Source: Candidatus Zixiibacteriota bacterium
GTDB lineage: Bacteria > Zixibacteria > MSB-5A5 > GN15 > FEB-12
DNA length: 64,000 nucleotides
Direction: 5' to 3'
NCBI GenBank assembly: GCA_040756055.1
Contig: JBFLZR010000002.1
Coordinates: 398,411 to 462,410 of the forward strand
Made by a program: the position numbers and the translations under genes. Below, one piece after another: positions 1 to 64,000 of this stretch (within the stretch, counting starts at the first letter, position 1; the number at the start of each line of letters is the position of its first letter). The notes beneath the pieces were generated by a model. It worked only from the letters and a program-made list of their open reading frames with translations, was not told the origin of the DNA and did no database searches.

Positions 1-1
1 G

Positions 2-1357
2 GCGCGAACCGAACTCAGCTTTGAACAGCAAAAAGCCCTTGAAGAAATCACAAAGCTGAGTATGGAGCTGGCCAAAATGGCGATACTCAGCATTGACTCG
101 ACGGGTATATACATACACGAACTGCCGGAGATTTCCGAATTGCCGGCTCCGCCGGTTCCGCCGGCTCCACCGAATATCGTGATTGGGCCAAAGGACAGGT
201 GGTTTCCGCTCGAATCGGGTGGGGCGGGCGCTACCAAAGAGTTTGCCGACAGCCTCAAGGTGACATCAAAATCGACACCAATCTTTATCAACAGCGAGAC
301 CGGCGAACTGCGTGTGACCGGCTGGGACAGACCGATGGTGGCGGTAAATTTCGATGTCGAGATCGTGGCCGAAGATGAAAAAACGGCCAGGGCTTTCACC
401 GACGAAATCGAAGTCAAACTGTTCTCCAACAAGGAAGGCGTATACCTGACATCGCACTTCCCCAGTCTCAGCGACCCCAAAAGAAAGATCGTCCGGAGCG
501 CTCTGAATATCAGGGTGCCTTATGCCAACAGTCTCGTCTGCGAAAACTCGTTCGGAAAGATTGACCTGGTACGGGTGGAAGGTGGCGTCAAGATGAGTAC
601 CGATTACTGTGACGTGAGTCTGGAGAACTCGGCCGGGCGTATCGATGTGGTTAACTCATACGGCAAAGTCACGGTGGCGGATTGCGAATCCGATATCACC
701 ATAGTCAATTCCCAGGGGCCGATTATGGTCTACGGATGCCGCGGGAAGTTCGACATCGATAATTCATATGCCGAAGTTGAAGCCACGGAGAATACCGGAC
801 CAATGGTTATCCGCAATTCGGGTAAAGTGATGGTGACCGACCATGAAGGCAAAGTCGACGTGAACAACAGCAACGGCTTGGTGACTATATCGGATGTTGT
901 CGGCGATGTAGTCGTGGAAAATTCCTTCAAACCCCTCAACGTTACGGATGTAGAGGGCTCCGTCGATATCCGCGCCTCGAGTTCACCGCTCGATCTGCAC
1001 GACATCAGGGGAGCCTCACGCGTCTTCAGTCAGTATGGTCTGATCAGGTGTTCCGATTTGTCCGGCCCCATAGATTTCACGTCGGAGAACGGAAAGATCG
1101 AGCTTCTGGCCGAAGAGCGGTTGCGCGGTCCGTCATCGATCAAAACCCAACTGGGCAGGGTCGAGTTGACTTTTTCACAGGAGGCCGATGTGCTGGTAAC
1201 GGCCTCAATCGAGGGCGGCGTCGTTGAGGTCCCCCGTTATGCTAACACGCGAAGGGATGGCGGGACAACCTCGGTGGAGCTCAAGTTCGGCAAAGGCTCC
1301 AATAAACTCGATATTACCGGCGATTACACCGCCATCGTCATCGCGGATTCTCATTAA
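2..1357 (+). CDS. DUF4097-like beta-strand repeat protein, 5' end cut by window edge
   Basis: The frame is open from the first bases of the window. The residues before the first ATG (position 62) are charged and helical (ELSFEQQKALEEITKLS), so the gene almost certainly begins upstream and the ATG at 62 is internal. A Pro-rich linker is followed by about 300 residues of short beta-strand repeats (patterns like V-x-V-x-N-S-x-G and I-x-V-x-N-S-Y-G), typical of DUF4097/adhesin-like right-handed beta-helices. No enzymatic motif is visible. Members often sit beside anti-sigma or membrane stress genes, but the upstream neighbour is outside the window. A repeat fold, probably extracytoplasmic, is well supported; the function is unknown. 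Confidence 0.75.
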   Translation, partial: ARTELSFEQQKALEEITKLSMELAKMAILSIDSTGIYIHELPEISELPAPPVPPAPPNIVIGPKDRWFPLESGGAGATKEFADSLKVTSKSTPIFINSETGELRVTGWDRPMVAVNFDVEIVAEDEKTARAFTDEIEVKLFSNKEGVYLTSHFPSLSDPKRKIVRSALNIRVPYANSLVCENSFGKIDLVRVEGGVKMSTDYCDVSLENSAGRIDVVNSYGKVTVADCESDITIVNSQGPIMVYGCRGKFDIDNSYAEVEATENTGPMVIRNSGKVMVTDHEGKVDVNNSNGLVTISDVVGDVVVENSFKPLNVTDVEGSVDIRASSSPLDLHDIRGASRVFSQYGLIRCSDLSGPIDFTSENGKIELLAEERLRGPSSIKTQLGRVELTFSQEADVLVTASIEGGVVEVPRYANTRRDGGTTSVELKFGKGSNKLDITGDYTAIVIADSH

Positions 1358-1424
1358 CAGACACAACTACCGGCGCGATTCCGCACCGGTTACTACCTGA
1401 CCAAATTCAAGGGAAACTCGCTGA

Positions 1425-2738
1425 TCAGCTTGCGGATTGTGCCTGGGCTGTTTTCTGAAGACTCTGAAGCTGCTGCTTGATTTTGTTCTCGATGTCTATA
1501 ATACGGGTATCGTCGTGATAGACGGCCGTATCAAAGCTGGTGAGGTTGCGCAACTCTTCGAGCACAAGCTGGATGGTATTTACGCCGTTGATAATTACGT
1601 CGATAGCCAGCGGAGTGCGATTTTTGTTGTCGATAATCTCACCGCGTTTGACGCCGAGTTCCAGAAGCTGCGCTCTTCCGAGGATGGTGGCCGCGGCGTT
1701 GTTGATATAGTGATTGAACGTGGCGGTGATGGTTTTCAGAGACTCGAGGGCCGCTTTTTCGAGATTCGTCTGGGCCATATCCTTTTGCATCTGCGTGTTT
1801 TCTTTGAGCAATGTCTCGACCGTGTGGTAATGCTGGTAAAGCATCCGGTTGGCCTCGGTCAGAATGTCTTCGGGCGAACCGATATCAATTTCGAGAAATT
1901 GAGCCTGCTCGACAGTATGGCTGAAAAGTTGTTCCTCGATGGGACGCAGACGGTCGGCCGGTAGATTGAGATTCTTGCGCAGGATATCGATATGGTCTAG
2001 TTCGTGGGGGAGTTGCTGGCTTGTCCTGGAGACCTTGAAACGCGAGATTTTATTGGCGAGCACAACGATTTGAGGCAGACGATACTCGGGTTCATTTACA
2101 TCCGGGGGGAACTGGTTGTGGTGTTTGCCCACGGCTTCGCAGATTGAAGCCGGTATTTTCCACTGCTCCAGAAGAAACTGACCTATGCGGGCGTGATTTG
2201 TCCCCCAGGAGTTTTCTTCCATAGCCAGAAGCTCCTCGCCGCTGGAAGCCTGCCGCCACACGGAGGCGAACTTATCCCCGAAAGACTTCTCGAGCACCAG
2301 CAGGCCCAGATCGTGAAGCAGGCCGGAAACGAAAGCTTCTTCGGGGCTCGGATAACGTACCGCTTCGGCAATCAGGCGCGACGCAATAGCCACTTCGAGC
2401 GAGTGCCGCCAGAACCTTATCCGGTCGATACTTGACTGCCACTTACCGGTTACATCATATACCGAAGTAGACAGGGCCAGGGCCGAAACGGCTCTTGTCC
2501 CCAGCGTTACTACCGCCTGAGTGAGAGTCGTAATCTCGCGAGACATGCCGTAAAACGGCGAGTTCACGACCCGCAGCAGCTTGGCCGTCAGGGCCGGATC
2601 GCGCATGAGCACCTCGGCCAAATCCTGGGCCGACGCGCCGTCATCTTTGGTGACTCTTAGTACCTCCGACAGAGTCTGAGGCAGCGAGGATAATTCCTTG
2701 TGGTCTTCAATAATCCGGGTGTAAATCTCTTGGTTCAT
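1425..2738 (-). CDS. HDOD domain protein with C-terminal HisKA-like helix pair
   Basis: 437 aa. Residues 15-215 form an HDOD domain, a non-catalytic HD-like signalling fold: DPALTAKLLRVVNSPFYG, then a remnant metal motif HDLG at 142-145. HDOD proteins act in cyclic-di-GMP, stress and motility signalling. Residues 300-400 are helical. The stretch around H343 (FNHYINNAAATILGRAQLL) closely resembles the H-box of a HisKA dimerisation domain, but the protein ends without a HATPase domain. It could be phosphorylated by, or form heterodimers with, a separate kinase; that is inference. The start is ATG at 2738. The gene is alone between the DUF4097 gene and the exonuclease gene. Confidence 0.8.
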   Translation of the reverse strand: MNQEIYTRIIEDHKELSSLPQTLSEVLRVTKDDGASAQDLAEVLMRDPALTAKLLRVVNSPFYGMSREITTLTQAVVTLGTRAVSALALSTSVYDVTGKWQSSIDRIRFWRHSLEVAIASRLIAEAVRYPSPEEAFVSGLLHDLGLLVLEKSFGDKFASVWRQASSGEELLAMEENSWGTNHARIGQFLLEQWKIPASICEAVGKHHNQFPPDVNEPEYRLPQIVVLANKISRFKVSRTSQQLPHELDHIDILRKNLNLPADRLRPIEEQLFSHTVEQAQFLEIDIGSPEDILTEANRMLYQHYHTVETLLKENTQMQKDMAQTNLEKAALESLKTITATFNHYINNAAATILGRAQLLELGVKRGEIIDNKNRTPLAIDVIINGVNTIQLVLEELRNLTSFDTAVYHDDTRIIDIENKIKQQLQSLQKTAQAQSAS

Positions 2739-2809
2739 TATTACCTCGTTAAGGGTATTATCGGAAAATGCGGCTGTAAATTAAGCGCTAATGAGCGGTG
2801 TTTTGGCGG

Positions 2810-4030
2810 CTACTTTTTGAGCTTGGCGGCCAGCCGTGTAAGTCGCTTTGTCAACTGAATCTGCCGGGAGCCTGTGTAGGGGCAAATCTTCTGCGCCCGC
2901 CTGGTATATCGGTAAGCCAGTTCCGGCTTCTGCTCAAAATGTTCGTAATATTTGGCCAACTCGATATTGGCCCAGTAGGCCTCTCTCGAGGAGGACTCGC
3001 TCAACGCCTGCCACATCGGGACAGCGTTCAAATAATCGCGGCTGCGCTTGAAATTAAGCGAGTGAAACAAAACGATATCATCCGCCAGAGCAGGTCCACC
3101 CCGGTCGGCAAGACGCTCGAATACTTCACTGACCAATTCGGGCTGCCCCCGACGGGCATATACTCTGGAGAGGCTGTGAAGATCATCAACGGAATCCAGC
3201 ACTTCTCCCCTCTCCAAATGTATTCGCCCGACATGACCGAGAAGATAAAAGAGCGAAACAATATCGAGACGGTTGTGCTGGAGTACCAGCGGCATCATAT
3301 CGAGGTTTTCCCCCCCCAGCCATTCGAAATAAATCGATGGAATCAGGTAGCCCGGTATATCATCGACTCTCTCGAAACCGAACACCTGACTCTCCACATT
3401 GACCAGACGGCAGTCCTGAAGGCGGCGCTTGAAAAGTCTCCTCGCGCAGTGAAGCAGGTCTATGTGGTGCTCATGTTCAACCTGTCTGGCGACACGATTG
3501 ATTATCATCCTGTCGCGAATCAGGGGTACATCGAAGGCGGCGCCGTTGTAAGTAACGATCGTAGTGTCAGGGCCGAATTCCACAAGCAGATCTTCGAGCA
3601 TGGCGGCTTCATCGGAGTAATCAGGAAGCAGATACTGACGCACCTCGAAACCGTCCTTGACCACCGACCCGCAGCCGACCAGGAAGGCGACCGCCCCGGC
3701 GCCGCCCAGGCCGGTTGTCTCCGTATCCAGAAACAGCGTCTTCGAGATATCCACTTCCCCCTGTTGTTCCAGAGCCGTGAAGGCAGACAGCGGCAGGGGT
3801 TCACGCAACGGGAAATCCGACAACACGAAATTGCCGTGGATGTAGTCGAGAGGATAGGTAGTCGTTGACAGGCAGTACGCTCCGGCCTGCCCGACAACCA
3901 TCTCACCGCCGACAGCCCGACAGAGCCGATAATAACGATCAGGAATTTTGGGCTCCGTGTCAGCTGAAGACGGAGTTTTTATGGCCGATGCAAAACGGTC
4001 GAGTTTCTTGTGCAGGCTGTTATCGCCCAT
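2810..4030 (-). CDS. Ribonuclease H-like DEDD exonuclease with helical tail (YprB-like)
   Basis: 406 aa. Residues about 95-265 carry the three exonuclease motifs of the RNase_H_2/YprB family: DTETTG, then NGAAFDVPLI, then HNRLDIVSL, giving a DEDD metal site with His as in DEDDh enzymes. The C-terminal 130 residues are alpha-helical and TPR-like. Family members are predicted 3'-5' nucleases acting on single-stranded nucleic acid; the substrate here is unknown. The gene lies 11 bp downstream of the HEAT-repeat gene on the same strand and may be co-transcribed with it. Confidence 0.8.
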   Translation of the reverse strand: MGDNSLHKKLDRFASAIKTPSSADTEPKIPDRYYRLCRAVGGEMVVGQAGAYCLSTTTYPLDYIHGNFVLSDFPLREPLPLSAFTALEQQGEVDISKTLFLDTETTGLGGAGAVAFLVGCGSVVKDGFEVRQYLLPDYSDEAAMLEDLLVEFGPDTTIVTYNGAAFDVPLIRDRMIINRVARQVEHEHHIDLLHCARRLFKRRLQDCRLVNVESQVFGFERVDDIPGYLIPSIYFEWLGGENLDMMPLVLQHNRLDIVSLFYLLGHVGRIHLERGEVLDSVDDLHSLSRVYARRGQPELVSEVFERLADRGGPALADDIVLFHSLNFKRSRDYLNAVPMWQALSESSSREAYWANIELAKYYEHFEQKPELAYRYTRRAQKICPYTGSRQIQLTKRLTRLAAKLKK

Positions 4031-4041
4031 TTAGTGTGTAC

Positions 4042-4968
4042 TTAAATAGCGGACTTTATTTTCAACAGGGTCAGCCGATCGGTCTCATTTTCGAGGATCC
4101 GGCCGCGATAGCCGCAGTTATCATCGGGGTCAGCCTTGATGATTGCCACTGCCGCGTGGGCGCGCCTTGACGGGTCCTCCGAGCGTGTCTGGCGCATGAG
4201 AACCTCAATGGCGTCATCCGAGCCGATCTGCCCCAAGACATAACACCCAAGATTACCTACGAAACTGTTCGGGGAAATCATTGAATCGGCGAGAACCTCG
4301 ACAACCAGGGTGGTATCCAGCCTCAGGAGGGCATCGGCGGCCGACAACCGGGCGCCATAGAAATCATCGCCGAGCATATGAACAAGCGGCCGAATCGCCT
4401 CGCTTAGCCCCGTCTTACCGGCTGCCACCACAGCGGCCTTTCTGACGAGGCCAATCGAGTCTTCGAGCGAAAAGACTATTGGGTCCGCGGCTCCGGAAGA
4501 GGCAATATTACCGAGCGCGCCCAGCGCCTGCTCGCGCACCTGCCACTCTTTGTGAGATGTAACTTGCATGAGCGGCTCGACGGCGGAGCTGTCGCGGATA
4601 TCACCGAGAGCCGCGCAGACACGCTGGACAATGAGATAATCGGGATTTTTCAATGACCTTATGAGATACGGAACTGCCGGTGAACCGATTTTCTTGAGAA
4701 TCTCGATAATTGTCGTTCGCTCCCGCGCCGACTTGGTCGTGAACTTCTCGACCAGAAACGGCACCGCGTCGGCGCCCATTGCGGCAATCGAATCCTTTGC
4801 CGGTTCGACCATATCCCGAAACATTACTTCACCCGATGACGCTTTTACGAAAAGCTCATCCACCTTCTTCTTCAGCCCCTGCTGGGCATTCACCTGCTCA
4901 ACCCCTCCACCAACAATGAAGAACCCTAGAAGAAGGATTAAAATCACATTTTTAGAAGTGAAGCTCAC
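4042..4968 (-). CDS. Secreted HEAT-repeat protein
   Basis: 308 aa. The N-terminus is a signal peptide (MSFTSKNVILILLLGFFIVGG, cut near NAQQ). The rest is five or more HEAT/PBS-lyase-like repeats, for example PYLIRSLKNPDYLIVQRVCA and PLMQVTSHKEWQVREQALGA. Translation starts at a GTG that overlaps the TGA stop of the upstream gene (GTGA, 4965-4968), so the two are translationally coupled. HEAT repeats are scaffolds; no catalytic residues are visible. The coupling suggests that the protein works with the repeat protein encoded just before it, in the periplasm or at the surface. The exact role is unknown. Confidence 0.8.
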   Translation of the reverse strand: MSFTSKNVILILLLGFFIVGGGVEQVNAQQGLKKKVDELFVKASSGEVMFRDMVEPAKDSIAAMGADAVPFLVEKFTTKSARERTTIIEILKKIGSPAVPYLIRSLKNPDYLIVQRVCAALGDIRDSSAVEPLMQVTSHKEWQVREQALGALGNIASSGAADPIVFSLEDSIGLVRKAAVVAAGKTGLSEAIRPLVHMLGDDFYGARLSAADALLRLDTTLVVEVLADSMISPNSFVGNLGCYVLGQIGSDDAIEVLMRQTRSEDPSRRAHAAVAIIKADPDDNCGYRGRILENETDRLTLLKIKSAI

Positions 4969-6902
4969 TTATTTCCTTCTGCGCTTGCCGGTGGATAAAG
5001 TTCGATATCCATACCACCGCCCCATTTGGAGTCGGTTTGCCAGTAACAGTTATCACCACCATTACCCTGATACTGGTCGGTGCCACCCAGGTCTATAAAC
5101 ATGCCGATTGACCCGAAATCGCGCCGTGGATTGCCGTAGCCCTGAGTATTTCTATTTTCCCTGACCAAATAGCGGTCGTCACCTTCATTATCAACAAGGA
5201 CTCCGACACCATTGGCCGATCCCGCTCCCTGGGAAAGATCGTAGGCGGTGTAGGTGTCATTGCCGTGACGGTCGAGTATCATGCCGCAGGAGTAGTCATG
5301 ACCGCAGCCCTGCATCAGCCCCTTGCCGAAATAAACATCATCACCGTAATCATCGACCAGCAGCCCCAAAGTCATGTGTGTGGCGGCTCCCTGGCCATAC
5401 TGATAGCACTGGTAGGAGTCGTTGCCGCTGGAATCATATATCAAGCCCATCGACCACCAGTAGCTGGCCGCCTGGGCGAAAATATCGGAGTAATAATTGT
5501 CGTGACCTTCGAGATCAATCATGGCGCCAATCCCGCCGGACATCCAGGGCCGGAGGCCGTAGCCGAATCCCTGCGAGAGCGACAGGTAATGATTGTCGTA
5601 GCGAAGCACATCGGTATACTTGCCGCCCGCGTAATAGGAATCGGAACCGGTGAGGTCGTACACGACGCCGATGCCCTCAACGAAACCGAAGCCCTGGGAA
5701 TAGATGGCGCTATTGTAGATATCGCGGCCGCCTTCATCGATGAGCAGGCCTATCCCGAAAGAACCCGCCCCCTGAACGTGCTGATCGCCATCATAGCGAT
5801 CATTCCCCTCGGCATCGTAGAGAATTCCCAGACCGAAATAACCGGAGCCCAAAGCGAAAGAGCGGCTGTCATAGCGGTCATCGCCGGCAAAATCCAAAAG
5901 CAGCCCGACCGAAAAACACCCTGAGCCGAGGGTGAAGTCGGATTGGGAACGGTAGCAATCGTCACCGGAGAGGTCGATAATGATAACCCCATGCGGGTTG
6001 GCCGGGTCATAGGAGAGGTCATAGACGTCATCGCCGCCGAAATCAAATATGAATCGGTAGTCGCCTTTATAGTAATCGTTGCCGGTGCCGCCGACTCTCC
6101 ATCCGGTTTGCAGCCCGAGGTAGGCGTCGCGGTCGGCGTTGTCCGGCAGATACCCGGTTCCTTCCATGATTTGTCCGGCCGAAACCGCCCCGGTCTTGAG
6201 CCGGGCGCGAAGGTTGTTGATTTCCAGAAGCAGCTCCCGAAGGCAATTAATGCCGGCGTCGAGAACAGGGTCTTTGTTGAATTTATATCCGAACTGGACA
6301 AACTGGTCGCAGTAAGCTTCTTCTATTTTATCCAGCGAGTCCAGGGTCTCCACTGACAGGCCTTCGTCGTCATCTCGCTCCATAAGAATCTGCTTGAATT
6401 CGTTTCTGAGGAACTTTCGCTGGTCGCGGGTTAAGAGCGCCAGTGATTTCTCGGTCGATCTGGGAAAGATTACATCGAGATATCCGGCCGACCGGGTCAA
6501 GACCTGGTTGAAGGTTATATCATTATAGTAGAGATTGTAAGTCCCCTGAAGCTCTTCGGCGCTGGCCCGGTAAGCATCGTCGCGGTATGGTTGTCTTTCA
6601 GTAGCGGCTTGTTTGAAAAGATACCGGGCCAAAATCTCCGGCTGACCGTTGAGGTGGCCGTTTTTCAGGTTCGTGGAGAACTCGACCATCTGGAGCGGCG
6701 AAGTCATCAGGTTAGCCACGACGGCCATTCTGAACGAGTCGGGGTCGGTATAGTCCGAACGAAAACTGATATCATCGGGCTTCATGCCGAGGTATTCCGT
6801 CAGATGAGCAATTCCGAATGATTCCGGCGCGGCCTGACCGCTATCCTGGGCTGCGGCGCTTGCGGGAACGATTAATGTCAGCAGGAAAATTACCCTCAAC
6901 AT
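4965..6902 (-). CDS. Secreted protein with long-period GDDxY repeats
   Basis: 645 aa from the chosen start. An in-frame start exists at 7004, but the ATG at 6902 begins directly with a signal peptide (MLRVIFLLTLIVPASAAAQD), so it is preferred. After a helical N-terminal third, residues about 290-630 hold ten or so repeats of roughly 25-35 residues on the pattern G-x-G-x-L-x-D-x2-G-x-D-x-Y, followed by QGxG (GDDVYD, GDDRYD, GNDRYD, GNDSYQ, GDDVYF). The D/G/Y spacing recalls calcium-binding RTX beta-rolls but with a longer period. Coupled to the HEAT-repeat gene by GTGA. Probably a surface or periplasmic beta-solenoid; the family is not recognised. Confidence 0.75.
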   Translation of the reverse strand: MLRVIFLLTLIVPASAAAQDSGQAAPESFGIAHLTEYLGMKPDDISFRSDYTDPDSFRMAVVANLMTSPLQMVEFSTNLKNGHLNGQPEILARYLFKQAATERQPYRDDAYRASAEELQGTYNLYYNDITFNQVLTRSAGYLDVIFPRSTEKSLALLTRDQRKFLRNEFKQILMERDDDEGLSVETLDSLDKIEEAYCDQFVQFGYKFNKDPVLDAGINCLRELLLEINNLRARLKTGAVSAGQIMEGTGYLPDNADRDAYLGLQTGWRVGGTGNDYYKGDYRFIFDFGGDDVYDLSYDPANPHGVIIIDLSGDDCYRSQSDFTLGSGCFSVGLLLDFAGDDRYDSRSFALGSGYFGLGILYDAEGNDRYDGDQHVQGAGSFGIGLLIDEGGRDIYNSAIYSQGFGFVEGIGVVYDLTGSDSYYAGGKYTDVLRYDNHYLSLSQGFGYGLRPWMSGGIGAMIDLEGHDNYYSDIFAQAASYWWSMGLIYDSSGNDSYQCYQYGQGAATHMTLGLLVDDYGDDVYFGKGLMQGCGHDYSCGMILDRHGNDTYTAYDLSQGAGSANGVGVLVDNEGDDRYLVRENRNTQGYGNPRRDFGSIGMFIDLGGTDQYQGNGGDNCYWQTDSKWGGGMDIELYPPASAEGNK

Positions 6903-7186
6903 AGCCCAATAATAGTGTTTGATGGATGTTCGAATCAACAATTTTAATATGTCCTTTGTGGCATTATGGTGCTTTAAGCAGCGACTGGAGCCCATGGGGG
7001 CCATCCTCTAAGTATATCGGGAAGTTGGCAGACAAATCTTTAGTACAATGTTTCGTTGTCGAATTGACTGCTCTAACGCTTATTAGGCGTCTATTGGACT
7101 GTCACAACCTGTCCTGTACTGTTGACAAAGCGGCCAAACACGGATAATTTAAGCAAGTTGCCTATGAGACCGCGGAGGAGGGAACA

Positions 7187-8077
7187 GTGGCTCCATCGTC
7201 AAATAAATCCGTGCCAGTAGCTGGTCGTAAAGACCCCTCACCCCGGCCCTCTCCCAAAGGGAGAGGGGGAGATAAAACCACCTCATATTCAACCGGGAAC
7301 AGTGGTTCGAATCCACAATCCACAGACAGCGCCAGAGCCAACTTTTCTTCCTCTCCCAAAGGGAAAACGGGAGATAAAACCGCCTCCTATTCAACCGGGA
7401 ACAGTGGCTCGAATCCACAATCCGCAGACAACGCCAAAGCCAACTTTTCTTCCCCTCCCAAAGGGAAAACGGGAGATAAAACCGCCTCCTATTCAACCGG
7501 GAACAGTGGCTCGAATCCACAATCCACAGACAACGCCAGAGCCAACTTTTCTTCCTCTCCCAAAGGGAAAACGGGAAATGAGAGGGCCTCTGATTCACTT
7601 AGCAGCAATGGCTCGAGCTCACAAACCACGGTTACTATCAAAGCCAATTTCCTTCCCTCTCCCTCTGGGAGAGGGATTAAGGGTGAGGGCAAAAGAAAGA
7701 TCGACCTCGAGCTTTTGAACCTCGCGCGTTGCTTAAGAAAGAGTCAAACAACCGCCGAGGGGTACTTCTGGTCTCTGGTGCGAAATCGACGTCTTGCGGG
7801 CTTCAAATTTCGCCGCCAGTATGTTGTGTCGCCTTATGTGCTCGATTTCTACTGTCACCAAGCCAGGCTGGCAATAGAGCTCGATGGAGGCCGGCACAAC
7901 GATCCTGTTGGTATAGAGAGTGATCAAAATCGGTCGGCTTTCCTCTCGCAACGAGGGATCAGGGTTTTGCGATTTTGGAACGATGAGGTTTTTGAGAATA
8001 TTGAAGGTGTGTTACTGGTGGTTTTGGAGGCCCTTTATTATGCAAAGCCCTCAGTCCGACCCTCGCCCAGAAGGTAA
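7187..8077 (+). CDS. DUF559 (VSR-like endonuclease fold) protein with repeat-derived N-terminal extension
   Basis: The frame from GTG 7187 encodes 296 aa, but only the last 120 (from about 7715) are a recognisable protein: LARCLRKSQTTAE, then GFKFRRQYVVSPYVLDFYC, then AIELDGG, RVLRFWNDEV. This is the DUF559 domain, a PD-(D/E)XK-related fold similar to very-short-patch repair nucleases. The first 175 codons are translated tandem repeats and palindromes that are open in several frames, so openness there is not evidence of coding. The true start is probably near TTG 7715. DUF559 genes are commonly flanked by CCCTCTCCC-type palindromes, as here. No partner gene is visible. Confidence 0.65.
   Translation: MAPSSNKSVPVAGRKDPSPRPSPKGRGGDKTTSYSTGNSGSNPQSTDSARANFSSSPKGKTGDKTASYSTGNSGSNPQSADNAKANFSSPPKGKTGDKTASYSTGNSGSNPQSTDNARANFSSSPKGKTGNERASDSLSSNGSSSQTTVTIKANFLPSPSGRGIKGEGKRKIDLELLNLARCLRKSQTTAEGYFWSLVRNRRLAGFKFRRQYVVSPYVLDFYCHQARLAIELDGGRHNDPVGIESDQNRSAFLSQRGIRVLRFWNDEVFENIEGVLLVVLEALYYAKPSVRPSPRR
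7286..7693 (+). repeat. Tandem repeat, four copies of a 102-bp unit
   Basis: The phrase TATTCAACCGGGAACAGTGG begins at 7286, 7388 and 7490, with a diverged fourth copy at 7592, so the period is exactly 102 bp (34 codons). Each unit contains a CTCCCAAAGGGA-type palindrome. The array opens and closes with fuller versions of the palindrome (7237-7272 and 7655-7690). Because 102 is a multiple of three, every copy keeps the frame of the downstream DUF559 gene. Confidence 0.9.
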
Positions 8078-8100
8078 CGGCAAAGATCTCTATCAACACA

Positions 8101-8130
8101 AAAAAAAAGGCGCCCCGCGAGCGGGGCGCC
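8101..8130 (-). terminator. Rho-independent terminator after pilin gene
   Basis: Perfect 10-bp GC stem (GGCGCCCCGC / GCGGGGCGCC) with a 2-base loop. On the minus strand it is followed by a run of eight T. It sits 29 bp beyond the stop codon of the pilin at 8159-8563. Confidence 0.9.
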
Positions 8131-8158
8131 TCGATAAACATAACCAGGAGTGAAAGTC

Positions 8159-8563
8159 TTATGTGGTCACGTCGTTGATGGTGTTGGTAAGCGTACCGTC
8201 CTGGTCAATGGTCCAGGTATCAACGGCAGCATCGTCATCAAGATCCTCGACAGTAGCCGCGGCCGTAGCCAGGAACTCGGCGGTGAGATCGTTGCTGGTG
8301 ATGACATAGGCATAACGGGCGTCAGCCATGATTTCTACGCCTATCTGGTTCAGGTTTAACGAATACGAGCCGGTTTCCTGACGGAAAGCGCGCTCCATCG
8401 TGTAAATCTGCTTGAGAATCTGCTTGGCTTCAGACTGCTTCGACTTGGTAGTGGCCTGCATGAAGCGCGGAATAGCCAACGCGGCCAAAATACCAATGAT
8501 AACGACCACGATCATCAACTCGATGAGGGTGAAGCCCTTGCGATTGTGAAGTCTTGAGAACAT
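8159..8563 (-). CDS. Type IV pilin / type II pseudopilin-like major subunit
   Basis: 134 aa. The class III signal is textbook: a short basic leader ending in Gly, cleaved before Phe (RKG-FTLIELMIVVVIIGILAA), with Glu at mature position 5 and a hydrophobic helix running to AIPRFMQA. The rest is a short globular head ending DVTT. Prepilin peptidase would process it, and it would assemble into a pilus or pseudopilus. The ribosome site TAGGAGG lies 7 bases before ATG 8563. A candidate sigma-54 promoter is upstream and a strong terminator follows, so it is probably a highly expressed single-gene unit. The head is too short to assign a pilus type. Confidence 0.9.
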   Translation of the reverse strand: MFSRLHNRKGFTLIELMIVVVIIGILAALAIPRFMQATTKSKQSEAKQILKQIYTMERAFRQETGSYSLNLNQIGVEIMADARYAYVITSNDLTAEFLATAAATVEDLDDDAAVDTWTIDQDGTLTNTINDVTT

Positions 8564-8626
8564 TTTAACCTCCTACAGGTTTGCTTGTGTTCCAGTTAAA
8601 TGGTTTGTGTTTCCACAGAGGATATT

Positions 8627-8642
8627 GGCAAACCCTATGCCT
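8627..8642 (-). promoter_or_regulatory. Candidate sigma-54 promoter for the 8159-8563 pilin
   Basis: On the minus strand the sequence AGGCATAGGGTTTGCC has the invariant GG (-24) and GC (-12) separated by 10 bases and matches 8 of the 11 fixed positions of TGGCACG-N4-TTGC. Transcription would start near 8616, about 50 bases before the ATG. A sigma-54 activator gene lies 1.1 kb away. Confidence 0.6.
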
Positions 8643-8865
8643 TTGTCCTGACTTTTTTTGAACATGCTCCGGGTGTCGTAAGTTGCTGCCGTCCAATGAC
8701 CATATCGACGATCTTTTGGAGTGTGGAGACATCCCCACAATCTTGGCGAGCCGCTTGGCAAAGTGCTTGGCGCAAAATGCCACGAGTGTGGCAAAACGCA
8801 ATAGTGCCAGAGGTGTTCTCGACCACCATCGAACCGCCTCTACATTAGGTGCGAAAGAGAAGGCT

Positions 8866-8889
8866 AAAAAAAGCCCCGCTTGGCGGGGC
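8866..8889 (-). terminator. Rho-independent terminator without an intact gene in front
   Basis: Stem AGCCCCGC / GCGGGGCT with a short loop, followed on the minus strand by seven T. It stands 24 bp beyond the stop codon of the pilin-like remnant, the same arrangement as in the intact pilin genes. Confidence 0.8.
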
Positions 8890-8913
8890 TTTAACAGTTC
8901 TTCAACGAGCGTA

Positions 8914-8967
8914 TTACCCGGTTACGTCGCTGGCGGGCTCCAGCCATAATTTACACGACTTAATAAC
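8914..8967 (-). pseudogene. Possible C-terminal remnant of a third pilin
   Basis: Seventeen codons are open before a stop, ending W-L-E-P-A-S-D-V-T-G. The final codons (AGC GAC GTA ACC) parallel the AAC GAC GTG ACC end of the neighbouring pilin, and a terminator follows at the usual distance. No pilin N-terminus is left upstream. The match is short, so the call is tentative. Confidence 0.35.
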
Positions 8968-9143
8968 TTAGTATTACTATTGCCAGACAGGAATGCGGCT
9001 GCCGAAGAGGCTCGGTGACGATCCTGTCCGATCCGAGTCTACAAGATATGGAGTAATTGAAATGCATCACTTTTCATCAGAAACACCCGGGGGATTATGA
9101 CGCAAAATGCCAAAACTGCCGCAAAACGCCACACCGGCAAACG

Positions 9144-9167
9144 AAAAAGGCCCCTTGAAAGGGGCCT
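9144..9167 (-). terminator. Rho-independent terminator after second pilin
   Basis: Stem AGGCCCC / GGGGCCT with a 6-base loop. On the minus strand a short T run follows. It lies 30 bp after the stop of the pilin at 9197-9619. Confidence 0.85.
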
Positions 9168-9196
9168 CGGCAATCTTCGTTGATCAGGCAAATTTA

Positions 9197-9619
9197 CTAT
9201 AGCACAGCATCATTAGAGGTGTTCACCATAGTACCGCCGTCGTTGATGGTCCAGATATCTTCAGCGGCATCGTCATCTATATTCCCGGTGGCGGTGGCGG
9301 TGAACGTGTTGGCCGTAGCATTTATGGTATAGCTGTATTTAGCCGGTGTCATCACCTGAACCCAAATCTCCGCGAAAGCATCAGGATTTCCGTTTGACGC
9401 TGTCGCGGCTGTAATGTAATACGAACCCGTTTGCTGCTTGTACGCCTGCTGGTTGACATATATCTGCTTGAGAATCAGCCTCGCCTCCGACTGCTTTGTC
9501 TTCGTGGTGGCTTTCATAAAGCGCGGTATGGCCATGGCGGCCAGAATACCTATAATGACCACAACGATCATCAACTCGATCAAGGTGAAGCCCCTATTGT
9601 CGCGATGTCGTCTGAACAT
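9197..9619 (-). CDS. Type IV pilin / pseudopilin-like protein, second copy
   Basis: 140 aa, a paralogue of the pilin at 8159-8563. The leader RDNRG is followed by FTLIELMIVVVIIGILAAMAIPRFM, identical in the first 17 mature residues. The heads diverge: this one has a Ser/Thr/Ala-rich, longer variable loop and ends in NDAVL. Glu at mature position 5 is present. A candidate sigma-54 promoter lies 50 bp upstream and the regulator gene begins its reading frame just beyond. The pair may be major and minor subunits, or variants selected for surface diversity. Confidence 0.88.
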   Translation of the reverse strand: MFRRHRDNRGFTLIELMIVVVIIGILAAMAIPRFMKATTKTKQSEARLILKQIYVNQQAYKQQTGSYYITAATASNGNPDAFAEIWVQVMTPAKYSYTINATANTFTATATGNIDDDAAEDIWTINDGGTMVNTSNDAVL

Positions 9620-9669
9620 ATATCCCTCTCTCTAATTTCTCTTTTCCCGTCTTCCAATCGTTCAATAAG

Positions 9670-9685
9670 GGCAATTTCCGTTCCG
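9670..9685 (-). promoter_or_regulatory. Candidate sigma-54 promoter for the 9197-9619 pilin
   Basis: Minus-strand CGGAACGGAAATTGCC has GG and GC separated by 10 bases and matches 9 of 11 fixed positions of the -24/-12 consensus. The predicted start of transcription is near 9660, 40 bases before the pilin ATG and inside the spacer after the regulator gene. Confidence 0.6.
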
Positions 9686-9708
9686 ACGAGTTGTTTAAAT
9701 GATGAACA

Positions 9709-11106
9709 CTAATCCGAAGAATCGTCATCCGGTGAATTTTTCTGGCCCGGACTCTCTTTCAAATCATAACGTTCCAGTTTTCGATACAGGGTCGAGGTGT
9801 CAATTCCAAGAATTTTGGCGGCCTGCGTCTTCTTGCCGCCGGTTCGACTCATAACATAATGGATATACGCCTTTTCGATCGATTCCAGGGTCGGGTTGGC
9901 CGGCTGAGCATCGCTGACCGCGGCAATACTCTCGACTTTGGAGAGTCTCTCCGGCAGATCCGAAACCTCGATTATATCGGTGCGATTAAGAAGAACGGCG
10001 CGCTCGATGGTATTTTCGAGTTCCCTGACGTTACCCGGCCAGTGGAAATTGATCAGCAGAGCCATTGCCTCCGACGATATTATCTTGGCCGGCATATTGA
10101 CTTTGTGACAATATTTCTCGATAAAGTGTTTTACCAGAATGGAGACATCTTCCTTGCGCTCCCTCAGCGGCGGGATATAAATCGGGATCACGTTGAGACG
10201 GTAAAACAAATCGGCGCGGAAACGTCCCATCTTGACATCGTTTTCCAGATCGGAATTGGTGGCGGCTATCAAACGCACATCGACATCAATCGGTTTGGTA
10301 TCGCCCACCGGGATAATCTTTTTCTCTTCCAAAACTCTCAACAGCTTGACCTGGATTGCCACCGAAGTGTTGCCTACCTCATCAAGGAAGAACGTGCCGC
10401 CATCGGCCACTTTAAAAAGTCCGTCTTTATCTTTGATGGCGCCGGTAAACGAACCCTTCCTGTGTCCGAACAGTTCCGACTCCAGAAGGCTCTCCGGCAG
10501 GGCGGCGCAGTTGATGGTCACGAAGGGACCGCCACAACGAGGAGAGTGGTGATGGATAGCTTTGGCGATAAGGTCCTTGCCGGTGCCCGACTCGCCGCGA
10601 ATAAGGACAGTGGAATCCGAGGTGGCTACTCGCTGGGCGATCTTTTTCATCTTTGCGACAACCTCGGAGTTGCCGATGAAGTTGTCGAAGGAGTTATCGC
10701 CCTGAAGTTGCTTTTTGAGGGTAACGTTTTCTTTTATGAGACGCTTGCGGCTGATAGATTTTTCTATAACGAGCTTTATTTCATCCACCTTAAAAGGCTT
10801 GGTGATATAGTCGACAGCGCCGTGCTTCATGGCTTCGATAGCCGTGTCCACCGACGCATAGGCTGTCATCATAATCAGGTCCTGTTCGATATTCATCGAA
10901 CGGACTTCCTTGAGCACCTCGATGCCGCTCATTTCAGGCATGTTCAAATCGGCTATGACGAGGTCGTAGTTGTTTTCTTTTATGAGATTGACACCTTCGA
11001 TGCCGGAGTGCGCGGTGTCGACAGAGTAACCTTCCTTGGCCAGCATTATCTCCATGAAGTTACACATCGAATCTTCGTCGTCTATCACCAAGATTCTGGC
11101 CGGCAT
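9709..11106 (-). CDS. Sigma-54-dependent response regulator (NtrC/PilR-like)
   Basis: 465 aa. The start was taken at ATG 11106 because AGGAGG lies 4 bases upstream and the protein then opens directly with the receiver domain (MPARILVIDDEDSM). An in-frame start 57 bases earlier is unsupported. Receiver residues 1-115 have phospho-acceptor D53. The AAA+ domain has Walker A GESGTGKD and the sigma-54 contact loop in the variant form GSFTGA. A Fis-type helix-turn-helix closes the protein (KTQAAKILGIDTSTLYRKL). It lies immediately upstream of two pilin genes with candidate sigma-54 promoters, which argues for a PilR-like role. No partner kinase is adjacent. Confidence 0.92.
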   Translation of the reverse strand: MPARILVIDDEDSMCNFMEIMLAKEGYSVDTAHSGIEGVNLIKENNYDLVIADLNMPEMSGIEVLKEVRSMNIEQDLIMMTAYASVDTAIEAMKHGAVDYITKPFKVDEIKLVIEKSISRKRLIKENVTLKKQLQGDNSFDNFIGNSEVVAKMKKIAQRVATSDSTVLIRGESGTGKDLIAKAIHHHSPRCGGPFVTINCAALPESLLESELFGHRKGSFTGAIKDKDGLFKVADGGTFFLDEVGNTSVAIQVKLLRVLEEKKIIPVGDTKPIDVDVRLIAATNSDLENDVKMGRFRADLFYRLNVIPIYIPPLRERKEDVSILVKHFIEKYCHKVNMPAKIISSEAMALLINFHWPGNVRELENTIERAVLLNRTDIIEVSDLPERLSKVESIAAVSDAQPANPTLESIEKAYIHYVMSRTGGKKTQAAKILGIDTSTLYRKLERYDLKESPGQKNSPDDDSSD

Positions 11107-11358
11107 TGAGCCTCCTGCAAGTTGCGGTTTTTTAGCGAGTAACAACAGTATATTTGTCGGCAAACCATCGCCGCGCTGAACGAGCTAAAGCTATATTGCT
11201 CATAGATTAAACAGGGATCCTCCCCATACTTTCGGAAAGGTATTTTTGCTTGTCATCCGTTGCTGATTGGAACATATTGGCCATGAACTGTGGAGCTTCA
11301 CCTATTGTTTGTGCAATAGATGAATAAAACCTCGAACGAATCACGGAAACCCTAAGCG

Positions 11359-12357
11359 ATGGACAAACTCTCCCACAGGGAAAGACTCGATTTAATATTC
11401 GCCGGAGAAAAGCCGGACCGCTTCGCTGCCTCGTTCTGGAGACATTTTTTTCACAAGGAACATAATGCCCGGGGCACGGCCGAGGCTATGCTCGACTTCC
11501 AGAAAAAATTCGATTGGGACTTCATGAAGATAAACCCCCGGGCGGACTACCACATCGAAGGCTGGGGATTCAGGCAGAAGTACTCCCACGATGAATTCGC
11601 CAAGCACAAAAAAGAGAACTTTCCGGTCAAAAGACTGGAGGATTGGCGGGATATCGAACCATTGAAACTTTCGACGCCCGCCCTCGACGAGCACCTGAAG
11701 GTCGTTTCCGTGATTCGTAAGAAATCGCCTAAAGATTTGCCCATATTAATGACGGTTTTTACGCCGCTGGCTATCGCCGGCAGGATGGTCGAAGACGACC
11801 AGCTCCTGGCCGGGCACATTCACGAACATCCCGACAAGGTGCTTCCGGCCATCGAGGCCATCACCCAGACATTCGAAGCCTTCGCGGTGGAACTCAGAAA
11901 CGCCGGCGCCGATGGACTTTTCTATGCCACCACCCAGTGGGGCTCCAGCAACCTGATAAGCTGGGATGAGTATGAAAAATTCGGCGTACCTTTCGATCTC
12001 CGGGTAATCAACGCCGCCGGGTCCGATGCCCTCAATCTCTTCCATGTCTGTTCATCGAATAATTTTCTAAAGGAACTGGTCAACCTGGACTATCCCTGCG
12101 CGATGTACAACTGGGACAGCGACGACCCGACCAACCTGCCCATAGACAAAGGTATCGGTTATATACCCGGGAAAGCCATAGTGGGCGGGGTTGACCACAA
12201 CGGCTGGCTGCTTCACGGAACCCCCGACGAGATGCGCGGCAAGATTGACCGGATGAAGACTGACTTCGATCCGGCCCGGCTCATAATCGGCCCGGGTTGT
12301 TCGATTCCGCCGGAAGTCCCAATGGAGAACCTCAAGGCTATTAGGGAGAGACTATGA
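11359..12357 (+). CDS. Uroporphyrinogen decarboxylase-family protein
   Basis: 332 aa, a TIM-barrel protein of the UroD/methyltransferase superfamily, with the fold-typical C-terminus (GGVDHNGWLLHGTPDEMRGKI, RLIIGPGCSIPPEVPMENL). It is shorter than, and clearly different from, heme-pathway HemE, and no other heme gene is nearby. The substrate is therefore unassigned: it could be a decarboxylase or a corrinoid-methyl transferase. Its stop overlaps the next start by 4 bp (ATGA), so it is coupled to the GAF reductase. Confidence 0.85.
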   Translation: MDKLSHRERLDLIFAGEKPDRFAASFWRHFFHKEHNARGTAEAMLDFQKKFDWDFMKINPRADYHIEGWGFRQKYSHDEFAKHKKENFPVKRLEDWRDIEPLKLSTPALDEHLKVVSVIRKKSPKDLPILMTVFTPLAIAGRMVEDDQLLAGHIHEHPDKVLPAIEAITQTFEAFAVELRNAGADGLFYATTQWGSSNLISWDEYEKFGVPFDLRVINAAGSDALNLFHVCSSNNFLKELVNLDYPCAMYNWDSDDPTNLPIDKGIGYIPGKAIVGGVDHNGWLLHGTPDEMRGKIDRMKTDFDPARLIIGPGCSIPPEVPMENLKAIRERL

Positions 12358-12830
12358 TGGATGACAAACGGCAGCGACTGATATCCAATGTTAAGGCCGC
12401 CATCGCGGATAAAAAGAACGAAACGGAAGTGCTGACTGTGGCGGTAGTGTTGATTGACGCCTTTTCCGAAGGCTTTGATTGGACCGGTTTTTACATGATG
12501 CGCGGCGGTATCCTCGAAGTCGGCCCGTATGTCGGCCCGGAAACCCCGCATACTAAAATAGAACTCAACAGCGGCATCTGCGGCGCGGCGGCTTCATCGA
12601 AACAGTCCGTTGTCGTCGATGACGTCAACGCCGACCCGCGCTTTCTGGCCTGTTCCATTACCACCAGGTCCGAGATTGTGGTCCCTCTTATGGATGGTGA
12701 CACCTGCCTGGGGGAAATCGATATCGATTCCAACCGGCCCGCTTTCTTTACCGATGATGACCGGATTATGCTGGAAGAGATCGCGCGAATCATCGTTAGA
12801 AAACTGAAAGCGTTGCCGCGGTCGGACTAA
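12354..12830 (+). CDS. GAF-domain free methionine-(R)-sulfoxide reductase-like protein
   Basis: 158 aa, a single GAF domain. The segments GPYVGP, GICGAAASS and LACSITTRSEIVVPL align with the fRMsr family (E. coli YebR). The resolving-type Cys in G-x-C-G and the catalytic Cys in the x-A-C-x motif before SEIVVPL are both present. The enzyme reduces free Met-R-O with thioredoxin. It overlaps the UroD-family gene by 4 bp. Without the Cys pair it would be called a plain GAF sensor; with it, the enzyme is the better reading. Confidence 0.8.
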   Translation: MMDDKRQRLISNVKAAIADKKNETEVLTVAVVLIDAFSEGFDWTGFYMMRGGILEVGPYVGPETPHTKIELNSGICGAAASSKQSVVVDDVNADPRFLACSITTRSEIVVPLMDGDTCLGEIDIDSNRPAFFTDDDRIMLEEIARIIVRKLKALPRSD

Positions 12831-12905
12831 ACAAAAAACTTGCGCCGGACCATCCTTTCGGCGCACTATTACGTCAGCACCTTTAACCGCGGAGGATTCA
12901 AAGTC

Positions 12906-13061
12906 ATGTTTCTCGGTATCCTGCTTCTTTTGCTGGGCGTCCTGATGTTTCTGGACAACCTGGGGATTATCTATATCCGTATCGAGGATTACATTCTTCC
13001 CATAGCCCTGGTCGCCCTGGGAGTCTCTTTTATAGCGGGCCACAAAAAGAAAAAGTCATGA
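12906..13061 (+). CDS. Small membrane protein, LiaI/LiaF-type transmembrane domain
   Basis: 51 aa. The start is ATG 12906 with GCGGAGG upstream, in preference to an earlier in-frame TTG. Two hydrophobic helices (LGILLLLLGVLMFLDNLGI and YILPIALVALGVSFIAG) and a basic tail (HKKKKS) match the DUF5668/LiaI-LiaF transmembrane family. Members usually accompany envelope-stress or bactofilin-type genes. It stands alone here, between the reductase and a zinc-finger membrane protein. Confidence 0.7.
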   Translation: MFLGILLLLLGVLMFLDNLGIIYIRIEDYILPIALVALGVSFIAGHKKKKS

Positions 13062-13119
13062 CCCGCAGGGCCGGATAATAATTATTACGATTGACCCAGA
13101 TTCGGCCGATAATCTTATT

Positions 13120-13881
13120 ATGACCAAATTCCGCTTAATCTCAGCACTCAGCCTTGTTCTGTCCGTGAGCGTCACCGCCAACACCTTCGTAGAGTTTGGC
13201 GGTGAAGCCCAGACGGCGGTCCCCGAAAGCTGGTTTGTCAGCAGCGAAGGGGATGAATACCCTTACCAGATAGTCAATGACGATCTCTCGGCGGAACTAC
13301 TCATCTTCAAATCGACCATCGACGAAAGCGAGACTATCACCAACGAGGAAGAGCTCAAGTTATCGGTCGAAAAGGTTATCAATGAGGTCATCCTGACCCT
13401 TCCGCAGGCGCAGCTTTTGACCAATACCGGCGTTCTCGAACGCAAGCGGGTCTGGTTCGCGCTCGATTTTACGTCGTTTGACGAAGAACGCGGTATTGAA
13501 CTGATTCACCGGCTCAAGGGGGTGATGTACCGTCATCCCGACGGTCACCAGATTCTCTTCTCCTTGTGGGGCAAGGCGGCTGTAAACGCGCCGCCGCAGG
13601 TGATGGATCAGATCCGTCTGATGCAGGAAGAATTCAGCTATTCGGGCGATTCGGAATCAGAGTTTTTCGCACAGGAAAACTCAAGTGAATGGCTGGCTAT
13701 CGGCGTGATGATGGTTATGCTGGTGGTGATGATTATGATCCTGCGCAGGAGGCGGGCTCAGAAGATAAACTTTTCCGATGAAGCCAATTTCTGGCGTTGC
13801 GAGTGCGGGCGGTTGAATCACAACGACCATCAGACCTGCCGGCGCTGCGGGCAGCCCAATACAACCGGCGCCCTTACTTAG
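13120..13881 (+). CDS. Membrane protein with cytoplasmic RanBP2-type zinc finger
   Basis: 253 aa. A signal peptide or anchor (residues 1-21) precedes an extracytoplasmic domain of about 165 residues with no recognised family. A transmembrane helix at 191-208 is followed by RRRRAQK, which by the positive-inside rule puts the C-terminus in the cytoplasm. The tail holds W225, C227, C229, N233, C240 and C243 in W-x-C-x-C-x3-N-x6-C-x2-C, matching the RanBP2 zinc-finger pattern closely. The 3' end overlaps the convergent epimerase gene by 8 bp. Function unknown. Confidence 0.7.
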   Translation: MTKFRLISALSLVLSVSVTANTFVEFGGEAQTAVPESWFVSSEGDEYPYQIVNDDLSAELLIFKSTIDESETITNEEELKLSVEKVINEVILTLPQAQLLTNTGVLERKRVWFALDFTSFDEERGIELIHRLKGVMYRHPDGHQILFSLWGKAAVNAPPQVMDQIRLMQEEFSYSGDSESEFFAQENSSEWLAIGVMMVMLVVMIMILRRRRAQKINFSDEANFWRCECGRLNHNDHQTCRRCGQPNTTGALT

Positions 13882-14290
13882 GCTTTTCTTCCAGCTCTAT
13901 AAGAACCCCGTTCATTGACGACGGATGTACAAAGGCAATGAGATTGCCTTCGGCGCCGCGTCGCGGCTTTTCGTCGATGAGCCTGACTCCTTCCGCCCTG
14001 AGTTCGGACAACGTAGCGTGGATATCATCAACGAAGATGCAGATATGGTGGAGCCCTTCCCCGCGTTTTTCTATGAATTTCGCGACCGGGCTATCGGGCG
14101 ATGACGGCGCCACCAATTCAATGCGGCCACCCTCAACCCCAGCCGAGGCGAATATGGCGACTTTGACTTTCTGATCCGCAACCTCGTGAACATCAGGCGC
14201 CTTCTGCCCCGTAATAAGCCCGAAATTCCTCGCGGCGGCCTCCAAATCCGAGACCGCTATCCCTATGTGTGAAATCAACGGTTTACTCAT
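13874..14290 (-). CDS. mce: Methylmalonyl-CoA epimerase (VOC fold)
   Basis: 138 aa, two beta-alpha-beta-beta-beta modules of the vicinal oxygen chelate fold. The metal ligands expected for the family are visible: His in HIGIAV, His in GLHHICIFVDD and Glu in GVLIELEE. The enzyme interconverts (S)- and (R)-methylmalonyl-CoA, linking the carboxylase to the mutase encoded upstream in the same operon. It is the last gene of the leftward acyl-CoA operon, 15 bp beyond the lipoprotein gene, and its 3' end overlaps the convergent zinc-finger gene by 8 bp. Confidence 0.92.
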   Translation of the reverse strand: MSKPLISHIGIAVSDLEAAARNFGLITGQKAPDVHEVADQKVKVAIFASAGVEGGRIELVAPSSPDSPVAKFIEKRGEGLHHICIFVDDIHATLSELRAEGVRLIDEKPRRGAEGNLIAFVHPSSMNGVLIELEEKPK

Positions 14291-14305
14291 CAGCGATAAG
14301 TCCGG

Positions 14306-14833
14306 CTATTTGCCGCCCTTGGTCTTTTCCCACTTGAGCTGTTCCTCTATCTTTGACATCGTGGGTTTCAGCCAGCGACCGTCGTGATAATAAACAACGA
14401 TAGTGTCACGGTCCTGGTGGTGGTCTCCCAGCGGTCCCTCATAATGAATGTACAGATCGACCGTGGCCGAATCATGCTCATGAAGTTTCGCCTCGATTAC
14501 CTCGAGGAAGGTCAGGGTATCAGCCTGGGCGAATTCCATCTGGCGAGTGTTGAGATACTGGTCGAAATCGTTCTGCGCCCTGTAGTATTCGAACTCGTTG
14601 TCATACAGACCGCTCTTGTCTTTATAGCGCAGACGCGTCATGGCTTCGTTGAGCACGTATGAAATCGTATCCGTGACAGTTACCGGATCTTTGATCGCGT
14701 ATGTCTGCGTTGTTGTATCTGTTTCAAACTCTCCCACATCCTGCGGCGTCTCAGCATCTTTCGAACAGTTGACGACGAAAATACCAATCGACACAGTCAG
14801 CAATAAAATGATCGCGCTATAACTTCTTTTCAT
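14306..14833 (-). CDS. Putative lipoprotein in the acyl-CoA operon
   Basis: 175 aa from ATG 14833, where the protein opens with a lipoprotein signal ([14 protein letters not shown] then FVVNC, with lipobox Cys). An upstream in-frame start would bury the signal. The mature part has an acidic Thr-rich segment and then an alpha/beta domain of unknown family ([20 protein letters not shown]). It overlaps the 3' end of the mutase gene by 17 bp, so it is probably co-transcribed. Why a lipoprotein sits in an acyl-CoA operon is not evident. Confidence 0.7.
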
Positions 14834-16400
14834 GATATTCACCCCAGACCTCTCTGAATACATCTGAAATTTCACCCACGGTTGCATAGTTCTCGACAGC
14901 GTCTATGACCGGATAAACCACGTTGCCATCCGATCGAGCGACTTCACCAAGAGCCGCCAGACGCTTTTTAACTATATCGTTATTTCGTTTTTCTTTCAAG
15001 TTATTCAGCCGCTTTACCTGCTGTTTTTCCAGCGTCGGATCAACTTTCAGAACGTGCGGTATCTCGGCATTCTGTGATTTGAACTTGTTGACGCCGACCA
15101 CCGTGATTTCCTTTTTTTCGACAGCCTTCTGGTAAGCATAAGCCGAGCGGGCTATTTCATCACGAAAATACCCCGAATCCACGCAACTTACCGCGCCGCC
15201 CATCTTCTCTATCTCATCCATGGTCGCGCTGATCCGTTTATCGAGTTCATCGCACAGGTATTCCATATAGTACGAACCGGCCAGCGGATCCACCGTATCG
15301 GTAACGCCGGATTCATAGCCGATTATCTGCTGCGTGCGCAGGGCAATCTCAGCCGACTTCTCGGTCGGCAGTCCAAGCGCTTCATCGAAGGCGTTCGTGT
15401 GAAGCGACTGTGTCCCGCCGAGGACCGCCGCCAGGGCCTGCATAGCCGTGCGGACGATATTGTTTTCCGGCTGCTGAGCGGTGAGTGTTGACCCGCCCGT
15501 CTGAGTGTGGAACCGCAGCAGCATCGCTTTATCACTGCCGGCGCCGAATTTTTCTTTCATGAGCACCGCCCATATCTTGCGCGCCACCCTGAACTTGGCG
15601 ACTTCCTCAAGAAGGTTGTTGTGCGACGCGAAGAAAAACGACAGGCGCGGCGCAAAATCATTGATATCCATGCCCGCGTCAAGAGCGGCTTTCACGTAGG
15701 CAATGCCGTTGGAAAGCGTGAAAGCGACCTCCTGCGCCGCGGTCGCGCCCGCTTCACGGATATGATAACCCGATATTGAGATAGTGTTGTATTTCGGAAG
15801 GTGTTTGCCGGCATAGGCGAAGATATCGGTGATAATGCGCATCGACGGCTTCGGCGGAAAAATGTAGGTCCCCCGAGCAATGAATTCCTTCAAAATATCA
15901 TTCTGAACCGTCCCCATCAACTTTTCCGGCGGTACCCCCTGCTTCTTGCCAACCACAATATAGAGCGCCAGTAAAATGACAGCCGTCGAATTGATTGTCA
16001 TCGATGTCGATACTTTGTCCAGCGGGATACCATCGAACAACAGTTCCATGTCCTCGAGTGAGTCTATCGCCACCCCGGTGCGCCCTACTTCGCCGCGGGC
16101 CATTGGATGATCCGAATCATAGCCAATCTGAGTGGCCAGGTCGAACGCCACCGAAAGCCCGGTCTGCCCCTGCTCGAGAAGATATTTGAATCGCTTATTT
16201 GTTTCCGAGGCGGTGCCGAAACCGGCATACTGACGCATCGTCCACAACCGCCCGCGATACATGTCGGGATATACGCCACGTGTATAAGGATATTCTCCGG
16301 CCGCTTCGGGAGTCCCCGGCTTCGGCTTGACATCGGACGGGCGCACTATTGCCGGAATATCGATATCCGATGTAGTTTTTCTTTTTTCGTCCGCCATCAT
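14817..16400 (-). CDS. Methylmalonyl-CoA mutase large (catalytic) subunit
   Basis: 527 aa, the TIM-barrel catalytic part of a B12 acyl-CoA mutase, without its own cobalamin domain. Substrate-side residues fit methylmalonyl-CoA: Tyr58 (in RQYAGF) and Arg176 (in [10 protein letters not shown]) are 118 residues apart, the same spacing as Tyr89 and Arg207 of the Propionibacterium enzyme. The GYH motif for cobalamin displacement is present ([13 protein letters not shown]). The cobalamin-binding partner must be the small subunit at 22104-22523. Its start overlaps the carrier-protein stop by 4 bp. It would convert (R)-methylmalonyl-CoA to succinyl-CoA. Confidence 0.9.
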
Positions 16401-16909
16401 TCGAACTCCACCAGGATATCGCCCTTTTCGACGGACTTTCCCTTATCAATGCGTACTTCTTTTATAATGCCGTCGTTGGGCGCTTTGATGACATTTTCCA
16501 TTTTCATGGCCTCGACAATCAGCAGGGCATTGCCTTTGGCAACCCTGTCACCCGGTTTCACTTTTATATCGAGCACCAGTCCTGGCATGGGCGCTCTTAC
16601 AGATTTCTCGACCTTGCCGCCCGATGTCATCCCCGCCGCTTTTCTGAGCCGCGCGAGATTGTAATCCTCGATCTCAACCGGAATGTCCCGTCCTTTCAAG
16701 AAAACGGTCTTTTTGGCGTCGTAACCGTTCGAGCGGACATCGATCTCCAGCGATTGACCATCGACAATCAGAATCGAGCGGCTTTCGCCGAGCTGAAAAC
16801 TGGATATCTCGATCTCCTTGCCGTTGACCCTGGCATAATACTTCTCGGAGCGATACTCCAGATCAATATCGAACTCCTTGCCGGACACATGTACCATATA
16901 GCGCGGCAT
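16397..16909 (-). CDS. Biotin carboxyl carrier subunit of acyl-CoA carboxylase
   Basis: 170 aa. The C-terminal 75 residues are a biotinyl domain with the biotinylated Lys136 in EAMKMEN. The N-terminal 90 residues form the extra beta-rich segment seen in stand-alone propionyl-CoA carboxylase carriers (cf. [18 protein letters not shown]). It overlaps both neighbours (by one base with the biotin carboxylase, by ATGA with the mutase), so stoichiometric synthesis is likely. Confidence 0.9.
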
Positions 16910-18441
16910 CAGCGGCTCCCTCCAAAATCGCGCAGACCGCCGCGACGATAGTAGCTGACCCAGCCTGACTGAGTGGCAGTCGATTTATCGTTACTTATCG
17001 TAATCTTGCGTTCCTTGACGAATTTATCAACCGCCACCGCCAGCGCGGCCTGAAGTTTCAGATTGTCATCGACCACACCGTATGAATGCTCAGGGTATTC
17101 TTCCTGAAGAAACCGGGTCGAAAGCTTTCCCTCGACAAAGCGGCCGTTATCCATCACCGACCGGCAAAATCCGATGGTGGTCTTAACACCCGACACACGG
17201 TACTCTTCGAGAGCGCGTTTGGTGCGATTGATAGCTTCCTGGCGATCCTTGCCCCACACTATCAACTTGGCAATCAGCGGGTCATAGTAGATGGGGACCT
17301 CGGAGAAAATCACCACGCCCGAATCAACGCGCACTCCCGGACCGGCGGGGATACGGTAATTTTTGAGTTTGCCGGTCGATGGCATGAAATCCTGCTCGGG
17401 GTCTTCGGCGCAGACGCGGCACTCGATAGCGTGACCATTGAGCTTGATATCCTCCTGCCGATACCGCAGTGTCTCACCCTCGGCGATAGCGATCTGTTCC
17501 TTGACGAGATCGACGCCGGTGATAAGCTCTGTGACCGGGTGTTCAACCTGAAGACGCGTATTCACCTCGAGGAAATAGAACGAGTTGTCGCGGTCATCGA
17601 CCATGAACTCGACCGTACCCGCGCCAACATAACCGGTTTGTTTCGCAATGTTCACGGCGGCGGCGCCCATCTTTTCACGAAGGTCGGGTGTCATCATCGC
17701 CGATGGCGACTCTTCGATTACCTTCTGGTGGCGGCGCTGGATGGAACACTCTCTTTCTCCGAGATAGATACCGTTACCGTGCGTGTCGCAGAGTATTTGA
17801 ATTTCTATGTGCCGGGGGCGCTCAAGATATTTTTCGGTATAGACGCGGCCATCACCGAAAGCGGACAATGCCTCACTTGAAGCGCGTTTGAGCGACTCCT
17901 CGAAGTCACCTGCGCTCAGTACGACGCGCATACCTTTACCGCCGCCGCCAGCGGCCGCTTTGATGAGCACCGGATAACCGATTTCATCCGCTTTCTTAAG
18001 TGCATCTTCGAGATTCCCCCTGGCGAACTCTCCCCCGGGTACCACCGGCAGATTGGCCTTGAGAGCCGCCGCGCGGGCCTGAAGTTTATCGCCGAGAAGG
18101 TCAATTGTACCGGACTTCGGCCCTATAAAGATTATCCCCTCGTCTTCGCATCGTCTGGCGAAAGCGCCATTCTCGGCAAGGAAACCATAGCCGGGATGGA
18201 TAGCATCGGCTCCCGACTTGCGGGCCACGGATATTATCTTATCGAAGACGAGATAGCTCTCCGACGATGGCGGGGGGCCGATATGATAGGCCTCGTCGGC
18301 CATACGCACGTGGTACGCCGTCTTGTCCGCCTCGGAGAAAACCGCTACTGATGTAATCCCCATGTCGCGACAGGCCCGTATCACTCTGACGGCTATTTCG
18401 CCGCGGTTGGCGATTAGTATCTTTTTGATCTTCTTACCCAT
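16909..18441 (-). CDS. Biotin carboxylase subunit of acyl-CoA carboxylase
   Basis: 510 aa from ATG 18441, which begins MGKKIKKILIANRGEIAVRV, the invariant opening of the family. An earlier in-frame start adds an Arg/Lys-rich stretch unlike the family. The ATP-grasp glycine loop GGGGKGMR, the EVNTRLQVEHPVTE active-site segment and the C-terminal biotin carboxylase domain are all present. It catalyses ATP-dependent carboxylation of the biotin on the adjacent carrier. Confidence 0.93.
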   Translation of the reverse strand: MGKKIKKILIANRGEIAVRVIRACRDMGITSVAVFSEADKTAYHVRMADEAYHIGPPPSSESYLVFDKIISVARKSGADAIHPGYGFLAENGAFARRCEDEGIIFIGPKSGTIDLLGDKLQARAAALKANLPVVPGGEFARGNLEDALKKADEIGYPVLIKAAAGGGGKGMRVVLSAGDFEESLKRASSEALSAFGDGRVYTEKYLERPRHIEIQILCDTHGNGIYLGERECSIQRRHQKVIEESPSAMMTPDLREKMGAAAVNIAKQTGYVGAGTVEFMVDDRDNSFYFLEVNTRLQVEHPVTELITGVDLVKEQIAIAEGETLRYRQEDIKLNGHAIECRVCAEDPEQDFMPSTGKLKNYRIPAGPGVRVDSGVVIFSEVPIYYDPLIAKLIVWGKDRQEAINRTKRALEEYRVSGVKTTIGFCRSVMDNGRFVEGKLSTRFLQEEYPEHSYGVVDDNLKLQAALAVAVDKFVKERKITISNDKSTATQSGWVSYYRRGGLRDFGGSR

Positions 18442-18460
18442 GTTATCTGCGGTTCGGTCC

Positions 18461-20011
18461 TTAAAGCGGAATGTTGCCGTGTTTCTTCGGCGGGTTCGAG
18501 TCTTTTTTCGTCTCAAGCATTTCAAAAGCGCGTATCAACCGCGGACGGGTCGTCTTCGGCTCGATTACATCATCAACATACCCCCGCGATGCCGCGATAT
18601 ACGGATTGGCAAATTTCTCGCGGTAATCGTCGGTCAAACGCTGGGCTTCGGCCTCGGGGTCTTTTGCTTCGGCGATATTCTTCTTGAATATGATTTCCAC
18701 CGCTCCCTTGGGACCCATCACGGCGATCTCCGCCGTCGGCCAGGCGTAATTCATATCCCCGCGCACATGCTTGCTGTTCATAACATCGTAAGCACCGCCA
18801 TAAGCCTTGCGCGTTATGACCGTCACTTTCGGAACGGTGGCCTCACAGTAGGCATACAGAAGCTTCGCGCCGTTCTTAATGATGCCGCCATGTTCCTGAT
18901 CCACACCGGGTAGAAATCCGGGGACATCCTCGAACGTCAGGATGGGGATATTGAAAGCGTCGCAGAAGCGAATGAACCGCGCGCCTTTTATGGACGAATT
19001 GATATCCAGCACACCCGCCAGAACAGCAGGCTGGTTGGCAATAATACCGATTGACCGTCCGCCAAGATGGGCGAAGCCTACGACGATGTTCTGGGCGAAC
19101 TCTTCGTGCACCTCGTGAAACGATCCCTTATCGACAACGCGTTCGATAACTTCTTTAATATCGTAGGGCTGGTTGGGATTATCCGGGATGATGCGGTTTA
19201 GCTGTTCGTCTTCCCGGTCATAAGGATCGGTGCATTCGACAAAAGGCGGATCTTCGAGATTGTTCTGCGGCAGGTATGCCAAAAGCCTTTTCAGGCATGA
19301 AATCGTGTCGGCCTCGTTTTCGCAGGCGAAGTGCGCCACGCCCGATTTAGAGGCGTGCACCATAGCGCCGCCAAGCTCTTCGGAAGTCACGACCTCGTGC
19401 GTCACGGTTTTGACCACGTTGGGACCGGTGACGAACATGTAAGACGTTCCCTTGGTCATCAGCGTGAAATCGGTAATGGCGGGACTGTACACGGCGCCGC
19501 CGGCACAGGGTCCGAGAATGACCGATATCTGGGGTACCACTCCCGAGGCGAGCGTGTTGCGCAGGAAGATATCTGCATAGCCGCCCAGCGATACCACCCC
19601 TTCCTGAATGCGGGCGCCGCCGGAGTCGTTGAGCCCGATAACCGGCGCGCCGACTTTCATGGCCATATCCATTATCTTGCAAATCTTCTCGGCATGAGCC
19701 TCGGAAAGGGAACCGCCGAAAACGGTGAAATCCTGCGAGAAGATGTAGACTTTGCGGCCGTTAATTTTGCCGCATCCGGTCACGACACCATCGCCGAGCA
19801 CTCTCTGCTCTTCCATCCCGAAACCCGATGTGCGGTGGGTCATGAACATGTCGAACTCTTCGAAAGAGTTCGGGTCAACCAGCAGTTCTATTCGTTCCCG
19901 TGCTGTCAGCTTTCCCTTTTTGTGCTGGGACTCAATGCGCTTTTCACCGCCGCCGAGTTTGGCCTCGGCGCGCATCTTCTCCAATTGGTTCAGCTTTTCT
20001 TCAAGTGACAT
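18461..20011 (-). CDS. Acyl-CoA (propionyl-CoA type) carboxylase carboxyltransferase subunit
   Basis: 516 aa from ATG 20011; a GTG nine bases upstream is an alternative. Both crotonase-like halves are present, with the oxyanion segments GARIQEG and [11 protein letters not shown] and the N-terminal [11 protein letters not shown] signature. Length and sequence style fit PccB-type enzymes, which carboxylate propionyl-CoA to methylmalonyl-CoA. Acetyl-CoA activity cannot be excluded, but the neighbouring epimerase and mutase favour propionyl-CoA. Confidence 0.92.
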
Positions 20012-20076
20012 CGATAACACTCGCTTTCAACTTGCGTTGGTCAACCTCGCTTATGACCGTTTTATTCGAACCGCCT

Positions 20077-20910
20077 CTACTCGACTTTGTCCACCACAAT
20101 CCGTTTGCCGTCCTGCCGCACCCTGCCGAGCGGGATACTTATGTCGTGATCAAAGGCCATCACCACGTCATCAGCCAGAATCTCCGGTAGTTTCTTTCGT
20201 TTGACTTCCATAGATTGATCAGGAAACAGATCCACCGCCGGGATGTATGCCACCGGCATATGATTTGACGTGCAAAACAGGTCGGCATAGTAAAATACTT
20301 TTTGTCCACCGGACTGCATCTCAAGAGCGAAATGCCCCAACGTATGACCACCGGTGAACACCGCTTTGACGCCGGGAAGAATCTCCGTGTCGGCCTCGAT
20401 CAAATTCACCCGCCTCGATTTTGCGAGCGCTTCATATCTTTGCGGCACATACACCGCGCCGGTGCGTTCGTTGGGGTTAAGCGCCGCCTGCCATTCGTCC
20501 TTGGAAGCTACATAGCGGGCATTTTCGAACCGCGGGACAAACTGCCCATCCTCAAGTTTCACCGCGCCCCCGGCGTGATCGGTATGAAGGTGCGTCAGAA
20601 TCACATAATCGATATCCGCTGTCGTCAAGCCAAGAGATGCCAGGCCGCTTTCCATCTGCGACTCCCCGGTCGTACCGTAGATTTTCTTTTCCCTGTCGCT
20701 GAGAGTGTCCCCCAGCCCGGTATCGAAGATGAGATTCTTGCCGTGCGCGCCCAGAACGAACAGGTTGGTTTTCATTTCGATAAGGTTGTTGTCGTCGGGG
20801 GGAATCATCTTTTCCCACATCGAACGTGGGATAACACCAAACATGGAACCTCCGTCGAGCTTGAAAGTCTGCTCGACGAAGGTTCTTATTTCGAAATCAC
20901 CGAATCGCAT
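20077..20910 (-). CDS. MBL-fold metallo-hydrolase
   Basis: 277 aa, with the zinc motif HLHTDHAGG and downstream His and Asp ligands (GGHTLGHFAL, AFDHDI). The sequence resembles the lactonase/AttM-like branch. Its ATG overlaps the stop of the acyl-CoA dehydrogenase gene by one base. The position inside the acyl-CoA operon suggests a thioester or acyl-lactone hydrolase, but no residue fixes the substrate. Confidence 0.85.
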   Translation of the reverse strand: MRFGDFEIRTFVEQTFKLDGGSMFGVIPRSMWEKMIPPDDNNLIEMKTNLFVLGAHGKNLIFDTGLGDTLSDREKKIYGTTGESQMESGLASLGLTTADIDYVILTHLHTDHAGGAVKLEDGQFVPRFENARYVASKDEWQAALNPNERTGAVYVPQRYEALAKSRRVNLIEADTEILPGVKAVFTGGHTLGHFALEMQSGGQKVFYYADLFCTSNHMPVAYIPAVDLFPDQSMEVKRKKLPEILADDVVMAFDHDISIPLGRVRQDGKRIVVDKVE

Positions 20911-22055
20911 TAGCGTCCTATGATATTGCCGGCGATAACGAGGCGCTGCACCTCGGAGGTACCTTCGTAGATCTCCAGCACGCGCTGGTCGCGATAAAGC
21001 TTCTCGATCGGCGAGAATTCACCGATGAAGCCGTATCCGGCGTGAATCTGCATGGCGCGGTCGACGCAGAAATTGGCCGTCTCGGTCGCGTACAGCTTGG
21101 CCATGGAAGCTTCCAGCGAGAATTTCTCACCGGCATCCTGAAGCAGCACGGCCTTGTGCATCAGACCCCGGGCCGCTTCGAGGCGAGTCGCCATATCGGC
21201 GATCATCCACTGGATAGCCTGAAGCTTCGCGATCGGCTGGCCGAAGGCCATGCGCTTTTTGGCGTAGGCGACCGATTCATCGAGCGCGCGCTGCGCCACC
21301 CCAACACCCTGCGCGGCCACACCGATACGGGCGCTGTCGAGCGTGGTCATGGCATAGCGGAAGCCCTTGCCGTATTCACCGAGAAGATTCTCTTTCGGAA
21401 CTTTCACGTCTTTTAGTATAATCCCACCGGTGGTCGCGGCCCGCATGCCCATCTTGTTCTTCAGCGTGCGCGCCTGCCATCCGGGCTGCTTGGTGTCATC
21501 AACAATCAGAGCCGACAGTTTCGGCTTACCTTCGATCTTGCAAAAGAGCACGCCGATCTCGGCAACATCGCCGTGCATGATGAAAATCTTCTCGCCGTTG
21601 ACGAGATAATGGTCGCCCTTGTCTACCGCCACCGTGCTCTGGTTGGCGGCATCAGAGCCGGCTTCAGGTTCGGTCAATACGAAAGCCGGTATCCTCTTGC
21701 CCGAAGCACAATCGGGGACATATTTCTTTTTCTGCTCTTCACTGGCGAAATTGATAATCGGGAATGTCGCCAGCTCCGCCACCGCGCACAGCAGTCCGAT
21801 AGCGGCATCGTGATAACACAGTTCTTCCACCAGCGTGACATATTCCAGATGGGTCTTGTTCTGGCCGCCGTATTCCTTGGGCATGTTGAATCCTATGAAC
21901 CCGGCCGCACCGATTTTCTTGTACAGTTCGGTGGGAAACTTGCGCGGCTCCGGCATCTGGTCGAGTTGTTTCGAGACCGGATACATTTCCTTTTCCGCAA
22001 ACTCCTTGACCATGTCTCTGACCGCCTGCTGGCGTGGATCGATATTTTTTGACAT
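20910..22055 (-). CDS. Acyl-CoA dehydrogenase
   Basis: 381 aa. ATG 22055 has GGGAGG 5 bases upstream, preferred over a TTG twelve bases earlier. It has the family signatures FVLTEPEAGSDA for FAD/substrate binding and QIHAGYGFIGEFSPIEKLYRD with the C-terminal EGTSEVQRLVIA, which includes the catalytic-base region of short-chain enzymes (YEGTSE). It would oxidise a short- or branched-chain acyl-CoA and pass electrons to ETF, which is not in the window. Given the neighbouring mutase, butyryl- or isobutyryl-CoA is a plausible substrate. Confidence 0.92.
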   Translation of the reverse strand: MSKNIDPRQQAVRDMVKEFAEKEMYPVSKQLDQMPEPRKFPTELYKKIGAAGFIGFNMPKEYGGQNKTHLEYVTLVEELCYHDAAIGLLCAVAELATFPIINFASEEQKKKYVPDCASGKRIPAFVLTEPEAGSDAANQSTVAVDKGDHYLVNGEKIFIMHGDVAEIGVLFCKIEGKPKLSALIVDDTKQPGWQARTLKNKMGMRAATTGGIILKDVKVPKENLLGEYGKGFRYAMTTLDSARIGVAAQGVGVAQRALDESVAYAKKRMAFGQPIAKLQAIQWMIADMATRLEAARGLMHKAVLLQDAGEKFSLEASMAKLYATETANFCVDRAMQIHAGYGFIGEFSPIEKLYRDQRVLEIYEGTSEVQRLVIAGNIIGR

Positions 22056-22103
22056 AATGCCTCCCAAAACCGTTCGGTTTGGTTATGAAAGTTAATAAAT
22101 AGT

Positions 22104-22523
22104 TTACATTATCTTTTCATCAGGCTTTTTATCCGCCACTGCCTGACGGATAAAATTGATGGCTTCTTCGGTGGGCGCTCCCGGCGTGAATATTCTCGCT
22201 ACGCCCATTTTCTCCAGCTCAACCTTGTCGTCATCGGGAATGATGCCGCCGCCGAAGAGAATTATATCATCGGCGCCCCGTGTCTTCATCTCTTCCAGTA
22301 CCGCCGGAAAAAGTGTCATGTGCGCTCCCGACAAGATAGATAACCCGATCGCGTGAACATCTTCCTGAATAGCGGCATCGACAATCATCGCCGGCGTTTG
22401 ACGCAACCCCGAGTAGATGACCTCCATGCCGGCGTCGCGAAACGCCGCCGCGATCACCTTGATTCCCCGGTCGTGACCATCGAGACCGGGCTTGGCCAAC
22501 AGAATTCTGATTTTTTGACTCAT
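22104..22523 (-). CDS. Cobalamin-binding small subunit of acyl-CoA mutase
   Basis: 139 aa from ATG 22523 ([20 protein letters not shown]). The B12 base-off/His-on motifs are intact: D-x-H-x2-G (DGHDRG), S-x-L (SILSG) and the GGG loop (FGGGIIP). It is the only cobalamin domain among the genes here, while two catalytic subunits are encoded in the same operon, so it probably serves both. It lies 66 bp downstream of the isobutyryl-type large subunit gene. Confidence 0.92.
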
Positions 22524-22589
22524 ATGTTCGTTTATATTTCCTGAGGTAATGTTTCTCTTATATTTCGCATCCAAGGCCGGGAGAGCTTT

Positions 22590-24287
22590 TTACGAGGCCT
22601 GAAGGGCGGCCTGGTTCTCCACGTACTCTCCCCACTCCTCGCGCAGAACATCACACATTTCCCCGACACTCACGTACACCCGGGCGCAGTCGAGAATCGC
22701 CTCGAAAGTATTGCCGTCGCCGGCGGCGACCTCTCTCAATTTCGCAAGGGTCCTTTTGACCGCCTCGTTGTCGCGCTCCGCCTTGATTTTCCGGACGAAC
22801 GCCACCTGGTCTTTTTCAACCTGCGGATCTATCTTGAGAACGGGGATTTCAAGCTTTTCGTCTTCGAGGATATAGTCATTGATACCGACAATAACCCGCT
22901 CTTTGGTTTCAATTTCTCTCTGGAAACGATAGGCCGACTGCGCCAGTTCCTTCTGGAAGAAGCCTTCTTCGATACAGGCCAGCACACCGCCCCGACGGTC
23001 GATTTCTTCGAAATAGGCTTCCGCTTCAGCTTCCATTTTGTCGGTCAGTGCCTCGACAAACCACGAACCGCCGAGCGGATCGATGGTATTGGCCACACCC
23101 GTCTCATAGGCTATCACCTGCTGCGTACGAAGGGCAATCAGGGCGGCTTTCTCCGACGGCAGCGCCAGCGTTTCATCCATGGAATTGGTATGTAGCGACT
23201 GAGTGCCGCCAAGCACCGCCGAGAGCGCCTGGGTGGTCGTGCGGACGATATTGTTCTCCGGCTGCTGGGCGGTCAATGAACAGCCCGCTGTCTGAGTGTG
23301 GAAACGAAGCAACCAGCTCTTAGGGTTTTTGGCTTTGTATTTATCTCGCATCCGCTTGGCGTAAATTCGACGAGCCGCGCGGTATTTGGCTATCTCCTCG
23401 AAGAAATCCGAGTGGGCATTGAAAAAGAACGAGAGTCTCGGCGCGAAATCATCGACATCCTGCCCGGCCTCGATGGCCGACTCGATATAGCAGAAACCAT
23501 CAGCCAGCGTAAAGGCCAACTCCTGCACCGCCGTGGCGCCCGCCTCGCGAATGTGATAGCCCGAGATCGAGATCGTATTCCACTGCGGCACGTGTTTGGT
23601 GCAGTACTCCATCATGTCGGTGATAAGTCTGATGGATGGTCTGGGCGGAAAGATGAACTCTTTCTGCGCGATGTATTCCTTGAGAATATCGTTCTGAAGG
23701 GTACCACGCACCTGATCAAACGATACCCCCTGCTTCTCGGCAACCGCGAGATACATGGCCAGCAGCATCGATGCCGGCGAGTTGATGGTCATCGATGTCG
23801 ACACTTTGCCCAAATCGATATCACCGAAAATTATTTCCATATCCGCCAGCGTGTCCACGGCAACGCCGCATTTGCCAACCTCGCCCAGCGAGCGCGGATG
23901 ATCCGAATCGTAGCCCATCAGAGTCGGCAGGTCAAACGCCGTTGAAAGACCGGTTCCACCCTGCTTGAGAATGTATTTGAATCGGTCGTGAGTCTGTTTG
24001 GGGGTGCCCATTCCGGCGAACTGGCGCATGGTCCACAGCTTGGTTCGATACAGAGTGTGATGAACGCCGCGCGTATACGGAAACTCTCCGGGGAGTCCAA
24101 TATTTTTGTCGTAGTAGTTCTCGGACTCTGCCCCGTTTACGGACAGCGGGGTGTATAATTCGTCGATATCCTCGCCCGAGATGGTAAAGAAGCGCGGCAT
24201 CGATTGTTTTTGACGGGTCTTAGCCGCCGTCTTATCCCAATTGGCCAGATTTGACTGCAACTTATCCAGAAACTTTTTATTAAACAT
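22590..24287 (-). CDS. Acyl-CoA mutase large subunit, isobutyryl-CoA mutase-type active site
   Basis: 565 aa, a paralogue of the mutase at 14817-16400 and also lacking a cobalamin domain. The two substrate residues differ: Phe90 (RQFAGM) replaces Tyr, and Gln208 ([10 protein letters not shown]) replaces Arg, again 118 residues apart. Phe/Gln at these sites is the known signature of isobutyryl-CoA mutase rather than methylmalonyl-CoA mutase. GYH is present. It is the first gene of the leftward operon and would interconvert isobutyryl- and n-butyryl-CoA with the downstream B12 subunit. Substrate assignment is inferred from these two positions. Confidence 0.85.
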
Positions 24288-24537
24288 CTTATTCTCCGAA
24301 CTTGTAATGAATCTTTATAATACATAAAGCCCATTTGAAAATCAAGTTCCCAACTGTATTATTAATCGCATTCCCTCGGATGAAGCGTATGCTGTTCAAC
24401 GGCTTGCTCAACAACCGAAAGAGCTTGCGAATGTCCCCCTCTATCGGGCGTCGCGACAGGCCCTCTAAACCCCCGTTCCAATCGGGAATACGGCTTTAAT
24501 TGACTCCGCCAACAGCGGGGTCTATATTATCGCCCTG

Positions 24538-25764
24538 ATGGCTTCCCGATTTCGGCAATCGTTTCCCGAAGTTGTCGCATCCCACTGGGCGGCAATTGTT
24601 GTTACGCTGATTGTAGCGACTCTGTCTTTCTTCTTGCATCTCAAATGGTGTGGTTCACTGATGCAGCTGGATGAGGCTGTCTTTGCCGGAATGCTGCGCC
24701 ACCATCTGACCACCTATCCTCTGTCGATTCGCTTCTTTACATCCGACATCATCTTCGCGCTGACAACGGCGGGGCTGACCATAAAACAGGCCTACTTTCT
24801 TATCCAGTATTCACTTGTTGTCTTGCTGGCGTTCGTGTTTTACAAATACCTGCTCGCCCTCGGTTTCACGAAAAGAAATTCAAATTTCGGCCTTTTCTTG
24901 TTGCTGAGCGCTTACCCCATACTCGCCGCGCACATTGAGCCGGTTCACACCTGGGATGATATCTGGTGTCATTTGTTTCTTGCGCTGTCAATGACAGCCT
25001 TCATAAAAGATCGACCTGCCTCGGGCCTGGTGTGGTTCACTCTGGCCTGCTTCGCCCGCGAGCAGAGTCTCATATTTCTGCCAATCGCAGTTTACGCCTA
25101 CCGGACATTCACGCGCGAGCGCTCCCGCTACTCGCTCATCGGCGTCATAGCCATGCCCATCATCTTTTACGGAGCCTACTATGCCTTCCATTGGCAGAGC
25201 CCCGGCGCCGACCGTTTCTCGTTGATCGCCTTCAATTTCGCCAATCCGCTCAGGACAAGCGACACTTTGTTTTCGCTGTTTATCTCGTTCGGCCTGCTCT
25301 GGGTGACAGCACTGATAGGTCTGTTTTGCCGGCGAACCTCGCCGGTGTTTCGTTTTCTGTTTGCAGGCACCTTGATTACTGTCCCGGCCACGTTGGTGAT
25401 CGCCCTGTTTCTCGCCTGCGCCAGAGAAACGCGCCTTTTGTTCCCCCCGTTCCTTTTCATCATCCCCCTGAGTTTAATAGTCCTGAAGACCATTTATGAC
25501 AGGATTTCAGACAGGCTGACGTCACGTGGCATGCTGGCGACAATGTTGATAATTGTGGTTCTCATGACGGTGGGCGTGATCCTCGGTAACATAGTCTTTC
25601 CCGCATTCGAGTATCGACGCTGCCCCAATTTCCAACGTCTCTGGGCCGGGATTCATTTCGGACTGATTTTGAGTCTTATCGCGTACGGAATTCGATGGGG
25701 ATGGAAAGGGTTCTTCTCTGACAGACGGGACAACGAGAGTTATTTCGGAAGCAGAGAGTTGTAG
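24538..25764 (+). CDS. Polytopic membrane protein of unknown family
   Basis: 408 aa with about nine to ten hydrophobic helices. The N-terminal loop contains a conserved-looking acidic segment (MQLDEAVFAG), and a further loop reads EPVHTWDDIW. The layout (acidic first loop, many helices) recalls GT-C glycosyltransferases of the lipid-phosphate-sugar type, but no family motif is decisive. It is the only plus-strand gene in this stretch, and its 3' end overlaps MeaB by 25 bp in convergent orientation. Confidence 0.7.
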   Translation: MASRFRQSFPEVVASHWAAIVVTLIVATLSFFLHLKWCGSLMQLDEAVFAGMLRHHLTTYPLSIRFFTSDIIFALTTAGLTIKQAYFLIQYSLVVLLAFVFYKYLLALGFTKRNSNFGLFLLLSAYPILAAHIEPVHTWDDIWCHLFLALSMTAFIKDRPASGLVWFTLACFAREQSLIFLPIAVYAYRTFTRERSRYSLIGVIAMPIIFYGAYYAFHWQSPGADRFSLIAFNFANPLRTSDTLFSLFISFGLLWVTALIGLFCRRTSPVFRFLFAGTLITVPATLVIALFLACARETRLLFPPFLFIIPLSLIVLKTIYDRISDRLTSRGMLATMLIIVVLMTVGVILGNIVFPAFEYRRCPNFQRLWAGIHFGLILSLIAYGIRWGWKGFFSDRRDNESYFGSREL

Positions 25765-26684
25765 AGGTTTTCGCTGGCTTCGAATGGGTCCAACTCGCCC
25801 TTACACACAATTTCAACAGCCTCATCCAACTGCAGACCGGCCTCGAGCTTCTCTATGAATTCCGTCCTGAATCGATTGGTAAGAATACTGAGGATCTTCT
25901 TCTTTATTTGCTGACGGCGGTGAGTTTCGAACTGGCCGCTGCTTTTGATGAAGGCCAGATGCTCCTCTATCTTATCATGAAGCTGATCGACATTCTTGCG
26001 GTCAACCGCAACCGTCTTCAGGATCGGTATCTTCCAGGCATTTTCTTTGACAGCTTTGGTCTGGAGCATTTGTTTGAGGTCCATGGCCAAACGCTCCGCA
26101 CTCGGTCGATCGGCTTTGTTGACCACGAAGATATCGGCTATCTCCATCAGTCCGGCCTTCATCGTCTGAACAGCGTCACCCGACTCCGGCACGACCGCCA
26201 CCACGACCGTATCGCAGGCGTCGATAATATCAAGCTCGACCTGCCCCACCCCGACTGTTTCCACCAGCGTGATATCGAATCCAAAAGCATCCAGCGCCAC
26301 CGTGACATTGTTCGTGGCGGCTGAAAGCCCGCCCGTCGCGCCGCGCGTAGCCATCGAACGAAAATAGACACCACCTCCCGGTGGAAACTCATTCATGCGC
26401 ACCCGGTCGCCCAGAAGCGCGCCGCCGGTGAATGGCGAGGTCGGGTCGACCGCTACGATCCCGATCTTCTTGCTTTGCTTGAGATACTCGTGAACCAGCC
26501 CGTTGACCAGTGTCGACTTACCTGCCCCCGGCGGGCCGGTGATGCCGATACGCACCGAGTTGCCGGACATCTTGTACAACTGCCCGAGCAACTCGCGGTA
26601 TCCATCGGAGCGGTTTTCAATGTGAGATATGACCTTGGAGAGTGCCCTGATATCGCCTTGTGAGAACCTTTCCAGAATAGTCAT
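25740..26684 (-). CDS. meaB: Methylmalonyl-CoA mutase-associated GTPase MeaB
   Basis: 314 aa, a G3E-family P-loop GTPase. Walker A is GPPGAGKST, the switch region includes DPTSPFTGGALLGDR, and the base-specificity motif is NKAD. MeaB gates loading and repair of the adenosylcobalamin mutase. It lies 1.4 kb beyond the mutase operon, downstream of recJ by 10 bp. It belongs functionally with the B12 mutases at 14.8-24.3 kb. Confidence 0.95.
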   Translation of the reverse strand: MTILERFSQGDIRALSKVISHIENRSDGYRELLGQLYKMSGNSVRIGITGPPGAGKSTLVNGLVHEYLKQSKKIGIVAVDPTSPFTGGALLGDRVRMNEFPPGGGVYFRSMATRGATGGLSAATNNVTVALDAFGFDITLVETVGVGQVELDIIDACDTVVVAVVPESGDAVQTMKAGLMEIADIFVVNKADRPSAERLAMDLKQMLQTKAVKENAWKIPILKTVAVDRKNVDQLHDKIEEHLAFIKSSGQFETHRRQQIKKKILSILTNRFRTEFIEKLEAGLQLDEAVEIVCKGELDPFEASENLYNSLLPK

Positions 26685-26694
26685 ATTTTACACA

Positions 26695-28437
26695 TCAATA
26701 GGACGGGATACTCCCGACCGTCAACTTGATATCCTTCAGCCTAATTTGCTTGCGGGTGACATTGTTGTACGTATTGTACTCAATCACGTACACGACATCG
26801 ACAAGACATCCCTTGGCTGAGATAACGCGGGCCATCTCGCCGAATCCGAACCCGATAACATCGAAAACGGCATCACCCTTTTTGATTTTCATCTTCAAAT
26901 GGTTTCGGCCCACCACATACGGCTGCCCCAGCACCTCGCAATTGCGGGTGAGAAAAATCGGACGCATATTCTGGGGACCGAACGGAGAGAACGCCTCGAT
27001 AGCGTTCATAAAGGCATCATCGATATCCGTCAATTCAATTTCCAGATCAATGAGGAGTTTTGGCAGAATATCGTCTTCGGACAGGTATTTGTTGGATACT
27101 TCGATGAATTTCTGCCTGAAAGCCGGGATGTTGTCCGCCTGAATCGACAATCCCGCCGCATATTTGTGGCCACCGTATTTCATCAGAAACGGCTCGCACT
27201 CTTTGAGAGCTTCGCACAGGTGGAACCCCGGAATGGACCTGGCGGACCCTTTACCCTCGCCGTTGGCGATCGAGATCATCACTGTCGGAAGGTGATACCG
27301 TTCGACGAGTCTGCTGGCCACGATGCCGATAACCCCCTGGTGCCAGCCTTCACCGGCCAGCACGATAGCGCGATCGTTGTCCAGATCCGTAACCTCTTCC
27401 ATCTGCGCCAGCGCTTCGTTGAGGGTGGTCTCATCGATTTCCTTGCGGCGTTTGTTTTCCTGATCGAGTTTGCGCGCGATTTTGGCTCCGGCCCGCTCAT
27501 CGCGGGTGGACAACAGACGGATCGCCTGACCGGCGTCGCCCAGACGACCCAGGGCATTGATTCGCGGGGCCAGTATGAAAACAACCTGACCGGTGCTGAT
27601 ATCTTTGCCCATGAGACCAGAGACAAAATTCAACGACTTGAGGCCCGGCTTGGTTGTTCGAGCAATCTGTTTTATGCCGTATTTTGTCAGAACCCGATTT
27701 TCACCAATGAGCGGAACGATATCGGCAGCCGTTCCCAGAGCCACCAAATCCAAATGATCCTCCAGTTCACGTTCATCCTGATTTAAAGCCCGGTAAAGGG
27801 CCTGCGTGAATTTGAACGCCACCCCCACTCCGGACAGTTCACCTCCATAGGTGCACCCGGGCTTTTTGGGATTGATGATGGCAACCGCCTCGGGGAGGGA
27901 CTCGCCGGGTTCATGATGGTCGGTAACGATTACATCGAGCCCCTGCGAACGGGCATACGCGACTTCCTGAACCGCGGTTATCCCGGTGTCCACAGTAATT
28001 ATGAGTGAGACACCTTTTGACTTTGCCTCGTCGATGCTTTCCTGGGATAATCCGTATCCCTCAAGCAAACGGTTCGGCAGATAAAAATCGACCTGGGCCC
28101 CCAGTTTGTTGAAAATCATATAGAGAAGGGCGGTGGCGGTGATACCGTCGACGTCGTAATCTCCATAGATAACGATTTTTTCGTTATCGAAGAGGGCTTT
28201 GGTGACCCGTTCGATTCCCTTGTCCATATCGGAGAGTTCGAAAGGGTCTTTCAGATCGGATAGCTTCGGATCCAGGAACTGTCTTATCGCGGCAGCGGTG
28301 TCGATATTTCGATTTACGAGGATCTTAACGACATTTACCGGCAAATCGGTTTCCGACGCGAGCCTGTAGACCAGTTCCGAGTCAGTTTCGGGAGCCGGCA
28401 CCCACTTCAGTGGGGCCAACTTTTCAACCCAACTCAT
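26695..28437 (-). CDS. recJ: Single-stranded-DNA-specific exonuclease RecJ
   Basis: 580 aa. DHH-family motifs are clear: YGDYDVDGITATALL, then VTDHHEP, followed by the DHHA1 segment with GGHKYAAGLS, and the OB-fold C-terminus. RecJ degrades single-stranded DNA 5' to 3' in recombination and repair. The length matches the family. It is upstream of meaB in the same direction and may share its transcript. Confidence 0.95.
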   Translation of the reverse strand: MSWVEKLAPLKWVPAPETDSELVYRLASETDLPVNVVKILVNRNIDTAAAIRQFLDPKLSDLKDPFELSDMDKGIERVTKALFDNEKIVIYGDYDVDGITATALLYMIFNKLGAQVDFYLPNRLLEGYGLSQESIDEAKSKGVSLIITVDTGITAVQEVAYARSQGLDVIVTDHHEPGESLPEAVAIINPKKPGCTYGGELSGVGVAFKFTQALYRALNQDERELEDHLDLVALGTAADIVPLIGENRVLTKYGIKQIARTTKPGLKSLNFVSGLMGKDISTGQVVFILAPRINALGRLGDAGQAIRLLSTRDERAGAKIARKLDQENKRRKEIDETTLNEALAQMEEVTDLDNDRAIVLAGEGWHQGVIGIVASRLVERYHLPTVMISIANGEGKGSARSIPGFHLCEALKECEPFLMKYGGHKYAAGLSIQADNIPAFRQKFIEVSNKYLSEDDILPKLLIDLEIELTDIDDAFMNAIEAFSPFGPQNMRPIFLTRNCEVLGQPYVVGRNHLKMKIKKGDAVFDVIGFGFGEMARVISAKGCLVDVVYVIEYNTYNNVTRKQIRLKDIKLTVGSIPSY

Positions 28438-28459
28438 GCTTAGCCTCCATTATCTGAAG

Positions 28460-28840
28460 GCTTGGGAAAGCAGGAAATAAGCCGAGTTCTGTAATCCCGC
28501 CACAGCGGGACCAACAGCCATTTATCTGGATAACCGGTTGCCCGGCTATTCAAGCGGCCTACCCGGGAATGATAACGGGGCGAATCAACCCCTCTTCCCC
28601 TATTTGGCCTTGCTCCAAGCGGGGTTTGCCCGTCAAAGACATTGCTGCCCTTGACCGTGGTCTCTTACACCACGATTTCACCCTTACCCCGACGAGTCGG
28701 GGCGGTATAGTTTCTGTGGCACTTTCCGTCGGATCACTCCGCCCCGGTGTTACCGGGCGCCTTGATTCTCTGGAGCTCGGACTTTCCTCACTTTAAATAT
28801 TCATATTTAAAGCGCGACTGTTCCTCCTACTTTCGCAAGC
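28460..28840 (-). ncRNA. rnpB: RNase P RNA, bacterial type A
   Basis: On the minus strand the conserved P4 strand GAGGAAAGTCCGAGCTCC occurs near the 5' end, and the matching 3' segment runs into ACAGAACTCGGCTTAT. The ends pair as P1 (GCTTG-GAAAGTAGGA with TCCTGCTTTC-CAAGC), which fixes the ends at 28840 and 28460. The P3 position is an AT-rich hairpin with a perfect 10-bp stem (CTTTAAATAT). It lies between guaB and recJ. It is the catalytic RNA that matures tRNA 5' ends. Confidence 0.95.
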
Positions 28841-28878
28841 TTTCGTTATATATCAAAAACTACCAAAAATCTTCAAAA

Positions 28879-30345
<1,467 letters not shown>

Positions 30346-30366
30346 CTACGTACCACTCAACTTTAT

Positions 30367-31110
30367 TTAATTTGATTCGTTATCATCCCAGTACAAAAGC
30401 CGTCCGCAGTTGTCGCAGGTCAGGATGCTCTCCGCTTTGCGGATATCCTGAATCTTTTTCGGCGTAAGCGCCTTGTAGCAAGCTCCGCAGGCACGGTGTT
30501 TGATCGCCACTACGGCCGAGCCGCCTTTCCCCTTGCGAACGCGTTCGTACGACGACATGATCGGGCGCGGAATCATCGAAGCCACCTCTTTGCGCTCCCC
30601 TCTCTTGACCGAGGTCGTGTCGCCGATCGAGTCGATCTTCTGCTGAAGAATCTCGAGCTGTTTTGTGTTGTTCTCGGTCACCTGATCGAGCTTCTCTTTG
30701 AACTCGACTGCGTTTTTCTCGAGAGTCGTGATCAGTTCGATAGTCTCCAGAAGTTCGGTTTCTTTGGTAGAGATTTCGTTTTTCACCGAGTCGATTTCGG
30801 CGACCAGGGCATCGTATTCCTTGTTGGTCTTGATCGACATCATCTGCTGCTGGTATTTCTGAAGTTCCGCTTCCTTGGATGCTATCTCGAGTTCAAGGGT
30901 CTGTTGTTTGACCTTGGCGTCTTCGAGGCCCTGCGCGGTGCCCTCGTATCTGGCCTGGCTTTCCTGGATTTCCCGGTTGAGGTTCTCCATCATATCGGGA
31001 AGGTATTCTTTTGATCTCTCCAGTTCGCCGAGGTCGTAGTCTATTATTTGAAGTTTTAGAAGCTGTTCGATTTGGTTTTGCACCAGGGTCTCCTTGCCGG
31101 GGTCTGCCAT
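30367..31110 (-). CDS. Coiled-coil protein with C4 zinc ribbon (DUF164/CdsZ-like)
   Basis: 247 aa. ATG 31110 has GGAG 8 bases upstream, preferred over GTG at 31119. Residues 15-175 are a long antiparallel coiled coil (heavy in E/K/Q), followed by a zinc ribbon with two C-x2-C pairs (ACGACYKAL and TCDNCGRLLYW). The family is widespread; some members act as flagellar or type III secretion chaperones, while others are only annotated as putative zinc-ribbon RNA-binding proteins. It sits 21 bp upstream of guaB. Confidence 0.85.
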   Translation of the reverse strand: MADPGKETLVQNQIEQLLKLQIIDYDLGELERSKEYLPDMMENLNREIQESQARYEGTAQGLEDAKVKQQTLELEIASKEAELQKYQQQMMSIKTNKEYDALVAEIDSVKNEISTKETELLETIELITTLEKNAVEFKEKLDQVTENNTKQLEILQQKIDSIGDTTSVKRGERKEVASMIPRPIMSSYERVRKGKGGSAVVAIKHRACGACYKALTPKKIQDIRKAESILTCDNCGRLLYWDDNESN

Positions 31111-31125
31111 AACACTCACTCCAAA

Positions 31126-31164
31126 CTAAAAACGCATCCGTCCGGATATCAGGACGAATGCGTT
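31126..31164 (-). terminator. Terminator of the tRNA pair
   Basis: Stem AACGCATCCGTCC / GGACGAATGCGTT with one bulge, followed on the minus strand by TTTTTAG. It lies about 100 bp beyond the last tRNA of the leftward pair and just before the zinc-ribbon gene, separating the two transcripts. Confidence 0.7.
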
Positions 31165-31266
31165 CCTCAATTTCTCGTTATGCCGCGTTTTTCCCATTGG
31201 TACAACGGGGATTTTGACGGCTGCTCGCAAGATGCTTTTACAAAATTTACGGTTCATTTCTCAAAA

Positions 31267-31340
31267 TGGGCAATACTGGATTCGAACCAGTGACCTCTCG
31301 GATGTGAACCGAACGCTCTAACCAACTGAGCTAATTGCCC
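31267..31340 (-). tRNA. tRNA-Val (anticodon CAC)
   Basis: Full cloverleaf on the minus strand: acceptor GGGCAAT/ATTGCCC, D-arm GCTCAGTTGGTTAGAGC, anticodon loop TTCACAT (CAC), T-arm CTGGTTCGAATCCAG. CCA is not encoded. Confidence 0.95.
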
Positions 31341-31360
31341 TTTAAACTTCCTCCAAATCA

Positions 31361-31434
31361 TGGGCCCTGCAGGACTTGAACCTGCGACCCGCTGATTATG
31401 AGTCAGCTGCTCTAACCAACTGAGCTAAGGGCCC
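31361..31434 (-). tRNA. tRNA with CAT anticodon, Ile2 (lysidine) or elongator Met
   Basis: Cloverleaf on the minus strand: acceptor GGGCCCT, D-arm GCTCAGTTGGTTAGAGC, anticodon loop CTCATAA (CAT), T-arm GCAGGTTCAAGTCCTGC. The body resembles E. coli ileX more than elongator tRNA-Met (acceptor GGSCCC, TTCAAGTCC), so a TilS-modified Ile2 tRNA is favoured. It is not an initiator, since the three G-C pairs under the anticodon loop are absent. Confidence 0.85.
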
Positions 31435-31804
31435 AAACCAGCATAGTGTGGTATATTAATCCAAAACCGGCTGAGCGTCAAGCCCATTTACCCATTTACT
31501 TTACATATATAACCCTTAAAAACCGGGTATGTTTCCCCGCCCAATACAGTACTTGATAGGTATTATTTCGGCAGAAACGATGGATTTGTTAGCAATTGCG
31601 CCGATTTTGGCTGATCGTGGCTTCAAAAAAGCCGAGGTGGGCTGTGCTCCGGCGGACACGCCACGAGCAACGCGATGAGCCGTGTACCGACGAAGTCGGC
31701 ATCTTCTCCCGATTGACAAACGACCCAATTTGACCGTCATTGTGGCAAATACAAAAATGCGGGAGGACCAGTTGCGACGTCTTAGTAGTTCCACTAAAAC
31801 GAAC

Positions 31805-31936
31805 GTAGGTCGAAACCCCTGCCCATCAGGGTCTGTCGTCAGACAGAGGTTTCGACAGACTCTTAAGAACGGAGAAACAACGGTAGGTCGAAACCCCTGC
31901 CCGTCAGGGTCTCCGCGTAGCGGAGAGGTTTCGACA
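31805..31936 (+). repeat. Two copies of a GTAG-headed imperfect palindrome
   Basis: Copies at 31805-31857 and 31883-31936 both read GTAGGTCGAAACCCCTGCCC, then a variable hairpin (GTCTGTCGTCAGACAG in one, TCTCCGCGTAGCGGAGA in the other), then GGTTTCGACA. The outer arms GTCGAAACC / GGTTTCGAC pair. The inner hairpin differs in sequence but stays self-complementary. Confidence 0.85.
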
Positions 31937-31969
31937 TCCGGGAACAAGAAATGACGAACATTCGAATCC

Positions 31970-32121
31970 GGTAACCCACCGCTTGCGTTGGGATCGCCCA
32001 TACAGCACCGCAACGCAAACTTGACAACCGTCCCGTCATCTCCGTCATTATGGTAGAGCCTTAATTGCGGGAGGATAAAAATGCCATCTTTCTCCGGTAC
32101 CCCACCGCTTGCGGTGGGATC
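31970..32121 (+). repeat. RAYT-linked palindromes, upstream pair
   Basis: Copies at 31970-31995 and 32096-32121 read GGTAMCCCACCGCTTGCGNT then GGGATC. The core CCCACCGC-TT-GCGGTGGG is a perfect hairpin in the second copy. They point toward the transposase and are inverted relative to the two copies downstream of it. Confidence 0.85.
32019..32083 (+). repeat. Duplicated leader, upstream copy
   Basis: Shares CTTGACAACCG, CCGTC, TTATGGTAG and GCGGGAGGAT-AAAATG with 32842-32908, in the same order and nearly the same spacing. It contains a ribosome site and an ATG (32081), but the frame behind it is only 26 codons and runs through a palindrome. It may be the start of a gene lost when the RAYT module arrived. 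Confidence 0.6.
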
Positions 32122-32148
32122 GCTTCAAAAAAACAGAAAGCTACCTCT

Positions 32149-32646
32149 ATGCCTAAACTGAAACATTATGATGACCTCGGCACCGCCCGCTTCGTGACAT
32201 TCTGCTGTTATCGAATGGAGAAATCTCTGGCCGACCATCGCTCCAAGGAACTTCTGATCAAGCATCTTGACCTGGCTCGCACCAAACATGGTTTCAAAAT
32301 CATCGGATACGTCATCATGCCGGAGCATGTTCATCTGGTGCTGATTCCGCCGGACAAAATGAAACTCGGTCTGGTGGTCGGCGAGATAAAGTCGCTAATG
32401 GCAAGAGAATTTTTCGTAACGGCTCACGGTGGTGATATCAGAAGACACGTGTTCTGGCAGAAGAGATGCTACGACCACAATTGTCGCACGACCGATGTGG
32501 CAAAAGAGAAAATCAGCTACTGGCATTACAATCCCGTCCGGCGGGGTTTGGTTTCGCAGCCAGCCGATTATCGCTGGTCGAATTATAACTGGTACGCGGG
32601 TTCGAGTGAATTTCCTTTGAAGATAGATGCTTATGAATTTAGGTGA
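32149..32646 (+). mobile_element. REP-associated tyrosine transposase (RAYT, Y1/HUH family)
   Basis: 165 aa from ATG 32149. It has the Y1 transposase fold: a GTARFVTFCCYR strand, the HUH metal motif H60-V-H62 (MPEHVHLV), and the helix with the catalytic Tyr followed by NPVRRGLV (ISYWHYNPVRRG). This is the length and motif order of TnpA-REP/RAYT proteins, which cut and move single-stranded REP palindromes and are usually single-copy, domesticated genes. Two inverted pairs of 26-bp palindromes bracket the gene. A longer in-frame start at 32065 would read through a palindrome and was rejected. Confidence 0.9.
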
Positions 32647-32661
32647 CAGCCAGAGCGTGAG

Positions 32662-32743
32662 GATCCCACCGCAAGCAGTGGGGTACCCAGATTCAGAGCG
32701 TTCAAATGAAACGAGAGGATCCCATAGCAAGCTATGGGTTACC
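32662..32743 (+). repeat. RAYT-linked palindromes, downstream pair
   Basis: Copies at 32662-32687 (GATCCCACCGCAAGCAGTGG then GGTACC) and 32718-32743 (GATCCCATAGCAAGCTATGG then GTTACC) are in the opposite orientation to the upstream pair. Three bases on each side of the GCAAGC core differ between copies but mostly change together, preserving the stem (ATA/TAT against ACC/GGT elsewhere). Confidence 0.88.
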
Positions 32744-32841
32744 GGTTTGATGCTGAAACCGGACTCCTTCTTTATTGGACTAGTTCACCTCACCCCGACC
32801 TCCCCAAGAAAGTGAGCGATTAGTCGCGAGCCGCGTAACCC

Positions 32842-32908
32842 AAGCTTGACAACCGGCCCTCCATGTCCGTCTTTATGGTAGTTACCACAACGCGGGAGGA
32901 TGAAAATG
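32842..32908 (+). repeat. Duplicated leader, downstream copy with ribosome site
   Basis: Matches 32019-32083 in four blocks (TTGACAACCG, CCGTC, TTATGGTAG, GCGGGAGGATGAAAATG). Here it supplies the ribosome site and start for the secreted protein at 32906. TTGACA lies about 20 bases from TTATGG, longer than a standard promoter spacing, so promoter function is uncertain. Confidence 0.6.
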
Positions 32909-33673
32909 CGCGCTTGCCAAATCTCTATTCTTGTGATTTTCGGGATGCTATGCACTTCAGGCACTGTAGCCCAAACCGATAGCACCAGCCACTCGGTAGA
33001 CACCCCGCGAGAAGCGCTGGAAAGAGCCTTGCAGTACACCGGCTTCAATGAAATCCAAAACCTTCTTGAATCCGAAGACTATTATGGCGTTGAAGTAATA
33101 ACATTCAAGGACTCGACTATCCCCTTTCTGACTGACCAAGTCTACAACAGGCGCGTATGGAGGATCAGCGTCGTGAATGTACACCTTGACGGCCCCAATT
33201 GGCTGCGTGAAACAGTGGAGGCACAGATTCCGAAGAACTTCAAGGTCATAATTGATTCAACAAAGGGTTTCTTTGTAAAAGCCTATTCGGAGTACGAGGG
33301 ATTTGATCCTCAGCTTGCTCCCGAACCGCCTGCGGCTCATGCGGAGAAGCGTCTGAAACGCGACAAGTTCGCAGCATTTTGTGATACACCTCCGCCCGTG
33401 TCGCTTTTTGGTGCGCTTGGGCGCGCGGCGGGATCAGATCCACTTAGCGCCAAGGAACTAGTAGTCTATTTGGTTACAGACAAGGACCAGAACTTGACAT
33501 GGCAGGTAATAGGCCGTGGCATAGCACCAAGCTACCCTTGGCTAGGCGGGCCTCATCCGGATCCCGAGAACGATCCCATGCTCTATATGTTTAATCGGGC
33601 TCGTTCGATCGTCGATGCCAGATCGGGTACGTTGGTTGGAGTGTCAAATCAGCCGCTACCTGAGCAGCGATGA
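32906..33673 (+). CDS. Secreted protein of unknown family
   Basis: 255 aa. ATG 32906 is 6 bases after GGGAGG; an ATG at 32900 touches the ribosome site and is too close. A signal peptide (residues 1-22, cut near TVAQT) is followed by about 230 residues with no family recognised. It has a His-Pro-Asp-Pro-Glu-Asn-Asp-Pro turn near the end and a C-terminal Asp-Ala-Arg-Ser-Gly segment that looks like a small beta-hairpin. It stands alone between the RAYT module and a repeat field. Confidence 0.7.
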   Translation: MRACQISILVIFGMLCTSGTVAQTDSTSHSVDTPREALERALQYTGFNEIQNLLESEDYYGVEVITFKDSTIPFLTDQVYNRRVWRISVVNVHLDGPNWLRETVEAQIPKNFKVIIDSTKGFFVKAYSEYEGFDPQLAPEPPAAHAEKRLKRDKFAAFCDTPPPVSLFGALGRAAGSDPLSAKELVVYLVTDKDQNLTWQVIGRGIAPSYPWLGGPHPDPENDPMLYMFNRARSIVDARSGTLVGVSNQPLPEQR

Positions 33674-35024
33674 TGTGACAGCCATATCTGACAACCCCTT
33701 TTTGGCGATTCGGTGAATTCAGCCTAGTTTACATGCTTTATATGTGGGTTGTTTTGGCAGTCGGCCGAAAAACGCAGCCGTGCTAAAGGGCACTAAAAAC
33801 ATAATAAGAGTGGACCCAGTTGTCAAGTTAGTTGCTCAAAAATCTCTTGCTCCATTTTCAAGCCGTTTAAAAGAGATCCGCATCAGAAACACCAACCTCT
33901 CACAATATCACTACAACCTTGATGGTAAAAATATCTGCCGCGCCGAAAGTATGAACCAAAATGTTACCAGCGTAGGGCGGGTCCGTCTTCGAACCCGCCA
34001 CCGCACCAGCGTTCCTTGCAGCGCAGGTGGTGATAATTTGTGCATCCAAATGGCTTTACTTAGAGGGGATAACCACATCCCTGAAAACAGGTTAGGAAGG
34101 AAAAACGCGTTTCGGGTCCCACTTAAAAATAACGAAACAAACCCAATTCTGGATTACCCGGTGAATCTGAAGATTCACCGGGCACAACAACAGAATCTGA
34201 AGATTCACCGGGGACAAAGTAAACGTAGGGCAGGAGCCTTCTTAGACTCCTGCCACCTCGCGACTCTGCTGTTAACCTGACCGCGTCCGGGTGGCAGGCT
34301 CAAACTCGTTTGGGCCTGACAGAAGAAAACATTTCGACCACATCCGTAGGCGTTTGATTTATCAAACGCGACCTGACACCACTCTGTTTCGAACACCCGC
34401 GTTGGTAGGCTCACGCCGCGGCGTGAGCCTACCATGAGCAAAAGACCATGAGACACGAAAACATAAAAACAACGAAACGAACCCAAATCGTGGTAACGGC
34501 ATGAAATGTATTGGCATATGGGGATCTCCCCCGTTCCGTCAGGTGCTGTCCCCGAAAGTTTCGGGGATGTCACCTGACGGCGATCTAATCAAACGCGACA
34601 TCACGCCTCTTTCCCCCTCGCCCTCCGGGAGAGGGTCGGGGTGAGGGGATTATACAAAAACAACAAAACGAACCCAAATCCGGGTAATGAAATGGATGAT
34701 AGAGGATTGCGCTGAAAAATACGGACACACCATCATGGTAGAATCCTTGACGGTTCTAGCTTGCTGGATTCCGTTTTTCAACGGAATGACGCGATCTTGC
34801 CCATCGCATCTAACGGGTTCCGTCAGGTGCTGGGCTCGAAAGCCCGACACAACATTTCCGGGTGGCAGGCTCAAACTCGTGTGGGCCCGACATACATTTC
34901 GTAGGGGTTCAAAATTTTGAACCCCTACGGGACAATTAACAATTGACGATTAAAAATAACGAAACGAACCCAAATACGGGTAAATGCTATGCAGATACGC
35001 GATTACGACGAAAAAACGACAGCC
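33674..35024. other. 1.35-kb intergenic repeat field
   Basis: No convincing gene. It holds at least a dozen palindromes of several families plus four copies of a boundary motif (separate entry). Families seen: GTAG-headed stems at 33972-33999, 34225-34254, 34346-34369, 34405-34432 and 34901-34928; CGGTGAATCTGAAGATTCAC twice (34160 and 34190); CAGGCTCAAACTCGTTTGG-type hairpins at 34287 and 34858; CCGTCAGGTG hairpins at 34533 and 34818; a CCCTCTCCC-type palindrome at 34612-34650; and a TTCCGTTTTTCAACGGAA hairpin at 34769. Confidence 0.75.
34124..34983 (+). repeat. Array 1: four copies of the boundary motif
   Basis: The motif (A/T)AAAAAYAACGAAACGAACC followed by CAAAT occurs at 34124-34150 (diverged), 34464-34489, 34655-34687 and 34951-34983, all in the same orientation. 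The two best copies continue with CGGGTAA. Motif-to-motif distances are about 340, 190 and 295 bp. Each interval contains one or more different palindromes. Confidence 0.85.
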
Positions 35025-35684
35025 TCAAATCGTAACATCCAACACTGTCTCCGAAGTCTCGTCGGCCTGAGCGAGCACCTGGCCATCAGGGTCAGCCACC
35101 ATCGAGCTGCCCCCGAACTCATTGACGCCATCATCCCCCACAGCGTTGATCCCGACCACCCAAATACTGTTCTCGATAGCCCGCTGGACAATGAGTTCTT
35201 TGAAATCGCCCACTCGCACCCGGGGAAAGGCCGATGGTACGAAAATCATTTTCGCGCCGCGTATAGCCAAACGGTTAAAAAGCTCCGGAAAACGAAGGTC
35301 ATAACACGTTGCCACACCCAGAACACCGAACACGGATTGGATGAGACCCGGCGCGCTGCCCGGTGTATAAACCGATGCTTCGTTCATTGGCTCAAAGAGA
35401 TTTATCTTGTCGTAAATTTGATATTCGCCACCGTGAAAATACATGTAGGAATTATAAAGACGACCCTCATGCGACCGTGGAAACCCGATAAAAACCGCGA
35501 ACGGATACTCCCGCAGAACGCGCGCCAATTCCTCGAAATCAACCCCCTGCCCGCCATCGTAGAGACATCCCGAGGTAGTCAACTCCGGAAAACAGACAAT
35601 ATCAGCGTGACTCCCCACCGCTTCATCGAGAAACCTTCGGTAATCCGGATTGCCGATATCTTTTTGAATCAACCTGATTTTCAT
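35025..35684 (-). CDS. Carbon-nitrogen hydrolase (nitrilase superfamily), C-terminally short
   Basis: 219 aa. The catalytic triad is intact: Glu in CFPELTTSG, Lys in YDKINLFEP, Cys in ATCYDLRFPE. The enzyme would hydrolyse a non-peptide C-N bond; the substrate is not evident. Relatives are about 255-270 aa and end with a Leu/Arg-rich helix (typically R-x2-IPV then a DR-RP motif). Here the frame stops right after the last core strand (ETVLDVTI), 40 bp from the edge of array 1, so the tail seems to have been lost at the repeat boundary. Activity may be altered. Confidence 0.82.
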   Translation of the reverse strand: MKIRLIQKDIGNPDYRRFLDEAVGSHADIVCFPELTTSGCLYDGGQGVDFEELARVLREYPFAVFIGFPRSHEGRLYNSYMYFHGGEYQIYDKINLFEPMNEASVYTPGSAPGLIQSVFGVLGVATCYDLRFPELFNRLAIRGAKMIFVPSAFPRVRVGDFKELIVQRAIENSIWVVGINAVGDDGVNEFGGSSMVADPDGQVLAQADETSETVLDVTI

Positions 35685-36177
35685 AACACACTGCCCCCAT
35701 TAATAACGTTACTTTACAAAATAAGAATTGGCGGTACACGAAGTCAAATGTCATATATAAAGGCTGGAATCTCACTCGGATGGCGGAATGCCAATTTATT
35801 AAGACCTCAAGGGCGGGTCCGTCCCTGTCCGCCTTCGGAGGATTCGAAACCGCCGTTGCAAAAAGGTAGGCGTTTGATTTATCAAACGCGTCGATGTATC
35901 CTAACGTCACGGTCAGATAATGACCCCGTGAAGAGCGGGGACAACGCAACGAACGGGCAGATGAGGACATCTGCCGCGCACAGAAAGACGCAGAGCTACT
36001 CTTTGTAGCCACACGCCGCGGCGTGCGGCTACGGAGTCTTACCTGCGTGGAGAACCAGAGGAGGCATTTCGACACCGGAAATCTCTTGTCAGAATTTGCT
36101 TTATATACGGGGCCGAATTCCCTATTATCCGGCTGTGCCACAACTCAATAAAATAGCTTATGATGGAGAACTTTGAT
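35685..36177. other. 493-bp intergenic stretch with palindromes
   Basis: It contains GTAGGCGTTTGATTTATCAA at 35866-35889, GTAGCCACACGCCGCGGCGT at 36005-36032 (a diverged relative of the 34405 copy) and a GGGCGGGTCC-type half palindrome near 35812. The last 120 bp are the upstream region of the TolC fusion gene. No coding frame is convincing. Confidence 0.6.
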
Positions 36178-38511
36178 ATGCTCAGGCATCTAACTATGCT
36201 CGGTCTGCTGATTCTTGCCCTGACCGCGACGGTTTCCACCGCCGCCGAAACCAAACACTCTTTCAACCTCGGTTATTTCGAGGCCGGACCCAACCCCGAA
36301 CACTCCCTGCTTCGGACCGAATTCTACAACCAGCTCAGTCAACTTTTACCCGATGGCTACCAGTATGTGCGAATACCGAACGGCTTCCGCTCGGCGGAAT
36401 GGAATCGCGACGACTGTAAACGGATGGCGCGCGAGCTTGTGAGAGAGAAGGATGTCGATATCCTGATAGCGATGGGGCCGTGGGTGGTCAACGACCTAAT
36501 CGAAGCTGGTTACGACCGTCCGATTCTGGCCATCCACCAGTTCAATCCGCGCTATGAGGGCTTGCTCGATGAAAACGGCCGTCCGGTGATCGACAACCTG
36601 ACTGTCCACGAGCAGCCCGGGAAAATGTTCGATGACCTTCGGGTTCTGACAGGGCTGGTCGATGTTAAACGCCTGGGCTTTCTGTTTTTTCCGTCGGCAG
36701 GTGAACAGGAAAAAGTATTGGCCGAGCTGACCGCTATCGGCGAGAAGCTCGGGTTCGAAGTGATCACAGCCGATGAATACGACAATTATGGTGTCTTCGC
36801 ATATTTTAAATCGTTTCATAGTCTGCCGAAAGATATCGATGCCATCTATATCGGACCATCGGCGAATCTGAAGACCGAGAATATCTCCAGTTTCCTTCAG
36901 TTGCCAATCAACGATGGTACCCCGCTGTTTGCTTACGAAGGTAAAGTGGTGCTTGAAAAAGGCGCTTTCGCGACGGCATCGTATTTCACGGCACTGTCCG
37001 AAGCTCGATTCAATGCTGACAAAGCGGTGCGCATCATGACAGGTGAAAAGCCGGCCGATCTTCCGGTGGCTTTCCGCGGCGCGATGGGACTGGCTGTCAA
37101 CAACGAGGTCGCGCTCCAGTGCGGAATCCATCTGCCTGAGGCAGTATTGAGCGACTTTTTTGTTGTCGAAGCGAAGCCGGCTGAGGATGCTCCTTATTTC
37201 ACTCTGGCCGATGCTGTTAATCGGGCCGCTATGCAAAACCCGGGTTATCTGGCGCAGTACGATGCTCTCGAAGCGGCGGTGCAGACAGCAGGGCAGGCGC
37301 GGGCCGAGTATATGCCGCAGATCTATGGCACAGCGGGACTTCTGTATGTCGACAATAACACCGCCGATAACTACCGCGACCTTATAAGTAATGACCAGTA
37401 CTACGCGAGCCTGAATCTCGAACAGAAAATTGTTTCGCTGGAGACTCTCAAGTCAATCAAAGTCGCCGCACAAGAGCGCGAGCTTGAAAATATTAACCTG
37501 ACCAAGGCACAGCTCGATCTTGAACTGGCCGTAAGCCTGGCTTATCTGGAATACTTGAGAGCACAGGAAACCTTCACCACCTGCGTCAATAATCGTACCT
37601 TGATAGAGCACAGCCTTGAACTGGCTACCTCGAAAAGCAGAATGGGTGATGGTGACTCGCTCGATGTTGTCCGCCTCGAGGACGAACGCTACCAGGCGAC
37701 AATCAGGGTTGTCGATGCCCGCGCCGAAGTGCGCGTTGCCAGAGCGATTTTGAATTCCCTGTTCAATCTTCCGGGCGATCGCGACCTCGTGCTGGAAAGT
37801 GCCAGGTTTTCCGAAGAGGCGCTGTGGGCATATGAAGGCGAGTTTCAGGACCTTCTGAAAGATCTACCGTCGCAGGAGCAGTTCAAACAATCTATGGTAG
37901 CTCAAGCCCTGAGCGAGAATCCAGCCGTCAAAAGTTTTGACACGAGGATAAATATTCAGAAGCAACTGCTGTCGAAAAACTCGGCGCGGTTCTATCCCAC
38001 GCTCGGTTTCAAAGCCAGCCTGAACTTCTCCGACTGGCTCGAAGATACCCCCTTATTTGAAGAAAACAACACCACCTGGAGTGTGGGCGGTTTTCTCAAC
38101 ATTCCGCTTTTTCTCGGGAAGGAACGTCTTCGAGAGCGCGGCAAACTCAAGGCGAACCTGAGCGAGATGGAGTACCGCCGCGATGATACCAGCCTGAAGA
38201 TCATGCGCGACATTCACACACAGGTGAACAAACTGATCGCCGCCGACAATCACATGGTACCCGCCTACCAATCCAAAAAACGGGCCACGCAGCTTCTCAG
38301 CATAGTCGTGCCCGAATACAGCTCCGGCAAGAGAACCTTGTGGAATCTTCTCGACGCCCAGTCGAATTCGCTTCGCGCCGAACTGAATGCTATCAATGCC
38401 AGGTTCGCTTACTGGGAGGCTATCGCCAGACTGGTGCATGCGGCGGGATGGACTGCTCACGATGACTACACTGATTTTCAAGACCAGTTCGGCCTTCACC
38501 ATTCGAACTAA
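36178..38511 (+). CDS. Fusion of ABC-type substrate-binding domain and TolC-like outer membrane channel
   Basis: 777 aa from ATG 36178. ATGs at 36160 and 36163 would add acidic residues before the signal peptide, and GGAG lies 10 bases before 36178. After the signal (MLRHLTMLGLLILALTATV), residues 20-330 match the PF04392-type periplasmic substrate-binding fold (DILIAMGPWVVNDL, GFLFFPSAGEQ, IDAIYIGPSANL). Residues 345-770 are an outer membrane efflux protein with two coiled-coil repeats (ERELENINLTKAQLDLELAV, then RSGKRTLWNLLDAQ-type motif). No permease, ATPase or membrane-fusion protein is adjacent. The architecture is unusual, and how it couples ligand binding to export is unknown. Confidence 0.82.
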   Translation: MLRHLTMLGLLILALTATVSTAAETKHSFNLGYFEAGPNPEHSLLRTEFYNQLSQLLPDGYQYVRIPNGFRSAEWNRDDCKRMARELVREKDVDILIAMGPWVVNDLIEAGYDRPILAIHQFNPRYEGLLDENGRPVIDNLTVHEQPGKMFDDLRVLTGLVDVKRLGFLFFPSAGEQEKVLAELTAIGEKLGFEVITADEYDNYGVFAYFKSFHSLPKDIDAIYIGPSANLKTENISSFLQLPINDGTPLFAYEGKVVLEKGAFATASYFTALSEARFNADKAVRIMTGEKPADLPVAFRGAMGLAVNNEVALQCGIHLPEAVLSDFFVVEAKPAEDAPYFTLADAVNRAAMQNPGYLAQYDALEAAVQTAGQARAEYMPQIYGTAGLLYVDNNTADNYRDLISNDQYYASLNLEQKIVSLETLKSIKVAAQERELENINLTKAQLDLELAVSLAYLEYLRAQETFTTCVNNRTLIEHSLELATSKSRMGDGDSLDVVRLEDERYQATIRVVDARAEVRVARAILNSLFNLPGDRDLVLESARFSEEALWAYEGEFQDLLKDLPSQEQFKQSMVAQALSENPAVKSFDTRINIQKQLLSKNSARFYPTLGFKASLNFSDWLEDTPLFEENNTTWSVGGFLNIPLFLGKERLRERGKLKANLSEMEYRRDDTSLKIMRDIHTQVNKLIAADNHMVPAYQSKKRATQLLSIVVPEYSSGKRTLWNLLDAQSNSLRAELNAINARFAYWEAIARLVHAAGWTAHDDYTDFQDQFGLHHSN

Positions 38512-38599
38512 GATATTGTTCAGCAGAACGTTACATTGATACAGCTTGGCCGGTAACATTCGGGCGCACCATTTACATTCCTCATTGTTATTAGCAGTA

Positions 38600-39955
38600 A
38601 TGGATGTAAATAAGTCACCTCATCGGGTAGTGGTTATCGGCGGTGGATTCGGGGGGCTTCATGCCGCCAGGTCCCTGGGCAACACCGATTTGGATGTCGT
38701 TTTGGTTGATCGTCGGAATTTCCACCTGTTTCAGCCCCTCCTGTATCAGGTTGCCACAGGCGGACTCTCGCCGGCCGATATTGCTTCCCCGCTCCGGAGC
38801 CTTCTTAAACACTACCGGAATGTAAAGACGATAATGGCAGAGGTTCGCAATATCGACATGGCCGGCCGGGAGGTTCATCTCGACCACGGTGCTTTGAGTT
38901 ATGATACCCTGATAGTCGCCGCCGGCGCCAGCCATGACTATTTCGGCAACGATGACTGGTCTGAGCATGCTACCGGACTGAAGACAATTGAAGACGCGAT
39001 TGAAATACGCACAAAGATTCTTTCCGCCTTCGAAGCGGCGGAGATACAGACCGACCCGCAGAAGATAAAGAGTCTGCTGACATTTGTAGTTGTGGGAGCC
39101 GGGCCAACCGGTTTGGAATTGGCAGGCTCTATTTCGGAAATAGCCTTTCATACCTTGAAAAGGGATTTCCGCAGAATAGACCCGACTCAAGCCAGGATAA
39201 TACTTGTCGAGGCAACCGACCGCATCGTCGGCAGCTTCCCCGAATCGTTATCGCGTAAGGCGGAGAATCAACTTAAACGACTCAACATCGATATCAAACT
39301 CAACGCGAGGGTAGTGAATATCGAAAAAGCCAGCCTTGAGGTTCAGTGTGGTTTTGGTATTGAGACCATCGCGAGTGAAACCATTCTCTGGGCGGCAGGC
39401 GTAAAAGCGTCGCCGCTGGGAAAAATTCTTACTGCCGATGATCCCGCCGCGCTGGACCGCCAGGGGAAAGTAAAGGTTGAACCACATCTGAACCTCCGCA
39501 AACATGAGGATATTTTCGTTATCGGCGACCTTGCTAATTACACTCATCAGACCGGCCAGCCCCTGCCCGGTCTGGCCCCGGTCGCCATGCAGCAAGGCAG
39601 GTATGTTGCCCGGCTGATACGCAAACGTCTGCGAGGCGACTCGCTCGCGCCGTTCAAGTATTTCGACAAAGGGAATCTTGCCACTATCGGGCGCAGGGCG
39701 GCTGTCGGGCAACTCGGCCGGTGGAAAGTCAGCGGTTTTCTGGCCTGGCTTGTTTGGCTTTTTGTGCACCTGATGTATCTGGTGGAATTCGAAAACCGTT
39801 TGCTTGTACTATTTCAGTGGGCATGGAACTATGTAACCAGAAACAGGGGAGCACGCCTCATTACCGGATATAGCGGTTTGAAACAGCAGAGTAGCCACAG
39901 CTTAAACCAATTCAGCGACGAGACGAAACAGGTACACACCAAGGGCAAAAGATGA
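38600..39955 (+). CDS. Type II NADH:quinone oxidoreductase (NDH-2)
   Basis: 451 aa from ATG 38600, where the protein opens just before its first dinucleotide fold (VVVIGGGFGGLHAA). A second fold, VVVGAGPTGLELAGS, binds NAD(P)H, and FVIGDLANY is the C-terminal FAD motif. The AxxxQG quinone-site segment is present (APVAMQQGRYVA). The C-terminal amphipathic/hydrophobic helix (FLAWLVWLFVHLMYLV) anchors the enzyme to the inner membrane. It passes electrons from NADH to quinone without pumping protons. The 3' end overlaps pgsA by 54 bp in convergent orientation. Confidence 0.92.
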   Translation: MDVNKSPHRVVVIGGGFGGLHAARSLGNTDLDVVLVDRRNFHLFQPLLYQVATGGLSPADIASPLRSLLKHYRNVKTIMAEVRNIDMAGREVHLDHGALSYDTLIVAAGASHDYFGNDDWSEHATGLKTIEDAIEIRTKILSAFEAAEIQTDPQKIKSLLTFVVVGAGPTGLELAGSISEIAFHTLKRDFRRIDPTQARIILVEATDRIVGSFPESLSRKAENQLKRLNIDIKLNARVVNIEKASLEVQCGFGIETIASETILWAAGVKASPLGKILTADDPAALDRQGKVKVEPHLNLRKHEDIFVIGDLANYTHQTGQPLPGLAPVAMQQGRYVARLIRKRLRGDSLAPFKYFDKGNLATIGRRAAVGQLGRWKVSGFLAWLVWLFVHLMYLVEFENRLLVLFQWAWNYVTRNRGARLITGYSGLKQQSSHSLNQFSDETKQVHTKGKR

Positions 39956-40543
39956 AAGGCTGACTCGCAACACCTTGTACATTAATTTGTCCCTGAAAAC
40001 GGGCGGCGCTTGCCCCCTTCGCACATGCCAGAACACCCTCGCGTAGATAAGCGTGGACAGAATTAGCAGGATAACAGTCACCCACGTCGTCAACCAGATA
40101 CCGAACGGGAATCTGATAACGTAGCTTCCCAAAAGAAATGCCATCACGCCAAACGTATATTTGCCGGTGATATTGGATGGGATCACTACCTTCCTGCCTC
40201 TCAGAAGGATCGAGCCGGCAATAAGAATCAGCAGATCCCTTCCGACAATGGCTGCCGCCAGCCAGATGGGAAAGTCGCGGTAGAAAATCAGCAGGACAAC
40301 GAGAACGCCGGCGAATATCTTATCGGCTATTGGATCCAAAGCGATGCCGAATTCGCTGACCTGCTTGAGGCGACGAGCGAGGTAACCATCGAGGCCATCG
40401 GTTATCCCCGCCAGTACCAGCAGCGCGGCGCAGATGAGAGTTGAGCGGCTGTCTCCCTGCGCCAAATAGTAACCGACAAACGGCGTGAGCAGTATCCTCG
40501 AGATACTGACTAGATTCGCAATTTGAAACCACTGGTTTGACAT
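39902..40543 (-). CDS. pgsA: CDP-diacylglycerol-glycerol-3-phosphate phosphatidyltransferase-type enzyme
   Basis: 213 aa, with five to six membrane helices. The CDP-alcohol phosphotransferase motif DG-x2-AR-x8-G-x3-D-x3-D is exact (DGYLARR to GIALDPIAD). PgsA makes phosphatidylglycerol phosphate; a related cardiolipin-synthase-type enzyme of the same family cannot be ruled out. It is convergent with the NDH-2 gene, sharing 54 bp. Confidence 0.85.
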   Translation of the reverse strand: MSNQWFQIANLVSISRILLTPFVGYYLAQGDSRSTLICAALLVLAGITDGLDGYLARRLKQVSEFGIALDPIADKIFAGVLVVLLIFYRDFPIWLAAAIVGRDLLILIAGSILLRGRKVVIPSNITGKYTFGVMAFLLGSYVIRFPFGIWLTTWVTVILLILSTLIYARVFWHVRRGQAPPVFRDKLMYKVLRVSLSSFALGVYLFRLVAELV

Positions 40544-40678
40544 GGTAATATCCTTCGGTTACGTCTGGCGCGTGTGATCGAGAGTTAATATATCCGAACC
40601 CAAAACGGCCATCAAGCTCAAACGGGGCTGAAAAATTCTATTTTGCAGGAGCCAAGAGTTTAGATATTATTCAATGTT

Positions 40679-41872
40679 ATGAGTGACAAACTGAACCACA
40701 TCTCACAGGCGTACCTTCGCGACACCGACCTTGCCCATCGCAAGGCTCTCGGGCAGTATTTCACGCCTAAGGACGTCCGGGAGCACCTTCTCTCGCGTTT
40801 ACCAAGAATGCGCGGAGCATCGGTTCTGGATCCCGCCTGCGGAAGCGGTGAGTTTTTGCTGTCCGCCGGAGAGTTCTTTGAAGACTGTGAACTGTTTGGA
40901 TGGGAGATTGACCGAAAGCTGGTGAACCTGTGTCGCGAGGTTGTTCCCGAGGCGAAAGTCTCCCGCGTTGACTCCCTCAGGCGGACACTCGACGAGCAGT
41001 TCGACTTCGTGATCGGCAATCCGCCCTACTTTGAATTCAAACCCGATGCTGAAGTCAGGAACCGGTTCTCACGGGTAATCAGTGGCCGGGCGAACATTTT
41101 CAGTATGTTCGTCCAACTCGGACTCGAAGCTCTCAAACCGGGTGGTTTTCTCGCTTACGTGATCCCGCCGTCGATGAACAACGGAGCGTACTTTGCGGGA
41201 CTACGCGACTACATTATCCGGCACGCCGACATAGAGTATCTGAAAATTCTGGATTCCTCCGCTCTGTTTGACCGGGCACAGCAGACGGTGATGATCATGG
41301 TTTTAAAAAAGGTAGACAACAAAGGTGATTACGTCTTCTCCAGAAGTGGTTTGACGTTGTTCTCACCTGACGCCGGTCGTCTGCGGGACGCTTTTGAGGG
41401 CAGAACAACGCTGGACGAACTTGGCTTTACGGTTCGAACCGGACGAGTCGTCTGGAATCAGCACCGGGAAAGTCTCAGCACAAAGCCCGACGGCGCGGTG
41501 CCGCTTCTCTGGGCGCACAACATAACTGATGACGGTCTCTCTCTTGGCAATACCGCGAAGCGTCCGCAATATATCAAGTATAACAGGCCCGACTGCGGCC
41601 CGGCTATCGTGGTCAACAGGGTTACCGGTGCGGCGACGCGAGTGCGTTTGAAAGCTGCTGTGGTGGAGCCGGGATTTCAGTTTGTGGCTGAAAACCATGT
41701 CAATGTCATCTATCCCCCGGCGGGAAAGAACCCATACAGCAGCGTTGGGACTTTGAAACGCATCTGTGAGCAGATAATGTCAGCAAGCACCATTGAGGTG
41801 ATGAAGCTCATTACCGGCAACACGCAGGTGTCCCGAACGGAACTGGCGCATCTACTGCCGCTGGACTTATAG
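40679..41872 (+). CDS. N6-adenine DNA methyltransferase, solitary
   Basis: 397 aa. Motif X region KALGQYFTP, motif I DPACGSGEFL and motif IV NPPYFEF define a gamma-class adenine-N6 methyltransferase related to TaqI/Eco57I-type enzymes. The C-terminal 150 residues fit a target-recognition domain. No restriction nuclease or specificity gene is adjacent, so it appears to be an orphan: a regulator or a protective methylase. The target sequence cannot be predicted. Confidence 0.88.
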   Translation: MSDKLNHISQAYLRDTDLAHRKALGQYFTPKDVREHLLSRLPRMRGASVLDPACGSGEFLLSAGEFFEDCELFGWEIDRKLVNLCREVVPEAKVSRVDSLRRTLDEQFDFVIGNPPYFEFKPDAEVRNRFSRVISGRANIFSMFVQLGLEALKPGGFLAYVIPPSMNNGAYFAGLRDYIIRHADIEYLKILDSSALFDRAQQTVMIMVLKKVDNKGDYVFSRSGLTLFSPDAGRLRDAFEGRTTLDELGFTVRTGRVVWNQHRESLSTKPDGAVPLLWAHNITDDGLSLGNTAKRPQYIKYNRPDCGPAIVVNRVTGAATRVRLKAAVVEPGFQFVAENHVNVIYPPAGKNPYSSVGTLKRICEQIMSASTIEVMKLITGNTQVSRTELAHLLPLDL

Positions 41873-41975
41873 AAGGTACATCGCTGGACCGAAGACCCAG
41901 CGCTACATGCGTTTGTAACATCGAACCATTTTTATTAATGTTGACTATTGTACCGGTTGATGTTTTACTGATTTC

Positions 41976-43313
41976 ATGTTTTCAGGCTCCAAGAGACTCA
42001 TAGCCATAGCGGTGTTTATCATTGTCGTGATTGTACTGGTCAACGCGATATGGTGGCTTTATTATGATCGTACGCAGACGATGATGGATCGACAGCTTAG
42101 CCGACGACTGGCGGCGGTCGCTCACAGCGGAACTGTGGCTATCAAGCCTGAACAGGTCGAGGCCCTCGAACTGGGTGATTTCGACGCGTACGCGGATATA
42201 TTGACCATCATCGACAAGCTTCGTCAGGCTGACTCCCTGGCCGAGGTCTTTGTTATAGCGCCGGATTACCGCATTCTCGCTTCGACTTCACTTGAGGCCG
42301 ACTCGATCTATTTTCTGGCTGAGTTGAACGGACAGTATGTCGATTCGGTGCTCTATTCACTTCACGACGTTACCGTCGCGACACCATCGTATCGCACCGG
42401 CAGGGTGTATCTGAAATCCGCCTTCGCCCCTCTGGTTGGACCCGATGGTTTGATAGTCGCGGCGCTGGGGGTGGAAGCCAACGTAGATTATTTCGATGTA
42501 CTCGATGACTTGAAAAACAATATCTACTACTCAAGTCTCCTGTCGATCATTGGCGGACTTGTTATCGGGCTGGTATTTTTATTGTTCCAGAGGCATGTCA
42601 ACCGTGTCGAGCAGCAACTTTATCTCAATCAGACGCACTCTTATCTGGGCAGAATGGTGGCGGTTGTTTCTCATGAGATTAAAAACCCGCTGATGATTAT
42701 TCGCGCTTCGGCTGAGAGGTTGCTCAAGAAATTTCAAACCGACGAGAGTCAGTTTATCGTTGAAGAAGTGGACCGTCTCAATCAGATTGTGACCGGTTAT
42801 CTCGACTTTGCCGGAGCCAAAAGCCGTTTTCTTGAGAACGACAAGCCCCAGACCGTGAACCTGGCGGAGATGGTGGAAAACATAAAGAAACACTTCCAGA
42901 GCAAGTATCCGGATAACGAAATCCGGTGGCTGGATTACACTATCGACCCGGGACTGACTATCCAGAGCTATTCGCGTTCGCTACGCCAGATCATTCTCAA
43001 TCTTCTCATAAACGGTGCGGACGCCTGTCTATCCGCGTCGAAATCGATTGAGATAGGTGTTTCCGCGGAGCAAAGAAACAGCCGGATTATCATAAAAGTT
43101 GTTGATCACGGTCCCGGAATCTCCAAAAAGGAATTGAAGAAGATATTCACTCCTTTCTACACCACCAAACAAACCGGTTCAGGGCTTGGACTGTATTTGA
43201 CCAAGAAAATTGTTGAGGAAATGAAGGGAGTTGTAGATATTGCCAGTCGCAAGGGGGAAAAAACGGAGTTGATTATTAACCTTCCGAAAACACCGGATAA
43301 GAACCATGGCTAA
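41976..43313 (+). CDS. Membrane sensor histidine kinase (NtrB-class)
   Basis: 445 aa. Transmembrane helices at about 7-27 and 184-204 flank a periplasmic PAS/CACHE-like sensor. HisKA carries the phospho-acceptor His233 (VSHEIKNPLM), and HATPase has the N-box NLLINGADA and G-boxes DHGPGIS and GSGLGL. It overlaps the next gene by 8 bp, so the pair is an obligate two-component system with the sigma-54 regulator. Confidence 0.93.
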   Translation: MFSGSKRLIAIAVFIIVVIVLVNAIWWLYYDRTQTMMDRQLSRRLAAVAHSGTVAIKPEQVEALELGDFDAYADILTIIDKLRQADSLAEVFVIAPDYRILASTSLEADSIYFLAELNGQYVDSVLYSLHDVTVATPSYRTGRVYLKSAFAPLVGPDGLIVAALGVEANVDYFDVLDDLKNNIYYSSLLSIIGGLVIGLVFLLFQRHVNRVEQQLYLNQTHSYLGRMVAVVSHEIKNPLMIIRASAERLLKKFQTDESQFIVEEVDRLNQIVTGYLDFAGAKSRFLENDKPQTVNLAEMVENIKKHFQSKYPDNEIRWLDYTIDPGLTIQSYSRSLRQIILNLLINGADACLSASKSIEIGVSAEQRNSRIIIKVVDHGPGISKKELKKIFTPFYTTKQTGSGLGLYLTKKIVEEMKGVVDIASRKGEKTELIINLPKTPDKNHG

Positions 43314-44640
43314 TATTCTCGTAGTTGATGACGAACCCAAGATGACCTCGCTGATCTGCGGACACCTCGAAGACTCCGGGCACAAGGTTGTGACCACCGT
43401 AAAACCGAAGGAGGCGCTGGAGCTTCTCAGAAAACATTCCTTCGATGTGGTTATCACAGATTTGTCGATGCCTGATATATCGGGGATGACCATACTGGAG
43501 GAGGCGCTGAAGAAAGAGGGCACGGACGTTATCATGATGACGGCTTACGGCTCGGTGGAATCGGCGGTTGAAGCTATGAAAAAAGGGGCGGCGGATTATC
43601 TTCTGAAGCCCTTCCCTCTCGACGAACTCGGACTGGCGGTTGACAAGCTTATCGAACGGCAAAAATTGACATCGCTCTCGGACCATTACAAAGACGTAAT
43701 CGACCAGACAACTTATACCGAGTTCATAGGCGACTCCGCGGCGGCGATGCGGGTGAAGGAGCTTGTGACAAAGGTCGCGGGTTCGGATGCCACGGTGTTG
43801 TTGACCGGCAAATCCGGCACGGGTAAAGAGATCGCGGCACGGATGCTTCACGATCTCTCGCCGCGGGCGCAGAAACCTTTTATCGCCGTGAACTGCGCGG
43901 CGCTCACGGAAACGCTGCTGGAGTCGGAACTGTTCGGGCACGAGAAGGGCGCATTTACCGGCGCAGTGGCGAGAAAGAGAGGACGGTTCGAGTTGGCCGA
44001 AGGCGGGACTATCTTCCTCGACGAAATCGCGGAAACATCGACTGCCCTGCAATCTAAATTGCTCCGTGTTCTCGAAGAGCGAAAGCTGGTAAGAGTTGGA
44101 GGAGTCGATCTTATCGATATCGATGTTCGGGTGGTGGCCGCCACCAACCGAAATTTGAAAGAGGAGATGGAGTCCGGAGGATTCCGTGAGGATCTTTATT
44201 TCAGGCTGAACGTCTTCCCGATAAATATTCCCAATCTGGCTGATCGCCGCGATGATATCATACCTTTAGCGGAGCACTTTCTGCGAAAGCTCAACTACGC
44301 ACACCGGACTATTTCCGCCGATGTGGCCGACATTTTGTTGCGATATGACTGGCCGGGCAACATTCGAGAGCTTAAAAACGTCATTGAGAGAGCAGTAATA
44401 CTCGCCGGCGGTGAACCTCTGTCGAACGAGGATTTCTCGCTGGAACTGGATGACAGCCCGCTTGTTGGAGACTCTGGGGATCTGGTTAAAGTGTCCGGCG
44501 GTCTTGAAACCGCTGAAAAGAAGATGATTCTGGATGCCCTGGAGAAAACCGGTGGCAATAAAACAGAAGCCGCAAAAATGTTAAGGATAACCCGAAGAAG
44601 GCTTTATAGCCGGATGAAAGTCCACGGAATCAAGGCATAA
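43306..44640 (+). CDS. Sigma-54-dependent response regulator (NtrC family)
   Basis: 444 aa. The receiver has D52 (VITDLSMPD). The AAA+ domain has Walker A GKSGTGKE and the complete sigma-54 loop GAFTGA. The C-terminal Fis-type helix-turn-helix is KTEAAKMLRITRRRLYSRM. Partner of the overlapping kinase gene. A good sigma-54 promoter (44763-44779) lies 120 bp downstream, in front of the coiled-coil gene, and is its most likely target. Confidence 0.94.
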   Translation: MANILVVDDEPKMTSLICGHLEDSGHKVVTTVKPKEALELLRKHSFDVVITDLSMPDISGMTILEEALKKEGTDVIMMTAYGSVESAVEAMKKGAADYLLKPFPLDELGLAVDKLIERQKLTSLSDHYKDVIDQTTYTEFIGDSAAAMRVKELVTKVAGSDATVLLTGKSGTGKEIAARMLHDLSPRAQKPFIAVNCAALTETLLESELFGHEKGAFTGAVARKRGRFELAEGGTIFLDEIAETSTALQSKLLRVLEERKLVRVGGVDLIDIDVRVVAATNRNLKEEMESGGFREDLYFRLNVFPINIPNLADRRDDIIPLAEHFLRKLNYAHRTISADVADILLRYDWPGNIRELKNVIERAVILAGGEPLSNEDFSLELDDSPLVGDSGDLVKVSGGLETAEKKMILDALEKTGGNKTEAAKMLRITRRRLYSRMKVHGIKA

Positions 44641-44727
44641 TGTGCCAATGGGGACAAAAAATGTACCTTAAAGTACGGCAAGGTACACCGATTAGTGTTC
44701 AAAACGTGATTCGGTTGTATTAAGATG

Positions 44728-44738
44728 TTGTCAGACAA
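44728..44738. promoter_or_regulatory. Perfect inverted repeat, possible activator site
   Basis: TTGTCAGACAA, an 11-bp dyad, lies 25 bp upstream of the -24 element of the candidate sigma-54 promoter. It could be a binding site for the adjacent Fis-type regulator, although enhancers usually lie further away and in pairs. Confidence 0.35.
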
Positions 44739-44762
44739 TATATTAAATAGGCACACACTCTC

Positions 44763-44779
44763 CGGCACGCTATTTGTAG
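44763..44779 (+). promoter_or_regulatory. Candidate sigma-54 promoter for 44816-47172
   Basis: CGGCACGCTATTTGTA matches 9 of 11 fixed positions of TGGCACG-N4-TTGC, with GG at -24 and GT instead of GC at -12. Transcription would start near 44789, and AAGGAG sits 9 bases before ATG 44816. Confidence 0.65.
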
Positions 44780-44815
44780 GTAATGTTGCCAGAGTTGTAA
44801 GGAGAGTGATATAAT

Positions 44816-45874
44816 ATGAATAAGAAGTACTTTGGATATCTTGTTTTCGCTGGCCTGATCCTTTTGTTTGCCTCATCGGCGTTTAGCCAGGGGTCGGCAG
44901 ATATGGGCAGGGCTCAAAGCGAACTGGAGCGGACCGACGAGATGCTGGCTATGGCCAGAGATGCTGTCCGAATCGCCAATGATGTACAGGCCCAGGTCGT
45001 GCTTGAAAAGCAGATTGAAGGCGCTGAGTCTCTGCAGGAGCAGGCTAAGGATTACTTTCAGCAGGGTGGGACAAACGGCTACAAGACTGCCATTGCTCTG
45101 ACCCAGCAGGCTCGCGAATTGGCCAAGAAGGCCATGACCGCCGCGCGTTATACTCAGCAGAATCAGGACGCGGTGCAGCGTAAGATCGAACGTGCCGAGC
45201 AGCTTCTCGAGCGGGCCCAGGAAGAAGTTCGTCTCCAGCAGAATGAAGGCATGCTGGCGATTTATGAGTCGGCCGAAAATAATCTGAGGACGGCTCAGGA
45301 ATTTTATCGCGACGGTGAGTACAAACCGGCGCTGAAGCTTGCCAATCAGGTGGAGAACGCGGTTCGTCGGATTATCAGTGCCTCCAACAGGCTCTTGCTT
45401 GGTCCGGCCAATCTTGATAGATACAAACAGGATGTCGAGGCGGTACTGGAAGGTACTCGTAAGCAGATTGCCACCTGTGACTCCGAAACAGCGTTAAAAC
45501 TCTTGGAGCAGGCTCAGCAGTCGTATTCGCTTGCGCTGAACCTCGCGACCGACGATAATAAGCAGAAGATGGCAATGGAAGCTTTCCAGGCTGCCAAGAA
45601 ACTCGCCACGAGGGCGAGATTGGAATGCAGCGGTTTCGATGGAACGCTTTCGGAGCGTTACGAAAAGCTGCTTAATGAAGCTGATCAGATTAGTGAACTG
45701 GTTCCTTCGGATAACGAAAACGCCCGTCAGCTTCTGGATCAGGTATACGAGCAACTGGATTTAGCTCGGGGTTACATCGACAATGGAGATACCGAGGCGG
45801 CCGCCGCCTCGTTGAAAGCGGCTCAACTGACGCTTAACCAGTTGATTAAGCTGCTCGATGTAGATACCGATTAA
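44816..45874 (+). CDS. Secreted alpha-helical (coiled-coil) protein
   Basis: 352 aa. A signal peptide (residues 1-24, cut near SSAFSQ) is followed by an almost entirely helical protein rich in A/E/Q/L with heptad-like spacing (for example ERAEQLLERAQEEVRLQQ). No family motif is seen. A strong ribosome site (AAGGAG) and a candidate sigma-54 promoter precede it. The barrel-like gene follows after 26 bp, so the two probably form one transcript and act together in the envelope. The helical protein could be a periplasmic spacer or gate; that is inference. Confidence 0.75.
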   Translation: MNKKYFGYLVFAGLILLFASSAFSQGSADMGRAQSELERTDEMLAMARDAVRIANDVQAQVVLEKQIEGAESLQEQAKDYFQQGGTNGYKTAIALTQQARELAKKAMTAARYTQQNQDAVQRKIERAEQLLERAQEEVRLQQNEGMLAIYESAENNLRTAQEFYRDGEYKPALKLANQVENAVRRIISASNRLLLGPANLDRYKQDVEAVLEGTRKQIATCDSETALKLLEQAQQSYSLALNLATDDNKQKMAMEAFQAAKKLATRARLECSGFDGTLSERYEKLLNEADQISELVPSDNENARQLLDQVYEQLDLARGYIDNGDTEAAAASLKAAQLTLNQLIKLLDVDTD

Positions 45875-45900
45875 ACACAAGACACAGCAATGAGGTAAGG

Positions 45901-47172
45901 TTGCGGTTATTCTGGAGAGTCGTTTTAACCACAACTTTCATGATAGCCGGTGGCTACCATACAAACGAAGCCGCCGGTTTTCAGTATAACGCAGGCATCG
46001 GCTACGATTTTCTCTCTCAGGAATATTTTCTTGATTCAGCGGCGCAGTCGGGGGTGGATTCTGTCCTGACAGACTGGTCGCTTCGCACCGATTACCTTGA
46101 CGATGTCAAGGGCATACTATCTTTCACCGTCCTTCCCCTGAATGACCGTCGGCTCGCTTTCACTACCCGTTACGAGCAGACCTCGGATTTTTTCAGACTC
46201 AAGTTCATCGGTGATGCTCGTGCTAATCTTGGTGACAGCCGCCTTGACTTAAACGGAGAACTCGATTGGCGGCATCGCCATGATGGTGAGGCTAGTTTCG
46301 GCGATAGTTATGTCTATGGGTATTCGCGAGCAAAACTGGCGGTACCACTGAACGAATCCGTGAAAAGCATTTTCGAAGTACGGGGTGAGTTCGTGCAGTT
46401 CGATTCGGTGACGACCACCAGTTATAACTACTACAGGGTGGGCGGTAAGATCGGGCTGGAGAAGTTTTTCGAGAACTTTTCTTTTGGGGATATCAAGGCG
46501 AAATTTCAGACCAGACAGGCGCCGGACTCATCGGCGATGAACTATGTCAATTTTGGCGCGGAGGGCACATACTTCGGATTCTACACCGGCGGAGATATCG
46601 ATCTCTACGCGAATGTTGAGCGCAAGGACTACAATCTTTTGGACGGTCGTAACGATTTCTGGCGGTTCGAACTCGAGGGACGCAACAAGGTTCGTTTGAA
46701 GGAGCGTTATTTCACGAGCCAGGAGATCGATTTCGAGTATATGGTTTATGATCCGAATGATCCGGTCAATCTGGACTATTATATTCTTGAACTTACGCTT
46801 CTGGCCGGTTTCGAGTCGCCGGCGTTCACTATCGGGGTGGGGCCTGAGGTTGAGGCGCTGCATGAGGCCAAAGACGATTTCATGGTGAGCGGCGACTACT
46901 TCGAGGTCGGCGGCAAGGTTGATGTCGATGTGGTCTCCGGCAGTCGGCTCTTCGTATCGGCCGAGTCGGTGCTGGGGTATCGTGACCTCAAGGACAACGA
47001 CGATCTTATCACCGACTACACTTACGAGCGCGTCAATTTAATCGGCAACACCGAGATTTTCAAGGGCCTGAGGTTCAATGTTCTGTTCTCGGCTGAGTGG
47101 GAGTGGCACACGATAGCCACCAACGACAACAAGATCTTTCTCGTTTCAAGCAGCCTTACCTACGGGATGTGA
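45901..47172 (+). CDS. Putative outer membrane beta-barrel protein
   Basis: 423 aa. The start is TTG 45901, directly after GAGGTAAGG, which gives a signal peptide ending near NEAAG; the next ATG (45940) would cut into it. The rest alternates polar and aromatic/hydrophobic residues in short strands with tight turns (RLAFTTRYEQ, RLDLNGELDW, RGEFVQFDS) and ends in SSLTYGM. The pattern is that of an outer membrane barrel of about 16-18 strands. It is probably co-transcribed with the coiled-coil gene. Confidence 0.65.
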   Translation: MRLFWRVVLTTTFMIAGGYHTNEAAGFQYNAGIGYDFLSQEYFLDSAAQSGVDSVLTDWSLRTDYLDDVKGILSFTVLPLNDRRLAFTTRYEQTSDFFRLKFIGDARANLGDSRLDLNGELDWRHRHDGEASFGDSYVYGYSRAKLAVPLNESVKSIFEVRGEFVQFDSVTTTSYNYYRVGGKIGLEKFFENFSFGDIKAKFQTRQAPDSSAMNYVNFGAEGTYFGFYTGGDIDLYANVERKDYNLLDGRNDFWRFELEGRNKVRLKERYFTSQEIDFEYMVYDPNDPVNLDYYILELTLLAGFESPAFTIGVGPEVEALHEAKDDFMVSGDYFEVGGKVDVDVVSGSRLFVSAESVLGYRDLKDNDDLITDYTYERVNLIGNTEIFKGLRFNVLFSAEWEWHTIATNDNKIFLVSSSLTYGM

Positions 47173-47180
47173 AACGGGTC

Positions 47181-48236
47181 TCACGAACTCATAAGCGCTT
47201 TGTAAATCTCCACCAGTCGGGCGTAATATTTTTCCCACGTAAACGATTTTGAGCGAGCCATGCCGGCATCGATTGTCGAGGCGCGGTAATCGGCGTCTTG
47301 GATAAGACGTTCGATAGCTTTGCGGCTTTCATCGGGTGACCCAGGATCGACCAGGATGGCGCCGTCGCCGGCGATTTCGGCGTTGGCGGAGCGATTGGAA
47401 GTGATCACCGGACATCGGTTGGCCATTGCCTCGAGGATGGGCAGACCGAAGCCTTCTTCCCACGACGGTAAGATAGTGGCAATGGCGTTTTGATAGAGAA
47501 GGTTGAGGTCATTAGTCTCGACGATATCGAGATGGTGGAGGCGGTCAGAGGGAAATTTGGCGAGGCTGGGTTGGATCTTATCTTTGTAGCCAAAGCCGGG
47601 CTGGCCCGCGAGCACAAGATCGACCGACTTTAGCGGCAGGACAGCATCGATCACGTGCGGCAGGTTCTTACGATTTTCGAGGCAACCGACATACAGCACA
47701 TATTTCTTTGCCAAAAGGGGAGCGATGGCCGGGTTCTGCGGAGATTGAGCCGGGGAGGAGTCGTGAGCGTAGCCGAGATGGACGGCGCGGCATTTGGATG
47801 GATCGATAAGGTTGAGCGCCAGAAGGTTTTTGCGGGTGGTCTCGGAGATTGTGATAACGAAATCGGCCTTGAGGATGTCGTCTCTCTGGCGGGCGCCAAC
47901 TTTCTGCTGGAAGGCCGCGCTCTGATAACTGTTGGGGCTCAGTGACCATACATCGTGAACCATGTAGACGTTCTTGTGAGCTTTGGCACCGAGGGTACGG
48001 TGACAGAGTGAATGGGCGATGTCGAATCGCGGGCCGATCAGTCTGGTGAGCGGACCGCTGCGTCGCAGGAGGGTCTTCTCCAGCTTCAGACCTGAGATGT
48101 TTCCGGAGCGGTAGTAGCCGGTGGCCTGGATACCAGGGCTGCGGTCGGCCTGCGTGATAGTGTGGTAGCAGACGCGGGCGATGCCGCCGTGGGGCGCGAC
48201 GGCGTACGAGGTTATGTCATAGGCTACATGGATCAT
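47181..48236 (-). CDS. Glycosyltransferase, GT4-like (GT-B fold)
   Basis: 351 aa. The C-terminal donor-binding segment GFGLPILEAMANRCPVITS and the following GDGAILVDPG are standard for GT4 enzymes, including the E-x7-E-type catalytic region. The N-terminal acceptor domain begins MIHVAYDITSYAVAPHGGIARV. It would transfer a sugar from a nucleotide donor to a surface glycan. The phosphomannomutase two genes upstream could supply the sugar precursor. Confidence 0.88.
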   Translation of the reverse strand: MIHVAYDITSYAVAPHGGIARVCYHTITQADRSPGIQATGYYRSGNISGLKLEKTLLRRSGPLTRLIGPRFDIAHSLCHRTLGAKAHKNVYMVHDVWSLSPNSYQSAAFQQKVGARQRDDILKADFVITISETTRKNLLALNLIDPSKCRAVHLGYAHDSSPAQSPQNPAIAPLLAKKYVLYVGCLENRKNLPHVIDAVLPLKSVDLVLAGQPGFGYKDKIQPSLAKFPSDRLHHLDIVETNDLNLLYQNAIATILPSWEEGFGLPILEAMANRCPVITSNRSANAEIAGDGAILVDPGSPDESRKAIERLIQDADYRASTIDAGMARSKSFTWEKYYARLVEIYKALMSS

Positions 48237-48256
48237 GGTCTGAAGGCATATGCGGG

Positions 48257-49024
48257 CTACGGACCCTGTTTGCCCGGCGGGTGCGGCACGATCTGGTTGA
48301 GCATGCCGACGATTTTTTCGACGCGGAACGGTTTGGTCAAAAAGCCATCGGCGACAGCCTCGACCGATTGGGTGTCAGCATCATCGGGCGACAGGTAAGC
48401 GGTCATCATGATAACCGGCAAATCAGCGTAGCGTCCCTTTATCTCTTTTAGCAGCGTGATGCCATCCATGCCGGGCATTTTTATATCGCAGATGACAGCA
48501 TCGATCTCTCCCCCTTCGAGCACGCGTAACGCCTCTTCCCCATTCGAGACAGCGTGCGGCACGTAATCGTCATAGCGGAGGGCATCGGTCAACATCTCGC
48601 GGAAGGTGTCATCGTCATCGACCACCATAACGTTGCGGATGCGATGGGCGACGGTTTCGGGACGGTTCTTGAGCGTATTTTCAATCAGCTCTTCGATGTG
48701 GTTTATGCGAAACGGTTTTGCAAGGAAACCATCGGATGAGACACGGCCGATAATTTCCGGCGAGGGAAAACCGGTGATGAACAGAATCGGTAGTTTCGGA
48801 TAGAGTGAGCGCACTTCGCGGGCCAGCGCGATACCATCCATCTCGGGCATTTTAATGTCGCTGATGAGCATATCGAAGGTGTCGTGGGCGAGCTTGTCGA
48901 GAGCGTCCTGGCCTCCCGCGGCGCCGACAGCTTCATAGCCGATAGCGTCGAGAGTGTCGACCAGAAGCTCCAGCAGGTTGGCATCATCATCTACAACGAG
49001 GATCTTTGCTTTCGGAGTTGTCAT
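48257..49024 (-). CDS. Tandem-receiver response regulator without output domain
   Basis: 255 aa, two CheY-like receiver domains. The first has phospho-acceptor D56 (LISDIKMPEMDG) and the second an equivalent Asp (VICDIKMPGMDG). No DNA-binding or enzymatic domain follows, so signalling is by protein contact or phosphorelay. It lies 3 bp from the phosphomannomutase gene and 20 bp from the glycosyltransferase gene, all leftward, hinting at regulation of polysaccharide synthesis. Confidence 0.88.
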   Translation of the reverse strand: MTTPKAKILVVDDDANLLELLVDTLDAIGYEAVGAAGGQDALDKLAHDTFDMLISDIKMPEMDGIALAREVRSLYPKLPILFITGFPSPEIIGRVSSDGFLAKPFRINHIEELIENTLKNRPETVAHRIRNVMVVDDDDTFREMLTDALRYDDYVPHAVSNGEEALRVLEGGEIDAVICDIKMPGMDGITLLKEIKGRYADLPVIMMTAYLSPDDADTQSVEAVADGFLTKPFRVEKIVGMLNQIVPHPPGKQGP

Positions 49025-49027
49025 AGC

Positions 49028-50371
49028 TTATGACCTGATTAAATCCAGAAGTTGTTTGGTTTTCTTGTCGAGGAGTTGTTTGCTGTTGGCTTCGACATTG
49101 AGTCGAAGGAGCGGCTCGGTGTTGGACGGGCGCAGGTTGAACCAAAAATCATCGTATTGAACCGTGAGGCCATCGATCCTATCCTGCTCACCATCGGGAA
49201 ACGCCTTGCTGACCTGCTCGATTTTTTCCGAGGCGGAGTCGACGCGGCTGTTTATTTCGCCGGAGCGGAAGTAGGGGTTGATCTCTTTTATCATTTCATC
49301 GAGCGGGCGGTTTTCGACCGAGAGCAGTTCCAGGCAGACCAGGAAAGCGATGAGGCCGGAGTCGGCAAACCAGTTTTCGCGGAAGTAGAAATGGCCGGAG
49401 TGTTCCCCGCCGAAGATGGCGTTGTGCTTTTTCATGAGCGGTTTGATGAGGGCGTGGCCGACGCGGGTGCGGATGGCGGTGCCGCCCATGCGTTCGACCA
49501 GTTCCGGAACGGCTTTGGAGCAAATCAGATTGTAAAGGATGGCCTCCCCCGGCGATTTGGTGAGCAGCGATTTGGCGACTAACGCGGTGACCATGTCGCC
49601 GCCGACCTGATGACCGTTTTTGTCGACGAGGAACATCCGGTCAGCATCACCATCGAACGCCGCGCCGAAGTCGGCTTTGTTTTCGGCGATGGCTTTTTGC
49701 AGGTCGACGAGGTTTTCCAGTTCTATTGGTGAGGCCGGGTGATTCGGGAAGGAGCCATCGAGGTCGAAAAACAGCCGCACGGTTTCTATGGGGAGCTGGT
49801 CGAGCACCGGCGGGAGGGTTGCCCCCGCCATACCATTGCCGGCATCGAGAGCAATCTTGAACGGCTTGATTTTGGATACATCGACAAACGACAGACAATG
49901 CTTGGCGTAATCATCGGCGATGTCGCGCCGGATGATATTGCCGCGGGTGGGGGCTTTGCCGTTCTGGTCGGCCTGCTGGATAGCTTTGAGGATATCGCCG
50001 AGACCTTCCTGCCCCGACAGCGGCACAGCGTTTTTGCGGCAGATTTTGAAGCCGTTATATTGTTTGGGATTGTGGCTGGCGGTAATCATCACGCCGCCAT
50101 CGTACTCGAATTTTCCGACCGCGAAATAGAGGCCATCGGTGGAAATTTTGCCCAGATCGATCACATCGACGCCGTAGTCGAGAATGCCTCGGGCGAGGTT
50201 TTCGAAGAGTTCATCGGATGACAGGCGCATGTCTCTTCCGACAGCGATGGTTTTGGGGTTTAGGTATCCGGCCAGGGCGTAGCCGATTTTGTAGGCAATT
50301 TCGCCGCTTAGCTGGTTGGGGTAGGTGCCTCGGATGTCGTAGGCTTTGAAGATGGTCGGGTCTATGGACAT
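49028..50371 (-). CDS. Phosphomannomutase/phosphoglucomutase
   Basis: 447 aa from ATG 50371 (MSIDPTIFKAYDIRG); an earlier in-frame start adds eight residues without a better ribosome site. The phosphoserine loop TASHNPKQYNG, the metal loop DGDADR and the sugar-binding GGEHSGH are all present. It interconverts hexose 6- and 1-phosphates for GDP-mannose or UDP-glucose-derived glycans. First gene of the leftward mutase, tandem-receiver, glycosyltransferase group. Confidence 0.93.
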   Translation of the reverse strand: MSIDPTIFKAYDIRGTYPNQLSGEIAYKIGYALAGYLNPKTIAVGRDMRLSSDELFENLARGILDYGVDVIDLGKISTDGLYFAVGKFEYDGGVMITASHNPKQYNGFKICRKNAVPLSGQEGLGDILKAIQQADQNGKAPTRGNIIRRDIADDYAKHCLSFVDVSKIKPFKIALDAGNGMAGATLPPVLDQLPIETVRLFFDLDGSFPNHPASPIELENLVDLQKAIAENKADFGAAFDGDADRMFLVDKNGHQVGGDMVTALVAKSLLTKSPGEAILYNLICSKAVPELVERMGGTAIRTRVGHALIKPLMKKHNAIFGGEHSGHFYFRENWFADSGLIAFLVCLELLSVENRPLDEMIKEINPYFRSGEINSRVDSASEKIEQVSKAFPDGEQDRIDGLTVQYDDFWFNLRPSNTEPLLRLNVEANSKQLLDKKTKQLLDLIRS

Positions 50372-51498
50372 GGTATCTATTCCTTTTTTGGACAAAATAG
50401 GTCAGTTAAACGCATGGGTCAATTAGTTTTGTGGTGTCGGCGCGGGGTGTGGGGTCGGTTGTTTTTTTCATGTTCGTTTATTCTTTTATAACCGGTTTGT
50501 GTGGTTTGGGTTCGTTTCCCTATTTTTGATGTTCCTGTGTGTTTTGTTTTGTCGATCATGGTAGGCTCACGCCGCGGCGTGAGCCTACGGACGCGAGTAT
50601 TCCGAACATAGCCATGTCAGGGCCAAAGCAAGTTTGACCCTGCCACCCGATGTGGCCGTCTCAAAAATCTCCAGTATTTCGTTATTCATCATATAATTGC
50701 GCCGATTTGGGTTCGTTTCCTCATTCTTGATGTTGCGTCGGGTCTTGGACTCCGTCAGGAGGTGGTGACCCGATGCGGATCAGGTATAGAGACCGTCAGG
50801 TCACACGACCTGACGGAACGATGCTGAGCTGAGTGCGGAATCCTCTGTATTTCGATATTCATCATTTAATTACAGCAGTTTGGGTTCGTTTCATCATTTT
50901 ATGTAACCCCTCACCCCGGCCCTCTCCCGGAGGGCGAGGGGGAAAGAGGTGTGGCTATGCATTTGATAAATCAAATGCCTACGGGCATGCGTCCGATATC
51001 GTAGGGGTTCAAAATTTTGAACCCCTACGAGGGGTGTATCAGGGCCTAAGCAAGTTTGAGCCTGCCACCCGGATGCGGTCTGTGCGTTGAAAAAGAAAAT
51101 CAGTCCTCCACTTTTCTCTGTATTTCATTCTTCCTCATAATCTTGGAGCAGTTTGGCTTCGTTTCGTTGTTTTGTGTTAATCGCGATCAATTTCCCACCT
51201 GCCGCTGACGCTTTAGGTTGGGGTACCGATCGTCTTGTATACATGCAGGTAAGGGGTTATTTAGTACGGTTTTGTAGTGAAATTGCGCGTGGTTCAGGGT
51301 CTTCGCTGTTGCGGCAGGTCTTGAAGCCTAGAGGGGTTTGTGACCTGCCGGCCAACGAGTTGGGGTGGGTGAAATATTGGTTTCTTGGGGGCGAATATTT
51401 CTTGCCTTTTTGTCATTTTTAGGTATAATTGAGGCCTGCTGAGAGGGCCGCGACGGCATTTTGGCGGATGTTATTTGAAAGCTTGATGATGATCTCTT
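50372..51498. other. 1.1-kb intergenic repeat field
   Basis: No real gene. It holds four boundary motifs (separate entry) and the same palindrome families as the field at 33.7-35.0 kb: GTAGGCTCACGCCGCGGCGT at 50561-50588, GCATTTGATAAATCAAATGC at 50959-50982, GTAGGGGTTCAAAATTTTGA at 51001-51028, CAAGTTTGAGCCTGCCACC-type hairpins at 50618 and 51040, CCGTCAGGTC hairpins near 50786-50820, and a CCCTCTCCC-type palindrome at 50906-50942. The last 300 bp before the tRNA show no feature beyond AT-rich sequence. Confidence 0.75.
50491..51175 (-). repeat. Array 2: four copies of the boundary motif, inverted relative to array 1
   Basis: Read on the plus strand as GTTTGGGTTCGTTTC, copies lie at 50501-50530, 50701-50732, 50875-50903 and 51147-51175. 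Two are preceded by ATTCATCAT-N2-AATT and one by a diverged form, so the conserved unit is about 45-55 bp. Intervals are 200, 171 and 273 bp, each filled with palindromes also found in array 1. Confidence 0.85.
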
Positions 51499-51572
51499 GG
51501 GCGGTTAGCTCAGCTGGTTAGAGCACCTGCCTTACACGCAGGGGGTCACTAGTTCAAATCTAGTACCGCCCA
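51499..51572 (+). tRNA. tRNA-Val (anticodon TAC)
   Basis: Acceptor GGGCGGT/ACCGCCC, D-arm GCTCAGCTGGTTAGAGC, anticodon stem CCTGC/GCAGG with loop CTTACAC (TAC), T-arm CTAGTTCAAATCTAG. CCA is not encoded. Confidence 0.95.
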
Positions 51573-51631
51573 TTTTGTACTGCGTGTAGCGAGCGGGTTG
51601 AAATCCCTTGTGGTTTCGACATCATCGGTTC

Positions 51632-51659
51632 GTAGGGCGGGTCCTTCTTAGAACCCGCC
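51632..51659 (+). repeat. GTAG-headed palindrome between two tRNA genes
   Basis: GTAGGGCGGGTCCTTCTTAG then AACCCGCC, closely similar to the copy at 33972-33999. The stem is GGCGGGT / ACCCGCC. Confidence 0.8.
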
Positions 51660-51716
51660 GATGTGAGCACGACATGACGGTCGCGTGACGGCGACCTGAC
51701 ATATAGATCAGACACC

Positions 51717-51790
51717 GGGGTTGTAGTTCAGTTGGTTAGAACGTCTGCCTGTCACGCAGAAGGCCGCGAGTTCGAGTCTCGTCAACCCCG
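51717..51790 (+). tRNA. tRNA-Asp (anticodon GTC)
   Basis: Acceptor GGGGTTG/CAACCCC, D-arm GTTCAGTTGGTTAGAAC, anticodon stem TCTGC/GCAGA with loop CTGTCAC (GTC), T-arm GCGAGTTCGAGTCTCGT, discriminator G. CCA is not encoded. The accessory island begins at its 3' end. Confidence 0.95.
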
Positions 51791-51873
51791 CTTTTTATTT
51801 GCAGCACGTTATCAAAATAGCGTGGAGGGAATTGCCAAAATGAGACGATCCCACGGCAAGCGGATGGGTCACC
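51788..51873 (+). repeat. Left boundary repeat of the accessory island
   Basis: 51788-51838 matches 56891-56941 at 47 of 51 bases (for example TAGCGTGGAGGGAATTGCCA in both). The match then continues more loosely through a RAYT-family palindrome (51847-51873, GATCCCACGGCAAGC core). It starts on the last three bases of tRNA-Asp. Confidence 0.9.
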
Positions 51874-51980
51874 GGGTTTGGGCGCGTATAAAAGACCACC
51901 AATTTAAGGTGTGGATTAACGGTTTTTAAGGAGTGGCAGAAAAGATTCAAGTAATAACATCCCGTCAGGAGGACAGAGCG

Positions 51981-52376
51981 ATGGCAAAGAAAAGAGTATT
52001 TATCAGTTTCGACTATGATCACGACCTAGACTTGAAGAACCTTTTGGTTGGCCAATCTAAGAATGAGGATTCCCCCTTTGAAGTATACGATTTATCAATA
52101 AAGGAAGAACTCTCAGAAGACTGGAAGAAGAAGGCTCGCACAAGGATAAAGGGATGCGACGTAGTTGTCGTCATCTGTGGCGAACATACTGACACGGCGT
52201 CCGGCGTCAGCGCGGAATTGAAGATAGCACAAGAAAGAGAAGTGGATGTCGACTATTTTCTCCTATGGGGACGTAAGGACAAGACCTGCAAGAAACCGAA
52301 AGCAGCGACCGCTGCGGACAAAATCTACAAGTGGACATGGGATAACCTTCAAGCCCTTATTGGCGGTACAAGATAG
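51981..52376 (+). CDS. TIR-like protein of the DUF1863/ThsB type
   Basis: 131 aa. ATG 51981 has AGGAGG 8 bases upstream; an earlier GTG has none. The protein is a single TIR-like domain: KRVFISFDYDHDLDLKNLL opens the first strand and loop, GCDVVVVICGEHT is the third strand, and Glu79 in GVSAELKIAQE is at the position of the catalytic glutamate of NAD-cleaving TIRs. This is the MTH538/DUF1863 branch to which Thoeris ThsB proteins belong; those make cyclic-ADP-ribose signals on infection. Its stop shares one base with the next gene's GTG start, so it is tightly coupled to the caspase-like protease. Confidence 0.85.
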   Translation: MAKKRVFISFDYDHDLDLKNLLVGQSKNEDSPFEVYDLSIKEELSEDWKKKARTRIKGCDVVVVICGEHTDTASGVSAELKIAQEREVDVDYFLLWGRKDKTCKKPKAATAADKIYKWTWDNLQALIGGTR

Positions 52377-53323
52377 TGAGAAGGGCCCTTATAATAGGTG
52401 TTGACAAATATCCTACCAACCCTCTTCGCGGATGTGTCAACGATGCTCAGCGGCTAAGCCGCGTCTTGTCCCGGCATCACGATCAAAACGTCAACTTCCA
52501 ATGTGAGGTTGTAACCGCTCCATCTGACACCGTGACGAGACCAGTTCTACGTCGAAAGATATCAGAATTGTTCGGACAGCCAGCTGACGTAGCCTTCCTG
52601 CACTTTTCCGGACATGGTACTGTGAATGGGCTTGGTGGCTACCTCGTCACGCCGGACTATTGCCAATATGACGTAGGAATTGCCATGGCGGAGGTGCTGG
52701 CCTTAGCAAACCAGTCACCTGTAACAGACATATTTATCACGCTGGATTGCTGCCACAGTGGTGCCTTCGGTACTTTGCCAGCCGTTAGTGACGATAAAAT
52801 TGTACTGGCCGACGGGGTATCAGTAATCACCGCAACACGAACTAACCAAGAAGCTCTAGAGGAAGAAGGTGGTGGTGTATTTACGTCGCTTCTAGTTGAG
52901 GCACTCGAGGGAGGGGCGGCCGGACTTTGCGGCGAGGTGTCGGCGGCGAGCATTTATGCTTACATTGACAATGCTCTTGGTGCATGGGATCAACGTCCCT
53001 TGTTCAAGGCAAATGTGTCTCGTTTCGTAAAGCTTCGTCAGGCGGAGCCCCGCTTACATCCTAGTCTTATCCGAATAATACCTGAATGTTTTCCGCTCCC
53101 AGCAGAACTACTGCCACTATCGCCGGAATATGAACCAGAAGCAAATCCTCACGACGAATGTAAAGAGAAGATATTCGGATACTTACAGAAATTCCGAGAC
53201 GCCGGTCTTGTCAAGCCAGTCGGGGCGGAGCACTTATACCACGCAGCGATGCAAAACAAAGCGTGCCAACTGACGACCTTAGGCAGATACTACTGGCGCC
53301 TAGTGCATGAAAAGAAGATCTAG
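52376..53323 (+). CDS. Caspase-like (C14) protease
   Basis: 315 aa, start GTG 52376 overlapping the TIR gene (TAGTG). Residues 1-225 form a caspase p20-like fold: RRALIIGVDKYP opening, catalytic His80 in HFSGHGT and catalytic Cys126 in DCCHSG, then the substrate-side strand VSVITATRTNQEA. Residues 240-315 are a helical tail, possibly a sensor or winged-helix-like segment. Bacterial caspases are commonly effectors that kill or disable infected cells after a signal. The coupled TIR-like gene makes a TIR-made nucleotide signal the likely trigger, as in the TIR-caspase arrangement described for type IV Thoeris. Confidence 0.88.
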   Translation: MRRALIIGVDKYPTNPLRGCVNDAQRLSRVLSRHHDQNVNFQCEVVTAPSDTVTRPVLRRKISELFGQPADVAFLHFSGHGTVNGLGGYLVTPDYCQYDVGIAMAEVLALANQSPVTDIFITLDCCHSGAFGTLPAVSDDKIVLADGVSVITATRTNQEALEEEGGGVFTSLLVEALEGGAAGLCGEVSAASIYAYIDNALGAWDQRPLFKANVSRFVKLRQAEPRLHPSLIRIIPECFPLPAELLPLSPEYEPEANPHDECKEKIFGYLQKFRDAGLVKPVGAEHLYHAAMQNKACQLTTLGRYYWRLVHEKKI

Positions 53324-53393
53324 TCAGCGAAATCTGGCAGTTCTTGGGTAGTCTATTCATTAGGGCTTGTTGAAAAAGCGTTGATTTTCGGTA

Positions 53394-54362
53394 ATGCGGA
53401 TGAAAGCGGTAAGACTCTTTCAAGTAGGCAACCTTAATGGTATTCAGTTGACGAACTTGGCGGTCAACCTGCGGGCTATTCAAGATCATTTCACTTTTGA
53501 AGTGCATCCGGAGATTCTGGAGCCGCCCTCTGACGGGCAATTAGCTTCGGGAGCCTACTCAGAAGAGTTGCTATTGGAGTTCATCAAGGATCGAATGAGA
53601 TCCGCCACCAGCACAGGATACCCTATCGGGATATGCGAACTTGCTCTTGGCAATGAGGAGCTTTTTCAATGCTCTGACGCAGACGGTGCAATCATCTCTA
53701 TCCACAACTGGAGGCAGAAAGTCACTGGGGATGTCGATCGCTGCCTACAGTTCATTATCGCAGCTTGTCTTCTGGATTTATATAAGGAGATGCCGGTTCA
53801 TGCCATTGCCGACGTTCGGGCGTGCCCTAGCGATTATTGTGACGATCTTGCGGATCTAAAAATCGGATTTCGGCAATCAATGTTCTGTTCGGAATGTCGG
53901 CGGCTCATCATATCGAAACTTGGCATGGATATTCCGCTGGCCGCTTGGGTGGCTGTGCAACGGATTCTGGACAATGCTGCGAACAGGCCGTACTGCTGTA
54001 TCCTAAGTCCTTTTGGGGATGAACTCAAGGAGATTAATGCCTGCATAAGACAGGTCGCGGCCGAAAAGAACTATCTTTGCGAACGAGCCGATGATATCCC
54101 TGGGTCTCGTGATATACTGGAAGTAGTGAAGGAAATGGTTGGAAGGGCTGAGCTCATTATTGCAGTATTGACAAAGGCCAATCCTAATGTTCTGTTTGAA
54201 GTAGGCTATATCTACGGCATAAAAAAAGAAGAGCGAGTAGTCTTACTGTTGCAGAGGGGTGACGAAATTCCGCTCTATTTCAAGGCGCGTCAAGTGCTGC
54301 TTTATGACCCGGTCGTTGATGTATGTGAGCGACTGGGAGGTGCACTGCGGTCATATTTCTGA
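53394..54362 (+). CDS. Protein with zinc-binding domain and C-terminal TIR/deoxyribosyltransferase-like Rossmann domain
   Basis: 322 aa. Residues 1-190 contain Cys144, Cys149, Cys165 and Cys168 (C-x4-C-x15-C-x2-C), a likely zinc site in a zincin-like or unknown domain. Residues 198-322 are a Rossmann-type module: CCILSPFGDEL, then AELIIAVLT, KANPNVLFEVGYIYG and VVLLLQ. The NPNV-x2-E-x-G motif recurs in TIR-like and nucleoside deoxyribosyltransferase-like proteins of defence loci and could bind or cut a nucleotide. The start is ATG 53394 or 53400; no strong ribosome site is seen. It lies 70 bp after the caspase gene, same strand. Confidence 0.7.
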   Translation: MRMKAVRLFQVGNLNGIQLTNLAVNLRAIQDHFTFEVHPEILEPPSDGQLASGAYSEELLLEFIKDRMRSATSTGYPIGICELALGNEELFQCSDADGAIISIHNWRQKVTGDVDRCLQFIIAACLLDLYKEMPVHAIADVRACPSDYCDDLADLKIGFRQSMFCSECRRLIISKLGMDIPLAAWVAVQRILDNAANRPYCCILSPFGDELKEINACIRQVAAEKNYLCERADDIPGSRDILEVVKEMVGRAELIIAVLTKANPNVLFEVGYIYGIKKEERVVLLLQRGDEIPLYFKARQVLLYDPVVDVCERLGGALRSYF

Positions 54363-54462
54363 GAGCATAGTACCTGTGTTGAGGTTTAGGCCGAAATGCC
54401 CCTACGCGGAATCGTTTAACGACGCAGTAATCCAATGTCCCATTTCAATGAATGGAGGTTAT

Positions 54463-55608
54463 ATGTCATTGCTGAAATTTAGGGCCTTTATGAGTTGCAG
54501 TCGCGCTCCGGAAGACAAGTCCATAGTCGAGTTTTTTCGATCTTACTGTGAGTCTTTTGGCTTCGAAGTGCTTATTTACGACTGGCAGGAGCCTGTCCCG
54601 CTTGACGACGGGGTCAAGAGTCAGATCACCAGTGCAGACTGCGTTATAGCAGTTGCAACCCGCAAGGACCGTTTGGATTCTGGTGAGTGGTTCTGCTCGG
54701 ATTGGATTCAGCATGAGGTTGTCTTTGCCAGTGCGATTTGCAAGCCGGTTGTAATCTTTGCCGAACAGGGAGTAAAGGTCGGAGGCCTCTTAGACCGACA
54801 CGAAAGATATCAGCCTTTCTCCAGAGAACCTATGGAATTGCTTAAACAGACGCCCTACTTCAACAAGTTTCTTATGGCTCTGACTAGACAACTTGAAAGC
54901 CAGGCCGTGTATGTCGACGACCCGTCACCTAGCGTTTACCTTAAATCGATCAAGAGTCGGGATGAGTTGGTCTCCCGTGATATATGGACAACTACGTGCG
55001 AAATTGAGTTGCAGTCACTGGTCAACGGCCTGAGCCAGTCCGATGAAGGATTTGGAGATGTGGATTGGCTGCGCTTCCCCTATGAGGCGATACGCGACAT
55101 TGAGTTTTCGGTCCTACAGGCACCACAAGGGACCAACATGAGGCTTGACCACGAGCGTAGTAAGGAGGATCCCAATGTTTGGCGGGTATTGTATGAACCG
55201 CCGCTTCAAATCGGCCAGCAGGTGCAGTATGCCTATCGCTATGTAGCAGAGCGCATTCGGCCTTACACTCTTGAAGAGGCACAGGCCGCCATGGAGGCGA
55301 AAGAGTCTTGGTGCGATTCGCCCCAGTGCACTGTGAACTGGGATATGCTCGTTTCCACAGGACACCTCATTTCCGAGGTGGTCTTCCCGCCGAAATACAA
55401 AATTCACAACCCAGAATGTCTGGTGGAAACTCTTGATACACATCAACCTGTGATAAGCGAACTGGACAGGATCCGAGAGGTTGATGGGTTCAAGATTCAA
55501 CGATTTTATGACAAGTACACTCTTGTGTTATCGGTCCCGAAGCCGCGGATAGGGTTGAGGTACATGTTGACTTGGCGACCACCTTCCGAGGCCGAATTGG
55601 AACGCTAA
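54463..55608 (+). CDS. TIR domain protein with unknown C-terminal domain
   Basis: 381 aa. ATG 54463 has GGAGG 6 bases upstream; in-frame codons before it overlap the previous gene and look non-native. Residues 4-105 are a TIR domain (FRAFMSCSRAPEDKSIVEFF, ADCVIAVATRKD, then WIQHEVVFAS with catalytic-type Glu85). Residues 185-380 form a beta-rich domain I do not recognise (VDWLRFPYEAIRDIEFSV, YEPPLQIGQQVQYAYRYV, VVFPPKYKIHN). The N-terminal TIR suggests NAD cleavage or signalling; the C-terminal part may sense a trigger. It is the last gene of the likely defence cluster. Confidence 0.75.
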   Translation: MSLLKFRAFMSCSRAPEDKSIVEFFRSYCESFGFEVLIYDWQEPVPLDDGVKSQITSADCVIAVATRKDRLDSGEWFCSDWIQHEVVFASAICKPVVIFAEQGVKVGGLLDRHERYQPFSREPMELLKQTPYFNKFLMALTRQLESQAVYVDDPSPSVYLKSIKSRDELVSRDIWTTTCEIELQSLVNGLSQSDEGFGDVDWLRFPYEAIRDIEFSVLQAPQGTNMRLDHERSKEDPNVWRVLYEPPLQIGQQVQYAYRYVAERIRPYTLEEAQAAMEAKESWCDSPQCTVNWDMLVSTGHLISEVVFPPKYKIHNPECLVETLDTHQPVISELDRIREVDGFKIQRFYDKYTLVLSVPKPRIGLRYMLTWRPPSEAELER

Positions 55609-56124
55609 CGATCGCTTTTGCGTTCCCACCCACGGCACCCGGCAGAATAGGCGAAGATCAACGCCAACGATGCTCTTGGGTTCCCCACTCGCTTGGGGTC
55701 TGTTAAAAGAAAGTGCATCTCTGGTATTTGTTCCGGTGGGCGCGCCCTTCGGGTGGGTTTCAAGTTGGTGATGATGTTTGACCCCAAATAGACCAAAGAT
55801 TCCACTTAAAAGGCGGGGCACAGGAGCGACGGCGGCATCAGGGCAATTAAACCTCCAAGGCAGGACCGCGCACAATTGTAGTTTCGTCGAATCGGGTCCT
55901 TCCCTACGAGGAATCTTGCCGGGGGGCTCGCAATTGTATTTTTGAACGCCAACCTACTGAGACTGGATTCCTGCCTGCGCAGGAATGACTCAACGTCGGA
56001 CCGTTGAGTTCACGAAGACTTTCGCGGGAATGGCTCAACGTTGGTTCGTTAGATCGGGGGGCGGGGCAAATAGAGCCGGGTATTTGAAACAAGGTCGCGT
56101 TTCCTGCGTATTGCAGTGGTAGCA
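55609..56124. other. 516-bp intergenic stretch in the island
   Basis: No convincing gene. It holds a repeat at 55859-55908 that matches 59601-59650 at 49 of 50 bases, a GGATTCCTGCCTGCGCAGGA hairpin near 55969, and CAACG-linked short palindromes at 56000-56050. The minus-strand frame at 55528-55875 has no ribosome site or recognisable domain. Confidence 0.6.
55859..55908 (+). repeat. Near-identical 50-bp repeat, first copy
   Basis: Reads GGCAGGACCGCGCACAATTG and ends GGGTCCTTCCCTACG. It differs from 59601-59650 at one base. Read on the minus strand it begins CGTAGGGAAGGACCC, so it also carries the GTAG head and an AGGACC/GGTCCT stem. Confidence 0.9.
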
Positions 56125-56856
56125 ATGACGAATTCACTATATACATCTGATCTCAACAGAAAAGCCCGACTTGCGGGTGTACTTTACTTACTGGTAGTGC
56201 TTACAGGTATATTTTGCCTCATCTATGTTCCCGGCAAAACGATCGTTCAGGGAAATCCCACTGAGACAGCGACACGCATCCTTGCCAACGAGACTCTCTA
56301 TCGAATTGACCTGGTGGTAGGGCTTATTTCGATAATCCTCTTCATGTTCCTTGGACTGGCACTATATCGCTTGCTTAAGGACGTGAACCGCTGGCAGGCT
56401 GTCATCATGGTTGTGCTGGTTCTGGTGCAGATTCCACAGGCGTTTGCGAGTCAATTACTGCAGCTGGGTTCGCTGGAGCTCGTCCGAGGTGCGGACTTCG
56501 TTTCAGTGCTCGATAAATCACAGCGCGATGTTCTGGCCATGCTGTGTATTCACGTAAACTCTCTGGGGACTCATCTGGCTGAGATGTTTTGGGGGATTTG
56601 GCTTTTTCCGTTGGGATTGCTGGTGATCCGGTCCGGCTTCCTCCCCCGTTTCCTCGGACTGTGGTTGATCATCAACGGCGTCGCCTATGTAGTCATGAGT
56701 ATTACAGGCTTGATAGTGCCGCAGTATTACGAGACAGTTTCGAAATTTGCGCTTCCGGCCTTAACTGGAGAAGTGGCGTTTATGCTGTGGCTGTTAATCG
56801 GCGGTGCCAAACCAATCAGAGGCGCTACAAAAAGCGTAATCGAATCCGAAAGCTGA
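56125..56856 (+). CDS. DUF4386 family membrane protein
   Basis: 243 aa from ATG 56125. Six or seven hydrophobic helices with the DUF4386 pattern: RKARLAGVLYLLVVLTGIF at the start, a middle LGTHLAEMFWGIWLFPLGLL and the RSGFLPRFLGLWLIINGVAYV segment. The function of the family is not known. It lies inside the direct-repeat boundaries of the island but 500 bp from the TIR genes, so membership of the same unit is uncertain. Confidence 0.85.
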   Translation: MTNSLYTSDLNRKARLAGVLYLLVVLTGIFCLIYVPGKTIVQGNPTETATRILANETLYRIDLVVGLISIILFMFLGLALYRLLKDVNRWQAVIMVVLVLVQIPQAFASQLLQLGSLELVRGADFVSVLDKSQRDVLAMLCIHVNSLGTHLAEMFWGIWLFPLGLLVIRSGFLPRFLGLWLIINGVAYVVMSITGLIVPQYYETVSKFALPALTGEVAFMLWLLIGGAKPIRGATKSVIESES

Positions 56857-57308
56857 ACACCACACAAGTCTGCGGCGAGTAATATTGGGGCCGCTTTTTA
56901 ATTGCAGCATATTATCAAAGTAGCGTGGAGGGAATTGCCAATTTGGTATGGATCCCAACGCAAGCATTGGGTTACCCAGACCGTGGCATGGTGCGAGTAT
57001 TTAAGAGAACCAATATAGGGAGTGGGTTACCGGGTTTGTTTCGTGAGCCCATGATTCCCTCCCCTTAAATTTGATTGCCGTGCGGTCGGGTGCATATTAG
57101 AGTACATCACAGCAATGCCCAATCTCATTCGGGTCACATTTTGTAGGGAGAGCTTGTCGGGCTTCTTCTTCGCGAGGCTCATTCGGAACCCTACCTGCTG
57201 GGAGTGCGATTTAAAACTTGAAATCCCACTTCGCTCTCCTTATCAAGAACTGTCACTGTGCTTGCATTCTCTGATCACGTATAACCTGAAATCTTGGGGG
57301 TGCTGTCT
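56857..57308. other. 452-bp intergenic stretch
   Basis: The left third is the right island boundary repeat. A half palindrome GTGGGTTACCGGGTTTG lies at 57023-57039. The remaining 250 bp upstream of the AsmA-like gene show no clear promoter, and no frame is convincing. Confidence 0.5.
56891..56976 (+). repeat. Right boundary repeat of the accessory island
   Basis: Matches the left copy (51788-51838) at 47 of 51 bases over 56891-56941, then a RAYT-family palindrome (56951-56976, GATCCCAACGCAAGC core) and a looser similarity for about 40 bp (both have a purine-rich stretch ending ACCAAT). It has no tRNA fragment beyond CCG. Confidence 0.9.
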
Positions 57309-58052
57309 ATGTTCAAAAAAATCGCGCTCACTGTAGTCGTTCTCGCAATTGTCGTGCTGGTAGTTGCATACTTCGGCCGCAATATACTGGTGGAAAAGGC
57401 AATTGAAGAAGGCTCCACTTACGCCCTCGGCGTGGAAACCGACCTCGGATCGGCCTCTCTCGAAATCGGAGGCGGCAGCCTGGAATTGAAAAACCTTGAG
57501 GTCAGCAACCCCGAGGGTTTTAAGACCGAGAACTTTTTGTCGCTCAAACGCGGCATGTTCGATGTTGATGCCGGGTCGGTGCTGGATGATGAGGTTGTGG
57601 TCGACTCATTTGTCATTGAAGGTGTCACTCTCAATTTGGAGCAGGTTGACAAGAAGGGGAACTACCAGGTGCTGCTCGACAACATCAAGCAGATGGATAG
57701 GTCATCATCGGGAGAATCCCAGAAATGTCGTATCGGCTTGATCGCACTTCGCGATATAAATGTCAATGGTTCGCTCAGCGTACTTGGCAGGAATGTGGAG
57801 AAGTCATTTACTCTCGATGATTTCTCGCTACGCGATGTTGGCAGTGACGGAGGGGCCACTGTGAGCGAAGTGACCGCAAGGGTTGTGAAGGCCCTGATCT
57901 CGAAGGCGCTGGCTTCAGGGAGCGGGATGCTTCCGGAGGGCTTCGGTCAGAATCTGAGTGATCTGAAAGACCAAGCAGTCGACGAGATTAAGACTGAAGC
58001 CGAGGACAAGCTCAAAGACCTGGGCAAATCACTGACACCTGACAAAAAGTGA
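57309..58052 (+). CDS. AsmA-like envelope protein
   Basis: 247 aa from ATG 57309, preceded by GGGGGTG. An N-terminal transmembrane anchor (MFKKIALTVVVLAIVVLVV) is followed by the AsmA/DUF748-type repeat: TDLGSASLEIGGGSLELKNLEV, then SFVIEGVTLNLEQ. The C-terminus is amphipathic helical. AsmA-like proteins are thought to form lipid-conducting bridges or to modulate the envelope. This one is short. It has no obvious partner. Confidence 0.8.
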   Translation: MFKKIALTVVVLAIVVLVVAYFGRNILVEKAIEEGSTYALGVETDLGSASLEIGGGSLELKNLEVSNPEGFKTENFLSLKRGMFDVDAGSVLDDEVVVDSFVIEGVTLNLEQVDKKGNYQVLLDNIKQMDRSSSGESQKCRIGLIALRDINVNGSLSVLGRNVEKSFTLDDFSLRDVGSDGGATVSEVTARVVKALISKALASGSGMLPEGFGQNLSDLKDQAVDEIKTEAEDKLKDLGKSLTPDKK

Positions 58053-58090
58053 AGTGAACGGCCGATTAATGGCCGCCACAGATTTTGAAA

Positions 58091-58113
58091 GCCCCCGGCG
58101 GGCGTGTTTTTTC
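58091..58113 (+). terminator. Possible terminator after the AsmA-like gene
   Basis: A short GC hairpin (GCCC-CCGGC-GGGC) is followed by GTGTTTTTTC on the plus strand, 39 bp beyond the stop codon. The stem is short. Confidence 0.45.
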
Positions 58114-58223
58114 TTTGCCAGGATACAACGCGGATAGTATATTCCATTATGGGTTAAGTCTGCCTGACACGTGGGCCATTCAGCCGTGCTTTTTCAGTAA
58201 CGATTAGCAGAAGGGGTAGTTGT

Positions 58224-59084
58224 ATGAGGCAAATCCGCCCTGGCCTGTTGACAGTTTTGCGGCGCGGCGCAGCCCTGGCAGCCATGGTTTGCGTTGGGTT
58301 ACCGGGTATTCAAAACGCTCGGGCCGAGACGCTTAAGGTTTCTTTGCCCGAACTGCTCGGGGCATACGGTGTTTTCACAAGCAAGGTTGCCGCATTCGAC
58401 GTTGGAGCACCTATCGATAGTGTTCTTTGGGTCAGTATAAGCTTGTCGGGAACCATTACTCCGGGACTTGGAGTGGGAGACGGAGTCGAACTGCCCGCAG
58501 ATCTCTTTCCCTATCCGGCTCAGTTGGTTGCGGAGATGGATCCTGATGAGACGTTGGGGGCCTGGCACGCGACGTTTTATTACAGCGGTGAATTCAATGA
58601 TACCGTAGTGTTCCACGCTTTTATCAAGGCCACATGGGACTTCCTTCTTGACGGTCGGGGTGAAGTTGAGGTCTACCTCGAACCTTTGATAGTAATCGGC
58701 GGCGTGATGCTCACACCGCCGTCAGCGGAGGTTTATTCCGCCGAGCTTACTATCGAGACGGCCGGATCGCCGACCCGGGTGGGCGAAGCTGATGACGTCG
58801 CACCCGGTAATTATTCGCTCTCGCAAAACTATCCCAATCCGTTCAATCCGACGACTGAGATCGCGTTTGAGATTCCCACTGCGGGCTTTGTCGAGATCCG
58901 CGTTTATAACATGCTGGGGCAACCGATACGAACCCTGGTGAGTGAACGACTTTCGGCGGGCTGGAAGGTGGTGACATGGGACGGGACCGACGACAGAGGT
59001 GTACCGGTTGCGACCGGGATATACCTCTACCGGATCAGCACGGATGGCTATGCTGAGGCCAAGAAGATGCTGTTTTTGAAGTAG
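58224..59084 (+). CDS. Secreted protein with C-terminal NPFNP-type sorting/FlgD-like domain
   Basis: 286 aa. A signal peptide (residues 1-33, cut near ARAETLK) precedes a beta-sandwich of about 140 residues of unknown family. The last 90 residues are a T9SS type A/FlgD-like domain: NYSLSQNYPNPFNPTTEI, then VEIRVYNMLGQPIRTL, then the WDGTDDRGVPVATGIYLYRI block. Such domains direct secretion or surface attachment in FCB bacteria. No secretion component is in the window. TATGAGGCAAATC marks the start, with AAGGGG 10 bases upstream. Confidence 0.85.
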   Translation: MRQIRPGLLTVLRRGAALAAMVCVGLPGIQNARAETLKVSLPELLGAYGVFTSKVAAFDVGAPIDSVLWVSISLSGTITPGLGVGDGVELPADLFPYPAQLVAEMDPDETLGAWHATFYYSGEFNDTVVFHAFIKATWDFLLDGRGEVEVYLEPLIVIGGVMLTPPSAEVYSAELTIETAGSPTRVGEADDVAPGNYSLSQNYPNPFNPTTEIAFEIPTAGFVEIRVYNMLGQPIRTLVSERLSAGWKVVTWDGTDDRGVPVATGIYLYRISTDGYAEAKKMLFLK

Positions 59085-59214
59085 AGGGGCGATGCCACGC
59101 TGGAATCGGGTGAGGGTAACCGACTCGAGAGGCGAGACACCAGTTCATTCGGAATCCGACCTGCCAAGAAACTCACCTGATAGGTGGGTCACTCTGCCTG
59201 GCGCACAGGTGTCT

Positions 59215-59397
59215 TCACGTCAGTTTTTCTATTATCAGCAAAAAGTCTATCTTGGCGGTGCCGCCCATGCCTTGGAAGGTCGGACGGACATTGGGAATAA
59301 TCGATACTACCTCGCCCTTCAAACCATTGAGAAACTGTTCAAGTTTGTCTTGCTCTTTTTCCAGTTTAATGTTCAGTCGGTGGACTTTGTAGCTCAT
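59215..59397 (-). CDS. Small conserved-looking 60-aa protein
   Basis: 60 aa from ATG 59397, with AAGGAG 7 bases upstream. A longer frame to 59448 begins outside this site. The protein (SYKVHRLNIKLEKEQDKLEQ, then GEVVSIIPNVRP, ending DFLLIIEKLT) has the beta-alpha-beta layout of small DUF4177-like proteins, which often have no known function. The opposite frame on the plus strand is longer (111 aa) but lacks a ribosome site. Confidence 0.6.
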   Translation of the reverse strand: MSYKVHRLNIKLEKEQDKLEQFLNGLKGEVVSIIPNVRPTFQGMGGTAKIDFLLIIEKLT

Positions 59398-59600
59398 CTT
59401 GTGTCTCCTTGTTACATTTCTATCTGAGATACTCACCCCGGGGGACAAAATTCAGAATTTATTAGATGCTTTTGAGAAAGGATTGCGGGGGTTATCCTGA
59501 TAGTGTTTTATGGAATTCCGCCAAGGGCTGATTGGGAAACGCTCGCGGGAATGGCTAAAGGGGACGGGAATGAATCGACGTTGAAACGTCGGCCCCTCAC

Positions 59601-59650
59601 GGCAGGACCGCGCACAATTGTAGTTTCCTCGAATCGGGTCCTTCCCTACG
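59601..59650 (+). repeat. Near-identical 50-bp repeat, second copy
   Basis: 49 of 50 bases equal to 55859-55908; the only difference is C for G at the middle. The copies are direct repeats 3.74 kb apart, spanning the DUF4386, AsmA-like, sorted-protein and small-protein genes. Confidence 0.9.
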
Positions 59651-59800
59651 CGGGATATCGTCGGGTTTCTGCTTCGCAGCGGTCGTCCGGAACTCGACAA
59701 AGAAGACGGTATTTAATGAGGCTGGTCGACAGATGTGTTCGTGGGGAAAAAGCCGTCGCACACAGCCTGAGCTGTTTGCGATCGAGCAGGATTTTTTCAG

Positions 59801-59836
59801 AAGGACGACTCAACGCGATATCGTTGAGTCGTCCTT
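59801..59836 (-). terminator. Strong hairpin downstream of the M3 peptidase gene
   Basis: Perfect 14-bp stem (AAGGACGACTCAAC / GTTGAGTCGTCCTT) with an 8-base loop, 7 bp beyond the stop of the minus-strand gene. No T run follows on the minus strand, so it may act as an mRNA 3' stabiliser rather than a true terminator. Confidence 0.45.
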
Positions 59837-59842
59837 TATTGG

Positions 59843-61939
59843 TTACTGCAATCCGTTTCTTTCGAGGAATGGGTCGATGACAGGTTCACGACCACGGAAG
59901 CGCTTATATAACTTCATGGCGTCATCGGTGCCCAGCTTCTCCAGAATATTCTCGCGGAAAGCGGCCGCTGTTTGTCTGTCGAACAGCGATGTTTCTTTGA
60001 AGGCCGCGAAAGCATCGGCATCGAGCACCCCCGACCAGTAATAAGCGTAGTAGCCGGCGCTATAGCCACCGTGGATGTGAGTGAAATAAGTTGACCGGTA
60101 ACGGGGCAGCATTTCGGGAATCAGCCCGATGGCGGCTATGACGCTATCCTCGAAAGCGTTTACATCGACATTTTCCGCGTTCTCCAGTCCGTGCCAGGCC
60201 ATATCAAGAAAACAGGCGGCGAGGTATTCGGTGGCCTCGAAGCCTTTGTTGAATAGGTAGCTGTTTTTGATTCTTTCGACCAGCGACGCGGGGATGATCT
60301 CACCGGTTTGGTAATGCCGGGCGTATATGTTCAGCAGTTCCGGTTCAAGCGCCCAGTTTTCCATGATCTGCGAGGGCAACTCTGTTATATCCAGAGGGGC
60401 GTATCCGGAGCGATAGTTGCCGGAGTACAAAAGTCCGTTGAGGGCGTGACCGAACTCGTGAAAAATCGTCTCGACTTCATCGAAACTCAACAGTGACGGC
60501 ATATCAGCGGTAGGTCTGGGGAAGTTGCAGACGATTGTGCCAAGAGGGAGAACACGCTGGCCGTCCTGCATGAAAGCTCCGCGAAATCCGCCGGACCACG
60601 CGCCACCGTGTTTGGAGTCACGCACGAAGTAATCCATGTAGAGGATTCCCAGCAGGGAATCCGCTGCTTGCCACACTTCAAATACTCTGACGGATGGATG
60701 GTAAATGGGGATGTCGTTTCTTTCGACAAACTTCAGACCAAAGAGTGTATCCGCGAGAATGAACATTCCATCCTGGACATTTTCGAGTACGAAGTACGGA
60801 CGGAGCTCGGCGTCATCGAGAAGATACTTGGCTTTGCGGAGCTTTTCGGCGTAGTACCACCAGTCCCAGGGTTCGAGTTTGGCACCTTTCAGTTCAGTAT
60901 CCATGATGGTTTGCATCTGTGCGAGTTCGGTTTTGGCTCGGTTCAGGGCCGGCTGCCACAGGAGCTGAAGAAACGAAGCGACCGCTTCGCGAGTGGCGGC
61001 CATGCGCGGTTCCATGTAGAAATCGGCCGGTGACGGGTAACCAAGGATGCGGCAGCGTTCTTCTCTCAGGGTGAACATTTGTTTCAGTATTTCTTTGTTG
61101 TCGTATTCGTTGTTACGATCGCCACGCATGGAGTATTTGGTGAGGAGTTCCTTTCGCAAGTCCCGCATGTCGGAGTGCTGCATGAAAGGTGTGAAGCTCG
61201 CCCTCTGGGTGGTGTACACCCAATTGCCCGGCATATTCATCGATTCGGCAGCCTCTTTCCCCATCGCAATGATAGCGTCGGGCAAACCCGCGAGATCGGA
61301 CTCGTTTTCGACCACGATGTACGAATTATTGGTTTCGGCAAGCACGTTGTCACCGAATTTCAGGTCGAGCAGAGAGTGTTCGCGGTTGATATCGCGCAGA
61401 CGGGCTTTCTGCTCCTCGGTCAGAAGCGCTCCGCGCCGCACGAACCTTAGGTAGAAATAATCCAGCAGGTGAGCTTCCTCGGTGGTCAACTGCAGGCCGT
61501 CACGCTGATCGTAGACGGTTTTGATCCGTTCGAACAGTTTCTGGTTGAGCCAGACGTTATCGTAGTAGGCGGACATAAGCGGCGAAATCTCATTGGCTAT
61601 ATCCTGCAGCTGCGGGCTTGAGACGGTACCGGTCAGTGAATAGAAGATGGAGGTTGTCCAGTCCAGGAGCTGCCCCGACATATCGAAAGCGGCCACAGTG
61701 TTTTCGAAGGTGGCCGGCTGCGGATTGTTGACTATGGCATCGACCTCGGCCTCAGCCTGGCGGATTGCCTCCTTTATGGCCGGGACGAAATGTTCGTTGC
61801 GGATATTATCGAATGGCGGTGTCTGAAACGGTGTGTTCGGGGTAGTCAAAAGGGGGTTATCCTGGGCGGCCGCGGGCACGCCGGAAAGGGCTGGCAGCAG
61901 AGCCAGCGCAAAAAGGCAAAGAGTCTTCGTTATGGTCAA
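59843..61939 (-). CDS. M3 family metallopeptidase (oligopeptidase A / Dcp type), exported
   Basis: 698 aa. A signal peptide (residues 1-25, MTITKTLCLFALALLPALSG) is followed by the M3 catalytic domain with the zinc motif FHEFGHALNGLL and the downstream Glu region (ITELPSQIMENW). The C-terminal Gly/Tyr-rich lid (HIHGGYSAGYYAYYWSGVLDADAFAAF) is typical. It cleaves short peptides, releasing dipeptides if Dcp-like. The export signal puts it in the periplasm. It is divergent from the peptide transporter gene, which fits peptide use. Confidence 0.93.
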   Translation of the reverse strand: MTITKTLCLFALALLPALSGVPAAAQDNPLLTTPNTPFQTPPFDNIRNEHFVPAIKEAIRQAEAEVDAIVNNPQPATFENTVAAFDMSGQLLDWTTSIFYSLTGTVSSPQLQDIANEISPLMSAYYDNVWLNQKLFERIKTVYDQRDGLQLTTEEAHLLDYFYLRFVRRGALLTEEQKARLRDINREHSLLDLKFGDNVLAETNNSYIVVENESDLAGLPDAIIAMGKEAAESMNMPGNWVYTTQRASFTPFMQHSDMRDLRKELLTKYSMRGDRNNEYDNKEILKQMFTLREERCRILGYPSPADFYMEPRMAATREAVASFLQLLWQPALNRAKTELAQMQTIMDTELKGAKLEPWDWWYYAEKLRKAKYLLDDAELRPYFVLENVQDGMFILADTLFGLKFVERNDIPIYHPSVRVFEVWQAADSLLGILYMDYFVRDSKHGGAWSGGFRGAFMQDGQRVLPLGTIVCNFPRPTADMPSLLSFDEVETIFHEFGHALNGLLYSGNYRSGYAPLDITELPSQIMENWALEPELLNIYARHYQTGEIIPASLVERIKNSYLFNKGFEATEYLAACFLDMAWHGLENAENVDVNAFEDSVIAAIGLIPEMLPRYRSTYFTHIHGGYSAGYYAYYWSGVLDADAFAAFKETSLFDRQTAAAFRENILEKLGTDDAMKLYKRFRGREPVIDPFLERNGLQ

Positions 61940-62285
61940 GGTACTGTCTCCTATGAACTCTGGGTTTGGGGCCTAATATAAGGGCAAATGCGAGTTGGTG
62001 CACTAATTTTCATACCGGCCGCAAACCGCGAAGGCAGGCCTTCTGCGGTGCTCCTGCAGGCGGAAATGTGTAAGTCGTTGATTATCAATGTGGGTTTGGG
62101 TTGATTCTGGATGGTCTAAGTAACTATGGCGGGGATGTCCGGGCTGCGCTTGAAGCACACAATCCCAACGACACGGTAGAATTGTATTAACACATTTGGC
62201 AAAATTTCATTACCTTTCCAGCTAATTGTGGAGTTAATACACCCCTCTCGGCCTTTGCCGAATAACTCGAAAGGAGATCAAGCGG
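61940..62285. other. 346-bp divergent intergenic region
   Basis: It separates the minus-strand peptidase gene from the plus-strand transporter gene, so it should hold two promoters. No high-quality -35/-10 pair is evident. A TTGATTATCAA dyad lies near 62077. The ribosome site AAAGGAG for the transporter is at 62270-62276. Confidence 0.5.
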
Positions 62286-64000
62286 ATGTCGATGGACCAG
62301 GAGGCGCAGCGTGTAGCAGAGCGCAGCGAAGCATCGGGACCTCACGATGCTTATGAAAATTACGAGCTCCCCGTTGAAGGGTTTAAGGGAACGGCGGAGG
62401 AGGTCGAGCGTCAATGGTATGAGAAGTGTTATGTGGGCCGCGGCGACACTATCAAGCAGCTCACCTGGCGCGCCGTCATAATGGGTTCGTTACTCGGGGG
62501 AGTTTTATCCCTGACGAACATCTATATCGGTTTGAAAGCCGGATGGGGTTTTGGCGTGGCAATTACGGCGTGTATTCTTTCGTACGCCATCTGGACGATG
62601 CTTTATAAGATAAAGATCGCTCGGACGCCGATGACGATTCTTGAGAACAACTGCATGCAGTCGACAGCGAGCGCGGCGGGTTATTCTACAGGAGGAACGC
62701 TGGTTTCGGCCTTTGCCGCTTATATATTGCTTTATAATCAAACTCTTCCGCTGTCAATCATGCTGGGCTGGGTATTTTTTCTGGCGGTTCTCGGTGTGAC
62801 GATGGCGGTTCCGATGAAGCGCCAGATGATTAATACCGAACAGCTTCGTTTCCCCAGTGGTATCGCGGCGGCGGAGACGCTGAAGGCGCTGCATGCCACC
62901 GGGCAGAAAGGGATGCGCGCTGCGCGCGCACTCGGTATCGCCGGTTTTCTGGCGATGCTCAGCACGCTTTTATCCGACGGTCTCAGGCTTATCAGCGGCC
63001 GCTTTGAAGCCTGGCAGATTTCGACACTGGTTAACCGCGTGAATCTGGCAACGGTTGGTGAAGCCTGGATGGGTCGAACGGTAATGTTTATCTGGGATCC
63101 GATCTTTATCGCCGCCGGTATGTTCGTCGGAATGCGGGTGGCTACGAGTATTTTGGTGGGTTCGATTACCTGCTGGATGATTTTCGTTCCCTGGCTGCAG
63201 GCCTCCATACCGGAGGCTGCGGGGATTTCCGGTTTCAGAGATCTGGTTCAGTGGTCACTGTGGGGTGGCACGGCGTGTATGGTTACCTCTGGTATTATCT
63301 CGGTATTTTTCCAGTGGCGAAGCGCTCTTCGGGCATTCAAGGGCCTGGGTGATATGTTCAGCAAGCGCGGCGGCAAACAGCAGGATAAGATTACGGCCAT
63401 CGAGACTCCGGGTTCATGGTTCCTTCTCGGTCAGCTTCTATCACTAATCGCTCTCGCCTGGTTGGCGAAAGTCACCTTCGATATGCCTTACTGGCAGAGT
63501 GCGGTAGCTGTCATTTTAAGTTTTGCTCTGGCTCTGGTCGCTTGCCGTGTAACCGGTGAGACCGACACCACGCCGGTAGGCGCGATGGGGAAAATAACGC
63601 AGCTTACATTCGGCGCGATCTCACCCGGAAATCCGAGCATCAATTTGATGGCGGCCAATATCACGGCCGGTGCGGCAACGTCATCAGCGGATCTTCTCAC
63701 CGACCTCAAGAGCGGGTATCTTCTGGGGGCTCATCCGCGCAAGCAGTTCCTCGCGCAGTTTTCGGGAATCTTCATCGGAACGCTCGTGACGGTATTCGCC
63801 TTCCGTATACTGGTTCCCGACGCCAGCGTACTTGGCACGGATCAGTTCCCGGCTCCGGCGGCGCAAACCTGGAAAGGTGTTGCTGAAGCCATGGCTCTGG
63901 GCTTGAGCACGATGCACCCGGTGAAGGTGTGGAGTATGATAATCGGCGGTTTGCTCGGATTAATTTTGCCGGTGCTTTCGCGCACGTTCCCGAAGGCGAA
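62286..64000 (+). CDS. OPT-family oligopeptide transporter, 3' end cut by window edge
   Basis: At least 571 codons, open to the end of the window. ATG 62286 follows GGAG by 9 bases (alternative ATG at 62292). After an acidic cytosolic N-terminus come many membrane helices with OPT signatures: LTNIYIGLKAGWGFGVAI, RFPSGIAAAETLKALH, TGETDTTPVGAMGKITQL and AGAATSSADLLTDLKSGYLLG. Members are proton-coupled oligopeptide or metal-chelate importers. It is divergent from the periplasmic M3 peptidase, so the two may handle peptides together. The missing C-terminus prevents a full-length check. Confidence 0.9.
   Translation, partial: MSMDQEAQRVAERSEASGPHDAYENYELPVEGFKGTAEEVERQWYEKCYVGRGDTIKQLTWRAVIMGSLLGGVLSLTNIYIGLKAGWGFGVAITACILSYAIWTMLYKIKIARTPMTILENNCMQSTASAAGYSTGGTLVSAFAAYILLYNQTLPLSIMLGWVFFLAVLGVTMAVPMKRQMINTEQLRFPSGIAAAETLKALHATGQKGMRAARALGIAGFLAMLSTLLSDGLRLISGRFEAWQISTLVNRVNLATVGEAWMGRTVMFIWDPIFIAAGMFVGMRVATSILVGSITCWMIFVPWLQASIPEAAGISGFRDLVQWSLWGGTACMVTSGIISVFFQWRSALRAFKGLGDMFSKRGGKQQDKITAIETPGSWFLLGQLLSLIALAWLAKVTFDMPYWQSAVAVILSFALALVACRVTGETDTTPVGAMGKITQLTFGAISPGNPSINLMAANITAGAATSSADLLTDLKSGYLLGAHPRKQFLAQFSGIFIGTLVTVFAFRILVPDASVLGTDQFPAPAAQTWKGVAEAMALGLSTMHPVKVWSMIIGGLLGLILPVLSRTFPKA

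Follow-up and report, generated by a model that had tools for sequence, protein, structure and literature searches.

A pseudo-archaemetzincin domain joined to a TIR-like module beside a type IV Thoeris-like TIR-caspase pair

Introduction

One-protein abortive-infection systems are usually laid out with a constant sensor-like domain ahead of effectors that can be exchanged, and many bacterial TIR and SIR2 effectors carry sensor domains of unknown origin. In type IV Thoeris systems, N7-cADPR made by a TIR protein leads to the activation of a protease. These systems have been defined as TIR-caspase combinations (Rousset et al. 2025, Science 387:510, as described in PMC12847820).

Here we describe a run of four genes that opens with a pair of this kind and continues with two additional genes, the first of which encodes a dead metalloprotease domain. 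The nearest precedent found for that domain comes from iSTAND2 conflict systems, whose inactive zincin-like domains (eLife 70394, PMC8195603) are likewise dead and metalloprotease-like and occur in bacterial proteins with a predicted counter-invader role. Compared by the description given there, however, the iSTAND2 domains reside in effectors beside a PUA-STAND protein, and neither an archaemetzincin nor a fusion to TIR or SIR2 figures in the passages on them (PMC8195603).

Results

Genomic context of the four-gene run

The genes lie within the window, by which we mean the whole stretch of 64,000 nucleotides that was analysed. The relevant features are as follows:

51717..51791, + strand: tRNA-Asp(gtc), left edge of the putative island (ARAGORN)
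51981..52376, + strand: gene 1, ThsB-type TIR protein, 131 aa, Glu79 conserved (PF08937, PADLOC ThsB, alignment A3)
52376..53323, + strand: gene 2, caspase-like protease, His80 and Cys126 invariant (PF00656, alignment A6)
53324..53393, + strand: gene 2-gene 3 gap; the motif at 53363-53391 resembles an insertion sequence end
53394..54362, + strand: gene 3, 322 aa, pseudo-archaemetzincin domain plus CAP12-type TIR-like domain
53394..53933, + strand: pseudo-archaemetzincin (M54-derived) domain, gene 3 residues 1-180 (hhalign, Foldseek)
53799..53897, + strand: His136 / Cys144-x2-Asp147 / Cys165-x2-Cys168 motif, preceding HExxH position lost (joint alignment)
53991..54359, + strand: TIR-like C-terminal module of gene 3, residues 200-322, NPNV-x2-E at 54180-54206
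54463..55608, + strand: gene 4, TIR-like domain plus a C-terminal domain with no family match

Genes 3 and 4 occupy the plus-strand positions assigned to them in an earlier note on this DNA, and the gaps of 70 bp (genes 2-3) and 100 bp (genes 3-4) given there are also correct.

The immediate upstream neighbours of the run are a tRNA-Val and a tRNA-Asp. A sister genome from the same genus (G025) has the same left neighbour and the same tRNA-Val/tRNA-Asp pair followed by unrelated genes, and the island is absent there. Furthermore, the DNA of genes 1-4 has no match among the matches listed in G025, G026 and G027. The GC content of the four genes is 46-51%, compared with 54-56% for the flanks. 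Given the tRNA edge, the lower GC content and the absence from the corresponding tRNA locus of the sister genome, the run has the look of an island acquired at a tRNA. Promoter and terminator scans of the run gave results at the level of shuffled sequences. Within the gap ahead of gene 3, the segment 53363-53391 (GGGCTTGTTGAAAAAGC...) contains an exact 16-base match to DNA next to a transposase of the IS1 family in Candidatus Bandiella; neither a partner end for this motif elsewhere in the window nor a genuine second copy in the genome turned up. Left of the tRNAs, a dispersed non-coding repeat (window ~50505-51233) is partly copied at many other places in this genome.

The TIR-caspase pair and its relatives

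Gene 1 matches ThsB_TIR (PF08937) with 30.9 bits, above the cut-off of 21.2, and is called ThsB by PADLOC, which agrees for gene 2 as well, a caspase-like C14 protease (PF00656, E 2e-20). Translation of gene 1 starts at ATG 51981 with a good ribosome site ahead, and that of gene 2 at GTG 52376, overlapping the gene 1 stop. The catalytic residues are present in both proteins: Glu79 of the TIR protein is invariant in alignment A3, as are His80 and Cys126 of the caspase in alignment A6. As judged from sequence, genes 1 and 2 are therefore a catalytically intact TIR-caspase pair resembling type IV Thoeris. As in type IV Thoeris, a small ThsB-type TIR gene directly precedes an adjoining caspase-like gene. 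Unlike that system, the window contains the extra genes 3 and 4, which are missing from related pairs.

To survey such pairs, gene 1 was aligned with three relatives from its phylum and used to scan 84,980 species genomes. The scan gave 288 relatives, of which the best 80 were kept with flanks of up to 6 kb (L069-L148), and a further 14 viral contigs brought the total to 94 ThsB loci. Around the best 80 of 288, a caspase gene is present within 2.5 kb in 41 cases, an 8xMP-type membrane protein in 37, both in none and neither in two. Nothing convincing emerged in these loci from a profile of the gene 3 N-terminus or a search with the gene 4 C-terminus, and genes 3 and 4 occur in 0 of the 80 relatives' available flanks, many of which are short, such that absence is firm only where sequence exists. 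The caspases of the closest relatives of the pair score 517-562 bits, and the one in L069 is 78% identical to gene 2. In L069 and L082, the nearest caspase relatives, genes 3 and 4 are absent from the ~5 kb of downstream sequence, and bare TIR-caspase pairs are present in two genomes of the same phylum as the window (G032 and G059). By these counts genes 3 and 4 are not regular members of a TIR-caspase operon.

The TIR-8xMP (PF24838-like) pair looks like a sister effector choice of this ThsB subfamily. On one of the viral contigs, a ThsB-8xMP pair is followed by a gene (L059:4871-5731) whose product, by eye from the sequence, resembles a DUF4062 TIR-like NADase.

Gene 3 joins a TIR-like module to a degenerate archaemetzincin

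No clear ribosome site precedes gene 3. Its start, MRMK, is common to a relative in L042, and the upstream DNA of the two has nothing in common beyond the first codons. The C-terminal module has relatives in 15 other genomes of the phylum, and the N-terminal half does not have many. The NPNV-x2-E-x-G module that the earlier note had read in this protein is present as NPNVLFEVG (residues 263-271, including Glu269). This motif, together with a weak match over residues 260-288, likens the C-terminus to the CAP12/PCTIR TIR domain (PF10137), although its score of 19.1 bits falls under the curated cut-off of 24.7, and the protein differs from CAP12/PCTIR in having no STING or cyclic-nucleotide receptor domain. 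A weak nucleoside deoxyribosyltransferase match is also under its curated cut-off. PADLOC named nothing firm in genes 3 and 4.

For the N-terminal half there is no model in Pfam (E up to 1), PADLOC, NCBIfam or PHROGs, and a profile search of solved structures with a five-sequence alignment returned chance matches only. A comparison with peptidase family M54 was prompted by the pattern AIISIxxW, H, C-x2-D-F, CxxC. In hhalign, a profile of eight domain sequences aligned with 11 M54 sequences at 92.4% probability (E 5e-7, 159 columns), whereas the same profile reached 0.2% against caspases and 0.1% against ThsB. Furthermore, a five-sequence domain profile retrieved L160 from another phylum (E 0.0015), a genuine M54 protein as confirmed by PF07998 (E 1e-27). 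Fold prediction, a check suggested in the earlier note, was run without templates and gave a model of middling confidence (pLDDT 62.6, pTM 0.59). The top four Foldseek matches to this model in the PDB are the archaemetzincins 2x7m, 3lmc, 3zvs and 4axq, each at probability 1.00, followed by ADAM and snake-venom metzincins, and the result agrees with hhalign on an M54-type metzincin fold.

A joint alignment of the eight domain and 11 M54 sequences shows that the HExxH of the catalytic HExxHxxGxxH motif is missing in all eight domain sequences, which excludes the domain as an M54-type zinc peptidase. In contrast to this loss, the His, Cys144, Asp147 and Cys165-x2-Cys168 are kept in 8/8. Three of the four Cys positions of the structural zinc site of M54 (C-x4-C...CxxC) are retained with a conserved His just ahead, and the domain may keep one structural zinc. 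The region had been described from sequence as Cys4, and Cys 144, 149, 165 and 168 are indeed present, but only C144, C165 and C168, along with H136, are conserved among relatives, so His-Cys3 is the better description.

We conclude that residues 1-180 of gene 3 are a degenerate archaemetzincin without an active site. The domain shares the fold, the AxISxxxL/W strand and the Cys and CxxC positions of archaemetzincins (M54, PF07998). It departs from them in the loss of HExxH in all eight sequences, in having no Pfam match and in heading defence effectors, whereas M54 proteins normally stand alone. A literature search found no paper linking archaemetzincin to TIR, and on archaemetzincin and defense it turned up unrelated papers only; most subscription journals lay outside this search, which is therefore not proof of absence. 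The domain is apparently undescribed. For gene 3, the suggestion in the earlier note of something undescribed is borne out by an N-terminal domain that lacks a database model and is joined to several kinds of defence effector.

Relatives of the domain carry different effectors

A first genome scan with a two-sequence alignment of the domain found nothing. In G101, a relative of the gene 3 N-terminal half has 27% identity over 205 residues (E 1e-12). Profile searches then revealed domain relatives in G074, G064 and G111, and further ones in G637, G612, G985 and G1023; the G064 and G111 matches were weak (E 0.0015 and 0.011) and were later supported by the conserved motif.

What follows the domain varies from locus to locus. 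It is a membrane segment in L042, L043 and L156, a TIR_2 domain in L048 (E 1e-20) and L155 (E 3e-21), a SIR2_2 domain in L158 (E 1e-21), a Mrr-type nuclease in L047 (PF04471, 19.3 bits, just under the cut-off of 21) and nothing in L157, and in the window it is the CAP12-type TIR. An effector-associated domain (EAD) system would place one domain in a core protein and in effectors of the same genome; the genome of the window has only one clear copy, and the other match there has an E-value of 0.24.

Three genomes of the phylum, those of the window, L042 and L048, have a ThsB-type TIR gene no more than ~1.6 kb from the domain. In L042, the ThsB nearest to gene 1 within the phylum (65% identity) is followed by an 8xMP protein, DUF2188 and the domain with its membrane segment, and the contig ends soon after. 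In L048, a tight run consists of ThsB_TIR, a 161-aa gene and the domain-TIR gene. Defence genes cluster in general, and hence this proximity is suggestive, rather than proof, of a shared pathway for the domain and ThsB. The 161-aa protein of L048 (2608-3090, - strand) has no family match.

By tblastn, no relative of the gene 3 N-terminus itself was found in plasmids. One annotated plasmid relative of the domain exists, on the Aliarcobacter plasmid pM830MA (L201 6001-7193). There, the pseudo-archaemetzincin stretch is just upstream of an annotated TIR gene and out of frame with it, and patatin and further TIR genes come after.

Gene 4 and the FxSRPT family

Gene 4 encodes 381 aa from ATG 54463, and the mechanically called open reading frame begins at GTG 54259. 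Residues 5-145 form a TIR-like domain. A TIR_2 match to residues 9-90, at 17.9 bits under the cut-off of 28, covers the Glu85 that the earlier note had picked out, and alignment of the TIR domain with ThsB gave 94% probability. Together with the CAP12-type module of gene 3, this result agrees with the initial impression of three TIR-fold proteins in a four-gene run. The C-terminal domain (residues 146-381), which the earlier note could not name, has no match in Pfam, PADLOC, NCBIfam, PHROGs or the PDB from residue ~146 onwards, and the mean pLDDT of a single-sequence fold model of gene 4 is 33.6.

A homologue of the same length exists in a Desulfuromonadaceae genome (L151:6798-7928, E 1.7e-9, residues 7-374), where the 8 kb read contains no ThsB. 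When the C-terminal domains of the two proteins are aligned alone, the score beats all but one of 2000 shuffles, and their kinship is likely from sequence comparison but not secure. Plasmid (tblastn) and phage collections yielded no relatives of gene 4. A match in G517 was set aside due to three stops.

The TIR domain of gene 4 aligns better with another TIR-like family, which we call FxSRPT (alignment A7; 96.7%, E 4e-10), than with ThsB. Proteins of this family have 160-180 aa and no Pfam match, and occur with caspase and 8xMP partners alike. They are found beside ThsB in nine of the 94 loci, at the following positions:

FxSRPT: L069:1902-2378, L071:5496-5972, L072:1411-1890
FxSRPT: L082:5253-5780, L056:7009-7512, L057:4441-4986
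FxSRPT: L092:5425-5955, L108:6437-6979, L135:7053-7583

The gene is directly upstream of ThsB in all four of the closest relatives of the pair (L069, L071, L072 and L082). Given this position and the affinity of its TIR domain, gene 4 may replace the accessory protein at the opposite end of the run.

Discussion

We favour the view, to which we assign a probability of about 0.6, that the acquired tRNA-Asp island stacks separable units: the TIR-caspase pair, gene 3 as a sensor-effector and gene 4 as an accessory. This stacking is argued from the absence of genes 3 and 4 near the 80 relatives, the bare pairs in the same phylum, the absence of the island in the sister genome and its lower GC content. 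The computed basis of this reading consists of the homologies and the fold, the missing HExxH, the variety of effectors behind one domain and the finding that related pairs lack genes 3 and 4; from it we infer sensing, oligomerisation, NAD hydrolysis and an antiviral function for the proposed units. In the first unit, by homology to type IV Thoeris, the gene 1 TIR enzyme would sense infection and make an NAD-derived signal. That signal would activate the gene 2 protease, resulting in the degradation of cell proteins and shutdown of the cell, as in the account of type IV Thoeris in PMC12847820. The second unit, gene 3, is most likely a one-protein sensor-effector. Its dead archaemetzincin domain might recognize an infection cue through the old peptide-binding cleft or the zinc motif, and recognition could lead to assembly and switch on the C-terminal TIR-like domain to attack NAD or a related nucleotide. 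Gene 4 would act as a TIR-like protein, either accessory or independent, and its C-terminal domain would serve it for recognition. For gene 3, direct sensing appears likelier than reception of a ThsB signal because most of its homologues have no ThsB in the DNA read.

The earlier note had raised the possibility of an expanded Thoeris system, an idea it would have given up if homologues of genes 3 and 4 were routinely found away from the pair. Homologues of both do occur away from it, and the closest pairs and all 80 relatives lack the two genes in their available flanks. A single four-gene system is thus unlikely, and the evidence of separate homologues and of absence from related pairs favours the other option that the note had offered, a second stacked system. 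Nevertheless, the presence of the domain near ThsB-type TIR genes in three genomes counts against stacking as a hint of a shared pathway. In an integrated system, gene 3 (and perhaps gene 4) would be a second effector of the ThsB signal, with one TIR driving both a caspase and a TIR-type effector, and the pseudo-archaemetzincin would be the receptor for a nucleotide produced by the TIR, a role that SLOG and macro domains have in other types of Thoeris. The arrangements in L042 and L048 fit such a scheme, and exchangeable effectors behind one domain are also typical of nucleotide receptors. We nonetheless consider it unlikely, in that the domain is near none of the 80 closer ThsB relatives, the metzincin fold is not a known nucleotide receptor, and L043, L155 and L157 place the domain among housekeeping or unrelated genes without ThsB in the DNA read.

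Somewhat less doubtful is the proposal, confined to gene 4, that this gene is a displaced third component of the first unit that has taken the FxSRPT part and gained a C-terminal domain. The better alignment with FxSRPT than with ThsB and the FxSRPT genes upstream of ThsB in the closest relatives speak for it, but gene 4 sits downstream, behind gene 3, its L151 homologue has no ThsB in the 8 kb read, and the FxSRPT match is at the level of the TIR-fold superfamily. It is quite improbable that mobile elements brought in genes 3 and 4 as passengers, decaying or neutral, with no present defence role. Passengers might be expected from the IS-end-like motif ahead of gene 3, the lack of a clear ribosome site there, TIR scores under curated cut-offs in both proteins and the lack of plasmid or phage relatives for gene 4. 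Against this, both reading frames are intact, the motif residues are kept (Glu269, Glu85 and His-Cys3) and homologues have the same architecture.

The most durable finding is the sensor-like pseudo-archaemetzincin domain in gene 3, a candidate bacterial case of an inactivated enzyme converted into an immune receptor. It is conceivable, with the odds somewhat against it, that the domain defines a new class of bacterial immune receptor, in which an archaemetzincin that has lost its active site provides the sensing part of proteins with interchangeable effector parts (TIR, CAP12-type TIR, SIR2, Mrr-like nuclease or membrane segment) in several phyla and is sometimes wired to ThsB-type TIR signalling. 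Tracing a putative sensor to a known protease fold provides a testable binding surface and a sequence profile with which more defence proteins could be sought. More broadly, ThsB-type TIRs appear central to a mix-and-match neighbourhood that offers a caspase or 8xMP, plus extra TIR-like proteins.

Ordinary archaemetzincins (M54) are near-universal in the phylum, being present in 118 of the 129 genomes searched (e.g. G000:C3:252941-253345).
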